DNA from: Mucilaginibacter rubeus | GTDB lineage: Bacteria > Bacteroidota > Bacteroidia > Sphingobacteriales > Sphingobacteriaceae | Direction: 5' to 3' | Length of the DNA stretch: 64,000 bases | NCBI RefSeq assembly: GCF_014643835.1 | Contig: NZ_BMKD01000001.1 | Span: forward strand, 806,001 to 870,000 | Shown: positions 1 to 64,000 of the stretch, piece by piece | How the letters are laid out: each line of letters opens with the position of its first letter | Numbering within the stretch: position 1 is the first letter of the stretch | Translations under genes and position numbers: made by a program | Notes under the pieces: model-generated | The model's database searches: none | What the model was told of the DNA's origin: nothing | What the model saw: only the letters and a program-made list of their open reading frames with translations

Positions 1-2
1 CG

Positions 3-227
3 GCGGTTGCACTTATAGCCGCTGCAATTAGTATCTATGTTAATCTGTATGCTCAATGGGGATGTTTTTTATTAGGATGTATGATATGGGTGTTTATTTT
101 AACGATCCATATCCCGCTGCTGATCGACAGTCATTTCGATGCAGGTAAAATAACCAATGCCCTGAAAGATACAGGGCTCGCATCATGTGCCTTTATACTT
201 GCGGCTATCTATGATCGGCAGGGGTAA
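3..227 (+). CDS. DoxX-like integral membrane protein, C-terminal fragment
   Basis: The reading frame enters from the left edge and stops with TAA at 225-227, giving about 74 residues. They are strongly hydrophobic (two membrane segments) around the loop HIPLLIDSHFDAGKITNALKD and end in IYDRQG. The pattern of a final helix preceded by a short polar N-A-L-K-D segment resembles the C-terminus of DoxX-family four-helix membrane proteins, but the diagnostic N-terminal part lies outside the window. The frame and its membrane nature are seen directly; the DoxX assignment is a tentative family match. Confidence 0.55.
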   Translation, partial: AVALIAAAISIYVNLYAQWGCFLLGCMIWVFILTIHIPLLIDSHFDAGKITNALKDTGLASCAFILAAIYDRQG

Positions 228-634
228 AATTATATCCTATCGTATGTAACCTGAATGCGTTTGTTGTGTGAACGAAATCAGCTTATCTCATGAACAAAAA
301 AAACGGCCGATACAGTTGCTGTTTGAATAAAGTAGATAATCCTAAAAAGATCATAACTGAACTGGATAAATAGGGAAGCCGAATTGTGCAAACACTTACC
401 AACAATTATATATATCCACCTGTTAGCCGGCTTGCACAAGCAAGCCGGCTAACGGTCATTAAAAGCATAAATTATCCAGCCTCACACCACCTGTCTGGTA
501 CAAGTTTAAAACGAGGGAACCTCTGGTTTTTGCGCAAAATTACGTATGAAAATACCGTATTTTAACGGATTGATATTTGGCCGATTGCTTTGTAAATTGG
601 GAAACATTTTTATGTCTGTTAAACCAGCAACCTT
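228..634. other. Intergenic region with one strong inverted repeat
   Basis: About 400 bases separate the DoxX-like fragment from the three-gene operon. The only clear structure is the 13-bp inverted repeat at 422-453. No convincing promoter of the TTTG/TAnnTTTG type was found close to 635. A 27-codon frame at 290-373 has no supporting feature. Confidence 0.6.
422..453. repeat. Perfect 13-bp inverted repeat (hairpin)
   Basis: The arms gttagccggcttg (422-434) and caagccggctaac (441-453) are perfect complements around the 6-nt loop cacaag. No T-run follows on either strand, so it is not a classical intrinsic terminator. It may be a dispersed repeat or a transcript-stabilising hairpin after the DoxX-like gene. 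Confidence 0.7.
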
Positions 635-1690
635 ATGTTTAATTCCCCAATTATCGATCTTGCGCTCACGCTGTCGTTCACCTATTTTTCGCTCAGTCTA
701 ACTGTTAGCACAATTCATGAGTATCTATCCGCTCTGCTTAATAAGCGGGGAGAGTATCTGAAAAATGCTATTGACTGTTTACTTTTTGACCAGGACTGGA
801 AAAAAATAGCTGAAAAGCTTTATAACAATCCGAACATTACATCTTTAAAAAAGGATTTAAACAGTTTGCCATCATATATCCCAGCGGGCAATTTTGCCGC
901 GGCTTTAATGGATCAGTTTAAAGACGATAAAAATATTATCCTTGATATGAATAAGATCAGGGACGTTTTAACAGATGATGGAATAGCGGCACAGGTTGGT
1001 ATCTCTGCCGGTATCAGGAAACTTCTTCTTAATTTTTATGAACGCGCCCAGGGCGATCTTCAGAGTTTTCAAAAACAGATCGAAACATTTTATAATTCGG
1101 CCATGGACAGGGCCTCGGGAGTTTATAAACGATCGTCTCAGCTTATTGTATTTATTATTTCGGTGGTAATCTGTGCCTCCTTGAATGTTGATACCATAAA
1201 TATTGTGAACAAGCTTTGGGGTAACCAGGAAGCACTGAAACATACAGCCGATAATTTACAAACCGTAGTTAAACAAGTAAACGAAAAAGGATATAATCCT
1301 AAAACTGATACGATAAAGTTTGAAGCCAGCAAAGTAACGGTTATTAAAAACATACCTGCCGATACAAGTAAAAACGCACCTAACGGAAAAAAAGTCGCCC
1401 AGCAAATCAGCACAGTTAGTACGTTTCTGGTAAGCTCTGGTATTCCTGTAGGTTGGACGGCACAAAATACTCCAGATTTGAAGGGTAAAACATTCTGCCA
1501 AAGCCTTTTGTCCCTTTTAATCAAGATAACGGGTTTATTATTAACAGCTATCGCTTTAATGTTAGGCGCTCCCTTTTGGTTCGATTTGATCAATAAAATT
1601 GTAAGTTTACGTGCGGCAGGCAAAAAGCCTGAAGAAGAAGCAACCACACCAACTAAGAATACCACCGTAACCGTAAAACCAGTAGGCTAA
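635..1690 (+). CDS. Inner-membrane protein, first gene of protease operon
   Basis: This 351-residue protein has three predicted membrane segments, at about residues 8-28, 169-187 and 289-308. Between the first two lies a helical, probably cytoplasmic domain of about 130 residues. A charged segment with SGVYKRSSQ immediately precedes the second helix. The third helix runs into a conserved-looking motif GAPFWFDL (about 311-318) followed by NKIVSLRAAGKKP, a signature I have seen in uncharacterised bacterial membrane proteins of this architecture. The C-terminus is low-complexity and Thr/Lys rich. Its stop overlaps the start of the subtilase by one base (TAATG), so the two are probably translationally coupled. 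No function is known; an anchor or scaffold for the protease is an inference from context. Confidence 0.85.
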   Translation: MFNSPIIDLALTLSFTYFSLSLTVSTIHEYLSALLNKRGEYLKNAIDCLLFDQDWKKIAEKLYNNPNITSLKKDLNSLPSYIPAGNFAAALMDQFKDDKNIILDMNKIRDVLTDDGIAAQVGISAGIRKLLLNFYERAQGDLQSFQKQIETFYNSAMDRASGVYKRSSQLIVFIISVVICASLNVDTINIVNKLWGNQEALKHTADNLQTVVKQVNEKGYNPKTDTIKFEASKVTVIKNIPADTSKNAPNGKKVAQQISTVSTFLVSSGIPVGWTAQNTPDLKGKTFCQSLLSLLIKITGLLLTAIALMLGAPFWFDLINKIVSLRAAGKKPEEEATTPTKNTTVTVKPVG

Positions 1691-2790
1691 TGCGTATTAA
1701 AGTAACCAAGCTGCTCAATACCAGGGTAGGAGGCGCTCATACAACCTATCAAACCGGTGCTGTAAGAGAGCCGGGTGACGAGATAGAAGTAACGGGTACT
1801 GTGCAGGGAGAGGAACTTGATGGAAACAATACCTGGTATAAAGTGGGTGACGATGCTAATAGTCATTATTGGAGCGGCGGGGCCGAACAAATAGATGGCG
1901 TCGGGAGCAATTATCAGCAATGGATGATTGACTTGAACCTGCCGGAGATTTGGGGCCGGTATGCAGGTACAGGCGTTGGTGTTGCTGTGGTTGACACCGG
2001 TATTGCGCCAGGCATAACAGACCTGTTTTATAATCAGAGTAAGTATTATGTTTATGGCGATAATGTTGAGATAAAAGACAACGCCGGTCATGGTACATTT
2101 TGTGCTTCCCTTGTTGGGCTACGGAATACCAGCGGCAACTATGTCGGTGTGGCTCCGGGATGTAATTTATTCGCCTGTAAAATATCCGAAAAAAGAACAT
2201 TTGAAAACACGGAGAGAGATGCCCAAAGATATGCTGACGCGATTAATTGGTGTGCAAAAAAAACTGATATTCATATAGTGTCAATAAGTTGGTCGTCAGG
2301 TATAAGTAATGCGGCTACTCTAAGTTTAATTCAGGAGGCTATAAACAATGCCGTAGCTAACAATAAAATAATTGTTTGTTCTATCGGAAATTCGATAGTA
2401 TTTGGAGATACAAGTAAATATTATCCGGCCTGTTTGAAAAATACAATCGGGGTCGGCATGGTTCCGGATAAGGAGAATGGCTATCCTTGTATAAATGAGT
2501 TCCTGTCGCTGGTGATCAATGGCTCGCAAATAAAATCATATGATCAGAATAACGAATTGATAGCTGATAGCGGGAGTAGTTTTGCGACGGCTATTACATC
2601 GGGCATAATTGCGCTGATGATTCAAAAAATGAATTTTAGTTATTCATTTGCTACGATCATTGAAAAATTGGCGGCTATGACGCAGAAAACAACCTTCATT
2701 ATAACCGAAGATGGAAACCCGCCAGCATCCTTCGATCTTCCACTGCTAAAACCCGAACTTTTATTGAATTTTTTTAATGATGTTGTATGA
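1690..2790 (+). CDS. Subtilisin-like (S8) serine peptidase with N-terminal SH3-like domain
   Basis: This 366-residue protein has the full S8 catalytic set: Asp102 in VAVVDTGIAPG, His134 in AGHGTFCAS, oxyanion Asn234 in SIGNS and Ser297 in GSSFAT. Residues 1-65 form a beta-rich segment (GDEIEVTG, NNTWYKV, HYWSGG) resembling a bacterial SH3 domain, as used for peptide or cell-wall binding. There is no signal peptide or membrane helix, which is unusual because most subtilases are secreted zymogens with an I9 propeptide. The start overlaps the upstream stop by one base and the stop overlaps the next start (ATGA), so it sits in the middle of an operon. Active protease is well supported by the motifs; substrate and cellular role are unknown. 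Confidence 0.92.
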   Translation: MRIKVTKLLNTRVGGAHTTYQTGAVREPGDEIEVTGTVQGEELDGNNTWYKVGDDANSHYWSGGAEQIDGVGSNYQQWMIDLNLPEIWGRYAGTGVGVAVVDTGIAPGITDLFYNQSKYYVYGDNVEIKDNAGHGTFCASLVGLRNTSGNYVGVAPGCNLFACKISEKRTFENTERDAQRYADAINWCAKKTDIHIVSISWSSGISNAATLSLIQEAINNAVANNKIIVCSIGNSIVFGDTSKYYPACLKNTIGVGMVPDKENGYPCINEFLSLVINGSQIKSYDQNNELIADSGSSFATAITSGIIALMIQKMNFSYSFATIIEKLAAMTQKTTFIITEDGNPPASFDLPLLKPELLLNFFNDVV

Positions 2791-4937
2791 AATATAAATA
2801 CGCCCCCCTTTTTTTGTTCTTGCTTCTGTCTTGCAAAATGTTTGCACAACAACCCGAAAGGCGCGTTTTTTATGATGTGTTATATTTGAAAAGCCTTTAC
2901 GACAAAGACGGGAAAATAAGGATCAGCCCGCAAAATAAGCCGCTGTTTGCTTATTATTTTAATCTCAAGAACACCACTAATGTAGATACTGTTATCAAGA
3001 AAAACCCTTTTTTTAATTTGAACGGGATTTATGAAGCTGGCGGTGCAAGCGGAGGGACAATACCCAGCCCATCCGGATTACTACAATCCATAGGCTCACT
3101 TGATGTTACCAATCTTGCCGACGGTCTTGCAAAGTTTTTAGTGGAACGAACAAAGCAGGAACTTTCCACTGCCTTTTTTTCACGGTTTAAAAAGGAGCTG
3201 GATAGTACCAGGCAGTTGCAGTTATTATTTCCGGTTACTTACAAATCACTTACAGCTATAGATGTTGAGATCTATAATTACGCCGCCTATACAGATTTGC
3301 TGCGGGAGTCATTTCAGAAAGACCTGGCACTATTACTTCCCAATGTTTCCAATTTGATTGACGACCCGTGCATGGATCAATTGTTTGCTGCCATGCCCCA
3401 CGTCAGGATAATCTTCATCGATGCCTTGTATATAGCCAACGAGTTTCATGAGGGTTCGCATCCGGGGGATATTTTTCATAACTACCTGGTTAATAAAGCA
3501 GGCAATGGCACCTTAAAGCTTGTAAATGAAAATGTATATCCGGCATTGCAAGCTTTTGATCTTTTTTCACAATCATTACGGTCAAATCAGAGAGATAAAT
3601 ACTGGGTCGATGCCGATTCGGCGAAGATGCTGTTTAGTAACCCTGTAACTTTCCAAATCTACCTTGGTTTGCTTTATCAGCAATTGGAAAAAAAAGACAT
3701 TAATTTTAAAGAGGGGTCAATGAAGCAGTTTCTGAAAGATCGTAGTGGTGACTTTTTAAAGTTTGAGGAAATTTATCAGAGTTATAACATTGAATTTATC
3801 CAAAAAGCAACAATAGCAAACAGGTATTTCATTAATTTAAAGCAACTTCAGCAAAAAGGTGAAAATACTTTTAATTACCAGGATTATTACGCGCTTTATA
3901 ATTCATCACTTAATCTTTTTGAGCAATTATTGAAATCACCATTGCTTTTAAATGTCGACCCGGCCAATATTACTATACCAATGATTGACCGGAAAGACAC
4001 AAAGATTGATCAGTACCTGTCATCAGCCAGGAGTCTTGGCAACGTTTACATTGATGTTTACGAAAAACAGTACCCATCGGCCATAGTTGAGCTTAGTGGC
4101 GTTTACGATAACCTGTTTATTAATAAAGTCGTTACTAACCCAATAAAACAGGATTTAGTTAGAAATCTTGCAGACAAAAAAGCAGAATATGATAAACTGC
4201 AGGATGCAGTCGTCAAGACTGCCATAAAGAAAGAAATAAATGAACTTGAAGCGAAAATTGCAGCGTTCACCGAGTGGCCGGCAATAAATAAAATGTTTAT
4301 TAAATATGCCAATTTTGCCGCTGAGGTATCAAAAGCGAAAAACAGCGACGAAGTAAAAAATGCTATTGAAGCAATTGCTTTACCGGTAGGCAGCTCAACC
4401 GTTAAACGCGAGGCTATTTTTAATGTCGCTCTAAACGCCTATGTTGGCCCTTATGTAGGTAAAGAAAAAGTGCACGGCATTGATGAAAAGTATAAAGGCA
4501 CATACGGGCTCTCAGCACCGGTAGGAATTTCATTTAGCTGGGGGCACCGTTTATTATTTGTTCCTACTGGCGATAAAAAATGGTCGACTTCTGTTTTTGT
4601 TTCTTTAATTGATATCGGCGCACTTGCTTCATACCGTTTTACATCCGGAAGTACCCCGGTAGCAAAAGATACCAGCGCCACTGTAGCGCAGGTGCCTAAA
4701 ATTGAGCTGAAGAATATCATAAGCCCAGGTTTGTTTTTATCTGTAGGCATACCATCCACGCCAATCTCAATTTCGGGTGGTTTCCAGGTTGCGCCAAATT
4801 TGCGTAGCGTTAGTTTAACAGGAGCCAATAAAGATGTGATAACTAACACTTACGGCGATAATAAGTTATATACACGTTGGTCGGTGGGGGTTTTAGTTGA
4901 TATACCGATACTCAATTTGTTTACTAAAGGACGTTAA
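2787..4937 (+). CDS. Large exported protein of protease operon, possible C-terminal beta-barrel
   Basis: This 716-residue protein starts with a signal peptide (MKYKYAPLFLFLLLSCKMFAQ). Cleavage could follow FAQ; Cys16 in LLLSC could alternatively be a lipobox. Residues about 120-540 are mostly helical, with a charged coiled-coil-like stretch near 460-515 (DKKAEYDKLQDAV, INELEAKIAAF). From about 545 the sequence becomes beta-rich with alternating hydrophobic and aromatic residues (YVGPYVG, GISFSWGHRLLF, VFVSLIDIGALASYRF) to the end, like an outer-membrane barrel or surface domain. It overlaps the subtilase stop by four bases. I do not recognise the family. The context suggests the envelope-facing part of a system with the membrane protein and the protease. 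Confidence 0.8.
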   Translation: MKYKYAPLFLFLLLSCKMFAQQPERRVFYDVLYLKSLYDKDGKIRISPQNKPLFAYYFNLKNTTNVDTVIKKNPFFNLNGIYEAGGASGGTIPSPSGLLQSIGSLDVTNLADGLAKFLVERTKQELSTAFFSRFKKELDSTRQLQLLFPVTYKSLTAIDVEIYNYAAYTDLLRESFQKDLALLLPNVSNLIDDPCMDQLFAAMPHVRIIFIDALYIANEFHEGSHPGDIFHNYLVNKAGNGTLKLVNENVYPALQAFDLFSQSLRSNQRDKYWVDADSAKMLFSNPVTFQIYLGLLYQQLEKKDINFKEGSMKQFLKDRSGDFLKFEEIYQSYNIEFIQKATIANRYFINLKQLQQKGENTFNYQDYYALYNSSLNLFEQLLKSPLLLNVDPANITIPMIDRKDTKIDQYLSSARSLGNVYIDVYEKQYPSAIVELSGVYDNLFINKVVTNPIKQDLVRNLADKKAEYDKLQDAVVKTAIKKEINELEAKIAAFTEWPAINKMFIKYANFAAEVSKAKNSDEVKNAIEAIALPVGSSTVKREAIFNVALNAYVGPYVGKEKVHGIDEKYKGTYGLSAPVGISFSWGHRLLFVPTGDKKWSTSVFVSLIDIGALASYRFTSGSTPVAKDTSATVAQVPKIELKNIISPGLFLSVGIPSTPISISGGFQVAPNLRSVSLTGANKDVITNTYGDNKLYTRWSVGVLVDIPILNLFTKGR

Positions 4938-5214
4938 CAGATTTGATCAACGGTTCGTCGGCCAACGATAAATCGAGGGCGAAGGATGGCAGCGCCATTT
5001 ATAGCTTGAAATTGATAAAACTTTTACTGGAGTATCCTGTTCAGATAACGGTTCGGCGGCTGCCGCTCTTGCCGTGCATTATATTTAAAAGTTATTGCAT
5101 ATTGGGCTGGCATAATTAAAAAGATGATTTAACTTTAAGGCGTTCTGTTTTGATTATTTATTATCATATTTAAAACAAAACCGAATCTGATAAATTGAAA
5201 ATATACAACCACTT

Positions 5215-6951
5215 ATGCAGGAATTAGACCCCACCATTCTTCAAAAAGCAAACTCATGGCTTCAAGGAAATTATGATGCTGATGTAAAGCACGAAATTCA
5301 AAAATTAATTGACGATAAGGCATATACCGAACTGACGGATTCATTTTATCGTGATCTGGAGTTTGGTACCGGTGGCCTTCGCGGTATTATGGGGCCGGGT
5401 TCAAACCGTATCAATAAGTATACTATAGGCGCCGCCACACAGGGATTAGCTAATTATCTGAAAAAAACCTACCCCGGCGAAAAAATCAAAGTAGCTATTG
5501 CTCATGACAGCCGTAACAATGCCGATTTCTTTTCGACTATTACGGCCGAAGTTTTTTCAGCTAATGACATTTATGTTTACTTTTTTAAGGCATTGCGTCC
5601 TACACCCGAGCTTTCATTTGCCGTGCGCCATTTAGGTTGCAAAAGCGGCGTAATGCTTACAGCATCGCACAACCCAAAAGAGTATAACGGTTACAAAGCT
5701 TATGGGGCCGATGGTGGGCAATTTGTTTCTCCGCACGATAAGGCCGTAATGGACGAGGTTGCTGCAATCAGCAGCATTGATGACATCAAATTTAACCGTG
5801 TTGATGCTAATATTGAAGAAATAGGGGAGGATATTGACGAGCTTTACCTGAGCAAGATCACCGAACTTTCTGTTTCGCCTGATGCTATTGAACGTCAAAA
5901 AGATCTTAAAATAGTTTATTCGCCCATCCATGGTACAGGCATCACGTTGGTACCCCAAGCCCTGAAACGGTTTGGTTTTGAGAATGTGATCCTGGTTGAC
6001 GAGCAAATAACTCCCGATGGAAATTTCCCAACAGTAGTTTACCCTAACCCCGAAGAAAAAGAAGCGCTTACACTTGCTCTTAAAAAAGCCCAGGATACTG
6101 ATGCCGATCTGGTATTGGCAACGGATCCGGACGCAGACCGTGTGGGTATTGCTGTGAAAAATACCGATGGCGAGTTTATTCTGCTCAATGGTAACCAAAC
6201 CGGCGCTATGCTGATCAATTATTTATTAAGCGCATGGGAAGAAAAAGGCAAGCTTACCGGTAAAGAATACATTGTTAAAACCATTGTTACCACAAATCTT
6301 ATCGAACGCATAGCCGAAGCCAAGAATGTTACTTACTATAACACCCTTACCGGCTTCAAATATATTGGCGAGTTAATGACCCATTTTGAGGGTAAACAAA
6401 CTTTTATAGGTGGCGGTGAAGAAAGCTATGGTTATTTGATAGGCGAACTGGTAAGGGATAAGGACGCTGTAGTTTCAAGCGCATTCATTGCAGAAATGAC
6501 CGCTTATTACAAAGACAAAGGAAGCAGCCTTTTTGAAGCATTGATTGATACTTACGTGCAATATGGGTTTTATAAGGAAAAGCTGATCTCCCTGACTAAA
6601 AAAGGTAAAACCGGTGCGGAAGAAATTAAGGAAATGATGGAGAAATTCCGTACCAATCCTCCGGCCACCTTAGGCGGATCAAAAGTAAGCACGCTTAAGG
6701 ATTATGAAAAACGTATTGAAACTGATTTAGCAACCAATACAAGCAAACCAATTGAATTGCCTGTATCTGATGTTTTACAATTCATTACCGAGGACGGCAG
6801 TATCATCTCGGCCCGTCCGTCAGGCACGGAGCCTAAAATTAAGTTTTATTGCAGTGTGAACGGCAAACTTGAAAGTAAAGAAACATACAGTGAAACAGAC
6901 AAAAAACTTGACGCTAAGATTGCCTCAATTATGCAGGATCTCGGTGTTTAA
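5215..6951 (+). CDS. Phosphoglucomutase/phosphomannomutase (alpha-D-phosphohexomutase)
   Basis: This cytoplasmic enzyme interconverts hexose 1- and 6-phosphates through a phosphoserine, linking glycolysis to nucleotide-sugar and glycan synthesis. All four family signatures are present in the 578 residues: the phosphoserine loop TASHNPKEYNGYK with Ser151, the metal-binding loop DPDADR (Asp304, Asp306, Asp308), the sugar-binding loop GGGEESYG, and the C-terminal phosphate-binding loop RPSGTEPKIK from Arg534. The length fits the long PGM2-like bacterial type. It is transcribed alone and followed by a strong terminator. Glucose versus mannose preference cannot be settled from sequence, so no symbol is assigned. 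Confidence 0.95.
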   Translation: MQELDPTILQKANSWLQGNYDADVKHEIQKLIDDKAYTELTDSFYRDLEFGTGGLRGIMGPGSNRINKYTIGAATQGLANYLKKTYPGEKIKVAIAHDSRNNADFFSTITAEVFSANDIYVYFFKALRPTPELSFAVRHLGCKSGVMLTASHNPKEYNGYKAYGADGGQFVSPHDKAVMDEVAAISSIDDIKFNRVDANIEEIGEDIDELYLSKITELSVSPDAIERQKDLKIVYSPIHGTGITLVPQALKRFGFENVILVDEQITPDGNFPTVVYPNPEEKEALTLALKKAQDTDADLVLATDPDADRVGIAVKNTDGEFILLNGNQTGAMLINYLLSAWEEKGKLTGKEYIVKTIVTTNLIERIAEAKNVTYYNTLTGFKYIGELMTHFEGKQTFIGGGEESYGYLIGELVRDKDAVVSSAFIAEMTAYYKDKGSSLFEALIDTYVQYGFYKEKLISLTKKGKTGAEEIKEMMEKFRTNPPATLGGSKVSTLKDYEKRIETDLATNTSKPIELPVSDVLQFITEDGSIISARPSGTEPKIKFYCSVNGKLESKETYSETDKKLDAKIASIMQDLGV

Positions 6952-6970
6952 CTACGGATAATGATGTTTG

Positions 6971-7011
6971 AAAAAATCCCGGCCGATTGAGATCTGGCCG
7001 GGATTTTTTTT
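6971..7011. terminator. Bidirectional intrinsic terminator
   Basis: The stem AAAAAATCCCGGCC (6971-6984) pairs with GGCCGGGATTTTTT (from 6996) and ends in a T-run on the plus strand and, through the A-run, on the minus strand. It lies between the convergent mutase and RNA-binding genes and can serve both. Confidence 0.85.
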
Positions 7012-7034
7012 AGTATGACCCTATCAGTGGTTTG

Positions 7035-7451
7035 TTACATCGTTTTTCTGGGGCGCCTTGGTCTGTCACCTCCAGGTGACTGATCATTATTGCTCCGGTA
7101 ATTGCTTGGGCTATTATAGCTTCGGGTATTGTTAGTTCTGTCACCGGTGCCTCTATTATTGTTGTTGCCGTATCCAAATGACTTACGTGGCGGAGGAGTT
7201 TTCTTAACAAAGTCGTCGTTTATTTTTACACTTAATACCCGATCGGCAATGGGCGTACCGTCTAAGGCAATCACCGCGTTCTCGGCCCCGGTGCGGTCCT
7301 TCATTTCAAGAAATGCATATCCTTTGCATATCCTTGTTTTTTTGTCGCGTACAATTTTAATCGTTTCCACATCGCCATGTGGACCTATCATTTTAACAAG
7401 TTCCAGCTCTGTCATTTCCAGAGGAAAGCCGCCTACAAATAATTTGACCAT
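7035..7451 (-). CDS. RRM-type RNA-binding protein
   Basis: This 138-residue protein has one RNA recognition motif over residues 1-82. RNP2 is LFVGGF (about 4-9) and RNP1 is KGYAFLEM (about 43-50), followed by a low-complexity tail rich in Asn, Arg, Gly and Ser (NNNNRG, TRSYNSPSN, RPRRPRKTM). Small single-RRM proteins with Gly/Arg-rich tails are common in Bacteroidota, where they bind single-stranded RNA and act as post-transcriptional regulators; these bacteria generally lack Hfq. It is monocistronic and converges on the mutase gene. RNA binding is well supported; its target RNAs are unknown. Confidence 0.92.
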   Translation of the reverse strand: MVKLFVGGFPLEMTELELVKMIGPHGDVETIKIVRDKKTRICKGYAFLEMKDRTGAENAVIALDGTPIADRVLSVKINDDFVKKTPPPRKSFGYGNNNNRGTGDRTNNTRSYNSPSNYRSNNDQSPGGDRPRRPRKTM

Positions 7452-7622
7452 TTATAAATTGAGATTAAGATGATAGATAACCACCGTACACAAATTTCGT
7501 TTGATTTTTTTTAAATAAAGGATGTTTTCGCGTTAAAACCAAAGTTTATTTAATAATTCGTTGTTTTCAAGTCAGTAATGGTCCTGAAGAGGCATTTTGT
7601 GACCCTTAATAACAGAACGTCA

Positions 7623-8219
7623 TCAATACAAAACAGAAAACGACTGATATGCATCTTTAAGGAGTACTGAAGGCCGGTTGGCTGCAATTTCGTTTTCAAG
7701 GTTTTTATTGCTAAATATAGCTACCCCCATCTCGGTTTTTACCTGGTATCTCAATGACAAATTCAGTGCGGTTGTATCCCAGTTATAAATATCAGCATAA
7801 GCGTTCGGGCGCCCTGTAAATGGCCCATATGCTTTTAAGAAATAGTCCAGTATTTTATAAGCGTCAGTCATCTTAAAGAAAAGATAAATGTTCACTATTT
7901 TGTTTTTGTAAGCGCGGAAACCTATTGCATCTAATAACAAACTATCTCCCTGTATCAATGAGCTACTGTCTTTATATTGATAACGGATACAGCTGTCTGC
8001 ATCGGGTTTAGCATCATTATCTAAATAGGTAAACTTACGGGCCGGAATTTGGCTAATGTCCTCACCAAGTGTCAGTCCGCTAATTCCATTGCAAAATTTT
8101 AAATACTCAACCGATCCTGGTGTTTTAGACTGTGAGAAAACCAGCGATGGTAAAAGGCAGACTGTTGCAATCAATAGGGTTTTGATGCCTGTTGTTAGAG
8201 ATTCATAATATGCTTTCAT
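7623..8219 (-). CDS. Hypothetical exported protein
   Basis: This 198-residue protein carries an N-terminal signal peptide (hydrophobic segment TLLIATVCLLPSLVFS, cleavage probably after FSQ). The mature part is a mixed alpha/beta domain with two cysteines (FCNG and DSCIRY) and an even spread of aromatic residues. No catalytic motif or family is recognised. It stands alone on the minus strand, and the 479-bp region upstream separates it from the divergent DUF6377 regulator. A periplasmic location is inferred from the signal peptide. Confidence 0.7.
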   Translation of the reverse strand: MKAYYESLTTGIKTLLIATVCLLPSLVFSQSKTPGSVEYLKFCNGISGLTLGEDISQIPARKFTYLDNDAKPDADSCIRYQYKDSSSLIQGDSLLLDAIGFRAYKNKIVNIYLFFKMTDAYKILDYFLKAYGPFTGRPNAYADIYNWDTTALNLSLRYQVKTEMGVAIFSNKNLENEIAANRPSVLLKDAYQSFSVLY

Positions 8220-8698
8220 AAGTCAGGTTTTACAATAATAAAAACAAGGGAGATGCCATCTTCGCCCTAAAAATTAGTTTGTATTAATTTTTACTTAAAT
8301 TTTGAAAATTTGAGTTTATATAATTGAATTTATTGCAATACTTTAATTAGTTACGCACTTCTTGTATAGAAAAGAACGCAGTAATTGAAAATACTGTCTG
8401 CTTTTGTTAACTATAGGTTAAAAACAAGGCCCGTCGTTTGAGGGGCATAGTCTCAATCTTTTTTCGGTTCGGACAGTGTAATCTCTGTTGACCAAAAAAC
8501 AAAACTAAAACGCATTAGCAATGCCGTAAATCCATATATTTGAGAATATAAACCGGGGATAGGTGTGCAATTTATCTCCTAAAATGATAGCCTTGTTGGT
8601 TGCAGTTTAATTAATTTATTGCCGCATTTGATTTGCAGAAATTGTGTGTTTGATTAATCATCGGATCGGTACGCTATTTAGAAACCGTTATAACAAAA
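8220..8698. other. Divergent intergenic region
   Basis: This AT-rich region lies between two divergent genes. One TAnnTTTG box (TATATTTG, 8535-8542) points toward the regulator gene at 8699, but no TTG lies at a suitable distance upstream. No RNA gene or repeat was recognised. Confidence 0.45.
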
Positions 8699-10309
8699 AT
8701 GAAATATATCTTCTGTTTGTTTTTTTCATTAATTATTCTTTCGGCAAATGCATTCACTGATCCTAATACCTTACTCGAAGAATTAAAAACTGAAATCGCA
8801 AAAAAAAATATATATGATAGCAGTAAAGAAGCAAGGATCCGAAAATTAAAGGCATATCAATCAAATCTTTCGCAAACCAATTATGATGCGCGGTTTGATA
8901 CCTGGGACAAGCTTTACACCGAATACAAATCATATCAGTTTGATTCAGCGTATGTTTATGTCGATAAAATGATATCGCTAAGCAAGGTAACAGGTAATAA
9001 ACCAAAGGAGTATTATAGTTATGTAAGGATGGCTTTTATTCTCCTGTCGTCGGGGATGTTTAACGAAACCTTTGACTATTTACGAAAAGTAAATGTAAAA
9101 GCCCTAAGCAATGCCGATAAAGTTGATTACTATTTCTTTTTAGGCAGGTGCAATTATGACCTGGCGAATTACAGTAATGACAAATATTTTAGCCCCGATT
9201 ATATTAAGGCCGGCAATAAATACATTGATTCGGCGGTCTCGTTTTGCGGCAACGACCATATAATGCATACTTATTTACTTGGTTTGAAGGATTACCAGGA
9301 AAAGAATTACGGAGAAGGACGCTTACGGTTTAAAAAATTACTGGAGAAAGATATGCCAATTTCCATGCACTTGCGGGCAATGGTGTCATGCTCGTTAGGA
9401 GCAATCTGTCTTGAAGATAACGAAAGGCAGGAAGGCCTTAATTTGATGATGAGGGCTGCCATAGCCGATATCAAATCATCAACCCGTGAAACGGTTGCGC
9501 TTTATACGCTGGCAGAACTGTTGTATAAACAGGGCAACATCAAAGATGCTTACAGTTTCATTCAATTGGCAAAAGCTGATGCCGACTTTTACGGAGCCCG
9601 GCAGCGTAAAATACAAATTGCTTCAATTTTACCATTAATAGCAGCAGCCGAGCTTAATAATACCGAGCATCAAAAAAACCGCTTCCTGGTGTTCCTGTTA
9701 ATTATTACTGCGCTTGCATTGCTGGTTGTCTTTTTCCTGGTGATGATCATTAACCAATTAAAAAAGTTGAAGGTTAAAGAAGCAATAATTGAAGGGAAAA
9801 ATGTGCAATTAAACCACATAAACGCGAAACTAATTGAAGATGCAAAAATTAAAGAGGAATATATCGGGCAGTTTTTTAAAGCCATTTCGGGATATATCGT
9901 TAAGCTCGAAAATTTGAAAATCTCTATTGATGCCAAGCTCTCGATGAAGAAGTATGACGCCATTCATACTTTTGTAAATAATATTGATATTAAAAAAGAA
10001 AGGGAGAGCTTGTATTACAGCTTTGATCATATTTTTTTAAAGATCTTCCCTAACTTTATTACGGTGTTCAATAGCTTGTTTGCCGAGAAAGATCAGATCT
10101 GGCCTGATGAAGACGAAGTATTAAATACCGACCTTCGCATATTCGCGCTTATAAGGATGGGTATTGCTGATAATGAAACTATTGCCAAAATATTGGAATA
10201 TTCTGTCAATACAATCTATGTTTACAAAATGAGGATCAAAGCCAAATCGTTGCACCCTGATCAATTCGAACAACGGATTATGGATATTAAGGCTTTTGAT
10301 TACGAGTGA
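8699..10309 (+). CDS. DUF6377-type TPR membrane regulator with C-terminal helix-turn-helix
   Basis: The 536 residues comprise a signal peptide (MKYIFCLFFSLIILSANA), a periplasmic TPR-like helical region (about 30-320), one transmembrane helix (about 328-350, FLVFLLIITALALLVVFFLVM), a cytoplasmic coiled-coil linker, and a C-terminal LuxR-like helix-turn-helix (DLRIFALIRMGIADNETIAKI, then VNTIYVYKMRIKAK, about 475-520). This architecture matches the DUF6377 family of Bacteroidota, in which regulator genes often sit beside SusC/SusD genes. A periplasmic signal sensed by the TPR part would control DNA binding across the membrane. The gene lies directly upstream of susC/susD here, which suggests it controls that operon; that link is inference. 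Confidence 0.85.
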   Translation: MKYIFCLFFSLIILSANAFTDPNTLLEELKTEIAKKNIYDSSKEARIRKLKAYQSNLSQTNYDARFDTWDKLYTEYKSYQFDSAYVYVDKMISLSKVTGNKPKEYYSYVRMAFILLSSGMFNETFDYLRKVNVKALSNADKVDYYFFLGRCNYDLANYSNDKYFSPDYIKAGNKYIDSAVSFCGNDHIMHTYLLGLKDYQEKNYGEGRLRFKKLLEKDMPISMHLRAMVSCSLGAICLEDNERQEGLNLMMRAAIADIKSSTRETVALYTLAELLYKQGNIKDAYSFIQLAKADADFYGARQRKIQIASILPLIAAAELNNTEHQKNRFLVFLLIITALALLVVFFLVMIINQLKKLKVKEAIIEGKNVQLNHINAKLIEDAKIKEEYIGQFFKAISGYIVKLENLKISIDAKLSMKKYDAIHTFVNNIDIKKERESLYYSFDHIFLKIFPNFITVFNSLFAEKDQIWPDEDEVLNTDLRIFALIRMGIADNETIAKILEYSVNTIYVYKMRIKAKSLHPDQFEQRIMDIKAFDYE

Positions 10310-10328
10310 TTTTTTTTGAAGATACATG

Positions 10329-10374
10329 CTAAAAACCCTGTAAAGTAGCCAAACCTTACAGGGTTTTTAGTAAA
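10329..10374 (+). terminator. Intrinsic terminator after the regulator gene
   Basis: The 15-nt arms ctaaaaaccctgtaa (10329-10343) and ttacagggtttttag (10356-10370) are perfect complements, with a T-run inside the right arm. It should insulate the regulator gene from the downstream SusC operon. Confidence 0.85.
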
Positions 10375-10817
10375 AAAAGTATTATAAATAATTAAAAAAA
10401 CATTATATTTTTTGTCGGCATTTTTTATATAAATATCTGTTTTTCAATGTTTTAAATTTAAAAAACATCGAAAAAAATTATAAAATTATTAAAATAAGCC
10501 TTTTTCGCGTTTACCGCAACGCATAAGTCTTTTTCTGAGTTTATTTATAAGTAAATTGCATCAGAATTTAACCTGTAATAATTGTAAACCATTACATTTT
10601 TAAACGATCGGTCATTGTTAACCTTTTCCTGTGCTCACCTGCTAACCTATCGGTACGGGCGATGTTTGCATGGCCATTATGCGTATACTTCGGGTATTAT
10701 TTATTATGATAACCCGAAACCATATTAGCATGACTTCGTATAAAATGTTGGGGATCTCTTTTACGGATTGAAAACTAAACCCAAACAACAACCAATTTCA
10801 ACTAAATCTCAAGTTTT
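10371..10817. other. Long AT-rich leader upstream of susC
   Basis: About 450 bases without a gene. The first 130 are extremely AT-rich. No exact TAnnTTTG box was found. A promoter for the susC operon and an operator for the DUF6377 regulator are expected here but cannot be pinpointed by eye. Confidence 0.4.
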
Positions 10818-13800
10818 ATGCAAATTAAACATTTACTCAACGTATGTTTCTTTGCTGTTTTTCTCTTTTTGATGGAGCCTGCTATGGCCCAAAATAAGAT
10901 AATAACAGGTAAAGTAACCGACAAAAAAGATGGCTCCCCTTTAATAGGAGTATCGGTAGTAACTGCTGTAGGTGCCCAGGGTGGCGCTATAACAGCAACA
11001 GACGGATCATACAAAATTTCCGTTCCGGCAAATACCGCGAGCCTTACTTTTACTTATGTTGGTTTCCTCAACGCAACTGTTCCATTAAACGGTCGGACTT
11101 CTGTTGATGTACAGATGGAAGAAGCGAATCGTGCACTGAACGAAGTTGTAGTGATAGGTTACGGTACCCAGAAAGTTAAGGATGCAACCGGTTCTGTAGC
11201 TACTTTAGGTGCCAAAGACTTTAACAAAGGCGTTATCGCTACACCTGAGCAATTGCTGCAAGGTCGTATAGCCGGTGTTCAGGTAACTCCTTCGAGTGGT
11301 GAGCCTGGTGCAGGTGCTACCATTAACATCCGCGGCGCAAGCTCAATCAGGTCAGGTACGAGTCCGCTATACGTTGTGGATGGTGTTCCTCTTGACAATG
11401 GCGGTACTTCAGGTGGTTTTGACAGCGGTGCAGGTAGTTCATCTGCGCGTAACCCGTTAGCATTTATTAACCCTGCCGATATCGAAAATATTTCGGTTTT
11501 AAAAGATGCGTCGGCCTCTGCTATTTATGGTTCACGTGGTGCTAATGGTGTAATCCTTATCACTACAAAAAAAGGTAGAAAAGGGCAAGGTATACAATTT
11601 GGGGCAAGCACAAGTATTGCAAATGCAGCCAAAAGATATGATTTGCTTGATAAGGCTGCATTTTTAAAAGGCGTAGCCAGTGTTGGGTCAAACGCGGGAC
11701 CTCTTGCCGATGGAGGTATTGATTATGGCGGTAATACCGATTGGCAAAAACAGGTTTTCCGTACCGCTGTATCACAAAACTATAATTTAGGTTTTGGTGG
11801 TGGAAACAATACGGGGAGCTACAGGGCAACGTTTGCTTATGATGATCAGCAGGGTATTGTAAAAAGAAGTGAGTTGAAACGTTTTACAGCTCGTATAAAT
11901 GCTTCACAATCGTTTTTCAATCAACGTTTAAAGTTTGATCTGCAATCATTGTTTTCAAATGTAAAAGACCGGTTTGCGCCAATCACTAATAACGCAGGCT
12001 TTAACGGTAGTTTGATAGGGGCAATGATCCAAACCAATCCTACCATCCCTGTATTTGATTCGGAAGGCAGATATTATGACATCAATGGCTATGAAAATGG
12101 TTTCCCCAAGGGCAATAGTTTCAGAAACCCGGTTTCAATGCTTAACCAGATAGATGACACTGATAATATCAACCGGTACCTGAATAATTTAACCATGACC
12201 TTAAAGCTGTTTGAAGGTTTATCATACAAAGGCAACTTCGGCGCAGATATATCAAGGGGGCAAAGGGAAACTTATTATGACTCAAAAATTGTGGGCTATA
12301 CCGATGAAGCTAATATTGGCGATTTTAAAGTGCCTTCTGCAACCGGAAACGGTCGCGGGATCCTGATCCACAACAAGCTTACCAATTTAACCACAGAACA
12401 TACCCTGAATTATGATAAAAAGTGGGCTAACAATAATGCATTAACAGCATTGGTAGGTTATTCATATCAAACCTTTAAAAACTTCAACAGGGGTAATCTT
12501 GCCTGGGGAACACCAACGCCGGGCCAATTTTTGCATGATTTTAATCAGTTTAAAAATCACATGCCGCACGATTTTAGTAACCGTAATGGTTTGGATAGCA
12601 GTAGCTATACACTTCAATCTTATTTCGCGCGTGCTCAATATACTTATAAAGACAGGTATATCATTACCGGTACTATCAGACGTGATGGTTCATCTCGTTT
12701 TGGCGAAAATCACCACTATGCTAATTTTCCTGCTGCTGCGTTTAAATGGCGTATAAGCCAGGAAAGTTTCGGCCCTAAGGGTGTGTTTGATGATTTAAGT
12801 CTTCGTTTAAACTGGGGTAAAACAGGTAACCAGGATTTCCCTTCTTACGCATCTAAAAGACTTAGGCAAACAAACTATGCAGGTACAGCAAATTCGCAGT
12901 TGAATGCCGAAAACCCTGATCTGAAATGGGAAACGCAAACCGCTTATGGCGCAGGTATCGATTTCTCGATGTTTAAAGGGCGTTTAACCGGTACATTGGA
13001 TTATTATAACAAATCACAAACGGATATCTTGTTTTACCAGGATTTAGCGCAACCTGCTCCTTTCCCAAGAATATGGATCAACTTACCTGGTCAGGTGGTA
13101 AACAAAGGCATCGAGTTGGGTTTAAATTTTGCTGCGATAGATCATAAGAGTTTTAGCTGGGATGTGTCATATAACATGACAACAATCAATAACCGTGTCA
13201 GAAATTTTGGAAGCCGTAATATTATTACCGGTAATATTGATGGGCAGGGCTTATCAGGCGCTTATGCACAGTTTATTGGAGATGGTTATCCGCTTTACTC
13301 ATTTAACATACCTAAATACTCGGGTCTTGATGCCAACGGTTTTGGTATCTACCCTCAAGGTATTGACGTCGCTACGCCTCAAGGCAGCCCGCTGCCAACC
13401 TTCGTGGCAAGCTTAACTAACAGCTTCAGTTATAAAAACTTTAGCTTAAGTTTTCTATTGAATGGAGCAACCGGTTTCTATATATATAACAACACAGCCA
13501 ACGCATTTTTCTACAAAGGTAATCTGGTTAGCGGTCGTAACGTAACCAAGGCAGTAGCTGAAACCAACGAAAATCCGCTTAACTCGGGCGAGGTATCAAC
13601 CCGTTTCCTTGAAAAAGGCGATTTCATGCGCTTAAGCAACGCTACGTTAGGTTATACCGTACCATTAAAAGGTAAAACCATTAAAACTTTGCGGGTTTCG
13701 TTAACCGGTCAAAACCTATTCCTGATTACAGGATACAGCGGTCTTGATCCGGAAGTAAATACCAACAAAGAGAGGAATGGGGTGCCTTCACGTGGTATCG

Positions 13801-13859
13801 ATTACACACCTTATCCAAATGCACGCACATTTACTTTAGGTTTAAATGCAGGTTTTTAA
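10818..13859 (+). CDS. SusC/RagA-family TonB-dependent outer-membrane transporter
   Basis: This 1013-residue outer-membrane importer has a signal peptide (MQIKHLLNVCFFAVFLFLMEPAMA), a CarboxypepD_reg-like domain (about 27-105, ITGKVTDKKDGSPLIGVSVV), a TonB plug domain with the typical entry EVVVIGYGTQKVKDATGSV (about 108-240, including YVVDGVPLDN and LKDASASAIYGSRGANGVI), and a 22-strand barrel to the end (FTLGLNAGF). There is no N-terminal STN signalling domain, so control through an anti-sigma factor is not expected. SusC proteins import oligosaccharides or peptides bound by the SusD lid. It is the first gene of the susCD-VCBS operon. The substrate is unknown; downstream enzymes point to alpha-glucosides. 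Confidence 0.96.
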   Translation: MQIKHLLNVCFFAVFLFLMEPAMAQNKIITGKVTDKKDGSPLIGVSVVTAVGAQGGAITATDGSYKISVPANTASLTFTYVGFLNATVPLNGRTSVDVQMEEANRALNEVVVIGYGTQKVKDATGSVATLGAKDFNKGVIATPEQLLQGRIAGVQVTPSSGEPGAGATINIRGASSIRSGTSPLYVVDGVPLDNGGTSGGFDSGAGSSSARNPLAFINPADIENISVLKDASASAIYGSRGANGVILITTKKGRKGQGIQFGASTSIANAAKRYDLLDKAAFLKGVASVGSNAGPLADGGIDYGGNTDWQKQVFRTAVSQNYNLGFGGGNNTGSYRATFAYDDQQGIVKRSELKRFTARINASQSFFNQRLKFDLQSLFSNVKDRFAPITNNAGFNGSLIGAMIQTNPTIPVFDSEGRYYDINGYENGFPKGNSFRNPVSMLNQIDDTDNINRYLNNLTMTLKLFEGLSYKGNFGADISRGQRETYYDSKIVGYTDEANIGDFKVPSATGNGRGILIHNKLTNLTTEHTLNYDKKWANNNALTALVGYSYQTFKNFNRGNLAWGTPTPGQFLHDFNQFKNHMPHDFSNRNGLDSSSYTLQSYFARAQYTYKDRYIITGTIRRDGSSRFGENHHYANFPAAAFKWRISQESFGPKGVFDDLSLRLNWGKTGNQDFPSYASKRLRQTNYAGTANSQLNAENPDLKWETQTAYGAGIDFSMFKGRLTGTLDYYNKSQTDILFYQDLAQPAPFPRIWINLPGQVVNKGIELGLNFAAIDHKSFSWDVSYNMTTINNRVRNFGSRNIITGNIDGQGLSGAYAQFIGDGYPLYSFNIPKYSGLDANGFGIYPQGIDVATPQGSPLPTFVASLTNSFSYKNFSLSFLLNGATGFYIYNNTANAFFYKGNLVSGRNVTKAVAETNENPLNSGEVSTRFLEKGDFMRLSNATLGYTVPLKGKTIKTLRVSLTGQNLFLITGYSGLDPEVNTNKERNGVPSRGIDYTPYPNARTFTLGLNAGF

Positions 13860-13869
13860 AAATATTAAC

Positions 13870-15408
13870 ATGAAAAGAAGAGCATCAATAGCCGCGATAA
13901 GTGGGATAATTCTGTTAACCGCTGCAGGCTGTGCAAAATTAAAAGAAACTCCTTATGGTTCCGTATCCGTGGATAACGGAGGAGCTTCGTCACCATCAGA
14001 TCTAAATGGTGTATATTCTCAATTATTTGGTCAAACGGACCAGGCTAATACTTATGCTCTGCAAGAGCATCCTACAGATGAAATGATGGGCCCAACCCGC
14101 GGTACGGACTGGGGCGATTTCGGAACATGGCGTAAGCTCCATACCCACACCTGGACACCCTCACACAATCAGGTGAGCGATACCTGGGACCAGTTGAATA
14201 TCGGTGTGTACCGGGCAAGTCAGGTTATACAAAGGGCTACAGATAACAAGATCAAGGCTGAAGCAAGCTTTTTACGCGCTTATTTTATGTTCCAGGTAGT
14301 TGATTTATATGGACAGGCTCCTTATCGGGATCCAGAGGCACCAAATTCGGCGATACCTATCGTATACAACAGGGCGGATGCTACAGCTTTTATTATCAAA
14401 GATCTTGAGTTTGCTGAAGCTAATCTTACTACATCAGCGAATATCGGGGTGGCCAGTAAAGCCGCAGCACAGGCACTGCTTGCTAAAATATATCTTAATA
14501 AGGCTGTTTATACTGCTACAACCGTAGGTGGCCCTTTTACTTTTGCCAAAGCCGATATGGATAAGGTAATTGAATATGCCAATAAAGTTACAGCGGCTGG
14601 ATATACATTGGAACCTGCAGGTAAATATTTCCAGGATTTCGCCTGGGATAATACTGAAAAATCACATGAAAATATTTTTGGTATCTACAATACACCTACG
14701 AATGTTCCGGCATCAGCAAAAAATCGTTGGAAAATGGGTTTGCATTATAATCAGACGCCTGATGGATGGAATGGTTTCACCACTTTGGCCGATTTCTATA
14801 AATCATTTGAAGCTACAGATGAACGCAGAGGGGTAGATTATCCGGGCTTAACTGATAAAGTTGGCTTACGTGCCGGTTTTGCAATTGGTCAGCAATACGG
14901 TCCGGGTCACGTTGCTTTGAAACAAAGGGGTGGCCAGCCGCTGGTGTTTACAGAGAATGTTAACCTTAATTATTCAACAGAAGCTCAAGGTATCAGGGTG
15001 TTCAAATATTTTCCTCATCCAAATGCAGACGGAACTGTGACCGATTCTGGTGAAGATAATGACTACGTGATCTTACGCTATGCCGACGTGGTGCTTGAAA
15101 AAGCCGAAGCCATTTTGCGTGGAGGGACCGACCCATTAGGCCAAACAGCCCTGCAGCTTGTTAACTCTGTCCGCGTTCCACGTGGTGCTACTGCCATGGC
15201 AACAGTTGATCTGACCGCTATGCTTGCCGAAAGAGGTCGTGAGCTATATTGGGAAGGCTGGAGAAGGAATGACCTGATCCGCTTTGAGAAATTTAATGAT
15301 CCGGTTGATCAGCGTCCCGCAAAAACGGATAAAAGCAAAACAGTTTATCCAATTCCTCAGCGCGCGGTTGATACCAACCCCAACCTTAAACAAAACGCAG
15401 GTTATTAA
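13870..15408 (+). CDS. SusD/RagB-family surface glycan-binding lipoprotein
   Basis: The chosen ATG lies 10 bases after the susC stop and gives a clean lipoprotein signal (MKRRASIAAISGIILLTAAGC, Cys21). An earlier in-frame ATG at 13846 would lie inside susC and add no recognisable signal. The 512-residue protein has SusD features: an N-terminal LNGVYSQLF segment, TPR-like helices (AEASFLRAYFMFQVVDLYGQ) and the C-terminal AERGRELYWEGWRRNDLIRF motif typical of the family. SusD forms the lid over the SusC barrel and binds substrate at the cell surface. A strong terminator follows, before the VCBS genes. Confidence 0.96.
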   Translation: MKRRASIAAISGIILLTAAGCAKLKETPYGSVSVDNGGASSPSDLNGVYSQLFGQTDQANTYALQEHPTDEMMGPTRGTDWGDFGTWRKLHTHTWTPSHNQVSDTWDQLNIGVYRASQVIQRATDNKIKAEASFLRAYFMFQVVDLYGQAPYRDPEAPNSAIPIVYNRADATAFIIKDLEFAEANLTTSANIGVASKAAAQALLAKIYLNKAVYTATTVGGPFTFAKADMDKVIEYANKVTAAGYTLEPAGKYFQDFAWDNTEKSHENIFGIYNTPTNVPASAKNRWKMGLHYNQTPDGWNGFTTLADFYKSFEATDERRGVDYPGLTDKVGLRAGFAIGQQYGPGHVALKQRGGQPLVFTENVNLNYSTEAQGIRVFKYFPHPNADGTVTDSGEDNDYVILRYADVVLEKAEAILRGGTDPLGQTALQLVNSVRVPRGATAMATVDLTAMLAERGRELYWEGWRRNDLIRFEKFNDPVDQRPAKTDKSKTVYPIPQRAVDTNPNLKQNAGY

Positions 15409-15434
15409 TATTTGAGATTTATTTGATTGAAAGG

Positions 15435-15468
15435 AACGTAGCGGAAATTTCCGCTACGTTTGTTTTTT
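15435..15468 (+). terminator. Strong palindromic terminator between susD and the VCBS genes
   Basis: The 13-nt arms aacgtagcggaaa (15435-15447) and tttccgctacgtt (15448-15460) form a perfect palindrome, followed by a T-rich tract (tgtttttt). The next gene starts only 11 bases later with no room for a normal promoter after the hairpin, so this probably lets part of the transcripts through. Confidence 0.8.
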
Positions 15469-15478
15469 CGCAAAGTAT

Positions 15479-18400
15479 ATGCAACCAAAAATACCCCTGT
15501 TTCTGCTTATCTTAATCCTTACTATTTTTTGCGCCTGTAATGGTGGGGATAAACAAACCTTGTTTACCGAGCAAAATAATGAATCCATCGGCATCAATTT
15601 CGCTAATCGGCTCAATGATCAGGACCGTACCAATGTGTTCACCTTTCGTAATTATTACAATGGAGGCGGGGTTGCCATTGGCGATGTAAATAATGACGGG
15701 TTAAATGATGTTTACCTGACATCAAACATGGGCGGCAATCAACTCTATATCAACAAGGGAAATTGGAAATTTGAAAACATAACTGACAAAGCGGGGGTGA
15801 AGGGAACTAAATACTGGAGCACCGGAGCTACCATGGTTGATATCAATGGCGACGGCTGGCTTGATATTTACGTTTGCCACAGTGGTAATGCCCGCGGCAA
15901 CGAAAAGGGTAATGAACTGTTTATTAATCAGCACGATGGTACGTTTAAGGAAGAAGCCCAAAAGTATGGCCTGGTAGATAATGGGTTATCCACCCAGGCC
16001 ATTTTTTTCGACTATGATAATGACGGCGATCTGGACTGCTTTGTACTAAATAATTCTTTCAGGCCTATAGAGTCGTTTGATTTTAGTAAAAATCTGCGTG
16101 CTGTTGTTGATGAGTTGGGTGGTGCCCGTCTTTATCGTAATGATGGCGGCCATTTTACAAATGTAACCAAAGAAGCAGGAATATATTCAAGTGATATAGG
16201 TTTTGGTTTAGGCGTTTCTGTAGCAGATATCAACCAGGATGGATATCCTGATATCTATGTCTCCAATGATTTTTTTGAGCGCGATTATCTTTATATCAAC
16301 CAAAAAAACGGAACTTTTAAAGAGGATATTCAAAATGAAACGGGGCACCTGAGCCTGGCCTCAATGGGATCAGATATTGCCGATATCAATAACGATGGGC
16401 AGTATGATATTTTTACTACAGAGATGCTGCCTGAAGGCGATCGGCGTTTAAAAAAAATGACCTCGTTTGAATCATACGATGTGATCAAAGCCAAGCAGCG
16501 CGACGGCTATTATAACCAATACATGCAAAACTGTCTGCAGGTGCGTAATAGCGATGGTACGTTCTCCGAAACGGCCTTCTATTCGGGCGTAGCAGCAACC
16601 GACTGGAGCTGGGGAGCGCTGATGTTTGATATGGATAACGATGGTTGGAAAGATATTTTTGTATCAAACGGTATTTATAAAGACCTGACCGATCAGGATT
16701 ACATTGAATTTTTAGGCAATCGTGATAATATGGCCAAAATAGCCGAAGGCCGGAAAAAATTTGATTATAAAGATTTTACTGATAAAATGGCTTCATCGCC
16801 TTTGTCTAATTATGCCTATCTGAATAATCACAACCTTACTTTCACCAATAAATCAACTGATTTTGGTTTGGATAAGCCGGGGTTTAGTAACGGTTCGTCA
16901 TATGCCGATCTGGATAATGATGGGGACAATGACCTCATCGTAAATAACGAAAATGCCCAGGTGTCGATCTTTAAAAACAACGCCGAAAAAAACGGGAACC
17001 ATCATATCCAAATAAAATTAAAAGGAACAGGTCTGAATACTTTTGGAATAGGTACTACGGTAAAAGTGTTTATGAAGGGCAGTTCGCTAATTTACTATAA
17101 TCAGCCTACACGTGGTTTTCAAAGTTGCACATCGCCCAATTTACTTACAATAGGTATAGGTAAATACAAATCTATTGATTCGGTCCAGGTGATTTGGCCG
17201 GGTAATACTTATCAGTTGCTAAAAAACGTAAACGCGGATAAAGTTTACGCGGTTAATCAAACCGATGCCGCCTTGAAATATAACTGGACAAAGCCTGCTG
17301 TTAAAACACTATTTGCCGATGTTACCAAATCAATATTTGACAGCATTCCTAAGCATAAGGAGGACGATTTTATCGATTTCGACAACGAGCGCCTGATGCT
17401 CCAGATGTTATCGACAGAAAATCCTTATATGGCTACCGGTGACGTTAATGGCGACGGGCTGACTGATTTTTATTTCGGAAGCTCAAAAAACAGCTTTGCC
17501 AGCATCTATATCCAGCAAAAGAACGGTAAGTTTAAACAAACTATTCCCGAAGATTTTAAAAAGCAGGAATACCTGGAAAATGCCGGGGCTGTTTTTGGCG
17601 ATTTTGATGGCGATGGCGACCAGGACCTGATTATAGGAGTAGGAGGTAATGCCGATGAAGCCGAAACACCAGTCTATAATCCCCGCTTTTTTGTGAACGA
17701 TGGTAAAGGGAATTTTCATAGGGACCCTGAGAGAACACTCCATGCAGCTGTTAATGCCTCGATCATTATTTCGGCTGATTATGATGGCGATGGCAAGCCC
17801 GACCTTTTTATTGGGGGCAGAAGTATGCCCGGGCTTTACGGATGTTCGCCGCAATCATTTGTTTTTCATAATGAAGGCAACGGGCATTTTACCGATGTAT
17901 CAAAATTAGTATTGGGCACGGATACAAGGCTCGGTATGGTAACAGCAGCCAAATGGGCTGATATTGATCATAACGGCTCGCCCGATTTGATAATTGCCGG
18001 TGATTGGATGGGAATTAAGATTTTCAAAAACAACAAAGGAAAATTTGCTGAAGATAAACAACTGGCTAATTACAAAGGCTGGTGGAGCAGTCTTGAAATT
18101 GCTGATGTGGATGGCGATGGCGCACTTGATATTATTGGCGGTAACATCGGGCTTAACTCAAAATTCAGGGCTTCGTTTGAGCAACCAATGGAAATTTTTG
18201 TAAAGGATTTCGATAATAACGGTACAAAAGAATGTGTAACTTCCATGTATAAAAGTGATGGGGTAAACTATGTTTTTCATATGAAACCTGATTTAGTGGG
18301 CCAGATGCCAATCTTCAAAAAACGTTTTCTGCGCTATATTGACTATGCGGGCAAACCATTTGACGAGGTATTTCCTGCTGAGATGCTTGATGGCGCCGAA

Positions 18401-18781
18401 AAGCACCAAATGAATTTCCTGGCTTCGGCGGTATTTTTTAATAAACGCGGAAAATTTATTTGTAAACCACTGCCTGCCGATGCACAGTTATCTATGATAA
18501 ATACTATTTTGTGTGCAGATTTTGATAATACCGGAGCTGTGAAGATCATATTAGGAGGTAACTTTTATGGCTTTAAACCCGAAATCGGCCGGCTTGATGC
18601 CAATCGGGGGCTTGTTTATCAATATACAAAAAATGGGTTTGCTTATTTTCCGGCTGCCAAAACGGGCCTCAATTTAAACGGACAGGTACGCTCATCGTTA
18701 GGTATAAGAAATGCATCCGGTAAAAATTATTACCTGTTTGGCATTAATGATGAACCGCTTAAAGCTTATGAACTACGTTAA
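15479..18781 (+). CDS. VCBS/FG-GAP repeat lipoprotein with ASPIC-UnbV domain (first copy)
   Basis: This 1100-residue protein has a lipoprotein-like signal (MQPKIPLFLLILILTIFCAC, Cys20). The mature part is an FG-GAP/VCBS beta-propeller with many calcium-type loops (DVNNDGLND, DINGDGWLD, DYDNDGDLD, DMDNDGWKD, DFDGDGDQD, DYDGDGKPD). Between two propeller blocks lies an ASPIC/UnbV-like region (GIGTTVKVFMKG, TRGFQSCTSPNLLTIGIG, DSVQVIWPG, about 520-590). CRTAC1-like proteins of this type are common next to SusC/SusD in Bacteroidota but have no established function; calcium-stabilised binding at the surface is likely. It is followed by a paralogue. Confidence 0.92.
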   Translation: MQPKIPLFLLILILTIFCACNGGDKQTLFTEQNNESIGINFANRLNDQDRTNVFTFRNYYNGGGVAIGDVNNDGLNDVYLTSNMGGNQLYINKGNWKFENITDKAGVKGTKYWSTGATMVDINGDGWLDIYVCHSGNARGNEKGNELFINQHDGTFKEEAQKYGLVDNGLSTQAIFFDYDNDGDLDCFVLNNSFRPIESFDFSKNLRAVVDELGGARLYRNDGGHFTNVTKEAGIYSSDIGFGLGVSVADINQDGYPDIYVSNDFFERDYLYINQKNGTFKEDIQNETGHLSLASMGSDIADINNDGQYDIFTTEMLPEGDRRLKKMTSFESYDVIKAKQRDGYYNQYMQNCLQVRNSDGTFSETAFYSGVAATDWSWGALMFDMDNDGWKDIFVSNGIYKDLTDQDYIEFLGNRDNMAKIAEGRKKFDYKDFTDKMASSPLSNYAYLNNHNLTFTNKSTDFGLDKPGFSNGSSYADLDNDGDNDLIVNNENAQVSIFKNNAEKNGNHHIQIKLKGTGLNTFGIGTTVKVFMKGSSLIYYNQPTRGFQSCTSPNLLTIGIGKYKSIDSVQVIWPGNTYQLLKNVNADKVYAVNQTDAALKYNWTKPAVKTLFADVTKSIFDSIPKHKEDDFIDFDNERLMLQMLSTENPYMATGDVNGDGLTDFYFGSSKNSFASIYIQQKNGKFKQTIPEDFKKQEYLENAGAVFGDFDGDGDQDLIIGVGGNADEAETPVYNPRFFVNDGKGNFHRDPERTLHAAVNASIIISADYDGDGKPDLFIGGRSMPGLYGCSPQSFVFHNEGNGHFTDVSKLVLGTDTRLGMVTAAKWADIDHNGSPDLIIAGDWMGIKIFKNNKGKFAEDKQLANYKGWWSSLEIADVDGDGALDIIGGNIGLNSKFRASFEQPMEIFVKDFDNNGTKECVTSMYKSDGVNYVFHMKPDLVGQMPIFKKRFLRYIDYAGKPFDEVFPAEMLDGAEKHQMNFLASAVFFNKRGKFICKPLPADAQLSMINTILCADFDNTGAVKIILGGNFYGFKPEIGRLDANRGLVYQYTKNGFAYFPAAKTGLNLNGQVRSSLGIRNASGKNYYLFGINDEPLKAYELR

Positions 18782-21700
18782 CATCAATTTAATGCTGTTT
18801 GCCAAATATATTCTGAGATACTTCTTTATCCTTCTTTGTATTGGTGTGGTCGGCCTGTCTTCTTGTAAACCCCAAAAGGCCGGAGAAGGTGTATTTAAAT
18901 TACTCCCAGCTAATGAAACGGGGGTGACCTTCGAAAACAGGAACGTAGTATCCGATTCGGTCAATGTTTTAGATTATTTGTATTTCTACAACGGTGCCGG
19001 CATAGCTACCGCTGATTTTAATAACGACGGCTTGCCCGATCTTTATTTCGTATCAAACCAGGGTTCTAACAAGCTTTACCTTAATAAGGGAGGGATGAAG
19101 TTTGAAGACATCACCGATAGAGCGGGTGTTGCAGGTACCGGGAATTGGAAAACCGGCGTAACTGTAGTTGATATCAATGGCGATGGATTTAAAGATATCT
19201 ACGTAAGCGTGGTGTCAGGTTATAAAACCTTTAAAGGTAAAAATCAGCTTTACATCAATAACGGTAATTTAACTTTTACAGAAAGCGCGGCCAAATACGG
19301 GCTCGATTTTGCAGGACTTTCTACCCAGGCTTCTTTTTTTGATTATGATAAGGACGGTGACCTGGATATGTTCCTGCTTACCTCATCAGTTCATAGCAAT
19401 GATACCTATGGCGATTCAACCCAAAGGTTTAAATACAGCCATGATGCCGGCGATCATCTTTTCAGGAATGACAATGGACACTTTACAGATGTAACTGCGG
19501 GTTCAGGCATTTATTCGGCGCCAATTGGTTACGGATTAGGTGTGAGTGTAGGTGATTTGAATAATGATGGCTGGGATGATCTTTATGTAAGTAACGACTT
19601 TTTTGAGCAGGACTATTACTACGTTAACCAACATAACGGCACATTTAAAGAAGAGTTGAAAAGTGCGTTCGGACATACGAGCCTTTTTTCAATGGGGAAT
19701 ACTATCAGTGATATCAACCAGGATGGCCATTTGGATGTGCTTAGCACCGACATGCTTCCGGAAGAAATGAAGGTGTTACGATCGACCATCAACGACGAAC
19801 CTTTGGATATTTATAATCAGGAAGTTAATGCCGGGTATTACTATCAATATTCAAAAAATTGTATGCAATTGAACGTAGGCAACGGCAATAAGTTTGTCGA
19901 CCTGAGTTTGTACAGCGGGAACTCTGCTACGGATTGGACATGGTCGCCACTGGTACAGGATTTTGATATGGACGGAATGAAAGATATGTTCTTCTCCAAC
20001 GGTATCAAACGCCGTCTCAATGATATGGACTACCTGAAATATCTTGGTGACCCCATGGTTATGCAGGCATATAAACAAAATCGCGTTTTTGATAAGGACA
20101 AGATCAACAGAATGCCCGAAGGCGGCGTGCATAATTACTTTTATCACGGTGAGGATAAATTGAAATTTACAGATGTTTCTAACGGCAACGATATGCAGCA
20201 AGCATCTATATCGGCAGGATCTGTTGCCGTTGATTTAGATAATGATGGCGATCTCGATATTGTGACCAACAATATGGATGAACCGGCATATATCTATAAC
20301 AATACCACAATGGAGAACCGCAAAGAAAGCAAGCCGGGCTATCTTAAATACACTGTAAAATATAACCTTTTAAACCGTGATGGCATCGGTACTAAATTTT
20401 TCCTTAAGTCAAAGCATCATCTCGATCACCAGGAAATACAAACCAGCAATGCGTACGAAAGTAATTTGAATAACGAGCTGCTTTTTACATTTGCCCCTGA
20501 CGATAAACCAGAATCGTTGTTAGTGGTTTGGCCTGACAATAGCTACGAAGTGGTGAATGATTTTAGGCTCGGTCAGAAAACCACTTTAAGATATAACCCT
20601 CAAGCAGTTGAAAATAGTAAACCTATAGCTAAGGTTATCGAAGCTTTCATCAGCGATAAAAAACAGTTTGACAGCAAATTTATACAAGCAAAGCTTTTGA
20701 CCACCGTTAAAACTTTTGATACTCCCGACTTTAATTATTATTCGCTTTTACCGCACACTTATTTGCAGCACACTCCCGCAGTTGCCGTAGCTGATGCCAA
20801 TAATGATGGCATTGATGATATTTACGTAGGAGGCATAGCCGACGAAGAAAAATACATACTTGCAGGTGATAAATCGGGAGGATTTACCAAAGTTAAAGTG
20901 TCATTATTTGACCGGGATAAATATATTGCGGATGAGCAGGCTACATGGGCTGATGTAAATAACGATGGTAAGCCCGATTTGATCGTGATCAGCGCTAACC
21001 ATCCTTTTCAGGAAACCGATAAATTGATACAGCCCCGGTTATATATCAATAAAGGCAATTTTCAGTTTGAAGATCAACATTTGCCAAAACTCAATTACCA
21101 GGCATCAAAAATTACGTTGTTTGATTTTAACGGAGATGGGCTGAACGATATTTTATTTACCAGCACCGTTTCATTTAAGGATTATACAGCGACTGTTCCT
21201 TCCTCGATATTGATTAATAAAGGCAATGGAAAGTTTGAAATAAGTCACGACAAGGCATATAATCAAATCGCGGACCTGCAATATGTCACCAGTATAACAA
21301 CTGCTGATATCGATCACAATGGCAAGCCCGATCTGCTGATAACAGCCGAGTGGCAGCCGATTTACATTTTCCTGAATGATGGAAAAAAATTAGATCGTTT
21401 TTCATCGCCGGTTTTGGATAAGGAAAAAGGCTGGTGGCAATCGGCTATAATAAGCGATATAGATGGCGACGGCAAGGCCGACCTTATCGCCGGCAATTGG
21501 GGATTGAACAATAAATATAATGTTACTGCCGATCAGCCGCTTTATGCCTATAATACCGATTTGGACAAGGATGGCAAAAACGATTTGATATTATCATATT
21601 TTTATAAAGGCCTCTATTACCCGTTTCGTCCAAAAAATGATTTGGAGCAGGAACTGCCATATCTTAAAAAAGAATGGCTTAGCTATCAAAAAATGGCCGA

Positions 21701-22115
21701 TAAAACCACCCCTGAGGTATTTAAGGACAAACTGGATGATAATGACAGGTTAAGTGTGAACCAATTCAATAGTATTTTTGTGAGTGATCTATTGCATGCT
21801 GCTTCAATTACTGCACTACCTTATCTTTATCAGCAAGCCCCTATCAAATCGATGTTAAAATATGATAATGGTGATATATTGCTGAACGGAAACTTTTGGG
21901 GTGTTGTGCCCTATGAAGGAAAGTACGATGCACTCGGCCTGGCCGGCTTACACTACAACAAACAGCAAAAACAATTTGATACGCCGACATACTATGTTAA
22001 CGGTGCAATCAACTCACAGGAAATCACTTATCTGGCGCCAGTGAAAACGGCAACCAATCTGAATAATTATCTTGCGGTTACCTATGATGGCCGGGTAATG
22101 TTATTAAGCAGATAA
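18768..22115 (+). CDS. VCBS/FG-GAP repeat lipoprotein with ASPIC-UnbV domain (second copy)
   Basis: This paralogue of the preceding gene shares the same order of calcium-type loops (DFNNDGLPD, DINGDGFKD, DYDKDGDLD, DLNNDGWDD, DLDNDGDLD, DANNDGIDD) and the UnbV-like segment (GIGTKFFLKS, QTSNAYESNLNNELLF, SLLVVWPDNS). The signal region ends in the lipobox GLSSC. The start chosen at 18768 overlaps the upstream stop by 14 bases; an ATG at 18792 gives a shorter signal (MLFAKYILRYFFILL) and is equally plausible. The protein is 1115 residues from 18768. The two copies probably arose by tandem duplication and are co-transcribed. It is probably a surface-exposed lipoprotein; the function is unknown. 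Confidence 0.92.
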   Translation: MNYVNINLMLFAKYILRYFFILLCIGVVGLSSCKPQKAGEGVFKLLPANETGVTFENRNVVSDSVNVLDYLYFYNGAGIATADFNNDGLPDLYFVSNQGSNKLYLNKGGMKFEDITDRAGVAGTGNWKTGVTVVDINGDGFKDIYVSVVSGYKTFKGKNQLYINNGNLTFTESAAKYGLDFAGLSTQASFFDYDKDGDLDMFLLTSSVHSNDTYGDSTQRFKYSHDAGDHLFRNDNGHFTDVTAGSGIYSAPIGYGLGVSVGDLNNDGWDDLYVSNDFFEQDYYYVNQHNGTFKEELKSAFGHTSLFSMGNTISDINQDGHLDVLSTDMLPEEMKVLRSTINDEPLDIYNQEVNAGYYYQYSKNCMQLNVGNGNKFVDLSLYSGNSATDWTWSPLVQDFDMDGMKDMFFSNGIKRRLNDMDYLKYLGDPMVMQAYKQNRVFDKDKINRMPEGGVHNYFYHGEDKLKFTDVSNGNDMQQASISAGSVAVDLDNDGDLDIVTNNMDEPAYIYNNTTMENRKESKPGYLKYTVKYNLLNRDGIGTKFFLKSKHHLDHQEIQTSNAYESNLNNELLFTFAPDDKPESLLVVWPDNSYEVVNDFRLGQKTTLRYNPQAVENSKPIAKVIEAFISDKKQFDSKFIQAKLLTTVKTFDTPDFNYYSLLPHTYLQHTPAVAVADANNDGIDDIYVGGIADEEKYILAGDKSGGFTKVKVSLFDRDKYIADEQATWADVNNDGKPDLIVISANHPFQETDKLIQPRLYINKGNFQFEDQHLPKLNYQASKITLFDFNGDGLNDILFTSTVSFKDYTATVPSSILINKGNGKFEISHDKAYNQIADLQYVTSITTADIDHNGKPDLLITAEWQPIYIFLNDGKKLDRFSSPVLDKEKGWWQSAIISDIDGDGKADLIAGNWGLNNKYNVTADQPLYAYNTDLDKDGKNDLILSYFYKGLYYPFRPKNDLEQELPYLKKEWLSYQKMADKTTPEVFKDKLDDNDRLSVNQFNSIFVSDLLHAASITALPYLYQQAPIKSMLKYDNGDILLNGNFWGVVPYEGKYDALGLAGLHYNKQQKQFDTPTYYVNGAINSQEITYLAPVKTATNLNNYLAVTYDGRVMLLSR

Positions 22116-22122
22116 CGTAATA

Positions 22123-23052
22123 TCACAATATTGGATAATATATTTTGGTAATCCATTTTGAGGTATCCTTTTGTGCCAGCCTATCGGTAACAAGCGATTG
22201 AAAAGGCATGGCAGGTGATACCAGCCTGTGATCTGTCATGTATATTTTCATTTGTACCAATGCATTGTTGACTGTGTTTTGGCCGCCACGTACATCAGCC
22301 ACCAATAAATTGCCTCCCTTTGGTATATTATTTAAACTTGTTTTTTGAAACGGAATTATCCTTTTGTTAATCGGTAAGGCGACATTTACCTGGTATTCGT
22401 GCTCATCTGTTTGGGTGACGTTAAGCATAGGGAAATTTGTTTGTTTGGCCCCCTGGCTGCCAGCTTGGTGTTGGAGGGTTTTAATGGTGTTGTAAATTGC
22501 TTGTAATGAAGGATATATCGGATAGGTGTTAGCTGAAACGAGCAAAACTGTGTCTTTAGCATGATTTAAGTATATTCTATAGCCATATGCGTTTCTTTCA
22601 TCCTCAAGAAAATGTTTAAGGGTTAGTAAAATTTCGCCAACCAGTTTTTCTGCATCTTTGGTTTTGAAATAATTAGTTATCCGTGATAAAAATTGGGTGT
22701 TATTCTCATCAACAGCATCCCATTTAAATTTGACAGAACCTTCGGCGTCGGCAAAATAGCTTATTTTGCCGCTAAAGGTCAGGTTATCTTTTTTCAATTT
22801 AAGATAGGTACTGCTATTGGTCATTTTATCGATACCGATCTTTGTACCTTTAAAATTGTATTGCCTGTACCCGGTTTTGGTGCCGGGCCACCATTTATTC
22901 CATCCACTTTCTGTGGTCAGGAATTTTCCGGCAATAACATCGGAGGTATCAATTGACAGGTCCTGGGTTATAACAGGTTTTTCGGGGAGCAAAACATTAG
23001 CCGCTGCAATAATTACAATAATGGTAAGTATAATAAAAAAGATCTTCTTCAT
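22123..23052 (-). CDS. Membrane-anchored SRPBCC/GyrI-like ligand-binding protein
   Basis: This 309-residue protein starts with one N-terminal membrane segment (FFIILTIIVIIAAANVLL). Residues about 30-150 resemble an SRPBCC/polyketide-cyclase fold (VIAGKFLTTESGWNKWWPG, FKWDAVDE). Residues about 155-309 resemble the GyrI-like/AraC effector-binding domain (INKRIIPFQKT, GGNLLVADVRGGQ, and MTDHRLVSPAMPFQSLVTDRL). There is no DNA-binding domain. The two-domain fusion is seen in Bacteroidota but its ligand is unknown. It converges on the VCBS gene, ending 7 bases from it, and its start faces the haloperoxidase gene across 245 bases. Confidence 0.7.
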   Translation of the reverse strand: MKKIFFIILTIIVIIAAANVLLPEKPVITQDLSIDTSDVIAGKFLTTESGWNKWWPGTKTGYRQYNFKGTKIGIDKMTNSSTYLKLKKDNLTFSGKISYFADAEGSVKFKWDAVDENNTQFLSRITNYFKTKDAEKLVGEILLTLKHFLEDERNAYGYRIYLNHAKDTVLLVSANTYPIYPSLQAIYNTIKTLQHQAGSQGAKQTNFPMLNVTQTDEHEYQVNVALPINKRIIPFQKTSLNNIPKGGNLLVADVRGGQNTVNNALVQMKIYMTDHRLVSPAMPFQSLVTDRLAQKDTSKWITKIYYPIL

Positions 23053-23297
23053 TTAGTTTATAAAAGACGGATACCCGGGGTGATAAATTTAATAATATCG
23101 GGTGGATTAACAGGTGTATATTGTTATAAAATATGTTGCCTTTTTATTAAATAAAAAAAGTGCCTCATCGGGTTAAAAAACTAATGTAAATATGCTGTAG
23201 CGTACAAAAAAAAGCCTATATTGGCTGTTGATCAATCAAAAAACCAGCAGATTTTCTCCTTGTGTATCTGTTCGGTTTTTAACCTATTTTATAACTT

Positions 23298-24626
23298 ATG
23301 AGATCCTTTTTATTTTGCCTTGCCGGTGTATTACTTTTATTCACCTCCTGTAAAAAGCCCTACTATGAAAAAGTACTCCACGATCCCGAACTTTATCGTA
23401 TAACCGTTAAAAAACTTAATGATATTGTATTGGAAAATAACTTTCCGCCGGTTACAGCTTCCCGTAATTATGTATATGCCAATATAGCCGCCTATGAAGT
23501 TATAGCTTCCGGAGATCCTGAGCATTTTAGATCATTAGCCGGGCAAATTAAACACTTACCGGCCGTACCCAAAGCGTCAAAAGATACTGCTGTTGATTAC
23601 CAATTTGCTTCGTTGCTTGCCTTTTGCACAGTTGGCAATGCGGTAACGTTTCCGGAAGGTAGTATGGATCAATATGTTGATGAGCTTAAAAAGAAGGCCA
23701 AAGATGCAGGTATGCCGTCGGTTTTGTTTGAAGGTTCCGTAAACTACGCTGATAAAGTCGCTAAATTTATATTGAAGTGGAGCAAAGGCGATCACTATGC
23801 ACAAACACGGTCGGCAAGTAAATACACGGTAAAACAGCAGGATGGCCGTTGGATCCCCACGCCGCCCATGTACGCGCAGGCCCTTGAGGCCCATTGGGGT
23901 GAGATCAGGCCCATGGTGCTGGATTCCACAGCTCAATTTATTCCACCCGATCCGCCGGCTTTCAATGTTAAAGACCATAACAGTCCTTTTTACAAACAGG
24001 CGCTTGAAGTAAAGCAAATAGTTGACAGCCTAACCAAAGAAGAGAAACATCAGGCCGATTTTTGGGATGATAATGCCTTTAAACTCAACGTCGTAGGCCA
24101 TGCATCGTTCGCGACCAAGAAGTTTTCGCCGGGAGGGCACTGGATGAATATTACCGCAATTGGCACAAGAATTAAAAAGTTTGATTTTGGAACCACAGTA
24201 AGCGTTTATACCGAAACGGCGATCGCTCTGTTTGATGGCTTTATCAATTGCTGGTACCTTAAATACCGCTCAAATTACGTTCGCCCCGAAACCATAATTA
24301 CCAAATATATGGATGCCGAATGGCGCCCATATATTCAAACGCCCCCCTTTCCGGAGTATAGTAGCGGCCATGCCGTAATTTCGGCAGCCGCGGCCGAAGT
24401 ACTTACCAATAGGATCGGTGATAATTTTGCATATACAGATTCATCAGAAATGGAGTTTGGGATCGATCCGCTTTCTTTTAAATCATTCCGGGCGGCCGCG
24501 AAATCAGCAGGGATGTCAAGGGTAATGGGAGGAATCCATTTTAAGAATGCCTGTATTGTGGGCAATAAACAAGGCGCCGAGATTGGGCAACTGGTGGTGA
24601 AAAAGCTACAATTAAAAATTAAGTAG
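23298..24626 (+). CDS. Vanadium-dependent haloperoxidase / PAP2-type lipoprotein
   Basis: This 442-residue protein has a lipoprotein signal (MRSFLFCLAGVLLLFTSC, Cys18). The C-terminal half carries the vanadate/phosphate-binding pocket of the vanadium haloperoxidase-PAP2 superfamily: KYRSNYVRPET (about 322-332), PEYSSGHAV with Ser356-Gly357-His358, and SRVMGGIHF with Arg408 and His414. Bacteroidota members are often annotated as vanadium haloperoxidases, but many could be phosphatases because the pockets are the same. Genes of this family recur next to VCBS/UnbV lipoproteins. A GH65 gene follows 25 bases later, so the two are probably co-transcribed. Fold and pocket are confident; halide oxidation is not proven. 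Confidence 0.88.
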   Translation: MRSFLFCLAGVLLLFTSCKKPYYEKVLHDPELYRITVKKLNDIVLENNFPPVTASRNYVYANIAAYEVIASGDPEHFRSLAGQIKHLPAVPKASKDTAVDYQFASLLAFCTVGNAVTFPEGSMDQYVDELKKKAKDAGMPSVLFEGSVNYADKVAKFILKWSKGDHYAQTRSASKYTVKQQDGRWIPTPPMYAQALEAHWGEIRPMVLDSTAQFIPPDPPAFNVKDHNSPFYKQALEVKQIVDSLTKEEKHQADFWDDNAFKLNVVGHASFATKKFSPGGHWMNITAIGTRIKKFDFGTTVSVYTETAIALFDGFINCWYLKYRSNYVRPETIITKYMDAEWRPYIQTPPFPEYSSGHAVISAAAAEVLTNRIGDNFAYTDSSEMEFGIDPLSFKSFRAAAKSAGMSRVMGGIHFKNACIVGNKQGAEIGQLVVKKLQLKIK

Positions 24627-24651
24627 TATTTTATTTATTTTAATTAAATAA

Positions 24652-26697
24652 TTGATTTTGAACAGGATATTTAAATTGAGCTTGTTTTTCGCTTTGCTAA
24701 CACCTGCTGTGTCTGAGGCGCAAAGCATCGATCCATGGAAAATTAAAGCCGACAAAATTGATCCCGCAAACTATTACGGAATTACCGTAGCCAACGGGAT
24801 GATTGGAATAGTATCAGCACCGGAGCCTTTCAAGGTTAAAAATGTAGTACTGGCCGGCGCCTATGATCTATATGGCAGGGGGCGGGTAAGCAATTTCCTG
24901 AACAGCTTTAACCTGCTTAATATGTACTTTGAAATAGATGGCAGACGGATCGATGCTAAAAGTATTAACAATTTTAAGCAGGAACTGGATATGCAACACG
25001 CCGCCTTCACTACTACCTTTGATTATGCCGATAAAGCGACCATAAAATATACTTATTACTCGCTGCGGCAACTGCCCTTTACCGTTTTGATGGATGTTTC
25101 GGTAACAGCAAAACAGGCCATCAACATTACATCGGCCAGTGTAATGGAAGCGCCCGATGCGCTCAAAGAAGTGCAGAATTATTATAACGAAATCGACAGA
25201 CCGCATGTAACCATTAGTTTGCTTACTTCAACAGCAAAGAGCCCTACAGGTAAAATGCAGTTATGTGCATCTACTTCGTTCTTATTCAATGAACCGCATG
25301 GACAAGAGCCGCGCATTATTCATGAAATGTGGGACAATAACATGCACCTTATGAAGTTTAGCAAGTCAATAGCTGCGGGGCAAACTTATAATTATGCGGT
25401 AACTGGTTCATCCATAACTTCAGCACACCATGCCGACCCACTGAATGAAGCCGAACGCCTCACCATTTTTGCCAAATTGGAAGGTCGGGACAGGCTAATT
25501 AAATTTCATAACAAGGCCTGGAGTGAGCTGTGGACAAGCGATATCCAAATAGAAGGCGACGATCAATCGCAGCAGGATATTCACAGCATGTTATATCATT
25601 TATATTCATTCTCGAGGGCTGGCACAGCATACTCACCTTCACCCATGGGACTTTCGGGGTTGGGTTACAATGGCCACGTTTTTTGGGATTGTGATGTTTG
25701 GATGTATCCGGCTATGCTGGTTTTACACCCCGACATTGCCAAATCTATGGTTGAATACAGGTTTGAACGATTGGATGCCGCGCGTAAAAATGCTTTTTCG
25801 CATGGGTATAAAGGAGCGATGTTCCCCTGGGAAAGCGCTGACAGCGGGGTAGAGGAAACACCGGTTTGGGCTTTGAGCGGTCCGTTTGAGCACCATATTA
25901 CTGCGGATGTAGCGCTGGCCGCATGGAATTACTATTGCGTAACCCAGGATAAACAATGGCTAAAAGAAAAAGGTTGGCCAATACTTTCAGCCACTGCTGA
26001 TTTCTGGGCAAGCAGAGTTGAACGCAATGGACCCGGTCATTACGATATTAAAAACGTAGTAGCTGCAGATGAATGGGCCGAAAATATCGACAATAATGCT
26101 TTCACCAATGCCGCAGCGAAAGCTAACTTGCTAAATGCTACCGCTGCTGCCAAAATCCTGGGAGAAAAGGCCGATGTCGATTGGGTAAGTGTTGCTCAAA
26201 ACATCCCGATCCTGAAGTTGGATAATGGCGTTACCAGCGAACATGCTTCTTACAAAGGTGAAGGAATTAAACAGGCTGATGTTAACCTGTTAGCTTATCC
26301 GCTTAAGACAATAACCGATCCGGCACAAATAAAAAAAGATCTTGAATACTACGAAACCCGTGTGCCTAACGAAGGTACCCCTGCCATGACCCAGGCCGTT
26401 TTTGCTTTATTATACTCGCGGTTGGGTAATGGCGATAAGGCATTTCACTTTTTTAAGGATGCTTACGAACCCAACCTCAACCCGCCATTCAGGGTAATTG
26501 CCGAAACAAAAGGCGGGACCAATCCGTATTTTGCTACAGGCGCAGGTGGTATTATTCAAAGCTTGCTCATGGGTTTTGGCGGTTTGGATATTACACCAAC
26601 CGGTATAGTACAAGTTAAAAGCAAGTTGCCTGCTAACTGGAAATCATTGAAAATTACAGGCGTGGGAATGGATAAGGCTACTTATGCAATAAAGTAA
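24652..26697 (+). CDS. GH65-family glycoside hydrolase or phosphorylase (alpha-glucoside active), TTG start
   Basis: The enzyme has a signal peptide (MILNRIFKLSLFFALLTPAVSEAQ) only if translation starts at TTG 24652 (or TTG 24658). An in-frame TAA at 24649-24651 excludes anything upstream, and the first in-frame ATG, at 24801, would remove the signal. The (alpha/alpha)6 barrel shows GH65 motifs: YNGHVFWDCDVWMYPAML (about 340-357), KGAMFPWESADSGVEETP, and the acid segment AADEWAENIDNNAFTN with Glu474 as the likely general acid. GH65 enzymes cleave or phosphorolyse trehalose, kojibiose, maltose or glucosyl-galactose linkages. The exported location favours a hydrolase. It follows the haloperoxidase gene and converges on trehalase. 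Confidence 0.9.
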   Translation: MILNRIFKLSLFFALLTPAVSEAQSIDPWKIKADKIDPANYYGITVANGMIGIVSAPEPFKVKNVVLAGAYDLYGRGRVSNFLNSFNLLNMYFEIDGRRIDAKSINNFKQELDMQHAAFTTTFDYADKATIKYTYYSLRQLPFTVLMDVSVTAKQAINITSASVMEAPDALKEVQNYYNEIDRPHVTISLLTSTAKSPTGKMQLCASTSFLFNEPHGQEPRIIHEMWDNNMHLMKFSKSIAAGQTYNYAVTGSSITSAHHADPLNEAERLTIFAKLEGRDRLIKFHNKAWSELWTSDIQIEGDDQSQQDIHSMLYHLYSFSRAGTAYSPSPMGLSGLGYNGHVFWDCDVWMYPAMLVLHPDIAKSMVEYRFERLDAARKNAFSHGYKGAMFPWESADSGVEETPVWALSGPFEHHITADVALAAWNYYCVTQDKQWLKEKGWPILSATADFWASRVERNGPGHYDIKNVVAADEWAENIDNNAFTNAAAKANLLNATAAAKILGEKADVDWVSVAQNIPILKLDNGVTSEHASYKGEGIKQADVNLLAYPLKTITDPAQIKKDLEYYETRVPNEGTPAMTQAVFALLYSRLGNGDKAFHFFKDAYEPNLNPPFRVIAETKGGTNPYFATGAGGIIQSLLMGFGGLDITPTGIVQVKSKLPANWKSLKITGVGMDKATYAIK

Positions 26698-26770
26698 CTG
26701 TTTTATAACTTTATACATTATGCCCTTTAAAATCTCCTGCGTTTGACAGAGAGAGAACTGGCGAATGGAA

Positions 26771-26801
26771 GACTGACGAAGTTTTTAAAACTTCGTCAGT
26801 C
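26771..26801. repeat. Dispersed palindrome, 15-bp arms (family A, copy 1)
   Basis: The arms gactgacgaagtttt (26771-26785) and aaaacttcgtcagtc (26787-26801) are perfect complements around a single base. It lies between the convergent GH65 and trehalase genes. A second, related palindrome at 47022-47054 shares the core acgaagttt/aaacttcgt and also lies between convergent genes. Confidence 0.85.
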
Positions 26802-26830
26802 TGGCTTCTGAAACTTGCTTTACCAGGTAC

Positions 26831-28423
26831 TTAGTTCTGAACTTCTGCCGGAGCCCTTTCTAATTGCTGGGTATCAATATGATACCTGTTTACTAAGTGC
26901 AGTAATACCCCATTCGTCCAGCCGAAACCATCTTGTAGGGGGTATTCACCACCGCCGGCAGTTAATTGGGTATCAACCACATTATACTTTTCAAGTAATT
27001 TACCGGTCTGTTTAAACACCCGGATGTTAAGTTTAAGCCAGCGGGTGGCAATTTCTTTGGCCAGCGTATTGTAATTGTATTTTTCGAGCCCGTCAATAGC
27101 TATGTATTGCAGTGGGGCCCAGCCATTGGGTGCATCCCACTGCTGGCCGGAAAAGTTGAGTGTAGTAACCAGTCCGCCGGGTTTCAGGAAATTATTTTTG
27201 AGCCCATCGGCCACAAGGCGGGCTTGCTCATCACTGGCAATTTTAAATTCGAGCGGGAACTCCCCTGCAAGTGTTTCCACACTTGATAGTTGATTCAGCC
27301 TCCAGTTATAATCATCAAACCAGCCTGTTTTCTGGTTCCAGCAATATTTCAGGATCGCATTTTTTCGACTATTTGCCCGATACCTATACATTTTGGCCAG
27401 CTTCGCATTTGAGAGCTGGTTCAGACTGCGTGCAATAGTCATTTCCAGGTTATATAATAAGCAATTCAAATCAATCGGTATAATGTCGGTGGTTTGTATA
27501 GTTGGCAACTTGCCCGACGAATCAAACCAGCGCGTGCTAAAATCCCAACCCGAAGCCGCCGCTGTCCGCACGTTGCGGTAAAATTGTGCTGCCGGTTGTT
27601 TGCTTTCTTTGGCGGCATTAACATCTTTTATATATGATTCTTCGCGGGGTTCATCACTTTCGTCCCAATAACGGTTCATTATCTGCCCATCCGGCATTCG
27701 TACAACCCGGTGTGCAGCCTGATTGGCTTGTACAGCTTCCCATCCATGCATCCAATATTCATATTCTTTGATCAATTGCGGCCTGAAATGTACCAATACT
27801 TTCTCTCCCTCAATTTTGGCCAACAGGTTTACCATCATAGCAAAAAATGGCGGCTGCGAACGGGTAAGATAATAACTTCGATTGCCGTTGGGTATAAAGC
27901 CATATTTATCAATGAGGTAAGCAAAGTTTTCGACCATGTTGCGGATCACTTTAACCTGATGGCTTTCCTGTAAGCCTAACATCGTAAAATATGAGTCCCA
28001 ATAGTAAATTTCCCTGAACCTGCCGCCAGGTACAATGTAAGGGTTAGGCAGCGCCAGGGTTGATGAAAAAGGTTTTGCTTCATCCGGACGGCGTTGTAAT
28101 ACCTGCCACAAAGTATCAATATGTTTGCGGATACCGGCCGATATATCTGTTTGAAAATTGTTGTGCGATACAGGTACGTTAAAATTGGCCAATATAAATG
28201 CCTGGAGGTTAAACCCGGGCTGACCTTTCTGTTCGTTATAAGCCTTCATGATCAGCGCTGGATCCTGTTTGGGCACAGCGTCAACAAAAGTTTTGTTATC
28301 CGGGAAAATGGTTGAAGTTTGAACCGCCTCAAACAATCCCGGGAATTGTTGCCGGGGTGTAAGCGTTTGCGATTTTGCGTTAAATACAAAGAATAAAAAT
28401 GCGAGTAAAAAAAGTTTTCTCAT
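26831..28423 (-). CDS. treA: Periplasmic trehalase (GH37)
   Basis: This enzyme hydrolyses trehalose to two glucose units. The start at 28423 gives a signal peptide (MRKLFLLAFLFFVFNAKSQ); the frame extends upstream but that part does not look like a signal. The 530-residue protein has both trehalase signatures: PGGRFREIYYWDSY (132-145) and QWDAPNGWAP (428-437). The likely catalytic acid is Asp294 in SGWDFSTRWF and the base is Glu493 in GGGEYPLQDGFGWTNG, matching the pair known from E. coli TreA. It lies between GH65 and GH130 genes on the opposite strand, in a sugar-utilisation region. The 28424-28611 gap upstream is shared with the divergent GH130 gene. Confidence 0.95.
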   Translation of the reverse strand: MRKLFLLAFLFFVFNAKSQTLTPRQQFPGLFEAVQTSTIFPDNKTFVDAVPKQDPALIMKAYNEQKGQPGFNLQAFILANFNVPVSHNNFQTDISAGIRKHIDTLWQVLQRRPDEAKPFSSTLALPNPYIVPGGRFREIYYWDSYFTMLGLQESHQVKVIRNMVENFAYLIDKYGFIPNGNRSYYLTRSQPPFFAMMVNLLAKIEGEKVLVHFRPQLIKEYEYWMHGWEAVQANQAAHRVVRMPDGQIMNRYWDESDEPREESYIKDVNAAKESKQPAAQFYRNVRTAAASGWDFSTRWFDSSGKLPTIQTTDIIPIDLNCLLYNLEMTIARSLNQLSNAKLAKMYRYRANSRKNAILKYCWNQKTGWFDDYNWRLNQLSSVETLAGEFPLEFKIASDEQARLVADGLKNNFLKPGGLVTTLNFSGQQWDAPNGWAPLQYIAIDGLEKYNYNTLAKEIATRWLKLNIRVFKQTGKLLEKYNVVDTQLTAGGGEYPLQDGFGWTNGVLLHLVNRYHIDTQQLERAPAEVQN

Positions 28424-28611
28424 CAGCCTAAAATTATACCCTGCTGCAGGATGGGTAATTGGTTTATAACAGGTTATAAATTTACTATTTTTGGAACGAA
28501 TATAACTGATATCTGATTTGTTTTCAGGGGTTTTGTGCGATATTATCGCAGGGAAATAATAGATATCAAGGTGTGGGCCAATTAAAAAAACAAATACATA
28601 AGCCATTTATT

Positions 28612-29763
28612 ATGATAAACTTTTTACGGAAGGGAAGTATTATATTTTCGTTGTTACTTACCCAGCTATGCTATGGCCAGTCGCGGGTTAATACCCTGCC
28701 TACCTGGGCCTTTGGTGGCTTTGTGCGGCCGGCAAATATCAATCCTATTATCTCACCAGATACGGTTTCCCGGTTCCATGATCCGATGAGTAGAAGGCAG
28801 GTTCAATGGGAAGCTAACGATACTTTTAACCCTGGTGCAACCGTCAAGAACAATAAAATAGTAGTATTATACCGGGCTGAAGACTTGTACGGCATCGGTA
28901 TTGGCTTTCGTACTTCACGTGTTGGGTATGCCGAAAGTGCTGATGGTATTAAGTTTAGCAGAAGGAAAACCCCGGTGCTGTATCCCGATAATGATATTGC
29001 TAAAAAGTACGAATGGCCCGGAGGCTGTGAGGACCCCCGCGTAGCCGTTACGCCCAGCGGCACCTATGTTGTTTTTTACACCGAATGGAACCGCGATTTG
29101 CCAAGATTAGGTGTGGCCACATCAAAAGACCTCATCCATTGGAAAAAACACGGGCCGATATTTGAAGCTGCTTATCATGGCAGGTTTTTCAATATCGCCA
29201 GTAAATCAGCTTCTATATTAACTCGGGTGGTTAATGGTAAACAAGTGATTATTAAAACAAATGGAAAATATTGGCTGTACTGGGGCGAGCATCATGTATA
29301 TGCGGCAACATCAACAAACCTGTTAGACTGGGCCCCGGTGGTTGACAATAAAGGAGAGTTGAAAGAACTCATGTCCCCGCGCGATGGTTATTTCGATAGC
29401 GACTTAACCGAATGCGGCCCGCCTGCGTTGATGACCAAAAATGGTGTAATCCTGTTTTACAATGGCAAAAACAAACCCGCCGAAGGCAGGGACATCCGGT
29501 TTAACGCTAATTCATACTGTGCGGGGCAAGCCTTGTTTGATGCAAAAGATCCTTCTAAATTCAAAACACGCCTCGATATTCCTTTCTTAAGACCAATGGA
29601 ATCTTTCGAAAAAAGTGGTCAATATATTAACGGAACAGTTTTTATTGAAGGAATGGTTTATTTTAAAAGGAAATGGTTCCTTTACTATGGCTGTGCAGAT
29701 TCACGGGTAGCCGTAGCTGTATATGATCCATCGAAACCGGCGCCTCCTGATCCGGTTGAATAG
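28612..29763 (+). CDS. GH130-family glycosidase or glycoside phosphorylase
   Basis: This 383-residue secreted protein starts at ATG 28612, giving the signal MINFLRKGSIIFSLLLTQLCYGQ; an upstream in-frame GTG at 28573 is less likely. It forms a five-bladed propeller with the GH130 hallmark EDPR (GGCEDPRVAV) and supporting motifs DTFNPGAT, RAEDLYG, TSRVGYAESADG, YDSDLTECGPPALMT-like spacing and YYGCADSRVAVA. GH130 members are beta-mannoside phosphorylases or, in some subfamilies, hydrolases. An exported member near SusC/SusD is more likely a hydrolase, since phosphorolysis is normally cytoplasmic. It diverges from trehalase. Subfamily and linkage cannot be settled here. Confidence 0.9.
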   Translation: MINFLRKGSIIFSLLLTQLCYGQSRVNTLPTWAFGGFVRPANINPIISPDTVSRFHDPMSRRQVQWEANDTFNPGATVKNNKIVVLYRAEDLYGIGIGFRTSRVGYAESADGIKFSRRKTPVLYPDNDIAKKYEWPGGCEDPRVAVTPSGTYVVFYTEWNRDLPRLGVATSKDLIHWKKHGPIFEAAYHGRFFNIASKSASILTRVVNGKQVIIKTNGKYWLYWGEHHVYAATSTNLLDWAPVVDNKGELKELMSPRDGYFDSDLTECGPPALMTKNGVILFYNGKNKPAEGRDIRFNANSYCAGQALFDAKDPSKFKTRLDIPFLRPMESFEKSGQYINGTVFIEGMVYFKRKWFLYYGCADSRVAVAVYDPSKPAPPDPVE

Positions 29764-29786
29764 TATTTGACATTTGTTTACTGTTA

Positions 29787-30014
29787 ATGAGAAAAATATA
29801 GCTTAGAATCTTTGGGCTTTGGCTTAGCGGCTTATCTGTGTTTGCTTTAGCTGCCTTGTATAGTGGTACAAACCGCTCAGCCTTCCTTGATTATTTTGAT
29901 ACCTGGATGAGGAGATCATATATCGTGCTGTTTACTTTTGGGCTGTCATTAGTTGTTCACGTTATTGTTACTTTTTTAGTTCTCCCGCTATTACGAAAAT
30001 CTAAAACGCAATAG
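29787..30014 (+). pseudogene. Small two-helix membrane protein with in-frame amber codon at position 5
   Basis: Reading from ATG 29787, a TAG stop (29799-29801) falls at codon 5. The same frame then stays open for 70 codons to TAG 30012-30014. It encodes two clear membrane segments (LWLSGLSVFALAALYSG and YIVLFTFGLSLVVHVIVTF) joined by TNRSAFLDYFDTWMRRS, and ends LPLLRKSKTQ. The well-formed protein downstream of the stop suggests a real small gene recently broken by a nonsense mutation. Start at an alternative codon after the TAG is possible but would shorten the first helix. The family is not recognised. Confidence 0.55.
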
Positions 30015-30047
30015 CGACGGTTAGCTTGAATGTTCAACAATGATTAA

Positions 30048-33000
30048 CTAATTCAATAAATCAAGGAGGTCATCTTTTGACAATGAACTCGTAGCAGCGC
30101 TGTCGGGCCTGATCAGGCTATTTGCGATATCCTTTTTTGATTGCTGCATCACCATGATCTTCTCTTCTATAGTGCCGGGGCAAATGAGCCTTACCGCCAC
30201 AATTTTTTTATCCTGGCCTATGCGGTGGCAGCGGTCTATGGCCTGGTTTTCGACAGCCGGGTTCCACCACGGGTCGACGAGATAAACATAATCGGCTTCC
30301 GTTAAATTAAGACCGGTACCGCCGGCTTTGAGACTAATCAGGAATACCCTGATGCCGGGATCATTCTGAAACTCATTAACAACCTGCTCGCGTTTGCGGG
30401 TTTGACCGGTGAGGTATGAGAAGCGAATCCCGCGGGATATCAACTCCTTGCGGATAAGATCAAGCATGGAAACAAACTGCGAAAATATGAGGATCTTATG
30501 CTGGTGCTTTTTGCTTTCTATTTCCTCAATCAGCGTTTCCAATTTGGCCGATGCATCACCGGGCATTTTTTCGCCTTTTATGAGCATCGGCGAATCGCAG
30601 ATCTGTCTCAATTTGTTTAACCCTTTTAATACGTTCATCGGGCTTTTCTTTAGCTCCTCATTTGTTGTGGCCGAAATGTACTCTCTAAATTCTTTTTCGT
30701 ATGAGTCGTAAATATGACGCTGCTCCTGCTTCATTTCACAATACAACACCATTTCGGTTTTCTCGGGCAATTCAGTTGCAACCTGTTGTTTAGTACGCCG
30801 AAGTATAAAAGGCTTTACTTTTTCCTGTAGTTCGGCCGCGCGTTTGCTACCCTTAAATTTATCGATCGGAACCGCATAAATATCCTTGAAATATTGTTTG
30901 CTCCCCAATAAACCGGGGCAGGCAAATGAAAGTTGACCATACAAGTCGAACGTATTATTTTCTATCGGAGTACCCGTTATCGTAATTTTATTGCGCGATT
31001 TCAGGAGCCTTACAGCCTTGTAACGCTGCGATTCGGGATTTTTTATATTTTGCGATTCGTCGAGAAAAACGTAGTTGAAATTAAAATCCTTTAGAAAATT
31101 AACATCTGACAGTAATGTGCCGTAGGAGGTAAGCACTATCTCATACTGGTGCAGGTGTTTGGTATGCCTAAGTCGTTCAGCACCGTAAATGGTGTGGATG
31201 CTGATAGAAGGCGCAAATTTTTGTACCTCCTGCTGCCAGTTAAAGAGGAGCGAGGTAGGCACAACAATAAGGTTAGTGTTGTTTTCAGTTTTGCTGCGCT
31301 GTAAAAGGATAAAGGCAATCACCTGGAGACTTTTACCCAGACCCATATCATCGGCAAGGCAGCCGCCAAAATTAAGGTTATCCAAAAAACTTAACCAGTT
31401 TAATCCCTGGCGTTGGTAAGCGCGAAGCGTTCCGTTTAATCCGGGAGGAACCGGTACTTCATCAATGCTTTCTGTACCGGTAAGCTTTCTGTTGTATATC
31501 GCAAGTTCATTTCGCACGTCCTCGTCAAGCATTTCCTCGTCGTAATATTGCTGTATAGCAGTATAATTACTTTTTGAAGTATGCAGCGTGTCATTATCAG
31601 CAATCTCTCCCGAATTAAAATAATCAGTGAATTTCTCTATCCATTCGGTGGGTAAAATTCCCCGGGTTCCATCATCAAGGTGTACATACTTGCTTTTATT
31701 TTTTACAGCCTGGTGAACCTGTTTCAACGAAGCTCTTTTTTTGCCAAATTTTATATCGATAACTGTATTGAACCAGTTAATCCCGCTCACTACGTTGATG
31801 GTTATCTTTACTTTATGCGGGTTCAGCTTGTTGCCTTCCAGTTCGTTAAAGCCGAGTATTTCGATCTTGTGGTTATGCCATTCGTCAAATACATTTAAAA
31901 ACCACTCCTCATCTAAAAAATGCCTTTTATGCAGGTAGAAGTAATCAAGGCCGTTATCCAACTGTTCGTTAAAATAAGGGTGTTGTTTTACAAGCAGAGC
32001 TGTAAAGGCTATTTCCTCATCATCGCGCCGTTTAACTAAAAATTGGTTGCCTTTTTCGTCGGTTCCGTAGATCTGCCTTTGCGTGCGCATCGGGATCTCG
32101 GCCTCACCATAACGCAGCACAGGTATGATCATGACATGTGCGCCAAAGTCCGACAGATAAATGATCTTCTCGGTAGGCTGATCAAAGCCTTCTTTTTTTA
32201 TTTGCTCTTGTGTTGCAGGTTTAATGTAAGTATAATCAATAAGAAGCTTGTTTTCCAGTTTGTTAAGCAAATGTGATTTTAATTCTGCAAACTTACTCTT
32301 ATGTACCTGCAGGCTGCCTTGTTTCTTTTTCAAAAGGTCGAGGATATTTAATACCTGTAAGCTTTCAATAAGATAAAGCGCGTTGCCTATGCCGATAAAA
32401 TAAGTATACCTGATATCAAGGTCCTTAACATTGTACAGCAAGCCATCTATATTAAAAATGCCGCTTATTTCATAAAACTCATCCCAGGTATTTACTTTTA
32501 GCTCCAGGTCACTTTTTAAATTTTTAACCAATACAGGGTTTATCGAGCCAGCTGTTACTTTATCCGAAACAGTGTTGTCATGCGCGTAAAAACTGTAGGC
32601 CAATGGGTTTTTAACAACGGCTTTTAGTGCTGCGATATCCGCAGCAGTTCTTTGTATGTTAATATGATTTTGAAACTTATGTACCCCGGTAAAGAATTTG
32701 AGTTGCTGTGCGTCATTCGTTTCCCAAATCAGGTCTAAAGGAGCTATAGGCACAAGGGGGTTCTTGATTTTTCCATCTTTGGTGCTTTGTGCGGTGTATA
32801 GTTCAATAAATAAATATTTATAGTATTTATGCTGTTTTAGTATGATACAAGTTGTTTTATCCGTGTCCTCGCCAGGTTGCCCAACCGGTTCAGAAATGTT
32901 ATTAACTATAACGCTTTGCAAACTGGCAAGGCTCTCTTTGGTAATGGCTGTTAACGCGGCGGAGCGGGGGACTATCTCGAAATTTTTAGACAGTGATTTT

Positions 33001-33437
33001 ACCTCGAAAAACTTGTCGAGATCAGGGGCCTCTTCAAGTCCGTAATCAGCTGCTGCTTTTTTTAACTTTTTATGTCTTAGTTCGTCATCAAAAAATAACC
33101 GTAACTCATCACGCTGTGTTATTGCCGATAGTACCTGTGCCTGGTGCTCGCACAGTTTATTACCTGTAGCATGGCACCCGCACGAAAGTGCCAGCTGCCC
33201 TTCATGACTGGTAATGATTACCTCGGGGAAGGCAACCGTACCCGACTGATTGGTAAAAGCTCCGTGGTTAATTTCCAAATGTTTGGCCAGTATTTGCCTG
33301 TAACTTTGCTTGTCAAAATAAATGCTGACGGCTGCATGAGCGGCAATAACACTTTCACTAAAGTCGGTTATGGTTGCGCCTTTGATGATAATATTATGGT
33401 TGCTTTCGCCTTCCTGGTAGCTGATTATCCTGATCAC
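30048..33437 (-). CDS. SWIM-domain SNF2-family DNA-dependent ATPase (Swi2/Snf2 helicase-like)
   Basis: This 1129-residue protein has an N-terminal SWIM zinc finger (Cys86-x-Cys88, Cys96-x-His98, in SCGCHATGNKLCEHQ), a long middle region of unknown fold, and a C-terminal SNF2 motor. The motor motifs are DDMGLGKS (Lys702), the Walker B variant DESQNIKNP, TGTPIENN, LRRTKQQV, ILIFSQFVSMLD, LTGQT, AGGTGLNL and the arginine-finger motif DRCHRIGQ. Bacterial SNF2 proteins translocate on DNA and remodel protein-DNA complexes such as stalled RNA polymerase or repair intermediates. No methylase or nuclease gene accompanies it, so a phage-defence role is not suggested. It is divergent from the phosphoesterase gene. 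Confidence 0.95.
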   Translation of the reverse strand: MIRIISYQEGESNHNIIIKGATITDFSESVIAAHAAVSIYFDKQSYRQILAKHLEINHGAFTNQSGTVAFPEVIITSHEGQLALSCGCHATGNKLCEHQAQVLSAITQRDELRLFFDDELRHKKLKKAAADYGLEEAPDLDKFFEVKSLSKNFEIVPRSAALTAITKESLASLQSVIVNNISEPVGQPGEDTDKTTCIILKQHKYYKYLFIELYTAQSTKDGKIKNPLVPIAPLDLIWETNDAQQLKFFTGVHKFQNHINIQRTAADIAALKAVVKNPLAYSFYAHDNTVSDKVTAGSINPVLVKNLKSDLELKVNTWDEFYEISGIFNIDGLLYNVKDLDIRYTYFIGIGNALYLIESLQVLNILDLLKKKQGSLQVHKSKFAELKSHLLNKLENKLLIDYTYIKPATQEQIKKEGFDQPTEKIIYLSDFGAHVMIIPVLRYGEAEIPMRTQRQIYGTDEKGNQFLVKRRDDEEIAFTALLVKQHPYFNEQLDNGLDYFYLHKRHFLDEEWFLNVFDEWHNHKIEILGFNELEGNKLNPHKVKITINVVSGINWFNTVIDIKFGKKRASLKQVHQAVKNKSKYVHLDDGTRGILPTEWIEKFTDYFNSGEIADNDTLHTSKSNYTAIQQYYDEEMLDEDVRNELAIYNRKLTGTESIDEVPVPPGLNGTLRAYQRQGLNWLSFLDNLNFGGCLADDMGLGKSLQVIAFILLQRSKTENNTNLIVVPTSLLFNWQQEVQKFAPSISIHTIYGAERLRHTKHLHQYEIVLTSYGTLLSDVNFLKDFNFNYVFLDESQNIKNPESQRYKAVRLLKSRNKITITGTPIENNTFDLYGQLSFACPGLLGSKQYFKDIYAVPIDKFKGSKRAAELQEKVKPFILRRTKQQVATELPEKTEMVLYCEMKQEQRHIYDSYEKEFREYISATTNEELKKSPMNVLKGLNKLRQICDSPMLIKGEKMPGDASAKLETLIEEIESKKHQHKILIFSQFVSMLDLIRKELISRGIRFSYLTGQTRKREQVVNEFQNDPGIRVFLISLKAGGTGLNLTEADYVYLVDPWWNPAVENQAIDRCHRIGQDKKIVAVRLICPGTIEEKIMVMQQSKKDIANSLIRPDSAATSSLSKDDLLDLLN

Positions 33438-33595
33438 TCGTATATTGATGTGTTACCCGGTAAATATCATAACAATTATATAAAAGAAGACAATCACCAA
33501 CGCATTTTCGTTAACTATGTAACAATTATATTCTTTATCAAATATTTACCTTTAGTAAACGTATCTGCCTTAATTTAGCCACTTAGTTCAGTACT

Positions 33596-36334
33596 ATGAA
33601 GTATCCAAAATTCTTATTGCATCTATCCATATTAGCAATTTTTTTTCCCCTTTATGCCTGCCATACCGTTTCTGGCAACAAACAAAGCTCCGATAATGAA
33701 CAGGTTAATATGCACAGTGCTTATGATGACAGCACACTAAATCGCCATATACTACCGGTTTTAATGCCTTACAACCGTATTATTGATCCGGCAGGAACGG
33801 TGATATCGTTTGGCGATGCATCCGACGAAAATCATAGCATGGATGTAAGGCTGATCCCCGGCACCAGGTTTATCGCTGTCGAAGACCGATACGGACTTAC
33901 TATAATTGATACACTCTCAAAAAAAGTAACCACCCGCTGGACCTATAAACAAGATCCCCGCTACGGCGGACTTACAAGTACTTACTCCGGCCTAAAAGTT
34001 GTAAATATTGACAATCAAACTCAAATATATTGGAGCGCTGCAGCAGGCAAGGGTAAGGATTCAAAATCGTACGTTTTCCAGGCTATCTGGAAAGATGGTA
34101 ATATCAGCATACAAAACACTTTCAATTTTAAAGCTGAAGGCGAGTCGCCATTGGCATTACCTAACGATTTAGCCATCAATAAAGAAAATGGTATAAATTA
34201 CTTATATGTAGTTTTAAACGGGAATAATCAACTGGTAAAGATTAATTTAACTGATAATAAAACCGTTTGGACAAGATCGACCGGTGTTGCACCTTATGGA
34301 TTGACGATAGCAAAGGGCAAGATATTTTTAACCAACTGGGCCGGGCCGCAAGCTATTGATACATTGAAGCGTGAAACAGCGGGTGTACCCTATGGTAAGG
34401 CTTATGTCGATCCTAAAACAGGGGCAACAGTGCAGGGCACTGTAATGGTTATGGATTTGGCTAAAGGAGATGTGATCAAGGAAATTACTGTGGGGCTGCA
34501 TCCTAATGCCATTATCAACAGTGCCGATGAAGCTTTTGTTTATGTTGCGAATGGCAATAGTGACATGGTATCGGTAATTTCAACAAGTTCATTACAAAAT
34601 GTAGCAGCGATTGATGTTAAATTAAATCCTGGCAAAAAGAGTTATATAGGTGATACGCCCAATGCTTTAGCCATTAATGCCGATGGTACAATACTTTATG
34701 TAGCAAATGGTTTGGATAACGCTGTGGCCATGGTAAAATTGGGTAGTAAAACATCTCTTAAAGGAACCGGCACTAACGAAGTGAAAGGCTTTATTCCAAC
34801 CGAAGCATACCCTGGCGGCCTGGCTGTTGACGGCAATAATTTATTTGTAACTAACCTGGAAGGAGAAGGCTCGAGGGTAAGTGCCGATGAGATAGGTAAA
34901 AGCAATTTGAAAGGTGATTTACCCTCGGGAGCAGACGTTACAGCTTACAACTCGCACCATTCGAAGGCTACGGTATCAATGATAGCCATTCCCGATGATG
35001 CTTTGCTTAAAAAGTATACTCAAAAAGTCCAAAACCTAAACCTGAGTTTCCGCCAGCAGATAGCGCAGCTACTGCCCCGTAAAAACATTGCGCCTAAACC
35101 CATACCAGAGCGTATTGGCGAGCCATCGGTATTTAACCATGTGCTTTATATCATCAAGGAAAACCGTACATACGACCAGGTTTTGGGCGATATGCCTGAA
35201 GGTGAAGGCAATAAATCGCTTTGTATTTATGGTGATAGTGTTACCCCTAATCAGCATAATTTAGCGCGCAACTTTTTATTGCTTGATAATTATTATGCCT
35301 CAGGAAAATGCTCTGCCGAAGGGCACCAATGGACTGATGCCGCTATGGTTACAGATTATGTTGAAAAAAGCGTCCGTTCATGGTTTAGAAGTTATCCTCA
35401 TGTGCAGGAGGATGCTTTGGTTTATGACGGGAACGGTTTTATCTGGAATAATGCCGCCGATCATGGCAAAACGGTCAGAATTTACGGTGAAGCCTGTGCC
35501 GTGCATTTTGATGATAAGTTAAACTGGAGCGATATTTATAACAATTACACAGCAGGTAAACCATTCGCATTTAAAAACACCAGCACTATTTCCCGGGTGA
35601 GGCCAATGCTGTCACAAAACTTCCCGGGATCTGACGAGCATAAGATTAATGAACAGTTACGGGCCACCGCTTTTATTAAAGAGCTACATGAATATGAGCA
35701 AAAGCCCGGCGACCAGTTACCGCAACTAATGATCATGGCCCTATCGGCCGATCATACCGTAGGCACGAGGCCAGGCTACCCGACACCTGACGCTATGGTA
35801 GCTGATAATGACCTGGCGCTCGGCCGTATTGTTGAAGCAGTTTCAAAAAGCCGTTTCTGGAAAAACACGGTAATATTTGTTACCGAAGATGATTCACAGG
35901 CAGGGTGGGACCATGTATCTGCATATCGTACTACAGGGTTTGTGATTAGTCCGTATAGCAGGTTACAGCATAAGGTGAGCAAAAACTATAATCAAACCTG
36001 TATAGTGCGTTCTATTGAGCAAATATTGGGCTTACCACCAATGAATATTATTGACGCTACTGCATTACCTATGTTTGATTGCTTTACCGGCAAACCATCT
36101 GCATACACTTATACCAGTTTAAAAAACAGGGTTCCGCTCAATACAATCAACCAGCCTTTTTCTGCGCTAAAAGGTTCTGCATTGCATTTTGCACAATTAT
36201 CATCAAGACCTGAATACGATCATATTGACGGTGGTAATGATGATGTGATGAACAGGATACTTTGGTTTGCGGCCAAGGGTAAAAAAGCTTATCCCGCTAA
36301 ACTGGCGGGCAAAGATGAAGATCATGATGATTGA
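33596..36334 (+). CDS. Beta-propeller (YncE-like) and phosphoesterase fusion lipoprotein
   Basis: This 912-residue lipoprotein (signal ending in the lipobox LYAC) combines two domains. Residues about 60-480 form a seven-bladed YncE-like propeller (NDLAINKENGINYLYVV, HPNAIINSADEAFVYVANG, NALAINADGTILYVANG). Residues about 500-880 form a phosphoesterase domain of the alkaline phosphatase/phospholipase C superfamily, with VLYIIKENRTYDQVLGD near the metal-binding Glu/Asn, GHQWTDAAM, SADHT and VTEDDSQAGWDHV supplying Asp and His ligands. Such fusions are recurrent in Bacteroidota; the substrate is not known and may be phospholipid or phosphosugar. It is a single transcription unit ending at a terminator. 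Confidence 0.9.
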   Translation: MKYPKFLLHLSILAIFFPLYACHTVSGNKQSSDNEQVNMHSAYDDSTLNRHILPVLMPYNRIIDPAGTVISFGDASDENHSMDVRLIPGTRFIAVEDRYGLTIIDTLSKKVTTRWTYKQDPRYGGLTSTYSGLKVVNIDNQTQIYWSAAAGKGKDSKSYVFQAIWKDGNISIQNTFNFKAEGESPLALPNDLAINKENGINYLYVVLNGNNQLVKINLTDNKTVWTRSTGVAPYGLTIAKGKIFLTNWAGPQAIDTLKRETAGVPYGKAYVDPKTGATVQGTVMVMDLAKGDVIKEITVGLHPNAIINSADEAFVYVANGNSDMVSVISTSSLQNVAAIDVKLNPGKKSYIGDTPNALAINADGTILYVANGLDNAVAMVKLGSKTSLKGTGTNEVKGFIPTEAYPGGLAVDGNNLFVTNLEGEGSRVSADEIGKSNLKGDLPSGADVTAYNSHHSKATVSMIAIPDDALLKKYTQKVQNLNLSFRQQIAQLLPRKNIAPKPIPERIGEPSVFNHVLYIIKENRTYDQVLGDMPEGEGNKSLCIYGDSVTPNQHNLARNFLLLDNYYASGKCSAEGHQWTDAAMVTDYVEKSVRSWFRSYPHVQEDALVYDGNGFIWNNAADHGKTVRIYGEACAVHFDDKLNWSDIYNNYTAGKPFAFKNTSTISRVRPMLSQNFPGSDEHKINEQLRATAFIKELHEYEQKPGDQLPQLMIMALSADHTVGTRPGYPTPDAMVADNDLALGRIVEAVSKSRFWKNTVIFVTEDDSQAGWDHVSAYRTTGFVISPYSRLQHKVSKNYNQTCIVRSIEQILGLPPMNIIDATALPMFDCFTGKPSAYTYTSLKNRVPLNTINQPFSALKGSALHFAQLSSRPEYDHIDGGNDDVMNRILWFAAKGKKAYPAKLAGKDEDHDD

Positions 36335-36403
36335 TCGGGAAAATAGCTAACGTCAACATCATTCCCAGAGATTAACCGTATAATATTACATGGATGATTA
36401 GAG

Positions 36404-36436
36404 CTCGTTGCCTTAACCAGACAGCGAGTTTTTTTT
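36404..36436 (+). terminator. Intrinsic terminator after phosphoesterase lipoprotein gene
   Basis: The 7-bp stem ctcgttg (36404-36410) pairs with cagcgag (36422-36428), including one G-U pair, around an 11-nt loop. Eight T residues follow. Confidence 0.75.
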
Positions 36437-36624
36437 ATAGCTGATTGCCTTAAATTTCTATTGATCTATTAATTGTTTTATGCGTAAAAATACGGGAAAC
36501 TCTTCTGAAAATTCCGTGAAATTACGTGGTCATTTGTGCACGATATTACTTTATCTTTATTGCAAACCTCATCAACGCCTGCAAACAATTAATCAATTAA
36601 TTTTTCAACCTAACCAAAAAAGTT

Positions 36625-37734
36625 ATGAAAATTTCTGCGCTTGATGAGAACGGCGCACCAGTCGACTGGTGGTTTATCTACAAAGTTCCGCAACTTGACG
36701 GAGGTGTGGGTAATGACAAAGCTACAGGGTACGAATATGTTTATTACGACTCAACTATCGATGCCAATACCGACGCCCGAAAAAGGACGATTACAAAATC
36801 ACCCAATGTTTTGAATGGCGATAAAGGAGCACTCAACCTGACTATGGACTCCGTATTCAAAAACATTAAATCACCGGCTCCGAGTACCGGATGGGTTCTT
36901 TATAATGACGAGATGCCCGAAAGTGCCAATAAACATGATGATGGCACCAAAGGGCATACCAAGGGAGTATTGGCATTTGATACCGAATCTAAAACTGCAT
37001 TTTGGTTACTTCACTCATGGCCGAAATTTGCAGACCCTGGTGCCATCAAAGATCCTACTCCCAAATACGGGCAAACCTACCTGTGCATTTCATTGGATTT
37101 GGATACCGCTAATCTTATTGCCAAACAGATGCTGAACCACCAGGAGCCGCAAATCTATCTTCATAATACCGCCAACCTGCCCGCAACTGCCGAGTTGCAT
37201 TCGCTGACACAGCCTTTGGCGAGCCACCCGATCGCTCTGGGCGACTCGATCGATTTAAAGTCTATTGGCGGTATGCCATTCAAAGTTATAGCCAAGAACC
37301 GGGAATGGAATAAAGATTTTTGGAACGAATTGGTAGGGCCTATCCTAAACGACGATTTAGACATTGAAACCTGGATCCGCGGTCCTATTCCACCTATCGC
37401 TGATAGCGACGGCATTCACAAAACTTTTGACATCAAGTATATCAATTTAGGTTTCATGGGTGCACACTGGGCCTGGCCCGAAACACATGACCATGCCAAA
37501 TGGGGAGTCACATTGCATGACCCCTGGGTTTGTGTTGGCGATATCAACCGCATGATTTCGCAAAGGAGGCGCGGCGGCTGTACAATTGCATTTCAAAATC
37601 AAACTTTATGGTCGGGTTTATCCAAAACAAGTTTGCTTTTAGCGCCTCCGGGGCATAACAGAACTGAAGCTCACGTTCTGATCCAAAAAACACATCATCT
37701 TCATGCCGAAGCACCATTGAGGGAACAGCAGTAA
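36625..37734 (+). CDS. DNase II-family nuclease homologue
   Basis: This 369-residue protein matches the DNase II family throughout: N-terminal LDENGAPVDWWFIYKVP, GHTKGVLAFD with His111 and Lys113, FWLLHSWPKF with His130, YGQTYLCISL, IETWIRGP, DHAKWGV with His290 and Lys292, and CVGDINRMISQ plus RGGCTIAF. DNase II uses two HxK motifs in a phospholipase D-like fold to cut DNA without metal, usually at acid pH in lysosomes. The three histidines correspond to those essential in the mammalian enzyme. There is no signal peptide, and upstream in-frame codons do not supply one, so a cytoplasmic or non-classically exported location is implied. It is monocistronic. Bacterial members are uncommon. Confidence 0.88.
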   Translation: MKISALDENGAPVDWWFIYKVPQLDGGVGNDKATGYEYVYYDSTIDANTDARKRTITKSPNVLNGDKGALNLTMDSVFKNIKSPAPSTGWVLYNDEMPESANKHDDGTKGHTKGVLAFDTESKTAFWLLHSWPKFADPGAIKDPTPKYGQTYLCISLDLDTANLIAKQMLNHQEPQIYLHNTANLPATAELHSLTQPLASHPIALGDSIDLKSIGGMPFKVIAKNREWNKDFWNELVGPILNDDLDIETWIRGPIPPIADSDGIHKTFDIKYINLGFMGAHWAWPETHDHAKWGVTLHDPWVCVGDINRMISQRRRGGCTIAFQNQTLWSGLSKTSLLLAPPGHNRTEAHVLIQKTHHLHAEAPLREQQ

Positions 37735-37895
37735 ACGTAATTTACAATTTAAAACTTTTCCATACACGCCAGTATACAAAAATTCTGCTCAAGCGGGATT
37801 TTTGTATACATATTAGGCTGTTTTTTATAACATAGCGGATGGTTTGCTTATATTTAACTATCTCTTTGATATAAAATTATAAGCCGGCGCTGCCA

Positions 37896-38609
37896 ATGAT
37901 TTTAAACGGAAAATACTTTAGCTTCGAACCGAGGCGATATGCATTTATGCTAATCGCTCTTTTTACTACTAACGGCTTTGCGCACGCTCAAAACTTACCC
38001 AACGAAACAAGACCACGCATCGTAATTACAGCAGATCCGGAATTGGATGATAATAATTCACTTATTCGGTTCCTGCTATATAGCAGTGATGTTGAAATTG
38101 AAGGATTGATTTATGCCAGCAGCGCTTTTCATTGGAAGGGAGATAGCAAAAGAACCAAATGGTTTGTACCGGGACGGGAGTATACCCGCTTTGGATTAAA
38201 CTTGTGCCCATGTGAATCGTGGCGGTGGGGTGAAGATGAGCATTTTATTCATGATGCTGTGTATACCTACGCAAATGTTTACGCCAATCTAAAAATTCAT
38301 AATTTCAATTATCCTGCACCTGATGTACTCAGAGGCAAAATCAGGATTGGGAATATTGAATTTGATGGTGATATTTCAAAAGATTCACCAGGTTCAGACC
38401 TCATCAAAACCCTGATACTTGATGATAAACCGGGCCAATTGTTTATTACAGCATGGGGAGGCCAAAGCACTATAGCGCGAGCTTTAAAAGCTATTCAGGA
38501 ACAATATGAGTTCACCGCCAATTGGGAGCAAACGAAATTAAAAATTTATCGAAAGGTGGTTTTACTTCCCTCCAGTGACCAGGATGATACTTATGCAAAA
38601 TTATATTAA
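37896..38609 (+). pseudogene. DUF1593 (nucleoside-hydrolase-like) protein, truncated by frameshift
   Basis: This 237-residue frame has a signal peptide (LIALFTTNGFAHAQ). It covers the N-terminal half of a DUF1593 protein: the Asp-rich loop TADPELDDNNSLIRFLLYS, IEGLIYASSAFHW, GSDLIKTLILDD and AWGGQSTIARAL. The family is normally about twice this length. After QDDTYA the frame stops, but shifting by one base at the A-run near 38596 restores the family-like NYIKPNWPGVYHMF up to a TAG just before 38645. Family members resemble nucleoside hydrolases and often accompany carbohydrate-binding domains. The remainder of the gene is missing. It appears to be a decayed gene fused to a different remnant downstream. 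Confidence 0.7.
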
Positions 38610-38660
38610 ACCTAACTGGCCGGGTGTTTATCATATGTTTTAGAGTATAAAACTGCTAAT

Positions 38661-38924
38661 ATGCCCCCTGTTAAAGCTATCAGGGAACAATGGCATGAGG
38701 ACAAAAACTCTTTAAACCAGCATGACGCCGGTGCTGCATCAATAACCCTCGACCAGGTTTACCAGAAAGCAAAGAACGAATGGCTATCTGCAGATAAGAA
38801 AAAGAATACCATTTATTTTGAAACCAATAATAATGGCATGATATCCGGCGCAAGTTATGTACCCAATGGCTGTCAGGATGATTGCTCAACAGGTATCTCC
38901 ATAAGCGAGATCAAGGCACTGTAA
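38661..38924 (+). pseudogene. C-terminal remnant of a second, unrelated gene (DUF6174-like)
   Basis: The 87-codon frame from ATG 38661 has no signal and starts abruptly. In-frame codons upstream (SYVLEYKTAN) read like a protein interior, so the true 5' part seems lost. The pattern SITLDQVYQKAKNEW, then TIYFETNNNGMISGASYVPN and a final CSTGISISEIKAL is similar to the C-terminal half of DUF6174-type small lipoproteins; this match is weak. It lies directly downstream of the truncated DUF1593 gene. A deletion that joined two genes is the simplest explanation. It may still be expressed as a small orphan protein. Confidence 0.4.
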
Positions 38925-38948
38925 CTTTATTGTAATTTACCGCGAAAT

Positions 38949-38983
38949 TTGGCCGATATGTGTCATAACGCATATTACTTTTG
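38949..38983 (+). promoter_or_regulatory. Probable promoter of mqnE
   Basis: TTG at 38949-38951 is followed, 24 bases on, by TACTTTTG (38976-38983), matching the Bacteroidota consensus TTG-N17-23-TAnnTTTG with slightly long spacing. A second TAnnTTTG box (TACCTTTG, 38994-39001) lies nearer to the start codon but lacks a -33 partner. Confidence 0.45.
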
Positions 38984-39017
38984 TGCTTTTTAGTACCTTT
39001 GACCAAATTTTTAATTG

Positions 39018-40211
39018 ATGCATAATTCAGATAATTTACAGTTTTTACTTAACGATCCGAATTTATCTGCTGATTTAAAGCATATTGCTCAAAAAGTTCT
39101 TGACAAACAACGCATCACTTTTGATGAAGGTGTTTTGCTTTATGAGCAGGGCGAACTTGGCTATCTTGGCACTTTGGCTAATTACATCCGCGAGGAACGC
39201 CACGGCGATAAAACTTATTTCAACCGTAATTTTCATATTGAGCCCACCAATCTTTGCGTTTACGACTGCAAATTTTGTTCGTACTCGCGGCTGCTGAAAC
39301 AAAAGGCGGAAGGATGGGAGTACACCATGGATGAAATGTTCAACATGGTTACCAAGTATGATGGCGAACCGGTTACTGAGGTTCACATTGTAGGTGGTGT
39401 GCTGCCGCAATATGACGTGCCTTTTTACCAGGAACTTTTCGCCCGCATCCGCGCGCATCGCCCGGAGTTGCATATCAAAGCGTTAACCCCGGTTGAATAT
39501 CACTACATCTTTAAAAAAGCTAAAATTGACTACGCCACAGGCATGCGCCTGATGAAGGAAGCTGGCTTGGACTCTATCCCCGGCGGCGGCGCTGAAATTT
39601 TTGACCCGGAAATCAGGGATCAGATCTCAAAAGATAAATGTACTGCCGATCAGTGGCTGGCTATTCATGAAGAATGGCACAAGCTTGGCGGCCGTTCAAA
39701 CGCTACCATGCTTTACGGACATATTGAAGCATATAAACACCGCGTTGACCACATGGAACGCTTACGCCAATTGCAGGATAAAACAGGCGGTTTCCAGACG
39801 TTCATTCCGCTTAAGTTCCGTAACAAGGATAACCAGATGTCGCACGTACCCGAGGTTTCGGTAATTGAAGATTTGCGAAACTACGCCGTAGCCCGCATCT
39901 ACCTGGATAACTTCGACCATATTAAAGCTTATTGGGCTATGATCAGTCGTACTACCGCACAGCTTTCGCTTAACTTCGGCGTTGACGACATTGATGGTAC
40001 GCTTGATGATACCACCAAAATCTATTCAATGGCCGGCGCCGAAGAGCAGCATCCAGGTATGAGCACCAAGCAAGTGGTAGAGTTAATTAAACATGTAGGC
40101 CGCCAGCCTATTGAACGTGATACATTATATAATGTAGTAACGGATTATACCAACTTTGTGTTCGGCGACGAACCGAAACCGCAGTATTACAAATTACCGG
40201 TAATTAATTAA
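39018..40211 (+). CDS. mqnE: Aminodeoxyfutalosine synthase (radical SAM, menaquinone)
   Basis: MqnE joins SAM to the MqnA product 3-[(1-carboxyvinyl)oxy]benzoate, forming 6-amino-6-deoxyfutalosine in the futalosine route to menaquinone. The 397-residue protein has the radical SAM cluster motif CVYDCKFC (Cys80, Cys84, Cys87) and the MqnE-type context EPTNLCVYDCKFCSYSRL, EVHIVGGVLPQYDVPFY, KALTPVEYHYI and GLDSIPGGGAEIF. The GGGAEIF and YATGMRLMKEAG features favour MqnE over the related MqnC. ATG 39018 is preferred to TTG 39015. mqnA lies two genes downstream; other pathway genes are not in the window. Confidence 0.95.
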   Translation: MHNSDNLQFLLNDPNLSADLKHIAQKVLDKQRITFDEGVLLYEQGELGYLGTLANYIREERHGDKTYFNRNFHIEPTNLCVYDCKFCSYSRLLKQKAEGWEYTMDEMFNMVTKYDGEPVTEVHIVGGVLPQYDVPFYQELFARIRAHRPELHIKALTPVEYHYIFKKAKIDYATGMRLMKEAGLDSIPGGGAEIFDPEIRDQISKDKCTADQWLAIHEEWHKLGGRSNATMLYGHIEAYKHRVDHMERLRQLQDKTGGFQTFIPLKFRNKDNQMSHVPEVSVIEDLRNYAVARIYLDNFDHIKAYWAMISRTTAQLSLNFGVDDIDGTLDDTTKIYSMAGAEEQHPGMSTKQVVELIKHVGRQPIERDTLYNVVTDYTNFVFGDEPKPQYYKLPVIN

Positions 40212-40220
40212 GCTTTTTAA

Positions 40221-40315
40221 GCTGAAAGCCAAAGGCCGAAAGCTTAAAGCAAAGCAATAAATTTAGCATAGATAAAAGCAAAAAAGCTTTAAGCCTTCGG
40301 CTTTCAGCTTTGGGC
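40221..40315. repeat. Imperfect long inverted repeat (family B, copy 1)
   Basis: The region from gctgaaagccaaaggcc (40221) to agcttaaagc (40250) is roughly complementary to gctttaagccttcggcttt... (40286-40315), so the transcript can fold into a long hairpin between mqnE and the phosphatase gene. The same words (agctgaaagc, gctttcagc, tttgggct) recur at 52551-52624. Confidence 0.7.
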
Positions 40316-40323
40316 TCAAGAAA

Positions 40324-40950
40324 ATGGTACAAAAAACCTTATATATAGTACGTCACGGCCAAACTGAGTATAACAAACTTGGTATTATACAGGGTCGTGG
40401 TGTGGATACCGATTTAAATGACGAAGGTCGTAAACAAGCCCGCCAGTTTTTTGAGGCTTATAAAACTGTTCCGTTCGATAAAATTTATATATCGGCATTA
40501 AAGCGCACACAGCAAAGTATCCAGCCTTTTATTGATCTGGGGATACCTTATGAAAAGCTTCCGGGTTTGGATGAGCTGGCCTGGGGCATTCACGAAGGCC
40601 AGTCGCCAACTACTGATAATAAAGCTGCTTTTCTGCAGATTATGCGTGATTGGCTGGATGGTAAGCTCGACAGTAAATTTGAAGGGGGCGAAAGTCCGCT
40701 TGAGGTTGAAGTACGCCAGCGCGAAGCCATGGAGGTGATCATGAGCCACCCCGAAGAAAAAAACGTGCTTATTTGTATGCACGGTCGCGCTTTACGACTG
40801 TTGCTTTGTATCCTTACCGGTAAGCCCTTATCCGAAATGGATACCTTTCCGCACCAAAACCTGGTATTATACAAGGTAACGTACAATGGCGAAAGATTCG
40901 AAATCATCGACTTTAACAATGCCGAACATCTCAAACATTCCGAAGAATAG
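40324..40950 (+). CDS. Histidine phosphatase family protein (phosphoglycerate-mutase-like)
   Basis: This 208-residue cytoplasmic protein has the family's active-site motif YIVRHGQTEYN with catalytic His11 and Arg10, the acidic partner region ELAWGIHEGQ, and the second histidine in LICMHGRALRL (about residue 154). This is the two-histidine phosphatase fold used by cofactor-dependent phosphoglycerate mutases, alpha-ribazole phosphatases and many broad phosphatases. The position between mqnE and mqnA suggests co-transcription, but a role in menaquinone synthesis is not established. The gene ends 13 bases before the proposed mqnA start. Confidence 0.92.
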   Translation: MVQKTLYIVRHGQTEYNKLGIIQGRGVDTDLNDEGRKQARQFFEAYKTVPFDKIYISALKRTQQSIQPFIDLGIPYEKLPGLDELAWGIHEGQSPTTDNKAAFLQIMRDWLDGKLDSKFEGGESPLEVEVRQREAMEVIMSHPEEKNVLICMHGRALRLLLCILTGKPLSEMDTFPHQNLVLYKVTYNGERFEIIDFNNAEHLKHSEE

Positions 40951-40963
40951 AAATAGCGAATTT

Positions 40964-41707
40964 GTGAACAAGATCAGAATATCAGCAGTAAGCTACACTA
41001 ATACCAAACCCTTTTTATACGGCATTCAACATACCGACATCATTAATAAAATTGACCTGAGCCTTGATATCCCGTCAGATTGTGCTCAAAAGCTTATTGA
41101 CGACGTGGTTGATATCGGTCTGATCCCGGTTGCTGCAGCACTGAGTTTGCCGCAATGGGAAATTGTTTCTGACTACTGCATTGGTGCCGTAGGCGCGGTA
41201 AACTCCGTTTTCATTTTCAGCAATAGTGATATTAAGGACGTAACTACCATTCAACTCGATCCGCAGTCGCGTTCATCAAATAATCTTGCCCGTGTGCTGC
41301 TGAAAAACCACTGGTTGGTAAACCCCAAACAGGTAAGTAATGCGCCGGATTATGCCCAATCTGCAGATGAACAAACCGCCTTTGTACAAATAGGCGACCG
41401 TACCTTCGGCAAAAAGCAGCAATACAAATATGTTTACGACCTGGCCGAAGAATGGCAAAAAATGACCGGGCTGCCTTTTACATTTGCGGCCTGGATAGCT
41501 AATAAGCCTATCCCGCGGGAGTTCATGGATGAGTTTAACGCGTCGTTAAAGTATGGCCTTGAACACCGGGAAGAGCTTTTTAAAGAATTAACCATGCGCG
41601 ACGATTTTGACCTGGTTGATTATTTGATGGTGAAGATAGATTATGATTTAACAGCGGATAAAAAGAAAGCCCTGTACCTGTTTCATGAGTATATAAAAGC
41701 GTTATAA
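40964..41707 (+). CDS. mqnA: Chorismate dehydratase (menaquinone)
   Basis: MqnA converts chorismate to 3-[(1-carboxyvinyl)oxy]benzoate, the first step of the futalosine pathway. The N-terminal motif KIRISAVSYTNTKPFLYGI, the following DIPSDCAQKLIDDVVDIGLIPVAA, and DPQSRSSNNLARVLLKNHW are characteristic of the MqnA/MqnD periplasmic-binding-protein-like fold. The family normally starts at about this Asn-Lys-Ile, so GTG 40964 (13 bases after the phosphatase stop) is preferred; ATG codons at 40919 or 40886 would add 15 or 26 poorly conserved residues and overlap the upstream gene. The length from GTG is 247 residues. It completes a compact mqnE-phosphatase-mqnA unit. Confidence 0.92.
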   Translation: MNKIRISAVSYTNTKPFLYGIQHTDIINKIDLSLDIPSDCAQKLIDDVVDIGLIPVAAALSLPQWEIVSDYCIGAVGAVNSVFIFSNSDIKDVTTIQLDPQSRSSNNLARVLLKNHWLVNPKQVSNAPDYAQSADEQTAFVQIGDRTFGKKQQYKYVYDLAEEWQKMTGLPFTFAAWIANKPIPREFMDEFNASLKYGLEHREELFKELTMRDDFDLVDYLMVKIDYDLTADKKKALYLFHEYIKAL

Positions 41708-41712
41708 TCTCT

Positions 41713-41796
41713 GAACCGGGATTTGGGTGGATTTTTAGGATTACAGGATCAGAATTGTTTGGTTATGTAATCCGATAATCACATAAATCCCGGTTC
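41713..41796. repeat. Nested inverted repeat (family C)
   Basis: The outer 12-nt arms gaaccgggattt (41713-41724) and aaatcccggttc (41785-41796) and inner arms ggattaca (41738-41745) and tgtaatcc (41766-41773) are perfect complements. They could fold into one long stem with internal bulges. It fills the gap between mqnA and the SDR gene. Similar gaaccgggattt palindromes are familiar in Bacteroidota intergenic DNA. Confidence 0.75.
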
Positions 41797-41856
41797 GCGC
41801 AAAAACAATTCCCTTCTCAATTCCATTGCTTATCTTAAACACAAAAACGTTTATCT

Positions 41857-42669
41857 ATGAGCAATACTCCCCAACTACTAAAAGGACAAGCTGCCCTCGT
41901 AACCGGCGCCGATAGCGGCATTGGCAAAGGTGTCGCATTAGCTATGGCCGCTGCCGGAGCCAAATTACTGATTAATTATGCCCATAATAAAGCAGCCGCT
42001 GATGATGTTGTAAGCCAGATCAAGGCCACAGGCGGCGAGGCATTTGCATTTCAGGCCGATGTAAGCCATGAGGAAGAGGTAAAAGCCATGTTTGCCGAAA
42101 TATTTAAGCAATATGGCACCATTGACATTTTGGTAAACAATGCCGGTTTGCAAAAAGATGCCAGATTTGTTGATATGACGCTTGACGACTGGAATAAAGT
42201 GATTAGTATTAACTTAACCGGTCAGTTTCTTTGTGCCCGGGAGGCTGCTAAAGAGTTTATAAAACGCGGTGTTGTTGAAGGAGGAAGCAAAGCTGCGGGC
42301 AAAATTATCTGTATGAGCAGTGTGCATGAAGTAATTCCCTGGGCGGGGCATGTAAACTATGCGGCCAGCAAAGGCGGTATTATGATGTTTATGAAAAGTA
42401 TAGCACAAGAGCTCGCCCCGCATAAGATCAGGGTGAATGGGATAGGGCCAGGCGCTATACAAACACCTATTAATAAGGAAGCCTGGGAAACCCCGGAAGC
42501 TCTTGATAAGTTATTGACGCTCATCCCTTACAACCGGATAGGCCAGCCGGCTGACATCGGAAAACTGGCAGTTTGGCTGGCTTCAGATGAGTCGGATTAC
42601 ATTACCGGGGTCACAATTTTTGCAGATGGGGGCATGACTTTGTACCCGGGCTTTGCAGATAATGGCTAA
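41857..42669 (+). CDS. Short-chain dehydrogenase/reductase (glucose-1-dehydrogenase-like)
   Basis: This 270-residue NAD(P)-dependent oxidoreductase has the classical SDR layout: TGADSGIGKG (16-25), NNAG (94-97), catalytic Ser near 155, Tyr168 and Lys172 (YAASK), and the downstream GPGAIQTPI segment. The close spacing and extra EGGSKAAGKI insertion before the catalytic serine are typical of SDRs annotated as glucose 1-dehydrogenases, but substrate specificity cannot be read from sequence. The gene stands alone between a palindromic element and a terminator. Confidence 0.92.
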   Translation: MSNTPQLLKGQAALVTGADSGIGKGVALAMAAAGAKLLINYAHNKAAADDVVSQIKATGGEAFAFQADVSHEEEVKAMFAEIFKQYGTIDILVNNAGLQKDARFVDMTLDDWNKVISINLTGQFLCAREAAKEFIKRGVVEGGSKAAGKIICMSSVHEVIPWAGHVNYAASKGGIMMFMKSIAQELAPHKIRVNGIGPGAIQTPINKEAWETPEALDKLLTLIPYNRIGQPADIGKLAVWLASDESDYITGVTIFADGGMTLYPGFADNG

Positions 42670-42710
42670 ATGACATTTTCATGACAACATAAATCGGTTT
42701 AGCAAACTAA

Positions 42711-42734
42711 AAACGCCATTAATTGGCGTTTTTT
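42711..42734 (+). terminator. Intrinsic terminator after the SDR gene
   Basis: The 8-bp stem aaacgcca (42711-42718) pairs with tggcgttt (42724-42731), with a T-run directly after it. Confidence 0.85.
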
Positions 42735-42860
42735 CTTTTAGATATTGTAAAATATACACTAAGGTTATTGATAAAATTTAAATTTTGCGGCTATAAAAGG
42801 CTATAATTATTAAATATTCATAAAAGTTCAAGAAAATTTTAAATATTGACAAGTGTAGCG

Positions 42861-42868
42861 TATTTTTG
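42861..42868 (+). promoter_or_regulatory. Probable -7 box of the PepSY-like protein gene
   Basis: TATTTTTG matches the Bacteroidota -7 consensus TAnnTTTG exactly, 26 bases upstream of the start codon at 42895. No TTG occurs at the usual spacing; the nearest, in ttgaca at 42846, is only 12 bases away. This gives a moderate call. Confidence 0.5.
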
Positions 42869-42894
42869 TTGCAGGATTTAAAATTTAAACGAAC

Positions 42895-43371
42895 ATGAAA
42901 AAGATATTTTTAACAATAGCAACCGCAGCATTATTTACCGTTAACGCTTTTGCCGATGGTGGCAAAAAATCTGACGGTGGTACCAACGTTTCTTACATCG
43001 CTTTACACGGCTTTACTGCTGATTTCGCTGAAGCTACCAACGTTAACTGGACTGTAACCAAAAACGTTCAAAAAGCTACTTTCACTGTTGATGGCGTTCA
43101 AAAAACTGCTTTCTACAACCTGCAAGGTGAATTTTTAGGTACAACTCAACGTGTTGACAACAAAGCTATCCCTGCAAAAGCCCTTCAACAAATCAACAGC
43201 GATTACAAAGGTTACGAAGTAGGCGAAGTTATCGTTTACCAGGCTAACACTTCAATCAATGACGCTATCGAGCCAACTTCATATTTTGTTGACTTGAAAA
43301 ACGACAAACACGAAGTTTTGGTAAGGATTACTCAACAAGCTAACATCGAGTTTTTCCAACAAGTAAAATAA
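42895..43371 (+). CDS. Exported PepSY-like (BLIP-fold) protein
   Basis: This 158-residue protein has a signal peptide (MKKIFLTIATAALFTVNAFA). The mature domain has PepSY-like features: NVQKATFTVDGVQKTAFYNLQG, then KALQQINSDYKGYEVGEVI, VDLKNDKHEVLVRI. Codon use is more biased than in its neighbours (for example repeated gtt, gct, aac and cgt), consistent with high expression. PepSY-like periplasmic proteins may bind or inhibit proteases, but this is not known for this one. It has its own -7 box and a strong terminator, so it is a single-gene unit. Confidence 0.8.
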   Translation: MKKIFLTIATAALFTVNAFADGGKKSDGGTNVSYIALHGFTADFAEATNVNWTVTKNVQKATFTVDGVQKTAFYNLQGEFLGTTQRVDNKAIPAKALQQINSDYKGYEVGEVIVYQANTSINDAIEPTSYFVDLKNDKHEVLVRITQQANIEFFQQVK

Positions 43372-43393
43372 CTCCGAAAAATTATAACAATGG

Positions 43394-43427
43394 AAAGCCG
43401 TCCCGAATATCAGGACGGCTTTTTTTA
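43394..43427 (+). terminator. Intrinsic terminator after PepSY-like gene
   Basis: The 10-bp stem aaagccgtcc (43394-43403) pairs with ggacggcttt (43413-43422) around a 9-nt loop, followed by a T-run. It is one of the strongest terminators in the window. Confidence 0.9.
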
Positions 43428-43521
43428 TGATTATAAATCACACTTTTATGTCATAAAGCCTCTTTTCATAAAACAAAAACGGTGTTTTCGTCTTTTAAAT
43501 ATTAATTAATATTTACTTCAT

Positions 43522-45729
43522 ATGTCGAAAACAATAATTGTATCAAACCGTTTGCCTGTTAAAATTTCCAAAACTGATGGTGCATACCATTCATCACCGA
43601 GCGAGGGAGGATTAGCTACCGGTTTAGGTTCAATATATAAACAGGGCGATAACGTATGGATAGGCTGGCCCGGAATAGAAGTTGCTGAGCAGGAAGATAA
43701 AGACCAGGTTACAAAAGAATTAAAAGAGTTAAGCCTGATCCCTGTTTTTTTAGATCAGGAAGAGATCAACCAATACTACGAAGGTTTCAGCAACGAGGTT
43801 TTATGGCCCGTTTTTCATTATTACGCTTCAACTTATGCTGCATACAAACAATCAAACTGGGATTACTATAAAGCGGTAAATAAAAAGTTCAGGGATATGA
43901 TCCTGAGCATCGCCGGGCCCGGCGATGTGATCTGGATCCACGATTACCAGTTGCTATTATTACCCGCCCTGGTCAGGCAGGAGTTGCCGGATGTTTCTAT
44001 TGGCTTTTTCCTCCATATTCCTTTCCCGTCAAATGAAATGTTCAGGTTAATCCCGTGGCGTTCGGAACTATTGGATGGAATGCTTGGCGCCGATCTGATC
44101 GGTTTACATACATTTGATGATGTGCGCCACTTTTTAGGTGCGGCTACACGTCTGCTGCCGGTAACATCCAGTGCCAATATCATCAGCAATGGCGAGCGCT
44201 CGGTTGTTATCGAGTCGTTCCCGATGGGGATCGATGAAAAAAGGTATTCATCGCTACCGCTACAGGACGATGTAAAACAGCAGATTGAGCTTATTAAAGA
44301 GAATTTCCAGAACAAAAAGCTGATCCTTTCTATAGACAGGCTTGATTACAGCAAGGGGATCCTGCAAAGGCTGGAAGCTTTTGAGCTGCTGCTTGAACAA
44401 TGCCCGGAATGTATTGAGCACATTACGCTTTACATGATCGTGGTTCCATCCCGGGATACGGTACCGCAATACGCTCACCTTCGGGATGAAATAGATAAAA
44501 AAGTAGGGAAGATCAATGCTTTGTATCGCACTATGGACTGGAGCCCGGTGCACTATTACTATCGCTCATTCCCTATCGAAACCCTGTCGGCACTCTACTA
44601 CTCGGCCGATGTTTGCCTGGTTACACCCATGCGCGATGGCATGAACCTGGTAAGCAAAGAGTATGTCGCCAGCCGGATAAACAATGATGGCGTATTGATT
44701 ATGAGTGAGATGGCAGGATCATCTAAAGAACTTATAGATGCTATAATTGTTAATCCTAATAATACCGGGGAAGTTTGCCGGGCCATTTTACAGGCTATCA
44801 ATATGCCGCTTGAGGAACAGCGCCGGCGCATGATCCCGATGAGGCAGCTTGTAGCAAAGTTCAACACATCCCATTGGGTTAAAATTTTTATGGATAGGCT
44901 GAAAGAAGTAAAACTCATGCAGCGCTCCATGCAGGCCAGGCACGTGAGCAACACTACCGAACAAAGTATTATTAACCGTTATATCAAAACTAAAAAGCGC
45001 ATTATCTTTTTGGATTATGACGGAACACTGGTAAATTTTAAATCCAATATCGATCAGGCCTCTCCCGATAAGGAGTTGTACAATGTCATCAATAAACTTG
45101 CGGAAGATTCTGCAAATCAATTGGTTTTGATTAGCGGGCGAAAGCATGAAAACCTCGACGAGTGGTTTAAGGAAAACGACATCTATCTTATTGCCGAACA
45201 TGGTTCATGGTTTAAGCAACCCGGCACTTTATGGCATAAAATAAGCGGACTAACCGATCAATGGAAGCATGATATTTATCCGATATTGGAAACCTATGTT
45301 GATCGTACACCTGGCTCGTTCATTGAAGAGAAAACATATTCACTGGTTTGGCATTACCGTAAAGCCCAGGCCGGGCTTGGCGAGCTCAGGGCCAATGAGT
45401 TGATGAATAATCTTAAATATCTTGCAAGCGATAAAGGGTTACAGTTACTGGCAGGGGATAAGGTACTGGAAGTGAAGAATATGGATATTAACAAGGGTAA
45501 AGCCGCTTTAACACTTACCGAAGGCCGTGATTATGATTTCATTATAGCTTTCGGCGATGATTATACCGACGAAGATATCTTTAAAGCCCTGCCCGAAAGT
45601 GCTATTACCATTAAAGTTGGCAGTAATCTTTCGGCAGCTAAATTTTACCTGCGAAACCCATCAGAGGTTAGGAAATTACTTACCAGTTTTGCTAAGTATA
45701 CGCCGGTTGAGGAACCGGCGGACAAGTAA
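43522..45729 (+). CDS. Bifunctional trehalose-6-phosphate synthase/phosphatase
   Basis: This 735-residue fusion makes trehalose from UDP-glucose and glucose 6-phosphate and then removes the phosphate. The N-terminal GT20 synthase (about 1-470) shows VSNRLPVK, GDVIWIHDYQLLLLP, GFFLHIPFPS, SIDRLDYSKGI and DGMNLVSKEYV. The C-terminal HAD phosphatase (about 490-735) has motif I LDYDGTLVNF (Asp498, Asp500), the motif LISGRKHENL and motif IV AFGDDYTDEDIF. Both halves look complete and catalytically intact, which is the usual arrangement in Bacteroidota. It has its own terminator at 45761. The separate trehalase and GH65 elsewhere in the window would act on the product or on external trehalose. Confidence 0.95.
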   Translation: MSKTIIVSNRLPVKISKTDGAYHSSPSEGGLATGLGSIYKQGDNVWIGWPGIEVAEQEDKDQVTKELKELSLIPVFLDQEEINQYYEGFSNEVLWPVFHYYASTYAAYKQSNWDYYKAVNKKFRDMILSIAGPGDVIWIHDYQLLLLPALVRQELPDVSIGFFLHIPFPSNEMFRLIPWRSELLDGMLGADLIGLHTFDDVRHFLGAATRLLPVTSSANIISNGERSVVIESFPMGIDEKRYSSLPLQDDVKQQIELIKENFQNKKLILSIDRLDYSKGILQRLEAFELLLEQCPECIEHITLYMIVVPSRDTVPQYAHLRDEIDKKVGKINALYRTMDWSPVHYYYRSFPIETLSALYYSADVCLVTPMRDGMNLVSKEYVASRINNDGVLIMSEMAGSSKELIDAIIVNPNNTGEVCRAILQAINMPLEEQRRRMIPMRQLVAKFNTSHWVKIFMDRLKEVKLMQRSMQARHVSNTTEQSIINRYIKTKKRIIFLDYDGTLVNFKSNIDQASPDKELYNVINKLAEDSANQLVLISGRKHENLDEWFKENDIYLIAEHGSWFKQPGTLWHKISGLTDQWKHDIYPILETYVDRTPGSFIEEKTYSLVWHYRKAQAGLGELRANELMNNLKYLASDKGLQLLAGDKVLEVKNMDINKGKAALTLTEGRDYDFIIAFGDDYTDEDIFKALPESAITIKVGSNLSAAKFYLRNPSEVRKLLTSFAKYTPVEEPADK

Positions 45730-45740
45730 GGTTTAGTCGG

Positions 45741-45937
45741 TTTATTTAAAATTTATTTATGCCTGCGGTTTAGCCGCGGGCATTTTTTTATATTCGGTTC
45801 GCGATAATGTAACCCTTTATGAAAAAAATCAGCCTGCTTGTTTTTGCATTGATGCTTAGTTGCCATATCATTTTTGCGCAAACCCCGGTCTATAAAATTT
45901 ATGCTGTAAAATTCGCCGAATCCGGATATCCATTTAA
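45741..45937. repeat. 197-bp direct duplication, copy A
   Basis: This segment (terminator hairpin, spacer and the first 39 codons of a metallo-beta-lactamase-like gene) is repeated at 46064-46260 with only scattered differences. It ends at catttaa in both copies, after which the sequences are unrelated. Confidence 0.9.
45761..45789 (+). terminator. Terminator after trehalose synthesis gene (copy A)
   Basis: The stem gcctgcgg (45761-45768) pairs with ccgcgggc, including one G-U pair, around a short loop, followed by a T-run. A near-identical copy is at 46085-46112. Confidence 0.85.
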
Positions 45938-46064
45938 TCTTGCGCTCGTTCGCAACGAGCGCTTAATATGGCTTAGCGATTGCATCGCCAGTGGCGTTAT
46001 AAACGCAAACCCAGGTTACGCACTCGTTGCAAACGAGCGCGAGATGACAAATAGGTATTATTAG
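45819..46064 (+). pseudogene. Truncated 5' copy of the metallo-beta-lactamase gene
   Basis: The first 39 codons, including the signal peptide MKKISLLVFALMLSCHIIFAQ, are almost identical to the gene starting at 46142. After PFN the frame runs into an unrelated structured element with four small hairpins (45942-46040) and stops at 46064. The 81-residue product has no catalytic residues. It is a duplication remnant interrupted by, or fused to, the element. Confidence 0.85.
45942..46040. mobile_element. Short hairpin-array element (MITE-like)
   Basis: Four small hairpins with 3-nt loops follow one another. Arms are gcgctcgtt/aacgagcgc (45942-45962), gcgat/atcgc (45976-45988), gcgtt/aacgc (45994-46006) and gcactcgtt/aacgagcgc with one mismatch (46020-46040). 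The first and last are near-copies, so they look like the ends of a short interspersed element of about 99 bp. There is no coding capacity. A mobile origin is inference from the terminal symmetry and from its position between duplicated DNA. Confidence 0.6.
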
Positions 46065-46260
46065 TTTAATTTAAAATTATTTATGCCTGCGGTTTAGCCG
46101 CGGGCATTTTTTATATTCGGTTCACGATAATATAACCTATTATGAAAAAAATCAGCCTGCTTGTTTTTGCATTAATGCTTAGTTGCCATATCATTTATGC
46201 GCAAACCCCGGTCTATAAAATTTATGGAGTAAAATTCGCCGAATCGGGATATCCATTTAA
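46064..46260. repeat. 197-bp direct duplication, copy B
   Basis: Copy B of the segment at 45741-45937. It includes a second terminator hairpin and the intact gene's start; the two start codons lie 323 bases apart. Differences are a few substitutions and single-base indels in the A/T tracts. Confidence 0.9.
46085..46112 (+). terminator. Duplicated terminator hairpin (copy B)
   Basis: Same gcctgcgg/ccgcgggc stem and T-run as at 45761. It lies 30 bases before the metallo-beta-lactamase start, so any transcript coming from upstream should end here. Confidence 0.8.
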
Positions 46261-46990
46261 AGTGGGCGATTGGGCATTGAACGGCCCCAAAAATGAGCCG
46301 GTTAAAATTGATTTTATGGTATGGCTTATCAAAGGTAGCAACGGCAAAAACATTTTGGTTGATGCCGGCTTTTTGCCCGATATCGAAGATGCTAAAGAAT
46401 TTAAACTTAAAACCTATCAACGCCCGGACTCGGCGCTTTTAAAGCTTGGTGTAAAGCCCCAGGATATAACCGATATTATTTTAAGCCACCCTCATTGGGA
46501 TCATATAGATGGTTTAAGTCTTTTCCCTAAAGCTAAGGTTTGGATGCAAAAGCTGGATTATGAGTTTTTTGTAGGCGCAGCATGGCAAAAAGCGGGAGAG
46601 GCAGGGGGGTATGCTACGCGCGATGTTATCAATACCGTTAATTTAAATTTGGCGGGCAGGCTCAAACTGATAGACGGCGACGATAAAGAGATCATTAAAG
46701 GTATAAAAGTTTATACCGGTTCAAAGCATACCTACAATTCGCAATATGTGCTGGTACAAACCGGGAAAAACAGGGTGATCATAGCATCTGATAATATCTG
46801 GATCTATTACAGCCTTGAACATTTAGTACCACCTTCGCAAGGTGGTACGCTTGATCCCCAGGGCTATGTAAAGGCGATGAAACGAATGAAAACGCTCGCC
46901 AGTGATGTTAAATTTATAATCCCGGGGCATGATGGCAGGCAGTTAGAGATGTTTCCAAAAGTTGCGGATGGAGTAGTGGAGATCAGGTAA
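46142..46990 (+). CDS. Exported metallo-beta-lactamase-fold hydrolase (AHL-lactonase-like)
   Basis: This 282-residue protein has a signal peptide (MKKISLLVFALMLSCHIIYAQ) and the complete zinc-binding set: LSHPHWDHIDG with His116, His118, Asp120 and His121, a later His in GSKHTYNSQYV, an Asp in ASDNIW, and a His in IIPGHDGR. The overall layout is that of the N-acyl-homoserine lactonase group of the superfamily, which opens lactone rings. The substrate is not proven, and a periplasmic location is inferred. Its 5' end is duplicated upstream and separated from copy A by a hairpin-array element. It converges on the GH15 gene across palindrome family A. Confidence 0.9.
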   Translation: MKKISLLVFALMLSCHIIYAQTPVYKIYGVKFAESGYPFKVGDWALNGPKNEPVKIDFMVWLIKGSNGKNILVDAGFLPDIEDAKEFKLKTYQRPDSALLKLGVKPQDITDIILSHPHWDHIDGLSLFPKAKVWMQKLDYEFFVGAAWQKAGEAGGYATRDVINTVNLNLAGRLKLIDGDDKEIIKGIKVYTGSKHTYNSQYVLVQTGKNRVIIASDNIWIYYSLEHLVPPSQGGTLDPQGYVKAMKRMKTLASDVKFIIPGHDGRQLEMFPKVADGVVEIR

Positions 46991-47021
46991 TTATTTAGGT
47001 GAACACCGAATTGGTTAATCC

Positions 47022-47054
47022 AGACTTACGAAGTTTTAGAAACTTCGTAAGTCT
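47022..47054. repeat. Dispersed palindrome, 15-bp arms (family A, copy 2)
   Basis: Arms agacttacgaagttt (47022-47036) and aaacttcgtaagtct (47040-47054) are perfect complements around loop tag. The core acgaagttt/aaacttcgt is shared with 26771-26801. It sits between the convergent lactonase-like and GH15 genes. Confidence 0.85.
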
Positions 47055-47089
47055 TATCTGCTACCAATTTATGCAAGAGAAGATTAATC

Positions 47090-48874
47090 CTACAAAAATA
47101 TCGGCCTGTCCAATTTCATGGCAATCCGGTACGCCGCGTTCATCAACCCCACATGACTGTAAGCCTGGGGGAAATTGCCCCATTGGCTTCCGTCGCGCTC
47201 ATCAACATCTTCGCTAAAGAGCAACAGGTGATTGGAGTACTGCAACAGGTTGCCAAACTCGCGCTGGGCATCATCCAAACGGCCAACAGCAGCCAGCGCT
47301 TCTACATACCAAAATGCGCAGATCAGGAAAGTAGTTTTAGGCTTGCCAAAATCGTCGGTATATAAATACCTGTAAAATAATCCATTAGGCGTCTTTAGCT
47401 CTTTTTCTAATGCAACTAAATGATCCTTCGCTTTCTGCGAATTTGGATCGAGATAGTTCATCATAATCAATTGCAAAGTGCTGGCGTCAAGGTTACTGCT
47501 CCCGGCCGAGTTGGTGTAAACTTTGCGCACCGGGTCATAGCAGCTCTCGATATGCGCGGCCGCACGTTCTTTAAGAGAAATGGCCTTATCAATCAGCTCC
47601 TGGTTTTGGATGGTACGCGCCATTTTTTCGGCAGCGGATGCACCTGCCCATTGAAACAGGTTGCTGTAACAATGAATGTTGGCCATATTCCTGAACTCCC
47701 AGATGCCGGCATCTTTTTCATCAATGGTATGCTCTATCTTACTCAACAGAAAGGCTATCCAGTGAACCGAATCTTTTCGTTCCGAAAAAACAAAACGATG
47801 ATCGGTGTATAATGGGAGCAGGGAGATCAATACCTGGCCGTAGATGTCATTCTGAATATGTTCAGACGCCTGGTTGCCAACCCGCACCGGCTGGTTGCCC
47901 ATATAGCCTGCTAAATCAGTTAAAATATGCTCTACAAGGTCTTTTTTACCGGTAATGCCATAAAGCGGCTGGTAACGTTCCATTTCCGAAAAGGTAATAT
48001 CAGTAACATAGCCGAAATACTTCTCCATCTCCTCAAAATGGCCAATGTGGTTTAGCGCGGTTATTACGTAATAAGTATCGCGCAGCCAGCAATAACGATA
48101 ATCCCAGTTACGGCCGCTTCCCGGCGATTCGGGCAGGCTTGTGGTGCTTGCGGCGATAATTGCACCGGTATCCTCATACTGGTGTATTTTAAGGGCCAAA
48201 GCAGAGCGGATTACAAAGGGCTGAAAATAAGTAGCAATTGATGAGTGTTTGATCCATGTACGCCAGTATTGCACGGTTTCGGCCAAAAACCGATCAGCTG
48301 TGCTGATGAGTGGCGCTTCAAGCGGTTCGCCGTAGGTCATGGCCAGGTACTTGGTTTCATTGAGTACAAAAGCCTGTCCATCAAAAACATAACTTATGGG
48401 GATATTGGTGGTAAGGCGGATGTTTTCTTCGCCGCCCAGATATTGGATATGATTGCTGCCACGGTTTACACTCAATTTAACAGCGCCATATTCAGATACC
48501 GGCGTGCATTTGACAATGATGCGCGGCGAACCCTCAATAACCTCAATTTTCCTGATCAGCATCAATGGTTTATAATAACGCTGATGCTGGTAAAAGCGTG
48601 GTGCAAAATCGGTTATGCGGTATTTTCCGCCGCTTGCAGGGCATATTTCCGTAATTAAAATATTGGTATTTTCCAGGTAATGTTGATTGGTAGTGTATTC
48701 ACCTTCCGGGCGGATCGAGAATTCGCCGCCTTTATCTTTATCAAGCAGGCCGCCAAAAATAAAGGTACTGTCAAACCGGGGCCAGCACAGCCAGTCGACA
48801 TTGGTGTTTTTATTAATATGGGCTAAAAAGGCGCAATTGCCAATTATACCGGTATCATAGGTGTGTTTACTCAT
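47090..48874 (-). CDS. GH15-family glucoamylase-like or trehalase-like hydrolase
   Basis: This 594-residue cytoplasmic protein has the GH15 layout: an N-terminal beta-sandwich (YDTGIIGNCAFLAHINKNTNVDWLCWPRFDS) and an (alpha/alpha)6 barrel with LPESPGSGRNWDYRYCWLRDTYYVITAL and, near the C-terminus, LLFSEDVDERDGSQWGNFPQAYSHVGLMNA. The likely catalytic glutamates lie in these barrel motifs. Family members release glucose from alpha-glucans, and some hydrolyse trehalose. No signal peptide is present, so an intracellular alpha-glucoside is the substrate. The gene lies near the trehalose-phosphate synthase fusion, on the opposite strand. A role in trehalose turnover is plausible but unproven. Confidence 0.92.
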   Translation of the reverse strand: MSKHTYDTGIIGNCAFLAHINKNTNVDWLCWPRFDSTFIFGGLLDKDKGGEFSIRPEGEYTTNQHYLENTNILITEICPASGGKYRITDFAPRFYQHQRYYKPLMLIRKIEVIEGSPRIIVKCTPVSEYGAVKLSVNRGSNHIQYLGGEENIRLTTNIPISYVFDGQAFVLNETKYLAMTYGEPLEAPLISTADRFLAETVQYWRTWIKHSSIATYFQPFVIRSALALKIHQYEDTGAIIAASTTSLPESPGSGRNWDYRYCWLRDTYYVITALNHIGHFEEMEKYFGYVTDITFSEMERYQPLYGITGKKDLVEHILTDLAGYMGNQPVRVGNQASEHIQNDIYGQVLISLLPLYTDHRFVFSERKDSVHWIAFLLSKIEHTIDEKDAGIWEFRNMANIHCYSNLFQWAGASAAEKMARTIQNQELIDKAISLKERAAAHIESCYDPVRKVYTNSAGSSNLDASTLQLIMMNYLDPNSQKAKDHLVALEKELKTPNGLFYRYLYTDDFGKPKTTFLICAFWYVEALAAVGRLDDAQREFGNLLQYSNHLLLFSEDVDERDGSQWGNFPQAYSHVGLMNAAYRIAMKLDRPIFL

Positions 48875-49019
48875 GGATAGGTGTTATTAATTTCAAACTT
48901 CAACAACACAGCCTTTGTAATGTTGGCGTAAATAATGCGATTATTTAAAGTTTGTTTGCATTTGTTTATGAATGTATAGTAACTTAGTCGTATTAAATTA
49001 CCATAAAAAATCTATCATC

Positions 49020-49655
49020 ATGAGTTTAAGACTGGGCGATAAAGCGCCAAACTTCAAAGCAAAAACATCAGAAGGCGAAATTGACTTTTACGAATATTTA
49101 GGCGATAGCTGGGGCGTACTATTCTCGCATCCTGGCGATTATACACCAGTTTGTACCACCGAGCTTGGAAAAACTGCCGCGTTAAAAGATGAATTCACCA
49201 AACGCAATGTTAAAGTATTGGCACTTAGTGTCGACTCGGTAGAATCACACCATGGCTGGATCCAGGACATTAACGAAACGCAGGGTGTTGAAGTTAACTT
49301 CCCGATCATTGCCGATGAAGACCGCAAAATTTCTGAAGCCTATGACATGATCCATCCAAATGCTTCGGTAAATGCCACAGTGCGCTCATTATTTATTATA
49401 GGGCCCGACAAGCTGGTTAAGCTCATCATCACTTACCCGGCATCAACCGGCCGTAACTTCCAGGAAATTTTAAGGGTTATTGACTCATTGCAGTTAACCG
49501 CTAATTACAGTGTTGCCACACCTGCCGACTGGAAAGAAGGGGAGGACGTGGTGGTGGTGCCGGCAATTAAAACTGAAGATATCCCTGCCAAATTTCCAAA
49601 GGGTTTTACTGCAGTTAAGCCCTATTTGCGCCTGACACCACAACCAAATAAATAA
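49020..49655 (+). CDS. 1-Cys peroxiredoxin (Prx6 type)
   Basis: This 211-residue thiol peroxidase has the active-site motif HPGDYTPVCTTE with peroxidatic Cys45, the N-terminal LRLGDKAPNFKAKTSEGEI start and the extended C-terminal domain of the Prx6 subfamily (PADWKEGEDVVVVP, FPKGFTAVKPYLRLTPQP). No resolving cysteine in the usual place is evident. The ATG at 49020 is preferred to an upstream in-frame start because it begins at the conserved N-terminus. It reduces hydrogen peroxide and organic peroxides in the cytoplasm. It is a single-gene unit upstream of the cold-shock gene. Confidence 0.95.
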   Translation: MSLRLGDKAPNFKAKTSEGEIDFYEYLGDSWGVLFSHPGDYTPVCTTELGKTAALKDEFTKRNVKVLALSVDSVESHHGWIQDINETQGVEVNFPIIADEDRKISEAYDMIHPNASVNATVRSLFIIGPDKLVKLIITYPASTGRNFQEILRVIDSLQLTANYSVATPADWKEGEDVVVVPAIKTEDIPAKFPKGFTAVKPYLRLTPQPNK

Positions 49656-49660
49656 TTTTA

Positions 49661-49689
49661 TTTGGTTTATTAATAATTTTATATATTTG
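49661..49689 (+). promoter_or_regulatory. Consensus promoter for the cold-shock protein gene
   Basis: TTTG (49661-49664), a 17-base spacer and TATATTTG (49682-49689) form an exact match to the Bacteroidota primary sigma consensus TTTG-N17-TAnnTTTG. Transcription would start near 49696, leaving a leader of about 95 bases before the ATG. Confidence 0.75.
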
Positions 49690-49792
49690 AGGGAAGCTGG
49701 ATATCTATTCCTTCTGAACCAATAAGCCTATTTGTTTTCAGTTTGGTTTTAGTTGATCTTAACACGAATTTTTTATTACGATTATTATAATT

Positions 49793-49990
49793 ATGAAAAC
49801 TGGAAAAGTAAAATGGTTTAACACACAAAAAGGCTACGGCTTTATTATTACCGAAGAAGGTAAGGATCTTTTTGTACACTTTAAAGACGTGCAAGGCGGT
49901 GTAAATGCAATTAAGGATAATGATAGCGTCACGTACGATGTGGAAGAAGGAAGAAAAGGATTACAGGCAGTAAACGTTAAAAAAGCATAA
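49793..49990 (+). CDS. Cold-shock domain protein (CspA family)
   Basis: This 65-residue protein is a single OB-fold cold-shock domain with RNP1 KGYGFI and RNP2 LFVHF, GKVKWFNTQ at the start and VTYDVEEGRKG near the end. It binds single-stranded RNA and DNA and acts as an RNA chaperone. The exact consensus promoter and the roughly 95-base leader fit regulation at the level of leader RNA, as in other csp mRNAs. A terminator follows. Confidence 0.95.
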   Translation: MKTGKVKWFNTQKGYGFIITEEGKDLFVHFKDVQGGVNAIKDNDSVTYDVEEGRKGLQAVNVKKA

Positions 49991-50023
49991 AATATATAAA
50001 ATTATTGAGCAAAACTTACTTAC

Positions 50024-50052
50024 AAAACCTCTGTTATGACAGGGGTTTTTTT
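50024..50052 (+). terminator. Intrinsic terminator after cold-shock gene
   Basis: The stem aaacctctg (50025-50033) pairs with caggggttt, including one wobble pair, around a 6-nt loop, followed by a T-run to 50052. Confidence 0.8.
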
Positions 50053-50116
50053 GTGCCGATTTTTTTGTTTTTATCTTCATAAATCACCTACATTAGCCAA
50101 CCAATTTTTACACGCT

Positions 50117-51349
50117 ATGACCGATGCTACCAACGCCAAAGCCACAAGGAACGCTGTTTTCTTAGTACTTGTTGCTTCCCTGGGCTATTTTGTTGATATA
50201 TATGATCTTTTGGTTTTTTCTATAGTACGCATCCCCAGCCTTAAAGATATCGGCTTAAATGCACAGGAAATAACCGATAAAGGTCAGTTCATTATTAGCA
50301 TCCAGATGTTTGGGCTGTTGCTTGGCGGTATCATATGGGGCATTGTCGGTGATAAACTGGGCCGTATTAAGGTGCTTTTTGGTTCGATATTACTTTACTC
50401 GATAGCCAATTTTGCCAATGGCCTTGTTCATGATGTAAATACTTATGCCATAGTAAGGTTTATTGCAGGTTTGGGGCTTGCAGGAGAACTTGGTGCTGGT
50501 ATTACCCTGGTTAGCGAAACATTAAGCAAGGAAAACCGGGGTTACGGAACCATGATGGTAGCTGTTATTGGCTTGTTTGGCGCTACCGCTGCTTATGCTG
50601 TAGCTAAATTTGGCTGGCGTAATGCTTACTTTGTAGGCGGCGGCTTAGGGATTTTATTATTGCTTCTTCGTGTTGGTACTTTTGAATCGGGCATGTTTAA
50701 GAATGTTGAGAACAGCGATGTATCCAAAGGCAATATGCTCATGTTGTTTACCAACTGGGAACGTTTAAAAAAATACCTGTTTTGCATCCTGATAGGCGCG
50801 CCGCTTTGGTACGTAGTGGGTGTATTGATTAGCTTTTCGGATAAGTTTGGGGCTGCTTTAGGGGCTAAAACCCTGATCAAACCGGGCGACGGCATTTTTT
50901 ACAGCTACATTGGCATCGCCATCGGCGATATTGTGGCCGGCTTACTGGCCCAGGTTACCAAATCGCGCAAACTAACGATGGCTGTATTTTTAATACTTTC
51001 ATTGGTAAGCGTTCATTTTTATTTAAGCGATAACGGCATTACTCCCGAACGGTTTGCAGTATTAAGCTTTTTTATGGGTTGTACAGTGGGCTATTGGGCT
51101 ACATTTGTTACCATTGCGTCTGAGCAGTTCGGCACCAATATCCGCTCAACAGTTACTACTACCGTGCCCAACTTTGTGCGCGGCTCACTGATCCCGATAA
51201 CTGTAGCATTTAATGCTTTCAATGCAAAGTACGGGTATATCAAGTCGGGATATATCATGATGGGGATACTTACTGCGGTAGCCCTGTTATCCTTAAGCCA
51301 GTTAAAGGAAACCTTCGGCAAGGATTTGAATTACGTAGAGATAAGCTAA
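50117..51349 (+). CDS. Major facilitator superfamily transporter
   Basis: This 410-residue protein has about 12 predicted transmembrane segments in the MFS arrangement. The loop after the second helix carries GIVGDKLGRIKVLFGS, the classical MFS GxxxDRxGRR-type motif in relaxed form. Membership resembles the sugar or organic-acid proton symporter group, but the substrate is unknown. The start at 50117 is chosen because it begins a normal cytoplasmic N-terminus (MTDATNAKATRNAVFLVL); the earlier in-frame ATG at 50036 would add 27 residues and overlap the terminator of the cold-shock gene. Confidence 0.92.
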   Translation: MTDATNAKATRNAVFLVLVASLGYFVDIYDLLVFSIVRIPSLKDIGLNAQEITDKGQFIISIQMFGLLLGGIIWGIVGDKLGRIKVLFGSILLYSIANFANGLVHDVNTYAIVRFIAGLGLAGELGAGITLVSETLSKENRGYGTMMVAVIGLFGATAAYAVAKFGWRNAYFVGGGLGILLLLLRVGTFESGMFKNVENSDVSKGNMLMLFTNWERLKKYLFCILIGAPLWYVVGVLISFSDKFGAALGAKTLIKPGDGIFYSYIGIAIGDIVAGLLAQVTKSRKLTMAVFLILSLVSVHFYLSDNGITPERFAVLSFFMGCTVGYWATFVTIASEQFGTNIRSTVTTTVPNFVRGSLIPITVAFNAFNAKYGYIKSGYIMMGILTAVALLSLSQLKETFGKDLNYVEIS

Positions 51350-51358
51350 AATCTCCCA

Positions 51359-51534
51359 GGTGTTCAATTTTTAAAAAACGGGTGTTCAAAAATGTTGCGT
51401 TTAGCCTAAACCTAAAAAACAAGTACTGATTATCAGTAGTTTATGTTTTTAGCAGCAAAATAATGAACATGTAAACCGTTGATTATCAAGCAACTTGTTT
51501 TTACGAGGTGTTCACACCTAAAAAAGTTGAACAC
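51359..51534. repeat. Cluster of GTGTTCA words and small palindromes
   Basis: Between the transporter and hemF, ggtgttca occurs at 51359, 51381 and 51507, and the reverse complement tgaacac at 51528. A perfect 13-base palindrome, actgattatcagt, is at 51425-51437. No gene is present. The pattern may be the worn end of a mobile element or a cluster of binding sites. Evidence is visual only. Confidence 0.4.
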
Positions 51535-51552
51535 TTTCCATCATCGTCTGTA

Positions 51553-51580
51553 AATGCGGGTAGCTATGAGTGCCCGCATT
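51553..51580. repeat. 8-bp inverted repeat upstream of hemF
   Basis: Arms aatgcggg (51553-51560) and cccgcatt (51573-51580) are perfect complements around a 12-nt loop. No T-run follows, so terminator function is doubtful. Confidence 0.5.
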
Positions 51581-51630
51581 GAAAAAAGGCCTTCCGCTGC
51601 AATTCCCAAAATTCATTACTTTTACAGCCT

Positions 51631-52545
51631 ATGATCAGCAAAGAACAAATAGCCGAAGATTATAAACAAATACAGAATGAAATCTGCACCGCACTTGAGC
51701 AATTAGATGGCGCCGCAAAATTTGAGGAGGAGATTTGGGAGCGCGAGGGCGGAGGCGGGGGGCGTACCCGGGTTATCCAGAACGGTAACATCCTTGAAAA
51801 GGGCGGCGTTAACTTTTCGGCTGTTCACGGTCATTTGCCCGATACCATGAAGCGTGCCCTGCAGGTTGAGCAGGATGATTTTTTTGCTACCGGTGTATCA
51901 ATTGTGATCCATCCCAATCACCCGCTGGTACCTATCATCCACATGAATATCCGTTACTTTGAAATGCCATCAACCATGGGCGACAGCCAGAAACCGGTTC
52001 GCTGGTTTGGCGGAGGCATAGATCTAACGCCTCATTATGTAACAGAAGATGACGCCCGTTTTTTTCATTCAGGCCTAAAAGCTGTTTGTGATCAATACTA
52101 TGCCGATTTTTACCCCCGGTTTAAAAAATGGGCTGATGATTACTTTTTCATCAAACACCGTAATGAAACCCGTGGAATAGGCGGCATATTTTACGACAGG
52201 CTTACCGCTAATGATGAGTTAAGCTGGGAAGATATCTTTGAGTTTTCAAAATCTGTTGGCCGCTCTTTTGCACCCTTATATACTGAGCTGGTTAACCGAA
52301 ATCGCGATAAATCATTTACCGAAGCGCAGCAGCTTTTCCAATACCAGCGCCGCAGCCGTTATGCAGAATTTAATCTGGTTTATGATGCCGGCACCAAATT
52401 CGGGCTCGAAACCAATGGCCGGATTGAATCAATATTAATGAGCCTGCCGCCTACGGCCAAATGGGTTTATGACTATCATCCGGTAACTGGCAGCGAAGAG
52501 GAAAAAACACTATCTTTATTAAAAAAAGGCATTAACTGGGCATAG
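51631..52545 (+). CDS. hemF: Oxygen-dependent coproporphyrinogen III oxidase
   Basis: HemF oxidatively decarboxylates coproporphyrinogen III to protoporphyrinogen IX in heme synthesis, using molecular oxygen. The 304-residue protein shows the family blocks WEREGGGGGRTRVIQNG, FSAVHGHLPDTM, WFGGGIDLTPHYVTEDDARFFH, HRNETRGIGGIFYDRL, EFNLVYDAGTKFGLETNGRIES and MSLPPTAKWVYDY. It is complete and aerobic-type, consistent with respiration. Repeat family B lies just after the stop. Confidence 0.97.
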   Translation: MISKEQIAEDYKQIQNEICTALEQLDGAAKFEEEIWEREGGGGGRTRVIQNGNILEKGGVNFSAVHGHLPDTMKRALQVEQDDFFATGVSIVIHPNHPLVPIIHMNIRYFEMPSTMGDSQKPVRWFGGGIDLTPHYVTEDDARFFHSGLKAVCDQYYADFYPRFKKWADDYFFIKHRNETRGIGGIFYDRLTANDELSWEDIFEFSKSVGRSFAPLYTELVNRNRDKSFTEAQQLFQYQRRSRYAEFNLVYDAGTKFGLETNGRIESILMSLPPTAKWVYDYHPVTGSEEEKTLSLLKKGINWA

Positions 52546-52550
52546 GAAAA

Positions 52551-52624
52551 AGCTGAAAGCGAAATGCAGAAAGCCAAAGGCCTAAAGAAAAAAGCTTTCA
52601 GCATTATGCTTTGGGCTTTTAGCT
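52551..52624. repeat. Imperfect long inverted repeat (family B, copy 2)
   Basis: The left arm agctgaaagcgaaatgcagaa... (52551-52587) is roughly complementary to aagctttcagcattatgcttt... (about 52592-52624). It shares the words agctgaaagc, gctttcagc and tttgggct with copy 1 at 40221-40315. It lies between hemF and a small exported protein gene, like copy 1 in a same-strand gap. Confidence 0.7.
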
Positions 52625-52637
52625 AATAACATAACCA

Positions 52638-53036
52638 ATGAAAAAATTTATTGTGCCGGTTATCGGTATTTTACTGTTATGTGCTTTCCGTTTTGATGAT
52701 AGTCCGCTGAAAGGCGTCTGGGAGTATCGAGGAGGTATAATTAACGGAAAGCTTGATGCCGCTCCCGCAGCTTATAAGCTACAACGGGATTATGACAATG
52801 AACATTATAAGGCTAAAGTGATTGAAGAAGGGGAGAAGACCCAGATATACGAAAAGGGCGATTACCGGTTAAAAGAGGATACCTGCTTTGAAACCCAAAC
52901 CTATTGTATGCAGGAGTCAAAACTGCTTAACAAAACCATAAAATACAACTACATAATCAGTAACGATACACTAAAACTGCTTTCGGTTTTGCCCAACGGC
53001 AACAAGGTTGAAGATTACTGGGTAAAGGTGAATTAA
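52638..53036 (+). CDS. Small exported lipocalin-like protein
   Basis: This 132-residue protein starts with a signal-like segment (MKKFIVPVIGILLLCAFRF). The rest is beta-rich (KGVWEYRGGIINGK, YKAKVIEEGEKTQIYEKGDYRL, TIKYNYIISNDTLKLLSVL, ending VEDYWVKV), like small lipocalin-type domains of Bacteroidota. Whether LLLC is a lipobox is unclear. No specific ligand or function is recognised. It is followed by a terminator-like hairpin before gyrA. Confidence 0.65.
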   Translation: MKKFIVPVIGILLLCAFRFDDSPLKGVWEYRGGIINGKLDAAPAAYKLQRDYDNEHYKAKVIEEGEKTQIYEKGDYRLKEDTCFETQTYCMQESKLLNKTIKYNYIISNDTLKLLSVLPNGNKVEDYWVKVN

Positions 53037-53062
53037 ACCTGTATTAAAGTAACAAAATTGTT

Positions 53063-53090
53063 AAACCGGGGTAATATGTTCCCCCGGTTT
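53063..53090 (+). terminator. Terminator-like hairpin before gyrA
   Basis: The stem aaaccgggg (53063-53071) pairs with ccccggttt (53082-53090) around a 10-nt loop. The T-tract after it is broken (tttattgtt), so efficiency is uncertain. Confidence 0.6.
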
Positions 53091-53197
53091 ATTGTTACTA
53101 AGTTGGCGCAATCCCAAGTATTTTTTTAACTTCGCAGGTCGTTGAAAAATCAATTTTAACACGCAATTATAAGAGAAGGTTCTACAAATAATTAAAA

Positions 53198-55789
53198 ATG
53201 GCTGAAGGAACAGAAAACGATAATTCACACGCAGAAGACAGGATAATTTCGATAAATATTGATGAGGAAATGCGATCGGCGTACATTGATTATTCAATGT
53301 CGGTGATTGTTTCCAGGGCGCTGCCCGATGTCCGCGATGGACTGAAACCCGTTCACAGGCGCGTACTTTACGGTATGCTTGACCTGGGTTTAACCAATAA
53401 CAAACCCTATAAAAAGTCTGCCCGTATTGTGGGTGAGGTGATGGGTAAGTATCACCCGCACGGTGATAAATCGGTGTACGACACTATGGTACGTATGGCT
53501 CAGGAGTGGAGCTTACGCTACTTACTGGTTGAAGGCCAGGGTAACTACGGTTCAGTTGATGGTGACGAACCTGCGGCAATGCGTTATACAGAGGCACGCT
53601 TACAAAAGCTTGCGGAAGAGATGCTTGCTGATATCAACAAAGACACCATTGATTTTCAATTAAACTTTGACGACTCACTGCAGGAGCCAACCGTACTGCC
53701 ATCCAAATTTCCTAATCTGCTGGTTAACGGCGCTTCGGGTATTGCCGTAGGTATGGCTACCAACATGGCTCCGCACAACCTATCGGAAGTTATCGATGCA
53801 ACCATGGCATTAATTGATAACCGCCAGATCGAGGTTGCCGAGTTAATGAAATATGTAAAAGGCCCTGATTTCCCTACAGGCGGTATTATTTACGGGTACG
53901 ACGGCCCTCGCGAAGCGCTTGAAACAGGCCGCGGCAGGGTTGTGATCCGCGCACGTGCGGAGATTGAAACCTATAATGGCGAACGTGAACGCATCGTTGT
54001 TAGCGAAATACCTTACCAGGTAAATAAAGCTTTGATGATTGAGCGTACTGCCGAACTGGTTAACGAAAAGAAACTGGAAGGCATTTCGGCTATTCGCGAT
54101 GAATCGAGTCGTGAAGGGATCCGCATCGTTTATGAGATCAAACGTGACGCCAATGCTGCTATTGTATTAAACAACCTGTTTAAATATACGGCCCTCCAAA
54201 CATCGTTTAGTGTAAACAACATCGCGTTGGTTAATGGCCGGCCAATGCTGCTTAACCTAAAAGACCTGATCCATCACTTTGTTGAGCACCGTCATGAGGT
54301 TGTGGTACGCCGCACCAAATTTGAGCTTAATGAAGCTGAAAAACGCGCGCACATCCTTGAAGGCTTATTGATCGCTTTAGATCACCTTGATGAAGTTATC
54401 CGCCTGATCCGCGCTTCACAAACTCCGGATGAAGCAAGGGAAGGCTTGATGAGCAGCTTTGGTTTAACCGATATCCAGGCACGTGCTATCCTTGATATGA
54501 CCCTAAGGAGGTTAACAGGACTTGAACGTGATAAGATCAAAGATGAATATGCCGCTTTAATGAAACTCATCGAACACTTAAAAAACATCCTGAGCGACGA
54601 AGGTTTAAGGATGCAGATCATTAAGGATGAGTTATTGGAAGTTAAGGAGAAATATGGCGATGAGCGCCGTACTGAAATGGTTCACTCATCTGCAGAAATG
54701 CAAACTGAAGACTTTATTGAGGACGAGGATGTAGTAATCACCATCTCCCGCGAAGGTTATATCAAACGTACCCCGCTTACCGAATACCGCAGGCAGAGCA
54801 GGGGAGGTAAAGGCGCTATTGGCAGCAACAGCCGTGATGAGGATTTCATTGAGCACCTGCTTATTGCCTCAAACCACAACTATATGCTCTTCTTTACCGA
54901 ATCGGGACAATGTTTCTGGCTCCGGGTGTTTGAAATACCGGAAGGCACACGTACCTCAAAAGGCCGCGCCATCCAGAATATCATCAATATTCCGAAAGAA
55001 GAGAATATCAAGGCCTACATTAAACTGATTTCGCTTAAAGATCAGAACTACCTTGAAAATAACTTCATTATTATGTGTACCAAGAAGGGTACCATCAAGA
55101 AAACCTCACTCGAGGCTTATTCACGTCCACGTTCAAATGGTATCAATGCTATCAATATTAACGAGGGCGATTCATTACTTGAGGCAAGCTTAACAAGTGG
55201 CAGCAGCGAAATTGTGATGGCACTTAAATCTGGCCGTGCTATCCGTTTCAACGAGTCGACAGTAAGGCCTATGGGACGTACAGCTACCGGTGTTCGTGGT
55301 ATTACGCTTGATGACGAGAGCGATGAGGTAGTTGGCATGATAGCAATTGATGACGCTGAAACAACCGTATTGGTGGTATCAGAAAAGGGATACGGTAAAC
55401 GTACCGACATTGAAGACTATCGTGTTACGAACCGTGGTGGTAAAGGTGTAAAAACATTAAATATTACTGAAAAAACCGGAAACCTTGTTGCCATAAAAGG
55501 TGTTACAGATAAGGAAGACCTGATGATCATTAACAAGTCAGGTATTATTATCCGTATAGCTGTAAGCGAATTAAGAGTGATGGGCCGTGCAACACAGGGT
55601 GTAAGGCTGATAACGCTTAAAAACAACGATGAGATAGCTTCAGTAGCCAAAATTGAGCATGATGAGGATGAGGAAGTAAAAGAAGGTGATGAAAATGCAG
55701 AAGGCTCTGATACCACAGCCGAAAATACAGGCGGTGATGATACAGCTGAAAATGGTGCAGAACCATCAACTGACGATACAACAGAATAA
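53198..55789 (+). CDS. gyrA: DNA gyrase subunit A
   Basis: GyrA breaks and rejoins DNA in type IIA topoisomerase. The 863-residue protein has the catalytic Tyr130 in AMRYTEARL, the breakage-reunion domain, and the C-terminal six-bladed propeller (repeats such as [56 protein letters not shown]). The GyrA box QSRGGKG (about 530) supports gyrase rather than topoisomerase IV. An Asp/Glu/Thr-rich tail of about 40 residues follows. In the quinolone-determining segment [11 protein letters not shown], Lys91 takes the place of E. coli Ser83. It is followed five bases later by a TPR gene and then another, suggesting an operon. Confidence 0.96.
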
Positions 55790-55794
55790 TAAAT

Positions 55795-56913
55795 ATGCAC
55801 TACCGCAAGATCATTTTATCGGTTTTAATTACAAGCTTTACTACGACTTTTGCCTTCGCACAAAAAGAAGCGCTGAAAGTTGTAGTAAATAACCTGGCTT
55901 TTTATAAACAGAAAAACGACCTGAAATACTTGGCCGCGGCCAAAAAATCTGCAGATAGTTTGATCATTACCAAGTCGGATACGGCTGATATTGAAAAAAA
56001 CCTTTACCGGGCTATTGTAAATTCGAGTATCCTGTACATCGATTCTTTAAACAAACTCGGGATGCCTGCAGATATGCTTGACAAAACAACCAAACTGGTT
56101 GATCGGCTATCGGGTATGAACAAGATTTTCAAGTACCAGTCAGAACTTGATTATACCAGGCGCTGCCTGGCAAACGTTTATATCCGAAAGGGGTTTGATG
56201 CGGTAAATAATTCAGATTTCACCAATGCTAAAACTTGGTTTGAAAACGCGAAAAAGTATGCGCCGGCGATGAATCAGATCAATACCTATATCGCTTTCGC
56301 AAACAATAAAGCTGGTAATTTGCAGGATGCCGCTGTGTATTATAGCAATATGCTAAGGGTTGACAGTGCACGTACTGAATATATTGAAACAGCATCAAAT
56401 ATCTATAAATCATTGGGGGATACGGCCAAGGCTTTACAGATTCTTCAAAAAGGGAGGAAAATCTTGCCTAACGACAGATTTTTATTACTTGATGAAGCCA
56501 ATATCTATAACAATAAAAAAAATTACAAAGCCTTAGAGCCCCTAATTGGCCCCTTGCTTGATATTAATGCAAATAACGCCGATATTGCATTTGTTGCAGC
56601 TAATTGCTACGATCATTTAGATAAATTTGATCAGGCAGAATCTCTTTACTTACACGCCATTGAACTAAGCGGAACATATTTTGATCCGGTATTTAATTTG
56701 GGGTTATTATATTTAAAGCAAAGCACGACTTCGAAAGGAGAGAGGAGCATTCAGGACCTTGGGCGAGCTATTCAATGGCTTGAAAAGGCCAATGAAATAT
56801 CACCGAATAACGTAAACAGCCTGCAGGCTTTGCAGTTGGCATACGCAAAAACCAATAACCAGGATCAGTTAGACAAAATAAACAATAAACTAAAACAGTT
56901 AACCAATCAATAA
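55795..56913 (+). CDS. Exported TPR protein downstream of gyrA
   Basis: This 372-residue protein has a signal peptide (MHYRKIILSVLITSFTTTFAFAQ). The rest is a run of tetratricopeptide-like helix pairs (YIRKGFDAVNNSDFTNAKTWFENAKKYA, GDTAKALQILQKGRKILPNDRFLLLDEANIY, NADIAFVAANCYDHLDKFDQAESLYLHAI). It starts 5 bases after gyrA and ends 5 bases before a second TPR gene, so a joint transcript is likely. TPR proteins are scaffolds; the partner is unknown. Exported localisation is inferred from the signal peptide. Confidence 0.85.
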   Translation: MHYRKIILSVLITSFTTTFAFAQKEALKVVVNNLAFYKQKNDLKYLAAAKKSADSLIITKSDTADIEKNLYRAIVNSSILYIDSLNKLGMPADMLDKTTKLVDRLSGMNKIFKYQSELDYTRRCLANVYIRKGFDAVNNSDFTNAKTWFENAKKYAPAMNQINTYIAFANNKAGNLQDAAVYYSNMLRVDSARTEYIETASNIYKSLGDTAKALQILQKGRKILPNDRFLLLDEANIYNNKKNYKALEPLIGPLLDINANNADIAFVAANCYDHLDKFDQAESLYLHAIELSGTYFDPVFNLGLLYLKQSTTSKGERSIQDLGRAIQWLEKANEISPNNVNSLQALQLAYAKTNNQDQLDKINNKLKQLTNQ

Positions 56914-56918
56914 TAATC

Positions 56919-58181
56919 ATGAAAATCAAACTTTTGATGGCGGGCCTGTTAGGCTTGGTTTCAGCAACAGCTTTTGCACAGAAAGGCGAGTTAAATACCG
57001 CAAAAGAAGAATATGAAAAATATTCGGGCTTAAGGGGCCAGCCGGCAATGGCAGCAATGGCAGGCAAAAGCCTCACTACTGCAAAAGAATCAATTGACAA
57101 AGCTTCAGCCAATGAAAAAACCGCTACTTTACCGCTTACTTACGCTGTAAAAGGTTCAATTTATTCAGCGTTAGCTGTTCAGGATACTGTACCCGCTACT
57201 TCATTGCCTTTGTTTACCACAGCCGAAGAAGCCTTGAAAAAAGCTAAAGAAGCTGACACTAAAGGTGAAAATAAAAAAATGATTGATGAGGCATACTTAA
57301 ATCTGGCTCAATATCAATTAACTAAAGGTGTAAAAGAATATTCGTCCGGTAAATATGATCTTGCTTACAAATCATTTGACTTTTACCGCACCGTATTACC
57401 AGAAGATACCAATGCCATTTATTACACCGGTCTTGCAGCTGCAAACGGAAAAAATTATCCGGCTGCAATTTCAAACTACAGCAAACTGGTAACTACAAAA
57501 TATTCAAAAAATGCCGGGGTTTACCTTGATCTTTCTTCATTATATCTCGCCAGTAAAGACACTGCAGGAGCTCTCAAAGCAGTATCTGAAGGTGTGAGTA
57601 AATACCCGGCAAACAGTGAATTGCGTAAACGTGAAATCGAAATCAGCCTGCAAACAGGAAAAGAAAAAGAAGTTACCGATAAGATCCAGGCAGCTTTGGC
57701 TAATGACCCTAAAAACAAGACTTTGTATTACTATGCAGGTCTAACTTATTCACAAACAGCCGATAATTACGCAAAAGAAGCGGGTGCAACTAAAGATGCT
57801 GCTGCAAAAGCGAAACTGCAGGCCTCAAAAGCCGAGGCTTATGTTAAAGCTGGTGAAATGTATAAAAAAGCTTTAGAAATTGATCCTAATTATTTTGAAG
57901 CTAATTTAAACTATGGTTATGTAATACTTAACCCCGCTATTGACGCTTATAACGCTGCTAATAAATTGCCTGCTAACAAACAAAAAGAATACGATGCTGC
58001 TATTGCTAAAGCTAAAGCTCAGTTTGAACAAGCTAAACCATATTTGGTAAAAGCTGTTGAACTACAGCCAAAATCAATTGACGCATTGCAAAATTTAAGA
58101 ACCTATTATTTGGGTGTTAAAGATGATGCGAATGCTTCAAAATTAAAAGCTCAGATTGATGCGTTACCAACCAATCAATAA
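56919..58181 (+). CDS. Second exported TPR protein downstream of gyrA
   Basis: This 420-residue protein has a signal peptide (MKIKLLMAGLLGLVSATAFAQ) and TPR-like helix pairs throughout, with many Ala- and Lys-rich helices (AYLNLAQYQLTKGVKEYSSGKYDLAYKSFDFY, and near the end AGEMYKKALEIDPNYFEANLNYGYVI). It is related in style to its upstream neighbour and starts 5 bases after it. It is the last gene of the gyrA operon, with a terminator hairpin following. Periplasmic scaffold or assembly role is inference. Confidence 0.85.
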   Translation: MKIKLLMAGLLGLVSATAFAQKGELNTAKEEYEKYSGLRGQPAMAAMAGKSLTTAKESIDKASANEKTATLPLTYAVKGSIYSALAVQDTVPATSLPLFTTAEEALKKAKEADTKGENKKMIDEAYLNLAQYQLTKGVKEYSSGKYDLAYKSFDFYRTVLPEDTNAIYYTGLAAANGKNYPAAISNYSKLVTTKYSKNAGVYLDLSSLYLASKDTAGALKAVSEGVSKYPANSELRKREIEISLQTGKEKEVTDKIQAALANDPKNKTLYYYAGLTYSQTADNYAKEAGATKDAAAKAKLQASKAEAYVKAGEMYKKALEIDPNYFEANLNYGYVILNPAIDAYNAANKLPANKQKEYDAAIAKAKAQFEQAKPYLVKAVELQPKSIDALQNLRTYYLGVKDDANASKLKAQIDALPTNQ

Positions 58182-58205
58182 TTAGATAATACAATATAAA
58201 AAAGA

Positions 58206-58231
58206 GGGGCCTTGAAAAAGGCCTTCCTTTT
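58206..58231 (+). terminator. Terminator after the gyrA-TPR operon
   Basis: The stem ggcctt (58208-58213) pairs with aaggcc (58218-58223) around a gaaa tetraloop, with a T-rich tract (ttccttttaaaa) after it. The short stem makes it moderate. Confidence 0.7.
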
Positions 58232-58691
58232 AAAAGTTTTACTTAACATAATGTTAATTATGGGAATAATATTCATTTGCAAATTTCACATAGATACTAT
58301 TAATTTTAGCTTAAACTTTTACCGAATTGCACGGGTATACAGATAATATTTACAGGCGTTCACAGGTATGTAAAGTAATTGAAAAGTAGTTTACAATTTA
58401 AGAGTCAATAAAGTAGCGCGGGCTGCTGATAAGCATGAATTAAATATATTTGACATAGCAAATTGCTGTTATAAGCCGACTCGTAATTATTGATTTTTGA
58501 TCGAACCAAAGACGAATTAAAAGTTTATTTAAGCAATAAACCTTTCGATCAAATAAATAAAAAATGTGAGTCATATGGCGAAGCATTGTGCGATGGTTCA
58601 AACGTATACCAGGTTCGGTATCTCGGTAAAGTACCAGGCATGTGAAGCTCAAATTCTATTTAATACTTCTAAAATAAATTTTTTCTTTTAT
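58232..58691. other. Intergenic region with nested inverted repeat
   Basis: About 460 bases without a confident gene. It holds a TAnnTTTG box (TATATTTG, 58445-58452) and a nested inverted repeat: outer tttgatcgaa (58496-58505) with ttcgatcaaa (58544-58553), and inner gtttatt (58523-58529) with aataaac (58535-58541). This may be the leader of the glycosyltransferase transcript. Confidence 0.5.
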
Positions 58692-59552
58692 ATGGTAACA
58701 GGTCAGAACTTGATGGTTAGCGTTTGCTGTACAACTTACAATCACAAAGATTTTATCGGCCAGGCTATCGAAAGTTTCCTGATGCAGGAAACTAATTTTA
58801 GGTACGAAATTGTTATTGGCGACGATTGCTCAACCGATGGCACAACTGAAATAGTGAGATCATACAAGGAAAAATATCCTGATAAAATCAAAATCATCTA
58901 CCCGGAAAAAAACCGTGGAGCTCATTTAAATACTATTAATACCATCAAAGCATGTGAAGGAAAATACATTGCTCTTTGTGATGGCGATGACTTTTGGACA
59001 AGTCCTCAAAAGTTGCAAAAGCAAGTCAATTTCCTGGAAAATAACCCGGAATATATTATTTGTTGTCACCACACAAGAGTGATTGATATCAACAATAACA
59101 CCCTGAATATCGAGCCAAATCCTGTACCGCTTGAGTATACTTATCAAGATTTATTAGTTGGCCGGCAGGTAGAGACTAAAACAGCAACTGTTGTTTATCA
59201 TAACATCCCAGAAGTACATGAATTGTTTCAGGAGTCATGGTATACGAGTTGCTATGCAGCAGATAAATTCTTTAAAATCTTTGCCACATTCAACACCGGG
59301 CGCAAAATATATGTAATGCCTGAGGTTATGAGCTGCTATCGCAATCATGTTGGCGGCATTTGGAGCATGATAAGAGATGACGCCCGGATGGAGATGGTTA
59401 TCAGTGATTTTAATCTCATTATCCGGCGCTTTCGCTATCGTGGAATGCAAAAGAAAATGCTGCTGCTGCTGTATCTTAAGAGATACATACTATTTGAATT
59501 AGGCCGGTTTCGGTTACGTAAAGCTTTTGATACTGTAAAATATCTGCTTTAA
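58692..59552 (+). CDS. Family 2 glycosyltransferase
   Basis: This 286-residue protein has the GT-A fold motifs of inverting family 2 transferases: VSVCCTTYNHKDFIGQAIESF, IVIGDDCSTDGTTEIV, and the metal-binding CDGDDFW. ATG 58692 is preferred because the conserved beta-strand starts shortly after; ATG 58713 is also possible. The C-terminal segment is basic and helical (FRYRGMQKKMLLLLYLKRYILFELGRFRLRK), perhaps membrane-associated. It probably adds a sugar to a surface glycan. Genes for a FemAB/GNAT-like protein and a PhyH-type dioxygenase follow on the same strand. Confidence 0.9.
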   Translation: MVTGQNLMVSVCCTTYNHKDFIGQAIESFLMQETNFRYEIVIGDDCSTDGTTEIVRSYKEKYPDKIKIIYPEKNRGAHLNTINTIKACEGKYIALCDGDDFWTSPQKLQKQVNFLENNPEYIICCHHTRVIDINNNTLNIEPNPVPLEYTYQDLLVGRQVETKTATVVYHNIPEVHELFQESWYTSCYAADKFFKIFATFNTGRKIYVMPEVMSCYRNHVGGIWSMIRDDARMEMVISDFNLIIRRFRYRGMQKKMLLLLYLKRYILFELGRFRLRKAFDTVKYLL

Positions 59553-59727
59553 ACTTTATCCCAGTTTTTCCTTCCTGCTGTATTATGATCAACCTGTATC
59601 CAACCGGTACGTGGATAAGTATTTTCATTTTTTTGAGGCATAAACTGCCTCGTATTATCGACTAACAAGCACCCCATGTCCTACCCTCGGGCATATAATC
59701 AATAATTAAACGTAATTAAAACCACTT

Positions 59728-60816
59728 ATGAGCTATCGAAGTTTCACCATACATAATAGAAAAGATTGGGACGAATATATAAACCAGTCATATGCGCACG
59801 AGGGATTTCATACCTGGTACTATCACTCTTTAAATAATGAAGGCGAGCCGCTTTTATTTGTTTATGAAGAAGATGCGGTTTTTATAGCATTACCTGTAAT
59901 CAAGAGGAAAATTGAAGGTTCCGAATACTTCGATATGACTTGCGTGTATGGCTATTCAGGGCCTTTATCCAACATACCCCTTGAAAACTTACCGGTCGCA
60001 ATAACTACACAATTTAAGGTTGCATTTACAGGTTTTATGAAAGAAGAATCGGCCATTTGTATCTTTTCAAGATTACATCCGTTCCTCAATCAGCATCATC
60101 TTTTGGAAAATATTGGCGGTATTAAGGATAACGGCACAACGCTGTACGTTGATCTTTCCATGTCTGAAGAAGAACAACGGAATGGCTATGACAAAAGACT
60201 TGGCCGCCAAATAAGAAGCCTGCGAAAAATGGGCTTTGTTATTAAAGAAGCGGATACAATTCAGGAAATTGAACATTTTGCGGAAATGTATTATAAAAAC
60301 ATGGATAGGCTGCATGCCTCATCTAATTATTATTTTGATGTTCAGCATTTTATCAATCTTCTTAACGAGGAATACATGAAAAATAAACTGATCTTAATTT
60401 ACGATGGCCTAAACCTAATGTGCGGAGCGCTCATTTTATTATCAGATAACATAGTAAGAAACCACCTTTCTGCTACTTCTCCCGATTATCTGAATATTTC
60501 TCCGAGTAAACTATTAACAGACGAGATAAGTATGATTGGAAGAAGATTAGGAAAAAAGATCTTTCACCTTGGAGGCGGCGTAGGCGGAAAAGAAGATTCA
60601 CTTTTTAATTTCAAAAAGCTTTTCTCCAACTTACAGGTAAAAGACCGGATCTGGTGCTATATCAATGATGAGCCTGCATATAACGAGCTTGTTTTAAAAT
60701 CGGGTGTGGATCCCAATCCTGAAATTAAATTCTTTCCATTATATCGCCATCCTAACAGAAAAACACGGTCAACTACCTCTGAACCAGAAACCACCACAAT
60801 TGAAAACCTTAATTAA
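59728..60816 (+). CDS. FemAB/GNAT-like acyltransferase
   Basis: This 362-residue protein resembles the FemAB/GNAT-fold group (CelD/BcsL-type): residues about 60-140 (YFDMTCVYGYSGPLS, FSRLHPFLNQHHLL), the basic segment YDKRLGRQIRSLRKMGFVIKEA, and the C-terminal half (YYKNMDRLHASSNYYF, LSATSPDYLNISPSKLLTDEI, HLGGGVGGKEDSLFNFKKLFS). Such proteins transfer aminoacyl or acyl groups to sugars or peptidoglycan precursors, or act in lipid-linked glycan modification. The gap to the next gene is only 8 bases, so the two are co-transcribed. Confidence 0.8.
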   Translation: MSYRSFTIHNRKDWDEYINQSYAHEGFHTWYYHSLNNEGEPLLFVYEEDAVFIALPVIKRKIEGSEYFDMTCVYGYSGPLSNIPLENLPVAITTQFKVAFTGFMKEESAICIFSRLHPFLNQHHLLENIGGIKDNGTTLYVDLSMSEEEQRNGYDKRLGRQIRSLRKMGFVIKEADTIQEIEHFAEMYYKNMDRLHASSNYYFDVQHFINLLNEEYMKNKLILIYDGLNLMCGALILLSDNIVRNHLSATSPDYLNISPSKLLTDEISMIGRRLGKKIFHLGGGVGGKEDSLFNFKKLFSNLQVKDRIWCYINDEPAYNELVLKSGVDPNPEIKFFPLYRHPNRKTRSTTSEPETTTIENLN

Positions 60817-60824
60817 ATACAGAA

Positions 60825-61628
60825 ATGAAAAATAAGTTTAACTATTCCGATGCTGACCTTGCCGTATTCGACCGGGTAATGGATGAATATGGATGGATTA
60901 TATACGAAAATGCCCTGGACGAAGAATTCATTGATGAAATAACAGATTCATTGATACCTGCATACGATATCAGGCGTAAAATTCAAATTGCAAATGGTAT
61001 AGGTGATAACATGAACGGAACGTTACACCACCTTGTTGAACGGGAAAGATTTTCACTGAAGTTTCTTGAACGAAAATATTGTGCAGATCAGATGATGCAT
61101 TTCTTAAAAGGAAATTACATTATAAATTCGCTGGGCGCGGTCATCAATTTAAAAGATGAAAAACCATATGTTCAAAACATCCATCGGGATATAAGAAGTT
61201 TTACCGGCGATTTTAAAGTAATGATTCAAATGATGATAATATTAGATGATTTTACTCCTGAAAACGGGTCAACTTATTTTTTGTCAGGCTCGCATAAAAG
61301 CGATGAAAAACCGGAGAGTGATTTCTTCTACAAAAATGCAGATCGTGCCAATGCAAAAAGAGGCAGCATTATCTTGTTTGACTCCAATTTGTGGCATGCG
61401 GCTGGTAAAAATTATACTGATGCATCAAGGCGGACATTAACCATGGCTTTTACTAAGCCTTTTTTTAAACAACAGCTTGATTATCCAAGATTTTTGGGAT
61501 ATGAATTTGGCGAAGGATTAAGTGATGACCTGAGGCAAGTTTTGGGTTATAAATCCCGGGTGCCGGAAAACTTAAACGAATATTATCAGCCTGTTGAAAA
61601 AAGAATGTACCAGCCCGGTCAGGGTTAA
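60825..61628 (+). CDS. Phytanoyl-CoA dioxygenase (PhyH) family protein
   Basis: This 267-residue protein is an Fe(II)/2-oxoglutarate-dependent oxygenase. The iron ligands are HRD (His120, Asp122) and the distal His191 in DSNLWHAAGKN; Arg202 or Arg203 is the likely 2-oxoglutarate ligand. The motif DFTPENGSTYFLSGSHK is typical of PhyH members. It starts 8 bases after the FemAB-like gene. In glycan clusters such enzymes hydroxylate sugars or acyl groups, but the substrate here is unknown. Confidence 0.88.
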   Translation: MKNKFNYSDADLAVFDRVMDEYGWIIYENALDEEFIDEITDSLIPAYDIRRKIQIANGIGDNMNGTLHHLVERERFSLKFLERKYCADQMMHFLKGNYIINSLGAVINLKDEKPYVQNIHRDIRSFTGDFKVMIQMMIILDDFTPENGSTYFLSGSHKSDEKPESDFFYKNADRANAKRGSIILFDSNLWHAAGKNYTDASRRTLTMAFTKPFFKQQLDYPRFLGYEFGEGLSDDLRQVLGYKSRVPENLNEYYQPVEKRMYQPGQG

Positions 61629-61735
61629 ATTCAAAATTTGCCATCTATTGTCAATGCTGTTTAATCTTTGATTTTAAAATCTGCCTTAAACTAACAACAA
61701 TGCTACACTTGTGTTATTAAGCAAAAACTAAAATC

Positions 61736-62530
61736 ATGGATCTTAAACTTAATGACAAAATCGCGCTGGTAACCGGATCAACAGCCGGAATTGGCTATGC
61801 TATTGCAAAATCATTAGCCAACGAGGGCGCCACGGTATATGTAAATGGCCGAAGCCAAACCAAGGTTGACGAAGTTGTAAAAAAGCTGATTGCCGAAACC
61901 GGTAACAATAAAATTAAAGGCATTGCTGCTGATTTTTCAAATATTGCGCAAGTTGAAACACTGACAGCACAATTGCCGGAAGTTGATATCCTGGTGAACA
62001 ACGTGGGGATTTTTGAACCTAAACCATTTACCGAAATTACCGATGCCGACTGGCTGAAGTTTTTTGAGGTCAATGTACTAAGCGGGGTACGGTTGTCGAA
62101 AGCCTATTTTGATAAAATGATCAGTAAAAATTGGGGCCGTATTATTTTTATCTCTAGCGAATCGGCATATCAGATCCCCGAAGAAATGATCCATTATGGC
62201 ACAACCAAAACGGCTCAAATTGCAGTTGCACGTGGTTTGGCCGAACTTACTAAAAGCACAGGTGTTACTGTAAATACTGTTTTGCCCGGGCCGACTTTAT
62301 CTGAAGGCGTGGGCGATTTCATTGAGGCTTTAGCAAAAGATCAGGGTTTGAGTAATACTGAGGTAGAAAAAGAATTTTTCACTAATGTGCGTGGCACGTC
62401 ATTAATAAAACGCTTTATTACTACAGAGGAAATTGCAAACATGGTTACCTATATTGCAAGTCCGCTATCGGCAGCAACTAATGGTGCAACTTTACGTGCT
62501 GATGGCGGGGTTATAAAAACAGCATTCTGA
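61736..62530 (+). CDS. Short-chain dehydrogenase/reductase
   Basis: This 264-residue oxidoreductase has TGSTAGIG (13-20), NNVG (88-91, with Val in place of the usual Ala), catalytic Ser near 140, and Tyr154-Gly-Thr-Thr-Lys158. The C-terminal NGATLRADGGVIKTAF is typical of classical SDRs. It is similar in class to, but clearly different from, the SDR at 41857. The substrate is unknown. It is a single gene followed by a strong terminator. Confidence 0.92.
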   Translation: MDLKLNDKIALVTGSTAGIGYAIAKSLANEGATVYVNGRSQTKVDEVVKKLIAETGNNKIKGIAADFSNIAQVETLTAQLPEVDILVNNVGIFEPKPFTEITDADWLKFFEVNVLSGVRLSKAYFDKMISKNWGRIIFISSESAYQIPEEMIHYGTTKTAQIAVARGLAELTKSTGVTVNTVLPGPTLSEGVGDFIEALAKDQGLSNTEVEKEFFTNVRGTSLIKRFITTEEIANMVTYIASPLSAATNGATLRADGGVIKTAF

Positions 62531-62550
62531 AATTTAAACGAAAAAGCACA

Positions 62551-62590
62551 AAAATCCCGGTCAGGCGTAATACCTGGCCGGGATTTTTTA
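62551..62590. terminator. Bidirectional intrinsic terminator
   Basis: The 15-nt arms aaaatcccggtcagg (62551-62565) and cctggccgggatttt (62572-62586), with one wobble position, are flanked by an A-run and a T-run. It lies between the convergent SDR and small lipoprotein genes. Confidence 0.85.
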
Positions 62591-62604
62591 TGCGTTCTAA
62601 ATTT

Positions 62605-62796
62605 CTAATGTTTTGTAGTGTCTTTTTTGCTTGTGTCGGTCTTAGCTGTGTCAGTAGCCGCCGGTGCACTTTGACTTGTTGAATCCATTTTTGTACTGTC
62701 AGAGCCATCGCCTGCTTTTTTTTCCGAGCTACAGCTGGTAGCAATAGCGCCTATCATTGCCGCGACAAGTGCGAAACTTAAAAATTGCTTTTTCAT
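62605..62796 (-). CDS. Small Ser/Thr/Asp-rich lipoprotein
   Basis: From ATG at 62796 this 63-residue protein has a lipoprotein signal (MKKQFLSFALVAAMIGAIATSC) followed by a short disordered segment rich in Ser, Thr, Asp and Lys (CSSEKKAGDGSDST, SAPAATDTAKTDTSKKDTTKH). No folded domain is present. Such tiny lipoproteins are common in Sphingobacteriaceae; the role is unknown. The longer frame upstream is unlikely because its first 14 codons are not signal-like. Confidence 0.7.
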   Translation of the reverse strand: MKKQFLSFALVAAMIGAIATSCSSEKKAGDGSDSTKMDSTSQSAPAATDTAKTDTSKKDTTKH

Positions 62797-62970
62797 AGTT
62801 ATTTGCTTTTGATTAATAATCAATTTATGATGAACCATACTATTAACGAAGCTTTAACCGTATTGTTTACCGGTAATTCTGGATTTTATTATCTTTTTAT
62901 TTTTAAACATACGCCTGTTTGATTCACATTTGCCACTTATTGTTTAATTTTTTTCTGATCTTTAAGCGCT

Positions 62971-63447
62971 ATGGTAGTATCCGAAGGATTATTAAAGTGG
63001 GTAATGCGCTTCTACCCTCCTCTCCTTTTCCAGCGTATCTGGGTAGTTAAATTCAGCAAAGGCTATCGCGGTGTTAAGGTAAAAGTCAGGAAGAGTTTTC
63101 TCAATAAAAACTACAATAACTCAATTTTTGGCGGCACGCTTTTCTCGGCCGCAGATCCCTTTTACCCTATCCTGTTTTATCAAATATTTAGCCATAAAGG
63201 TTATAAACTTACGGTTTGGTCAAAATCGGCAACGGTAAAATACGCAAGGCCGGCAGCAACAAATTTATCTTTTGATATCGAGCTATCAGACAGCGATATA
63301 GCCGAAGCAGAGCATGTTTTAAATACAGCCGGGAAATTTATTCGCTCGTTCCCTATTGACATTTACAATAAAGATGGCGAAATATGCGTATCCCTCATGA
63401 TTGAGGTATATATTCGAAACTTAAACTTTACTGATACTACTATATAA
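62971..63447 (+). CDS. DUF4442 hotdog-fold protein (thioesterase-like)
   Basis: This 158-residue cytoplasmic protein matches DUF4442, a hotdog-fold family related to acyl-CoA thioesterases: FYPPLLFQRIWVVKFSKGYRGVKVKV, NYNNSIFGGTLFSAADPFYPILFYQ and VWSKSATVKYARPA. A substrate or activity is not established for this family. A GNAT gene starts 9 bases after it. Confidence 0.85.
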   Translation: MVVSEGLLKWVMRFYPPLLFQRIWVVKFSKGYRGVKVKVRKSFLNKNYNNSIFGGTLFSAADPFYPILFYQIFSHKGYKLTVWSKSATVKYARPAATNLSFDIELSDSDIAEAEHVLNTAGKFIRSFPIDIYNKDGEICVSLMIEVYIRNLNFTDTTI

Positions 63448-63456
63448 CTTATACTG

Positions 63457-63912
63457 ATGACTGTAATTATGAATGACGAAGCTTTTGAAAAAAAAGGCTT
63501 CAAAATCTCAACCGATAAAAACCTGCTTAACGTTGATGTTATTTATGATTATCTGAATAATGAATCATACTGGGCAAAAGGCATCCCGCGACAAAAAATG
63601 GCAAAAGCCATCGAAAACTCCATGTGTTTTGGTATTTATCTAAACCATGAACAGGCGGGCTTTGCACGTGTTGTTACCGATAATGCTACGTTTGCTTATA
63701 TCTGCGATGTATTTGTACTGCCTGCTTATCGTGGTAAAAGCCTTTCTAAATGGTTAATCCAAACAATTGTTAAACATCCGGATTTGAAAGGTTTAAGAAG
63801 ATGGTCGTTAGCTACATTGGATGCGCATAACTTGTATAATCAATTTGGTTTTTCGCCACTCTCCCGCCCGGAAAACTGGATGGAGATTTTTACACCATAT
63901 ATTAAGCCCTAA
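63457..63912 (+). CDS. GNAT-family N-acetyltransferase
   Basis: This 151-residue protein has the GNAT core: a beta-strand with GFARVVTDNATFAYICDVFVLPAYRGKSLSKWLIQ containing the acetyl-CoA-binding R/Q-x-x-G-x-S-type loop (YRGKSLSKWL), then RRWSLATLDAHNLYNQFGFSPL. Acceptor unknown. It starts 9 bases after the DUF4442 gene; ATG 63469 is an alternative start. The next gene begins 13 bases after its stop. Confidence 0.88.
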   Translation: MTVIMNDEAFEKKGFKISTDKNLLNVDVIYDYLNNESYWAKGIPRQKMAKAIENSMCFGIYLNHEQAGFARVVTDNATFAYICDVFVLPAYRGKSLSKWLIQTIVKHPDLKGLRRWSLATLDAHNLYNQFGFSPLSRPENWMEIFTPYIKP

Positions 63913-63925
63913 TAATCAAAAGGCT

Positions 63926-64000
63926 ATGAACAAAATAAACGTTAAGAAGCTGATTTTTGAAGGTGAAGGGGTTACTGTTGATTTTAAAAAAACGATAACC
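63926..64000 (+). CDS. AlbA_2/Schlafen-type ATP-binding protein, N-terminal fragment
   Basis: Only the first 25 codons are in the window: MNKINVKKLIFEGEGVTVDF, then KKTIT. The motif LIFEGEGVTVDFKKT is typical of the start of the AlbA_2 (Schlafen-like) domain, which usually reads GE-x-x-x-x-E-F-K. Family members are DNA-binding regulators or occur in anti-phage and conflict settings. The rest lies outside the window, so function cannot be judged. Confidence 0.6.
   Translation, partial: MNKINVKKLIFEGEGVTVDFKKTIT

Follow-up and report, generated by a model that had tools for sequence, protein, structure and literature searches.

Phage lysis cassettes and the T10SS follow a holin/endolysin/spanin logic, in which a small operon encodes a membrane protein, a peptidoglycan hydrolase that lacks a signal peptide, and an exported envelope protein. 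Polymorphic-effector conflict systems (ternary and other) combine a constant component with exchangeable effectors through a common domain. Amidases, lysozyme-type enzymes, and Tle1 are found among the effectors of the T6SS, bacterial gasdermins are membrane-acting proteins encoded beside a protease, and mycosins are the subtilases of the T7SS. Here, we compare these systems with a three-gene operon of Mucilaginibacter rubeus, located in an analyzed stretch of 64,000 nucleotides (the window). The operon encodes a membrane protein (P1), a subtilase (P2), and an exported protein (P3; Table 1).

The P1-P2-P3 operon and its recurrence

All ORFs used here were called mechanically and are uncurated. 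The reading frames of P1 and P2 overlap by 1 base (TAATG) and those of P2 and P3 by 4 bases (ATGA), bearing out the overlapping operon proposed in the first-pass annotation. The order P1-S8-P3 was also found in seven other genomes (G001, G025, G187, G273, G320, G418, and G519), which are spread over six Bacteroidota families. G519 apart, the gene junctions in these genomes ranged from -20 to +38 bases; in G519, 93 bases lie between P1 and the S8 gene, and the start of P3 is uncertain. A GH25 or GH46 gene lay between P1 and the S8 gene in 2 of the 7. Two close relatives (L111 and L112) were missing the entire 4.6-kb stretch, with all three genes absent jointly. The operon, which joins a membrane protein to a protease without export signal and to an exported protein, is thus real and recurrent.

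No match to a described system was found by sequence or full-text searches, in agreement with the earlier statement that no characterized system with this combination was known. The full-text search returned nothing recognizable as describing the operon, including the passages retrieved from PMC10847048; as such a search is blind to an unnamed family, absence of the operon from print is not established. Among the passages retrieved from PMC12419801 is one that names a three-TM protein with conserved Cys, Asp, and Asn.

Table 1. Features of the P1-P2-P3 locus (positions in the window).
Feature	Position	Strand	Basis
ORFs of P1, P2, and P3	635-1690 (351 aa), 1690-2790 (366 aa), 2787-4937 (716 aa)	+	all ATG starts
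P1, predicted three-TM membrane protein, putative constant component, 351 aa	635..1690	+	alignment, hydropathy, family scan
P1 TM1, residues 9-27 (predicted)	659..715	+	family-averaged hydropathy
P1 TM2, residues 170-188 (predicted)	1142..1198	+	family-averaged hydropathy
P1 TM3, residues 298-316 (predicted)	1526..1582	+	family-averaged hydropathy
GAPFWFDL motif of P1, residues 311-318	1565..1588	+	conserved in alignment A1
P2, signal-less S8 subtilase, Asp102/His134/Asn234/Ser297, 366 aa	1690..2790	+	Pfam, motif positions, hydropathy
SH3b-like N-terminal domain of P2, residues 1-66	1690..1887	+	shared with P1-linked GH25, GH19, GH46, and Amidase_2 proteins
P3, exported protein, 716 aa	2787..4937	+	signal-peptide-like N-terminus by hydropathy
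P3 C-terminal domain, residues 528-716, putatively beta-rich	4368..4934	+	sequence pattern
Stretch with P1-P2-P3 that has no counterpart in two close relatives with matching flanks	462..5086	.	L111, L112

Sequence features of the three proteins

P1 contains three hydrophobic stretches and the GAPFWFDL motif, as noted in the first-pass annotation. Within the motif, G311 and W315 are invariant in a 24-row alignment, while P313, F314, and D317 are at least 90% conserved. Charges averaged over this alignment favor a topology with the N-terminus outside, residues 28-169 in the cytoplasm, residues 189-297 forming a periplasmic loop, and a cytoplasmic C-terminus. A convincing match to P1 was absent from Pfam, NCBIfam, PHROGs, PADLOC, and the PDB sequences. 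The window P1 had no significant Pfam match, and in a Pfam scan of 24 P1-family members each family matched at most one member (best E = 0.002). Four P1 proteins (window, L054, L080, and L100) matched no PHROG family at E<=0.01, so no known holin family was recognized among them. P1 further differs from the membrane proteins of lysis cassettes in having large soluble parts; classical holins are smaller. No known fold was recognized for P1 or P3 by sequence, as PDB profile searches gave chance-level matches only (best E = 0.12 and 0.045).

P2 matched Peptidase_S8 (PF00082) with E=1.5e-28, and the Asp, His, and Ser motifs of the catalytic domain are present. Asp102, His134, Asn234, and Ser297 fall in the usual subtilase motifs and presumably carry the catalytic roles. 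By hydropathy, its N-terminus has no hydrophobic stretch, and no TM stretch was seen. P2 can therefore be read as an intact protease without a signal peptide, as first described, rather than as a known secreted enzyme. Its top NCBIfam match was the mycosin family TIGR03921 (E=4e-31), with a score of 108.4 bits where the cut-off is 278.75; in addition, it differs from mycosins in having neither a signal-like N-terminus nor a TM stretch. The S8 protein near P1 at L065 carries a Por secretion tail and is of the conventional secreted kind.

P3 was first described as exported with a possible C-terminal barrel. Its signal-like N-terminus agrees with export, and the barrel is suggested by sequence pattern. 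P3 had no match in Pfam (E<=1) or among the PHROGs (E<=0.01), spanins included, and is far larger than a spanin. While the C-terminal domain recurs in more distant exported proteins, P3 proper was present in only 7 of the 30 genomes of the phylum sample that have P1; a P3-type partner at the outer membrane is thus not a general feature.

Enzymes encoded beside P1

Operon partners of P1, with an operon limit of 120 bases, included many signal-less hydrolases: subtilase, Amidase_2, GH25, GH19, GH46, CHAP, papain, patatin, and Tle1. Whereas the window enzyme is a subtilase, P1 operons of relatives encode a signal-less peptidoglycan hydrolase at L053, L054, L056, L059, L069, L080, L085, and L088. 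In related loci, amidases, lysozyme-type enzymes, a CHAP enzyme, or phospholipases take the place of the protease beside the P1 family, which suggests that P1 is the fixed component while the enzyme can be exchanged. Likewise, sister P1 proteins were found with unlike enzymes (L056 with GH19, a weak match, and L071 with S8 and P3; support 100/99). Haloperoxidase/PAP2, amidohydrolase, and DUF5675 proteins were also among the partners, and these do not obviously fit envelope attack.

Independent support for an enrichment of enzymes came from Pfam, where 7 of 72 operon partners contained Peptidase_S8 and 6 contained Amidase_2; neither family appeared in the background table for 120 further genes from these loci, which shows 25 of 202 families. 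Our own S8 and Amidase_2 profiles, with seeds from these loci, matched 13 of the 72 partners and 3 of 437 other nearby genes (Fisher p=1.3e-9). All enzyme profiles together matched 24/72 and 5/437, a comparison that is partly circular since the seeds were taken from P1 loci. The five background matches were all in P1 loci too, some of them just past the operon limit. In the operons of 24 of 44 P1 loci, the search recovered none of these enzymes, and P1 may work there on its own or with distant or unknown partners; the 44 exclude near-duplicate or window copies (WIN, L083, L090, L063, and L060) and loci where the ORF caller missed P1 (L053, L082, and L099).

Signal-like N-termini were scored as the maximal hydropathy over 10 N-terminal residues in 44 proteins. 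The 28 enzymes reached at most 1.75, compared with at least 2.34 for seven P3 proteins and at least 1.92 for nine presumed exported proteins; the margin between 1.75 and 1.92 is narrow, and the enzymes and the 16 exported proteins were hand-picked, the nine for their exported look.

The SH3b-like domain of P2 is common to P1-linked GH25, GH19, GH46, and Amidase_2 proteins; against Pfam SH3_3, residues 1-66 gave E=0.06, which is under the family cut-off. A genomic search starting from this domain returned nine proteins, eight of them in P1 operons, and seven were seeds or near-copies. New were an SH3b-GH46 protein between P1 and S8 (G025) and an SH3b-Amidase_2 protein (G117), which adjoins a different three-TM protein in the absence of a recognized P1.

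That these genes are chance neighbors is scarcely credible. The loci without a recognized operon enzyme would fit such a view, but it is already contradicted by the gene order conserved in six families, the overlapping junctions, the S8 and Amidase_2 enrichment, and the concentration of the SH3b-like domain in P1 operons.

A candidate envelope-breaching cassette and its alternatives

The wall enzymes at L054 and L069 resemble phage lysins: the L054 amidase matched the endolysin family phrog_880 (E=1e-55), and the L069 GH25 matched phrog_291 (E=3e-39). With such enzymes often encoded beside P1 in relatives, a swappable envelope-breaching system is suggested. Our best reading of the sequences, tentative and short of an even chance, is a modular cassette of this kind with holin/endolysin/spanin-like (T10SS) logic and P1 as its constant membrane part. 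It builds on the observed gene order, joint presence and absence, enzyme exchange, lack of signal-like N-termini, and common domain. P1 would be a constant inner-membrane component that recruits a cytoplasmic, signal-less hydrolase (in the window, the SH3b-subtilase P2), in several family members through the SH3b-like adaptor. Upon a trigger, P1 may admit the hydrolase into the periplasm, where amidases or lysozymes would attack peptidoglycan, subtilases or papain-type enzymes would attack envelope proteins, and patatin or Tle1 would attack phospholipids. Exported P3 would form the last layer at or in the outer membrane, and the outcome would be lysis or enzyme release. Unlike phage lysis cassettes and the T10SS, the P1 operons also encode proteases and phospholipases. 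If true, an unnamed membrane component would be added to the few known exit routes of signal-less lysins, outside phages and the T10SS, in Bacteroidota, Pseudomonadota, and Cyanobacteriota. This could account for lysozymes, amidases, and subtilases that appear as cytoplasmic orphans in P1-type genomes; the GAPFWFD protein would be a marker for further cassettes, and a natural adaptor domain may connect unrelated enzymes to one membrane platform.

In an alternative that we consider unlikely, though not strikingly so, P1 is a membrane sensor that restrains a cytoplasmic effector until phage attack or envelope stress triggers its release; the cell would then be killed, with lysis as the defence. 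The patchy distribution of P1 and the joint absence of the three genes in relatives fit this, as do the swappable effectors, which recall known conflict systems. P2 weakly resembles PADLOC IetS (2.2e-6) and a PADLOC subtilase model (2.4e-12); its score with the NCBIfam IetS family, 20.4 bits for a cut-off of 900, does not place it in IetAS. At two loci there is also a large multi-TM protein with what was read as a degenerate P-loop (nSTAND1, E=0.014 in one). However, neither P1 nor P3 of the window has a PADLOC match at E<=1, and peptidoglycan hydrolases cannot work from the cytoplasm, so this view would need an added step of membrane passage. Compared with polymorphic-effector systems, P1 operons likewise have a constant component and exchangeable enzymes with a common domain, but their effectors include endolysin-like envelope hydrolases. 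Self-killing by P1-P2-P3 is possible, and the protease as effector, an earlier suggestion, is plausible.

The first-pass annotation also considered that the protease processes a target at the inner membrane and reports to the surface. A related view is that P2 cleaves P1 or P3, for gasdermin-like activation or envelope signalling; in its favor, the protease is flanked by both candidate substrates in eight loci, one of them that of the window. As the P1 family also occurs beside non-proteases, activation cannot in general proceed by proteolysis, which leaves the earlier proposal unsupported as a general rule and makes this view improbable. Compared with gasdermin-protease pairs, P1 is a multi-TM protein and often has a partner other than a protease.

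Quite unlikely, in our estimate, is an outward weapon or digestive export, with P1 as a dedicated exporter of, or immunity to, hydrolases used against competitors or prey. The enzyme range (Tle1, patatin, amidases, and lysozymes) is like antibacterial effector sets and overlaps the T6SS repertoire, and P3 appears exported by hydropathy; yet no recurring gene of immunity type was noticed in passing, and the T6SS sheath VipB was found in 1/39 P1 genomes, against 3/118 of the phylum sample. A T6SS effector cassette was thus rejected as a general partner, with the proviso that divergent T6SS subtypes could escape this count.

Similarly, P1 could be the membrane partner of a contractile injection system, or the enzymes cargo of such a phage-tail-like machine, which we regard as very improbable. 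In two f17 genomes (G355 and G374), a few genes separate P1 from a sheath match. At E<=0.001, sheath matches occurred in 18/39 P1 genomes and 28/118 of the phylum sample (p=0.014), a sample that holds some P1 genomes and is unmatched by family. Above the curated cut-off there was no difference (8/39 vs 21/118, p=0.81); moreover, 21/39 P1 genomes had no sheath match and only 2/39 had one near P1. The sheath counts for this system and for the T6SS cover 39 of 41 P1 genomes, leaving out partial matches (G022 and G336). The dependence on such a system, being weak and changing with the threshold, was not adopted.

P1 on plasmids and viral contigs

A broader version of the envelope-breaching reading is doubtful: the P1 family could be a universal gate and docking platform across phyla. 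Any envelope hydrolase with an acquired SH3b-like adaptor or other wall-binding module would be drawn from the cytoplasm and moved across the inner membrane, making lysins, proteases, and lipases exchangeable as warheads, whether for protein release or for programmed lysis.

Outside Bacteroidota, P1 comes from plasmid-collection records and one viral contig. A phage origin was rejected for the window P1, which gave 0 matches by tblastn in 50,697 phage records. P3 was found on no plasmid, and the viral contigs held no P1 or P3 besides the one IMG/VR contig that carries P1 (L100; L110 is the same contig). P1 was present on proteobacterial and cyanobacterial plasmids. Of 13 plasmid-collection records, 9 were read (all but those of Kovacikia, Nonomuraea, Agrobacterium MA01, and a second R. 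phaseoli); among the nine regions, those of Vitreoscilla and Nostoc have a P1 operon without a hydrolase.

The P1–S8–P3 operon and its distribution

The three open reading frames proposed by the first-pass annotation are present in the window at the coordinates it gave, with overlaps of 1 base and 4 bases at their junctions. P1 is a membrane protein with three hydrophobic stretches and the motif GAPFWFDL close to its C-terminus, P2 carries the claimed subtilase (S8) motifs, and P3 has the claimed signal-like N-terminus. The N-terminus of P2 was overlooked there and consists of a 66-residue SH3b-like domain. The sequence pattern of P3 suggests a barrel and an outer-membrane location. A Mucilaginibacter gossypii contig shares 95.7% DNA identity with the window across 7.5 kb.

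Adjacency in distant taxa, named in the first-pass annotation as a check, was found: P1, S8, and P3 occur together, with order and strand kept, in 7 genomes (G001, G025, G187, G273, G320, G418, and G519) from 6 families (f1, f2, f4, f5, f23, and f26). A gene for a GH25 lysozyme lies between P1 and S8 in G273, and one for a GH46 enzyme in G025. Of 395 sampled genomes of the phylum, 30 had a match to the P1 profile and 17 one to the P3 profile. The P3 matches fell into 7 strong ones (>=373 bits), each in a P1 genome, and 10 of lower score (<=323 bits), where G336 is the one P1 genome. The enzyme adjoining P3 was a subtilase in 6 of the 7 strong-match genomes, the seventh (G398) having the operon papain–P1–P3–CHAP. 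The P1–S8–P3 operon is found as a unit.

Both window flanks were matched in two close relatives (G551 and G547), which held no counterpart of positions 462–5086, within which the three genes lie. As a 462-aa gene just upstream in G551 (a 467-aa ORF in G547) is mostly missing from the window, this is not a clean insertion, and gain and loss are indistinguishable. P1 was found in 2 of 19 listed genus members; of these two, G102 carries a different pair, P1 and an amidase.

Enzymes partnered with P1

P1 appears to be the constant part of these operons and the enzyme the variable part: S8 and a range of other enzymes are encoded inside them (see table), and S8 (L064), patatin (L086), GH19 (L089), and papain (L063) occur at a wider gap to P1.

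Enzymes inside P1 operons, and further proteins mentioned in the text, by locus
Feature	Locus	Coordinates	Remark
Amidase_2	L054, L059, L076, L080, L088, L093		in P1 operon
CHAP	L078, L085, L098		in P1 operon
GH25	L069		in P1 operon
GH19	L056		in P1 operon; under Pfam cut-off
GH46	L053		in P1 operon
Papain	L085		in P1 operon
Patatin	L058		in P1 operon
Tle1	L055		in P1 operon
Amidohydrolase	L057, L065		in P1 operon
Papain-family protease	L085	8558-9544	adjoins P1
Papain-family protease	L063	8566-9480	adjoins P1
Large TM protein	L055	10558-14577	1340 aa
Large TM protein	L058	11321-15376	1352 aa
SH3b-Amidase_2	L129	287-1651	genome G117
Exported protein	L106	4242-8276	P3-type C-terminal domain
Distant P3 relative	L103	7280-13080	323 bits

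Pfam assigned 7 of the 72 operon partners of P1 to S8 and 6 to Amidase_2; for 120 further genes at these loci, the 25 families shown out of 202 include neither. With local profiles, whose seeds were drawn from these same P1 loci, S8 and Amidase_2 accounted for 13/72 operon partners versus 3/437 other nearby genes (p=1.3e-9). All nine enzyme profiles gave 24/72 versus 5/437, a figure that is partly circular because of the origin of the seeds. By the same profiles, 24 of the 44 P1 loci had an operon without any of these enzymes, which counts against the enzyme link. Among plasmid homologues of P1 (nine plasmid regions read), those of Caballeronia and Hymenobacter adjoin an amidase, one in Rhizobium has a patatin neighbour and another a cell wall hydrolase, and those of Vitreoscilla and Nostoc lie in operons without such a partner. 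Genes for vanadium-dependent haloperoxidases lie near P1 on plasmids of Paracoccus, Rhizobium, and Agrobacterium (L079, L081, and L083).

In a P1 tree of 48 rows, several branches of which are long and unsure, the sister P1s of L056 and L071 (support 100/99) are accompanied by GH19 in one case and by SH3b-S8 and P3 in the other, an exchange of enzymes. A P1–amidase clade (L054, L076, and L080; 100/100) unites a genome of the window's genus with plasmids of Hymenobacter and Caballeronia, a grouping that implies inter-phylum transfer.

The papain-family proteases beside P1 at L085 and L063, in genomes of distant families, are 53% identical. Two large proteins with about 11 TM stretches, 49% identical, are encoded in P1 operons with Tle1 or patatin (L055 and L058). 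Weak Cache-like and nSTAND1 matches in one of them, and what we read as a degenerate P-loop, were observed; the two proteins may be sensors or regulators.

Arg, Trp, Asp, and Trp are conserved in the SH3b-like domain, which is fused to S8, GH25, GH19, and GH46 and carried C-terminally by Amidase_2. Searching 247 phylum genomes (E<=0.001) and 151 family genomes (E<=0.01), overlapping draws, with this domain yielded nine proteins, eight inside P1 operons. Apart from seven seeds or near-copies, these comprised an SH3b-GH46 enzyme in the G025 operon and the SH3b-amidase of G117, both new. The latter adjoins an unrelated small three-TM protein that matched neither Pfam (E<=0.1) nor PHROG (E<=0.01) and may be a second membrane partner for enzymes of this type. 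Since P1 is present in G026 and G205, where P3 was not found in the operon, P1 would be the likelier partner of the domain.

Export was judged by simple hydropathy of N-termini in proteins that we picked by hand. A signal-like N-terminus was absent from 28/28 enzymes (<=1.75) and present in 7/7 P3 proteins (>=2.34) and 9/9 presumed exported partners (>=1.92). L065_9 departs from this: encoded about 0.5 kb downstream from a P1–amidohydrolase pair, it is a secreted S8 and bears a Por secretion tail. Peptidoglycan hydrolases that lack a signal have to cross the inner membrane to act. Together with the similarity of the scanned P1-linked amidase and GH25 to phage endolysins, this suggests a holin-endolysin-like reading; the P1-linked GH46 protein had no PHROG matches.

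P1 in databases and in relation to known systems

P1 has no convincing match in Pfam, NCBIfam, PADLOC, PHROGs, or PDB, a point the first-pass annotation overlooked. The window P1 matched Pfam and NCBIfam only at E>=0.037 and PADLOC not at all. Across 24 P1 family members, each Pfam family matched one protein at most (best E 0.002); four P1 proteins had no PHROG matches, and a P1 profile reached E=0.12 at best against PDB sequences.

Type 10 secretion systems (T10SS) and phage lysis cassettes combine a membrane protein, a signal-less hydrolase, and an envelope protein (PMC10847048). P1 cassettes follow the same three-part logic, but differ in that neither a known holin family for P1 nor spanins for P3 were recovered in the Pfam and PHROG searches. 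The P1 system is real and recurrent and, as the annotation had supposed, undescribed as far as these searches show. The likeliest reading is an envelope-breaching cassette of modular build whose membrane component is new; beyond gene content, its mechanism is inferred.

T6SS was excluded as a general partner of P1, its sheath protein VipB being matched in 1/39 P1 genomes versus 3/118 of the phylum sample. Contractile injection system sheaths were matched in 18/39 P1 genomes versus 28/118 of the phylum sample at a loose threshold (p=0.014); at the curated cut-off P1 genomes were not enriched, and 21 P1 genomes had no sheath match. In two f17 genomes (L062 and L063), P1 lies a few genes from a contractile-sheath match.

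The C-terminal domain of P3 (about 173 positions) is also terminal in several more distant exported proteins. The one at L106 adjoins a secreted caspase-domain (C14) protein. Near the distant P3 relative at L103 are genes that appear type I restriction-modification-like, judged by our reading of the N-termini. A gene that we take to encode a related injection-system component lies downstream of another distant relative of P3, at L105.
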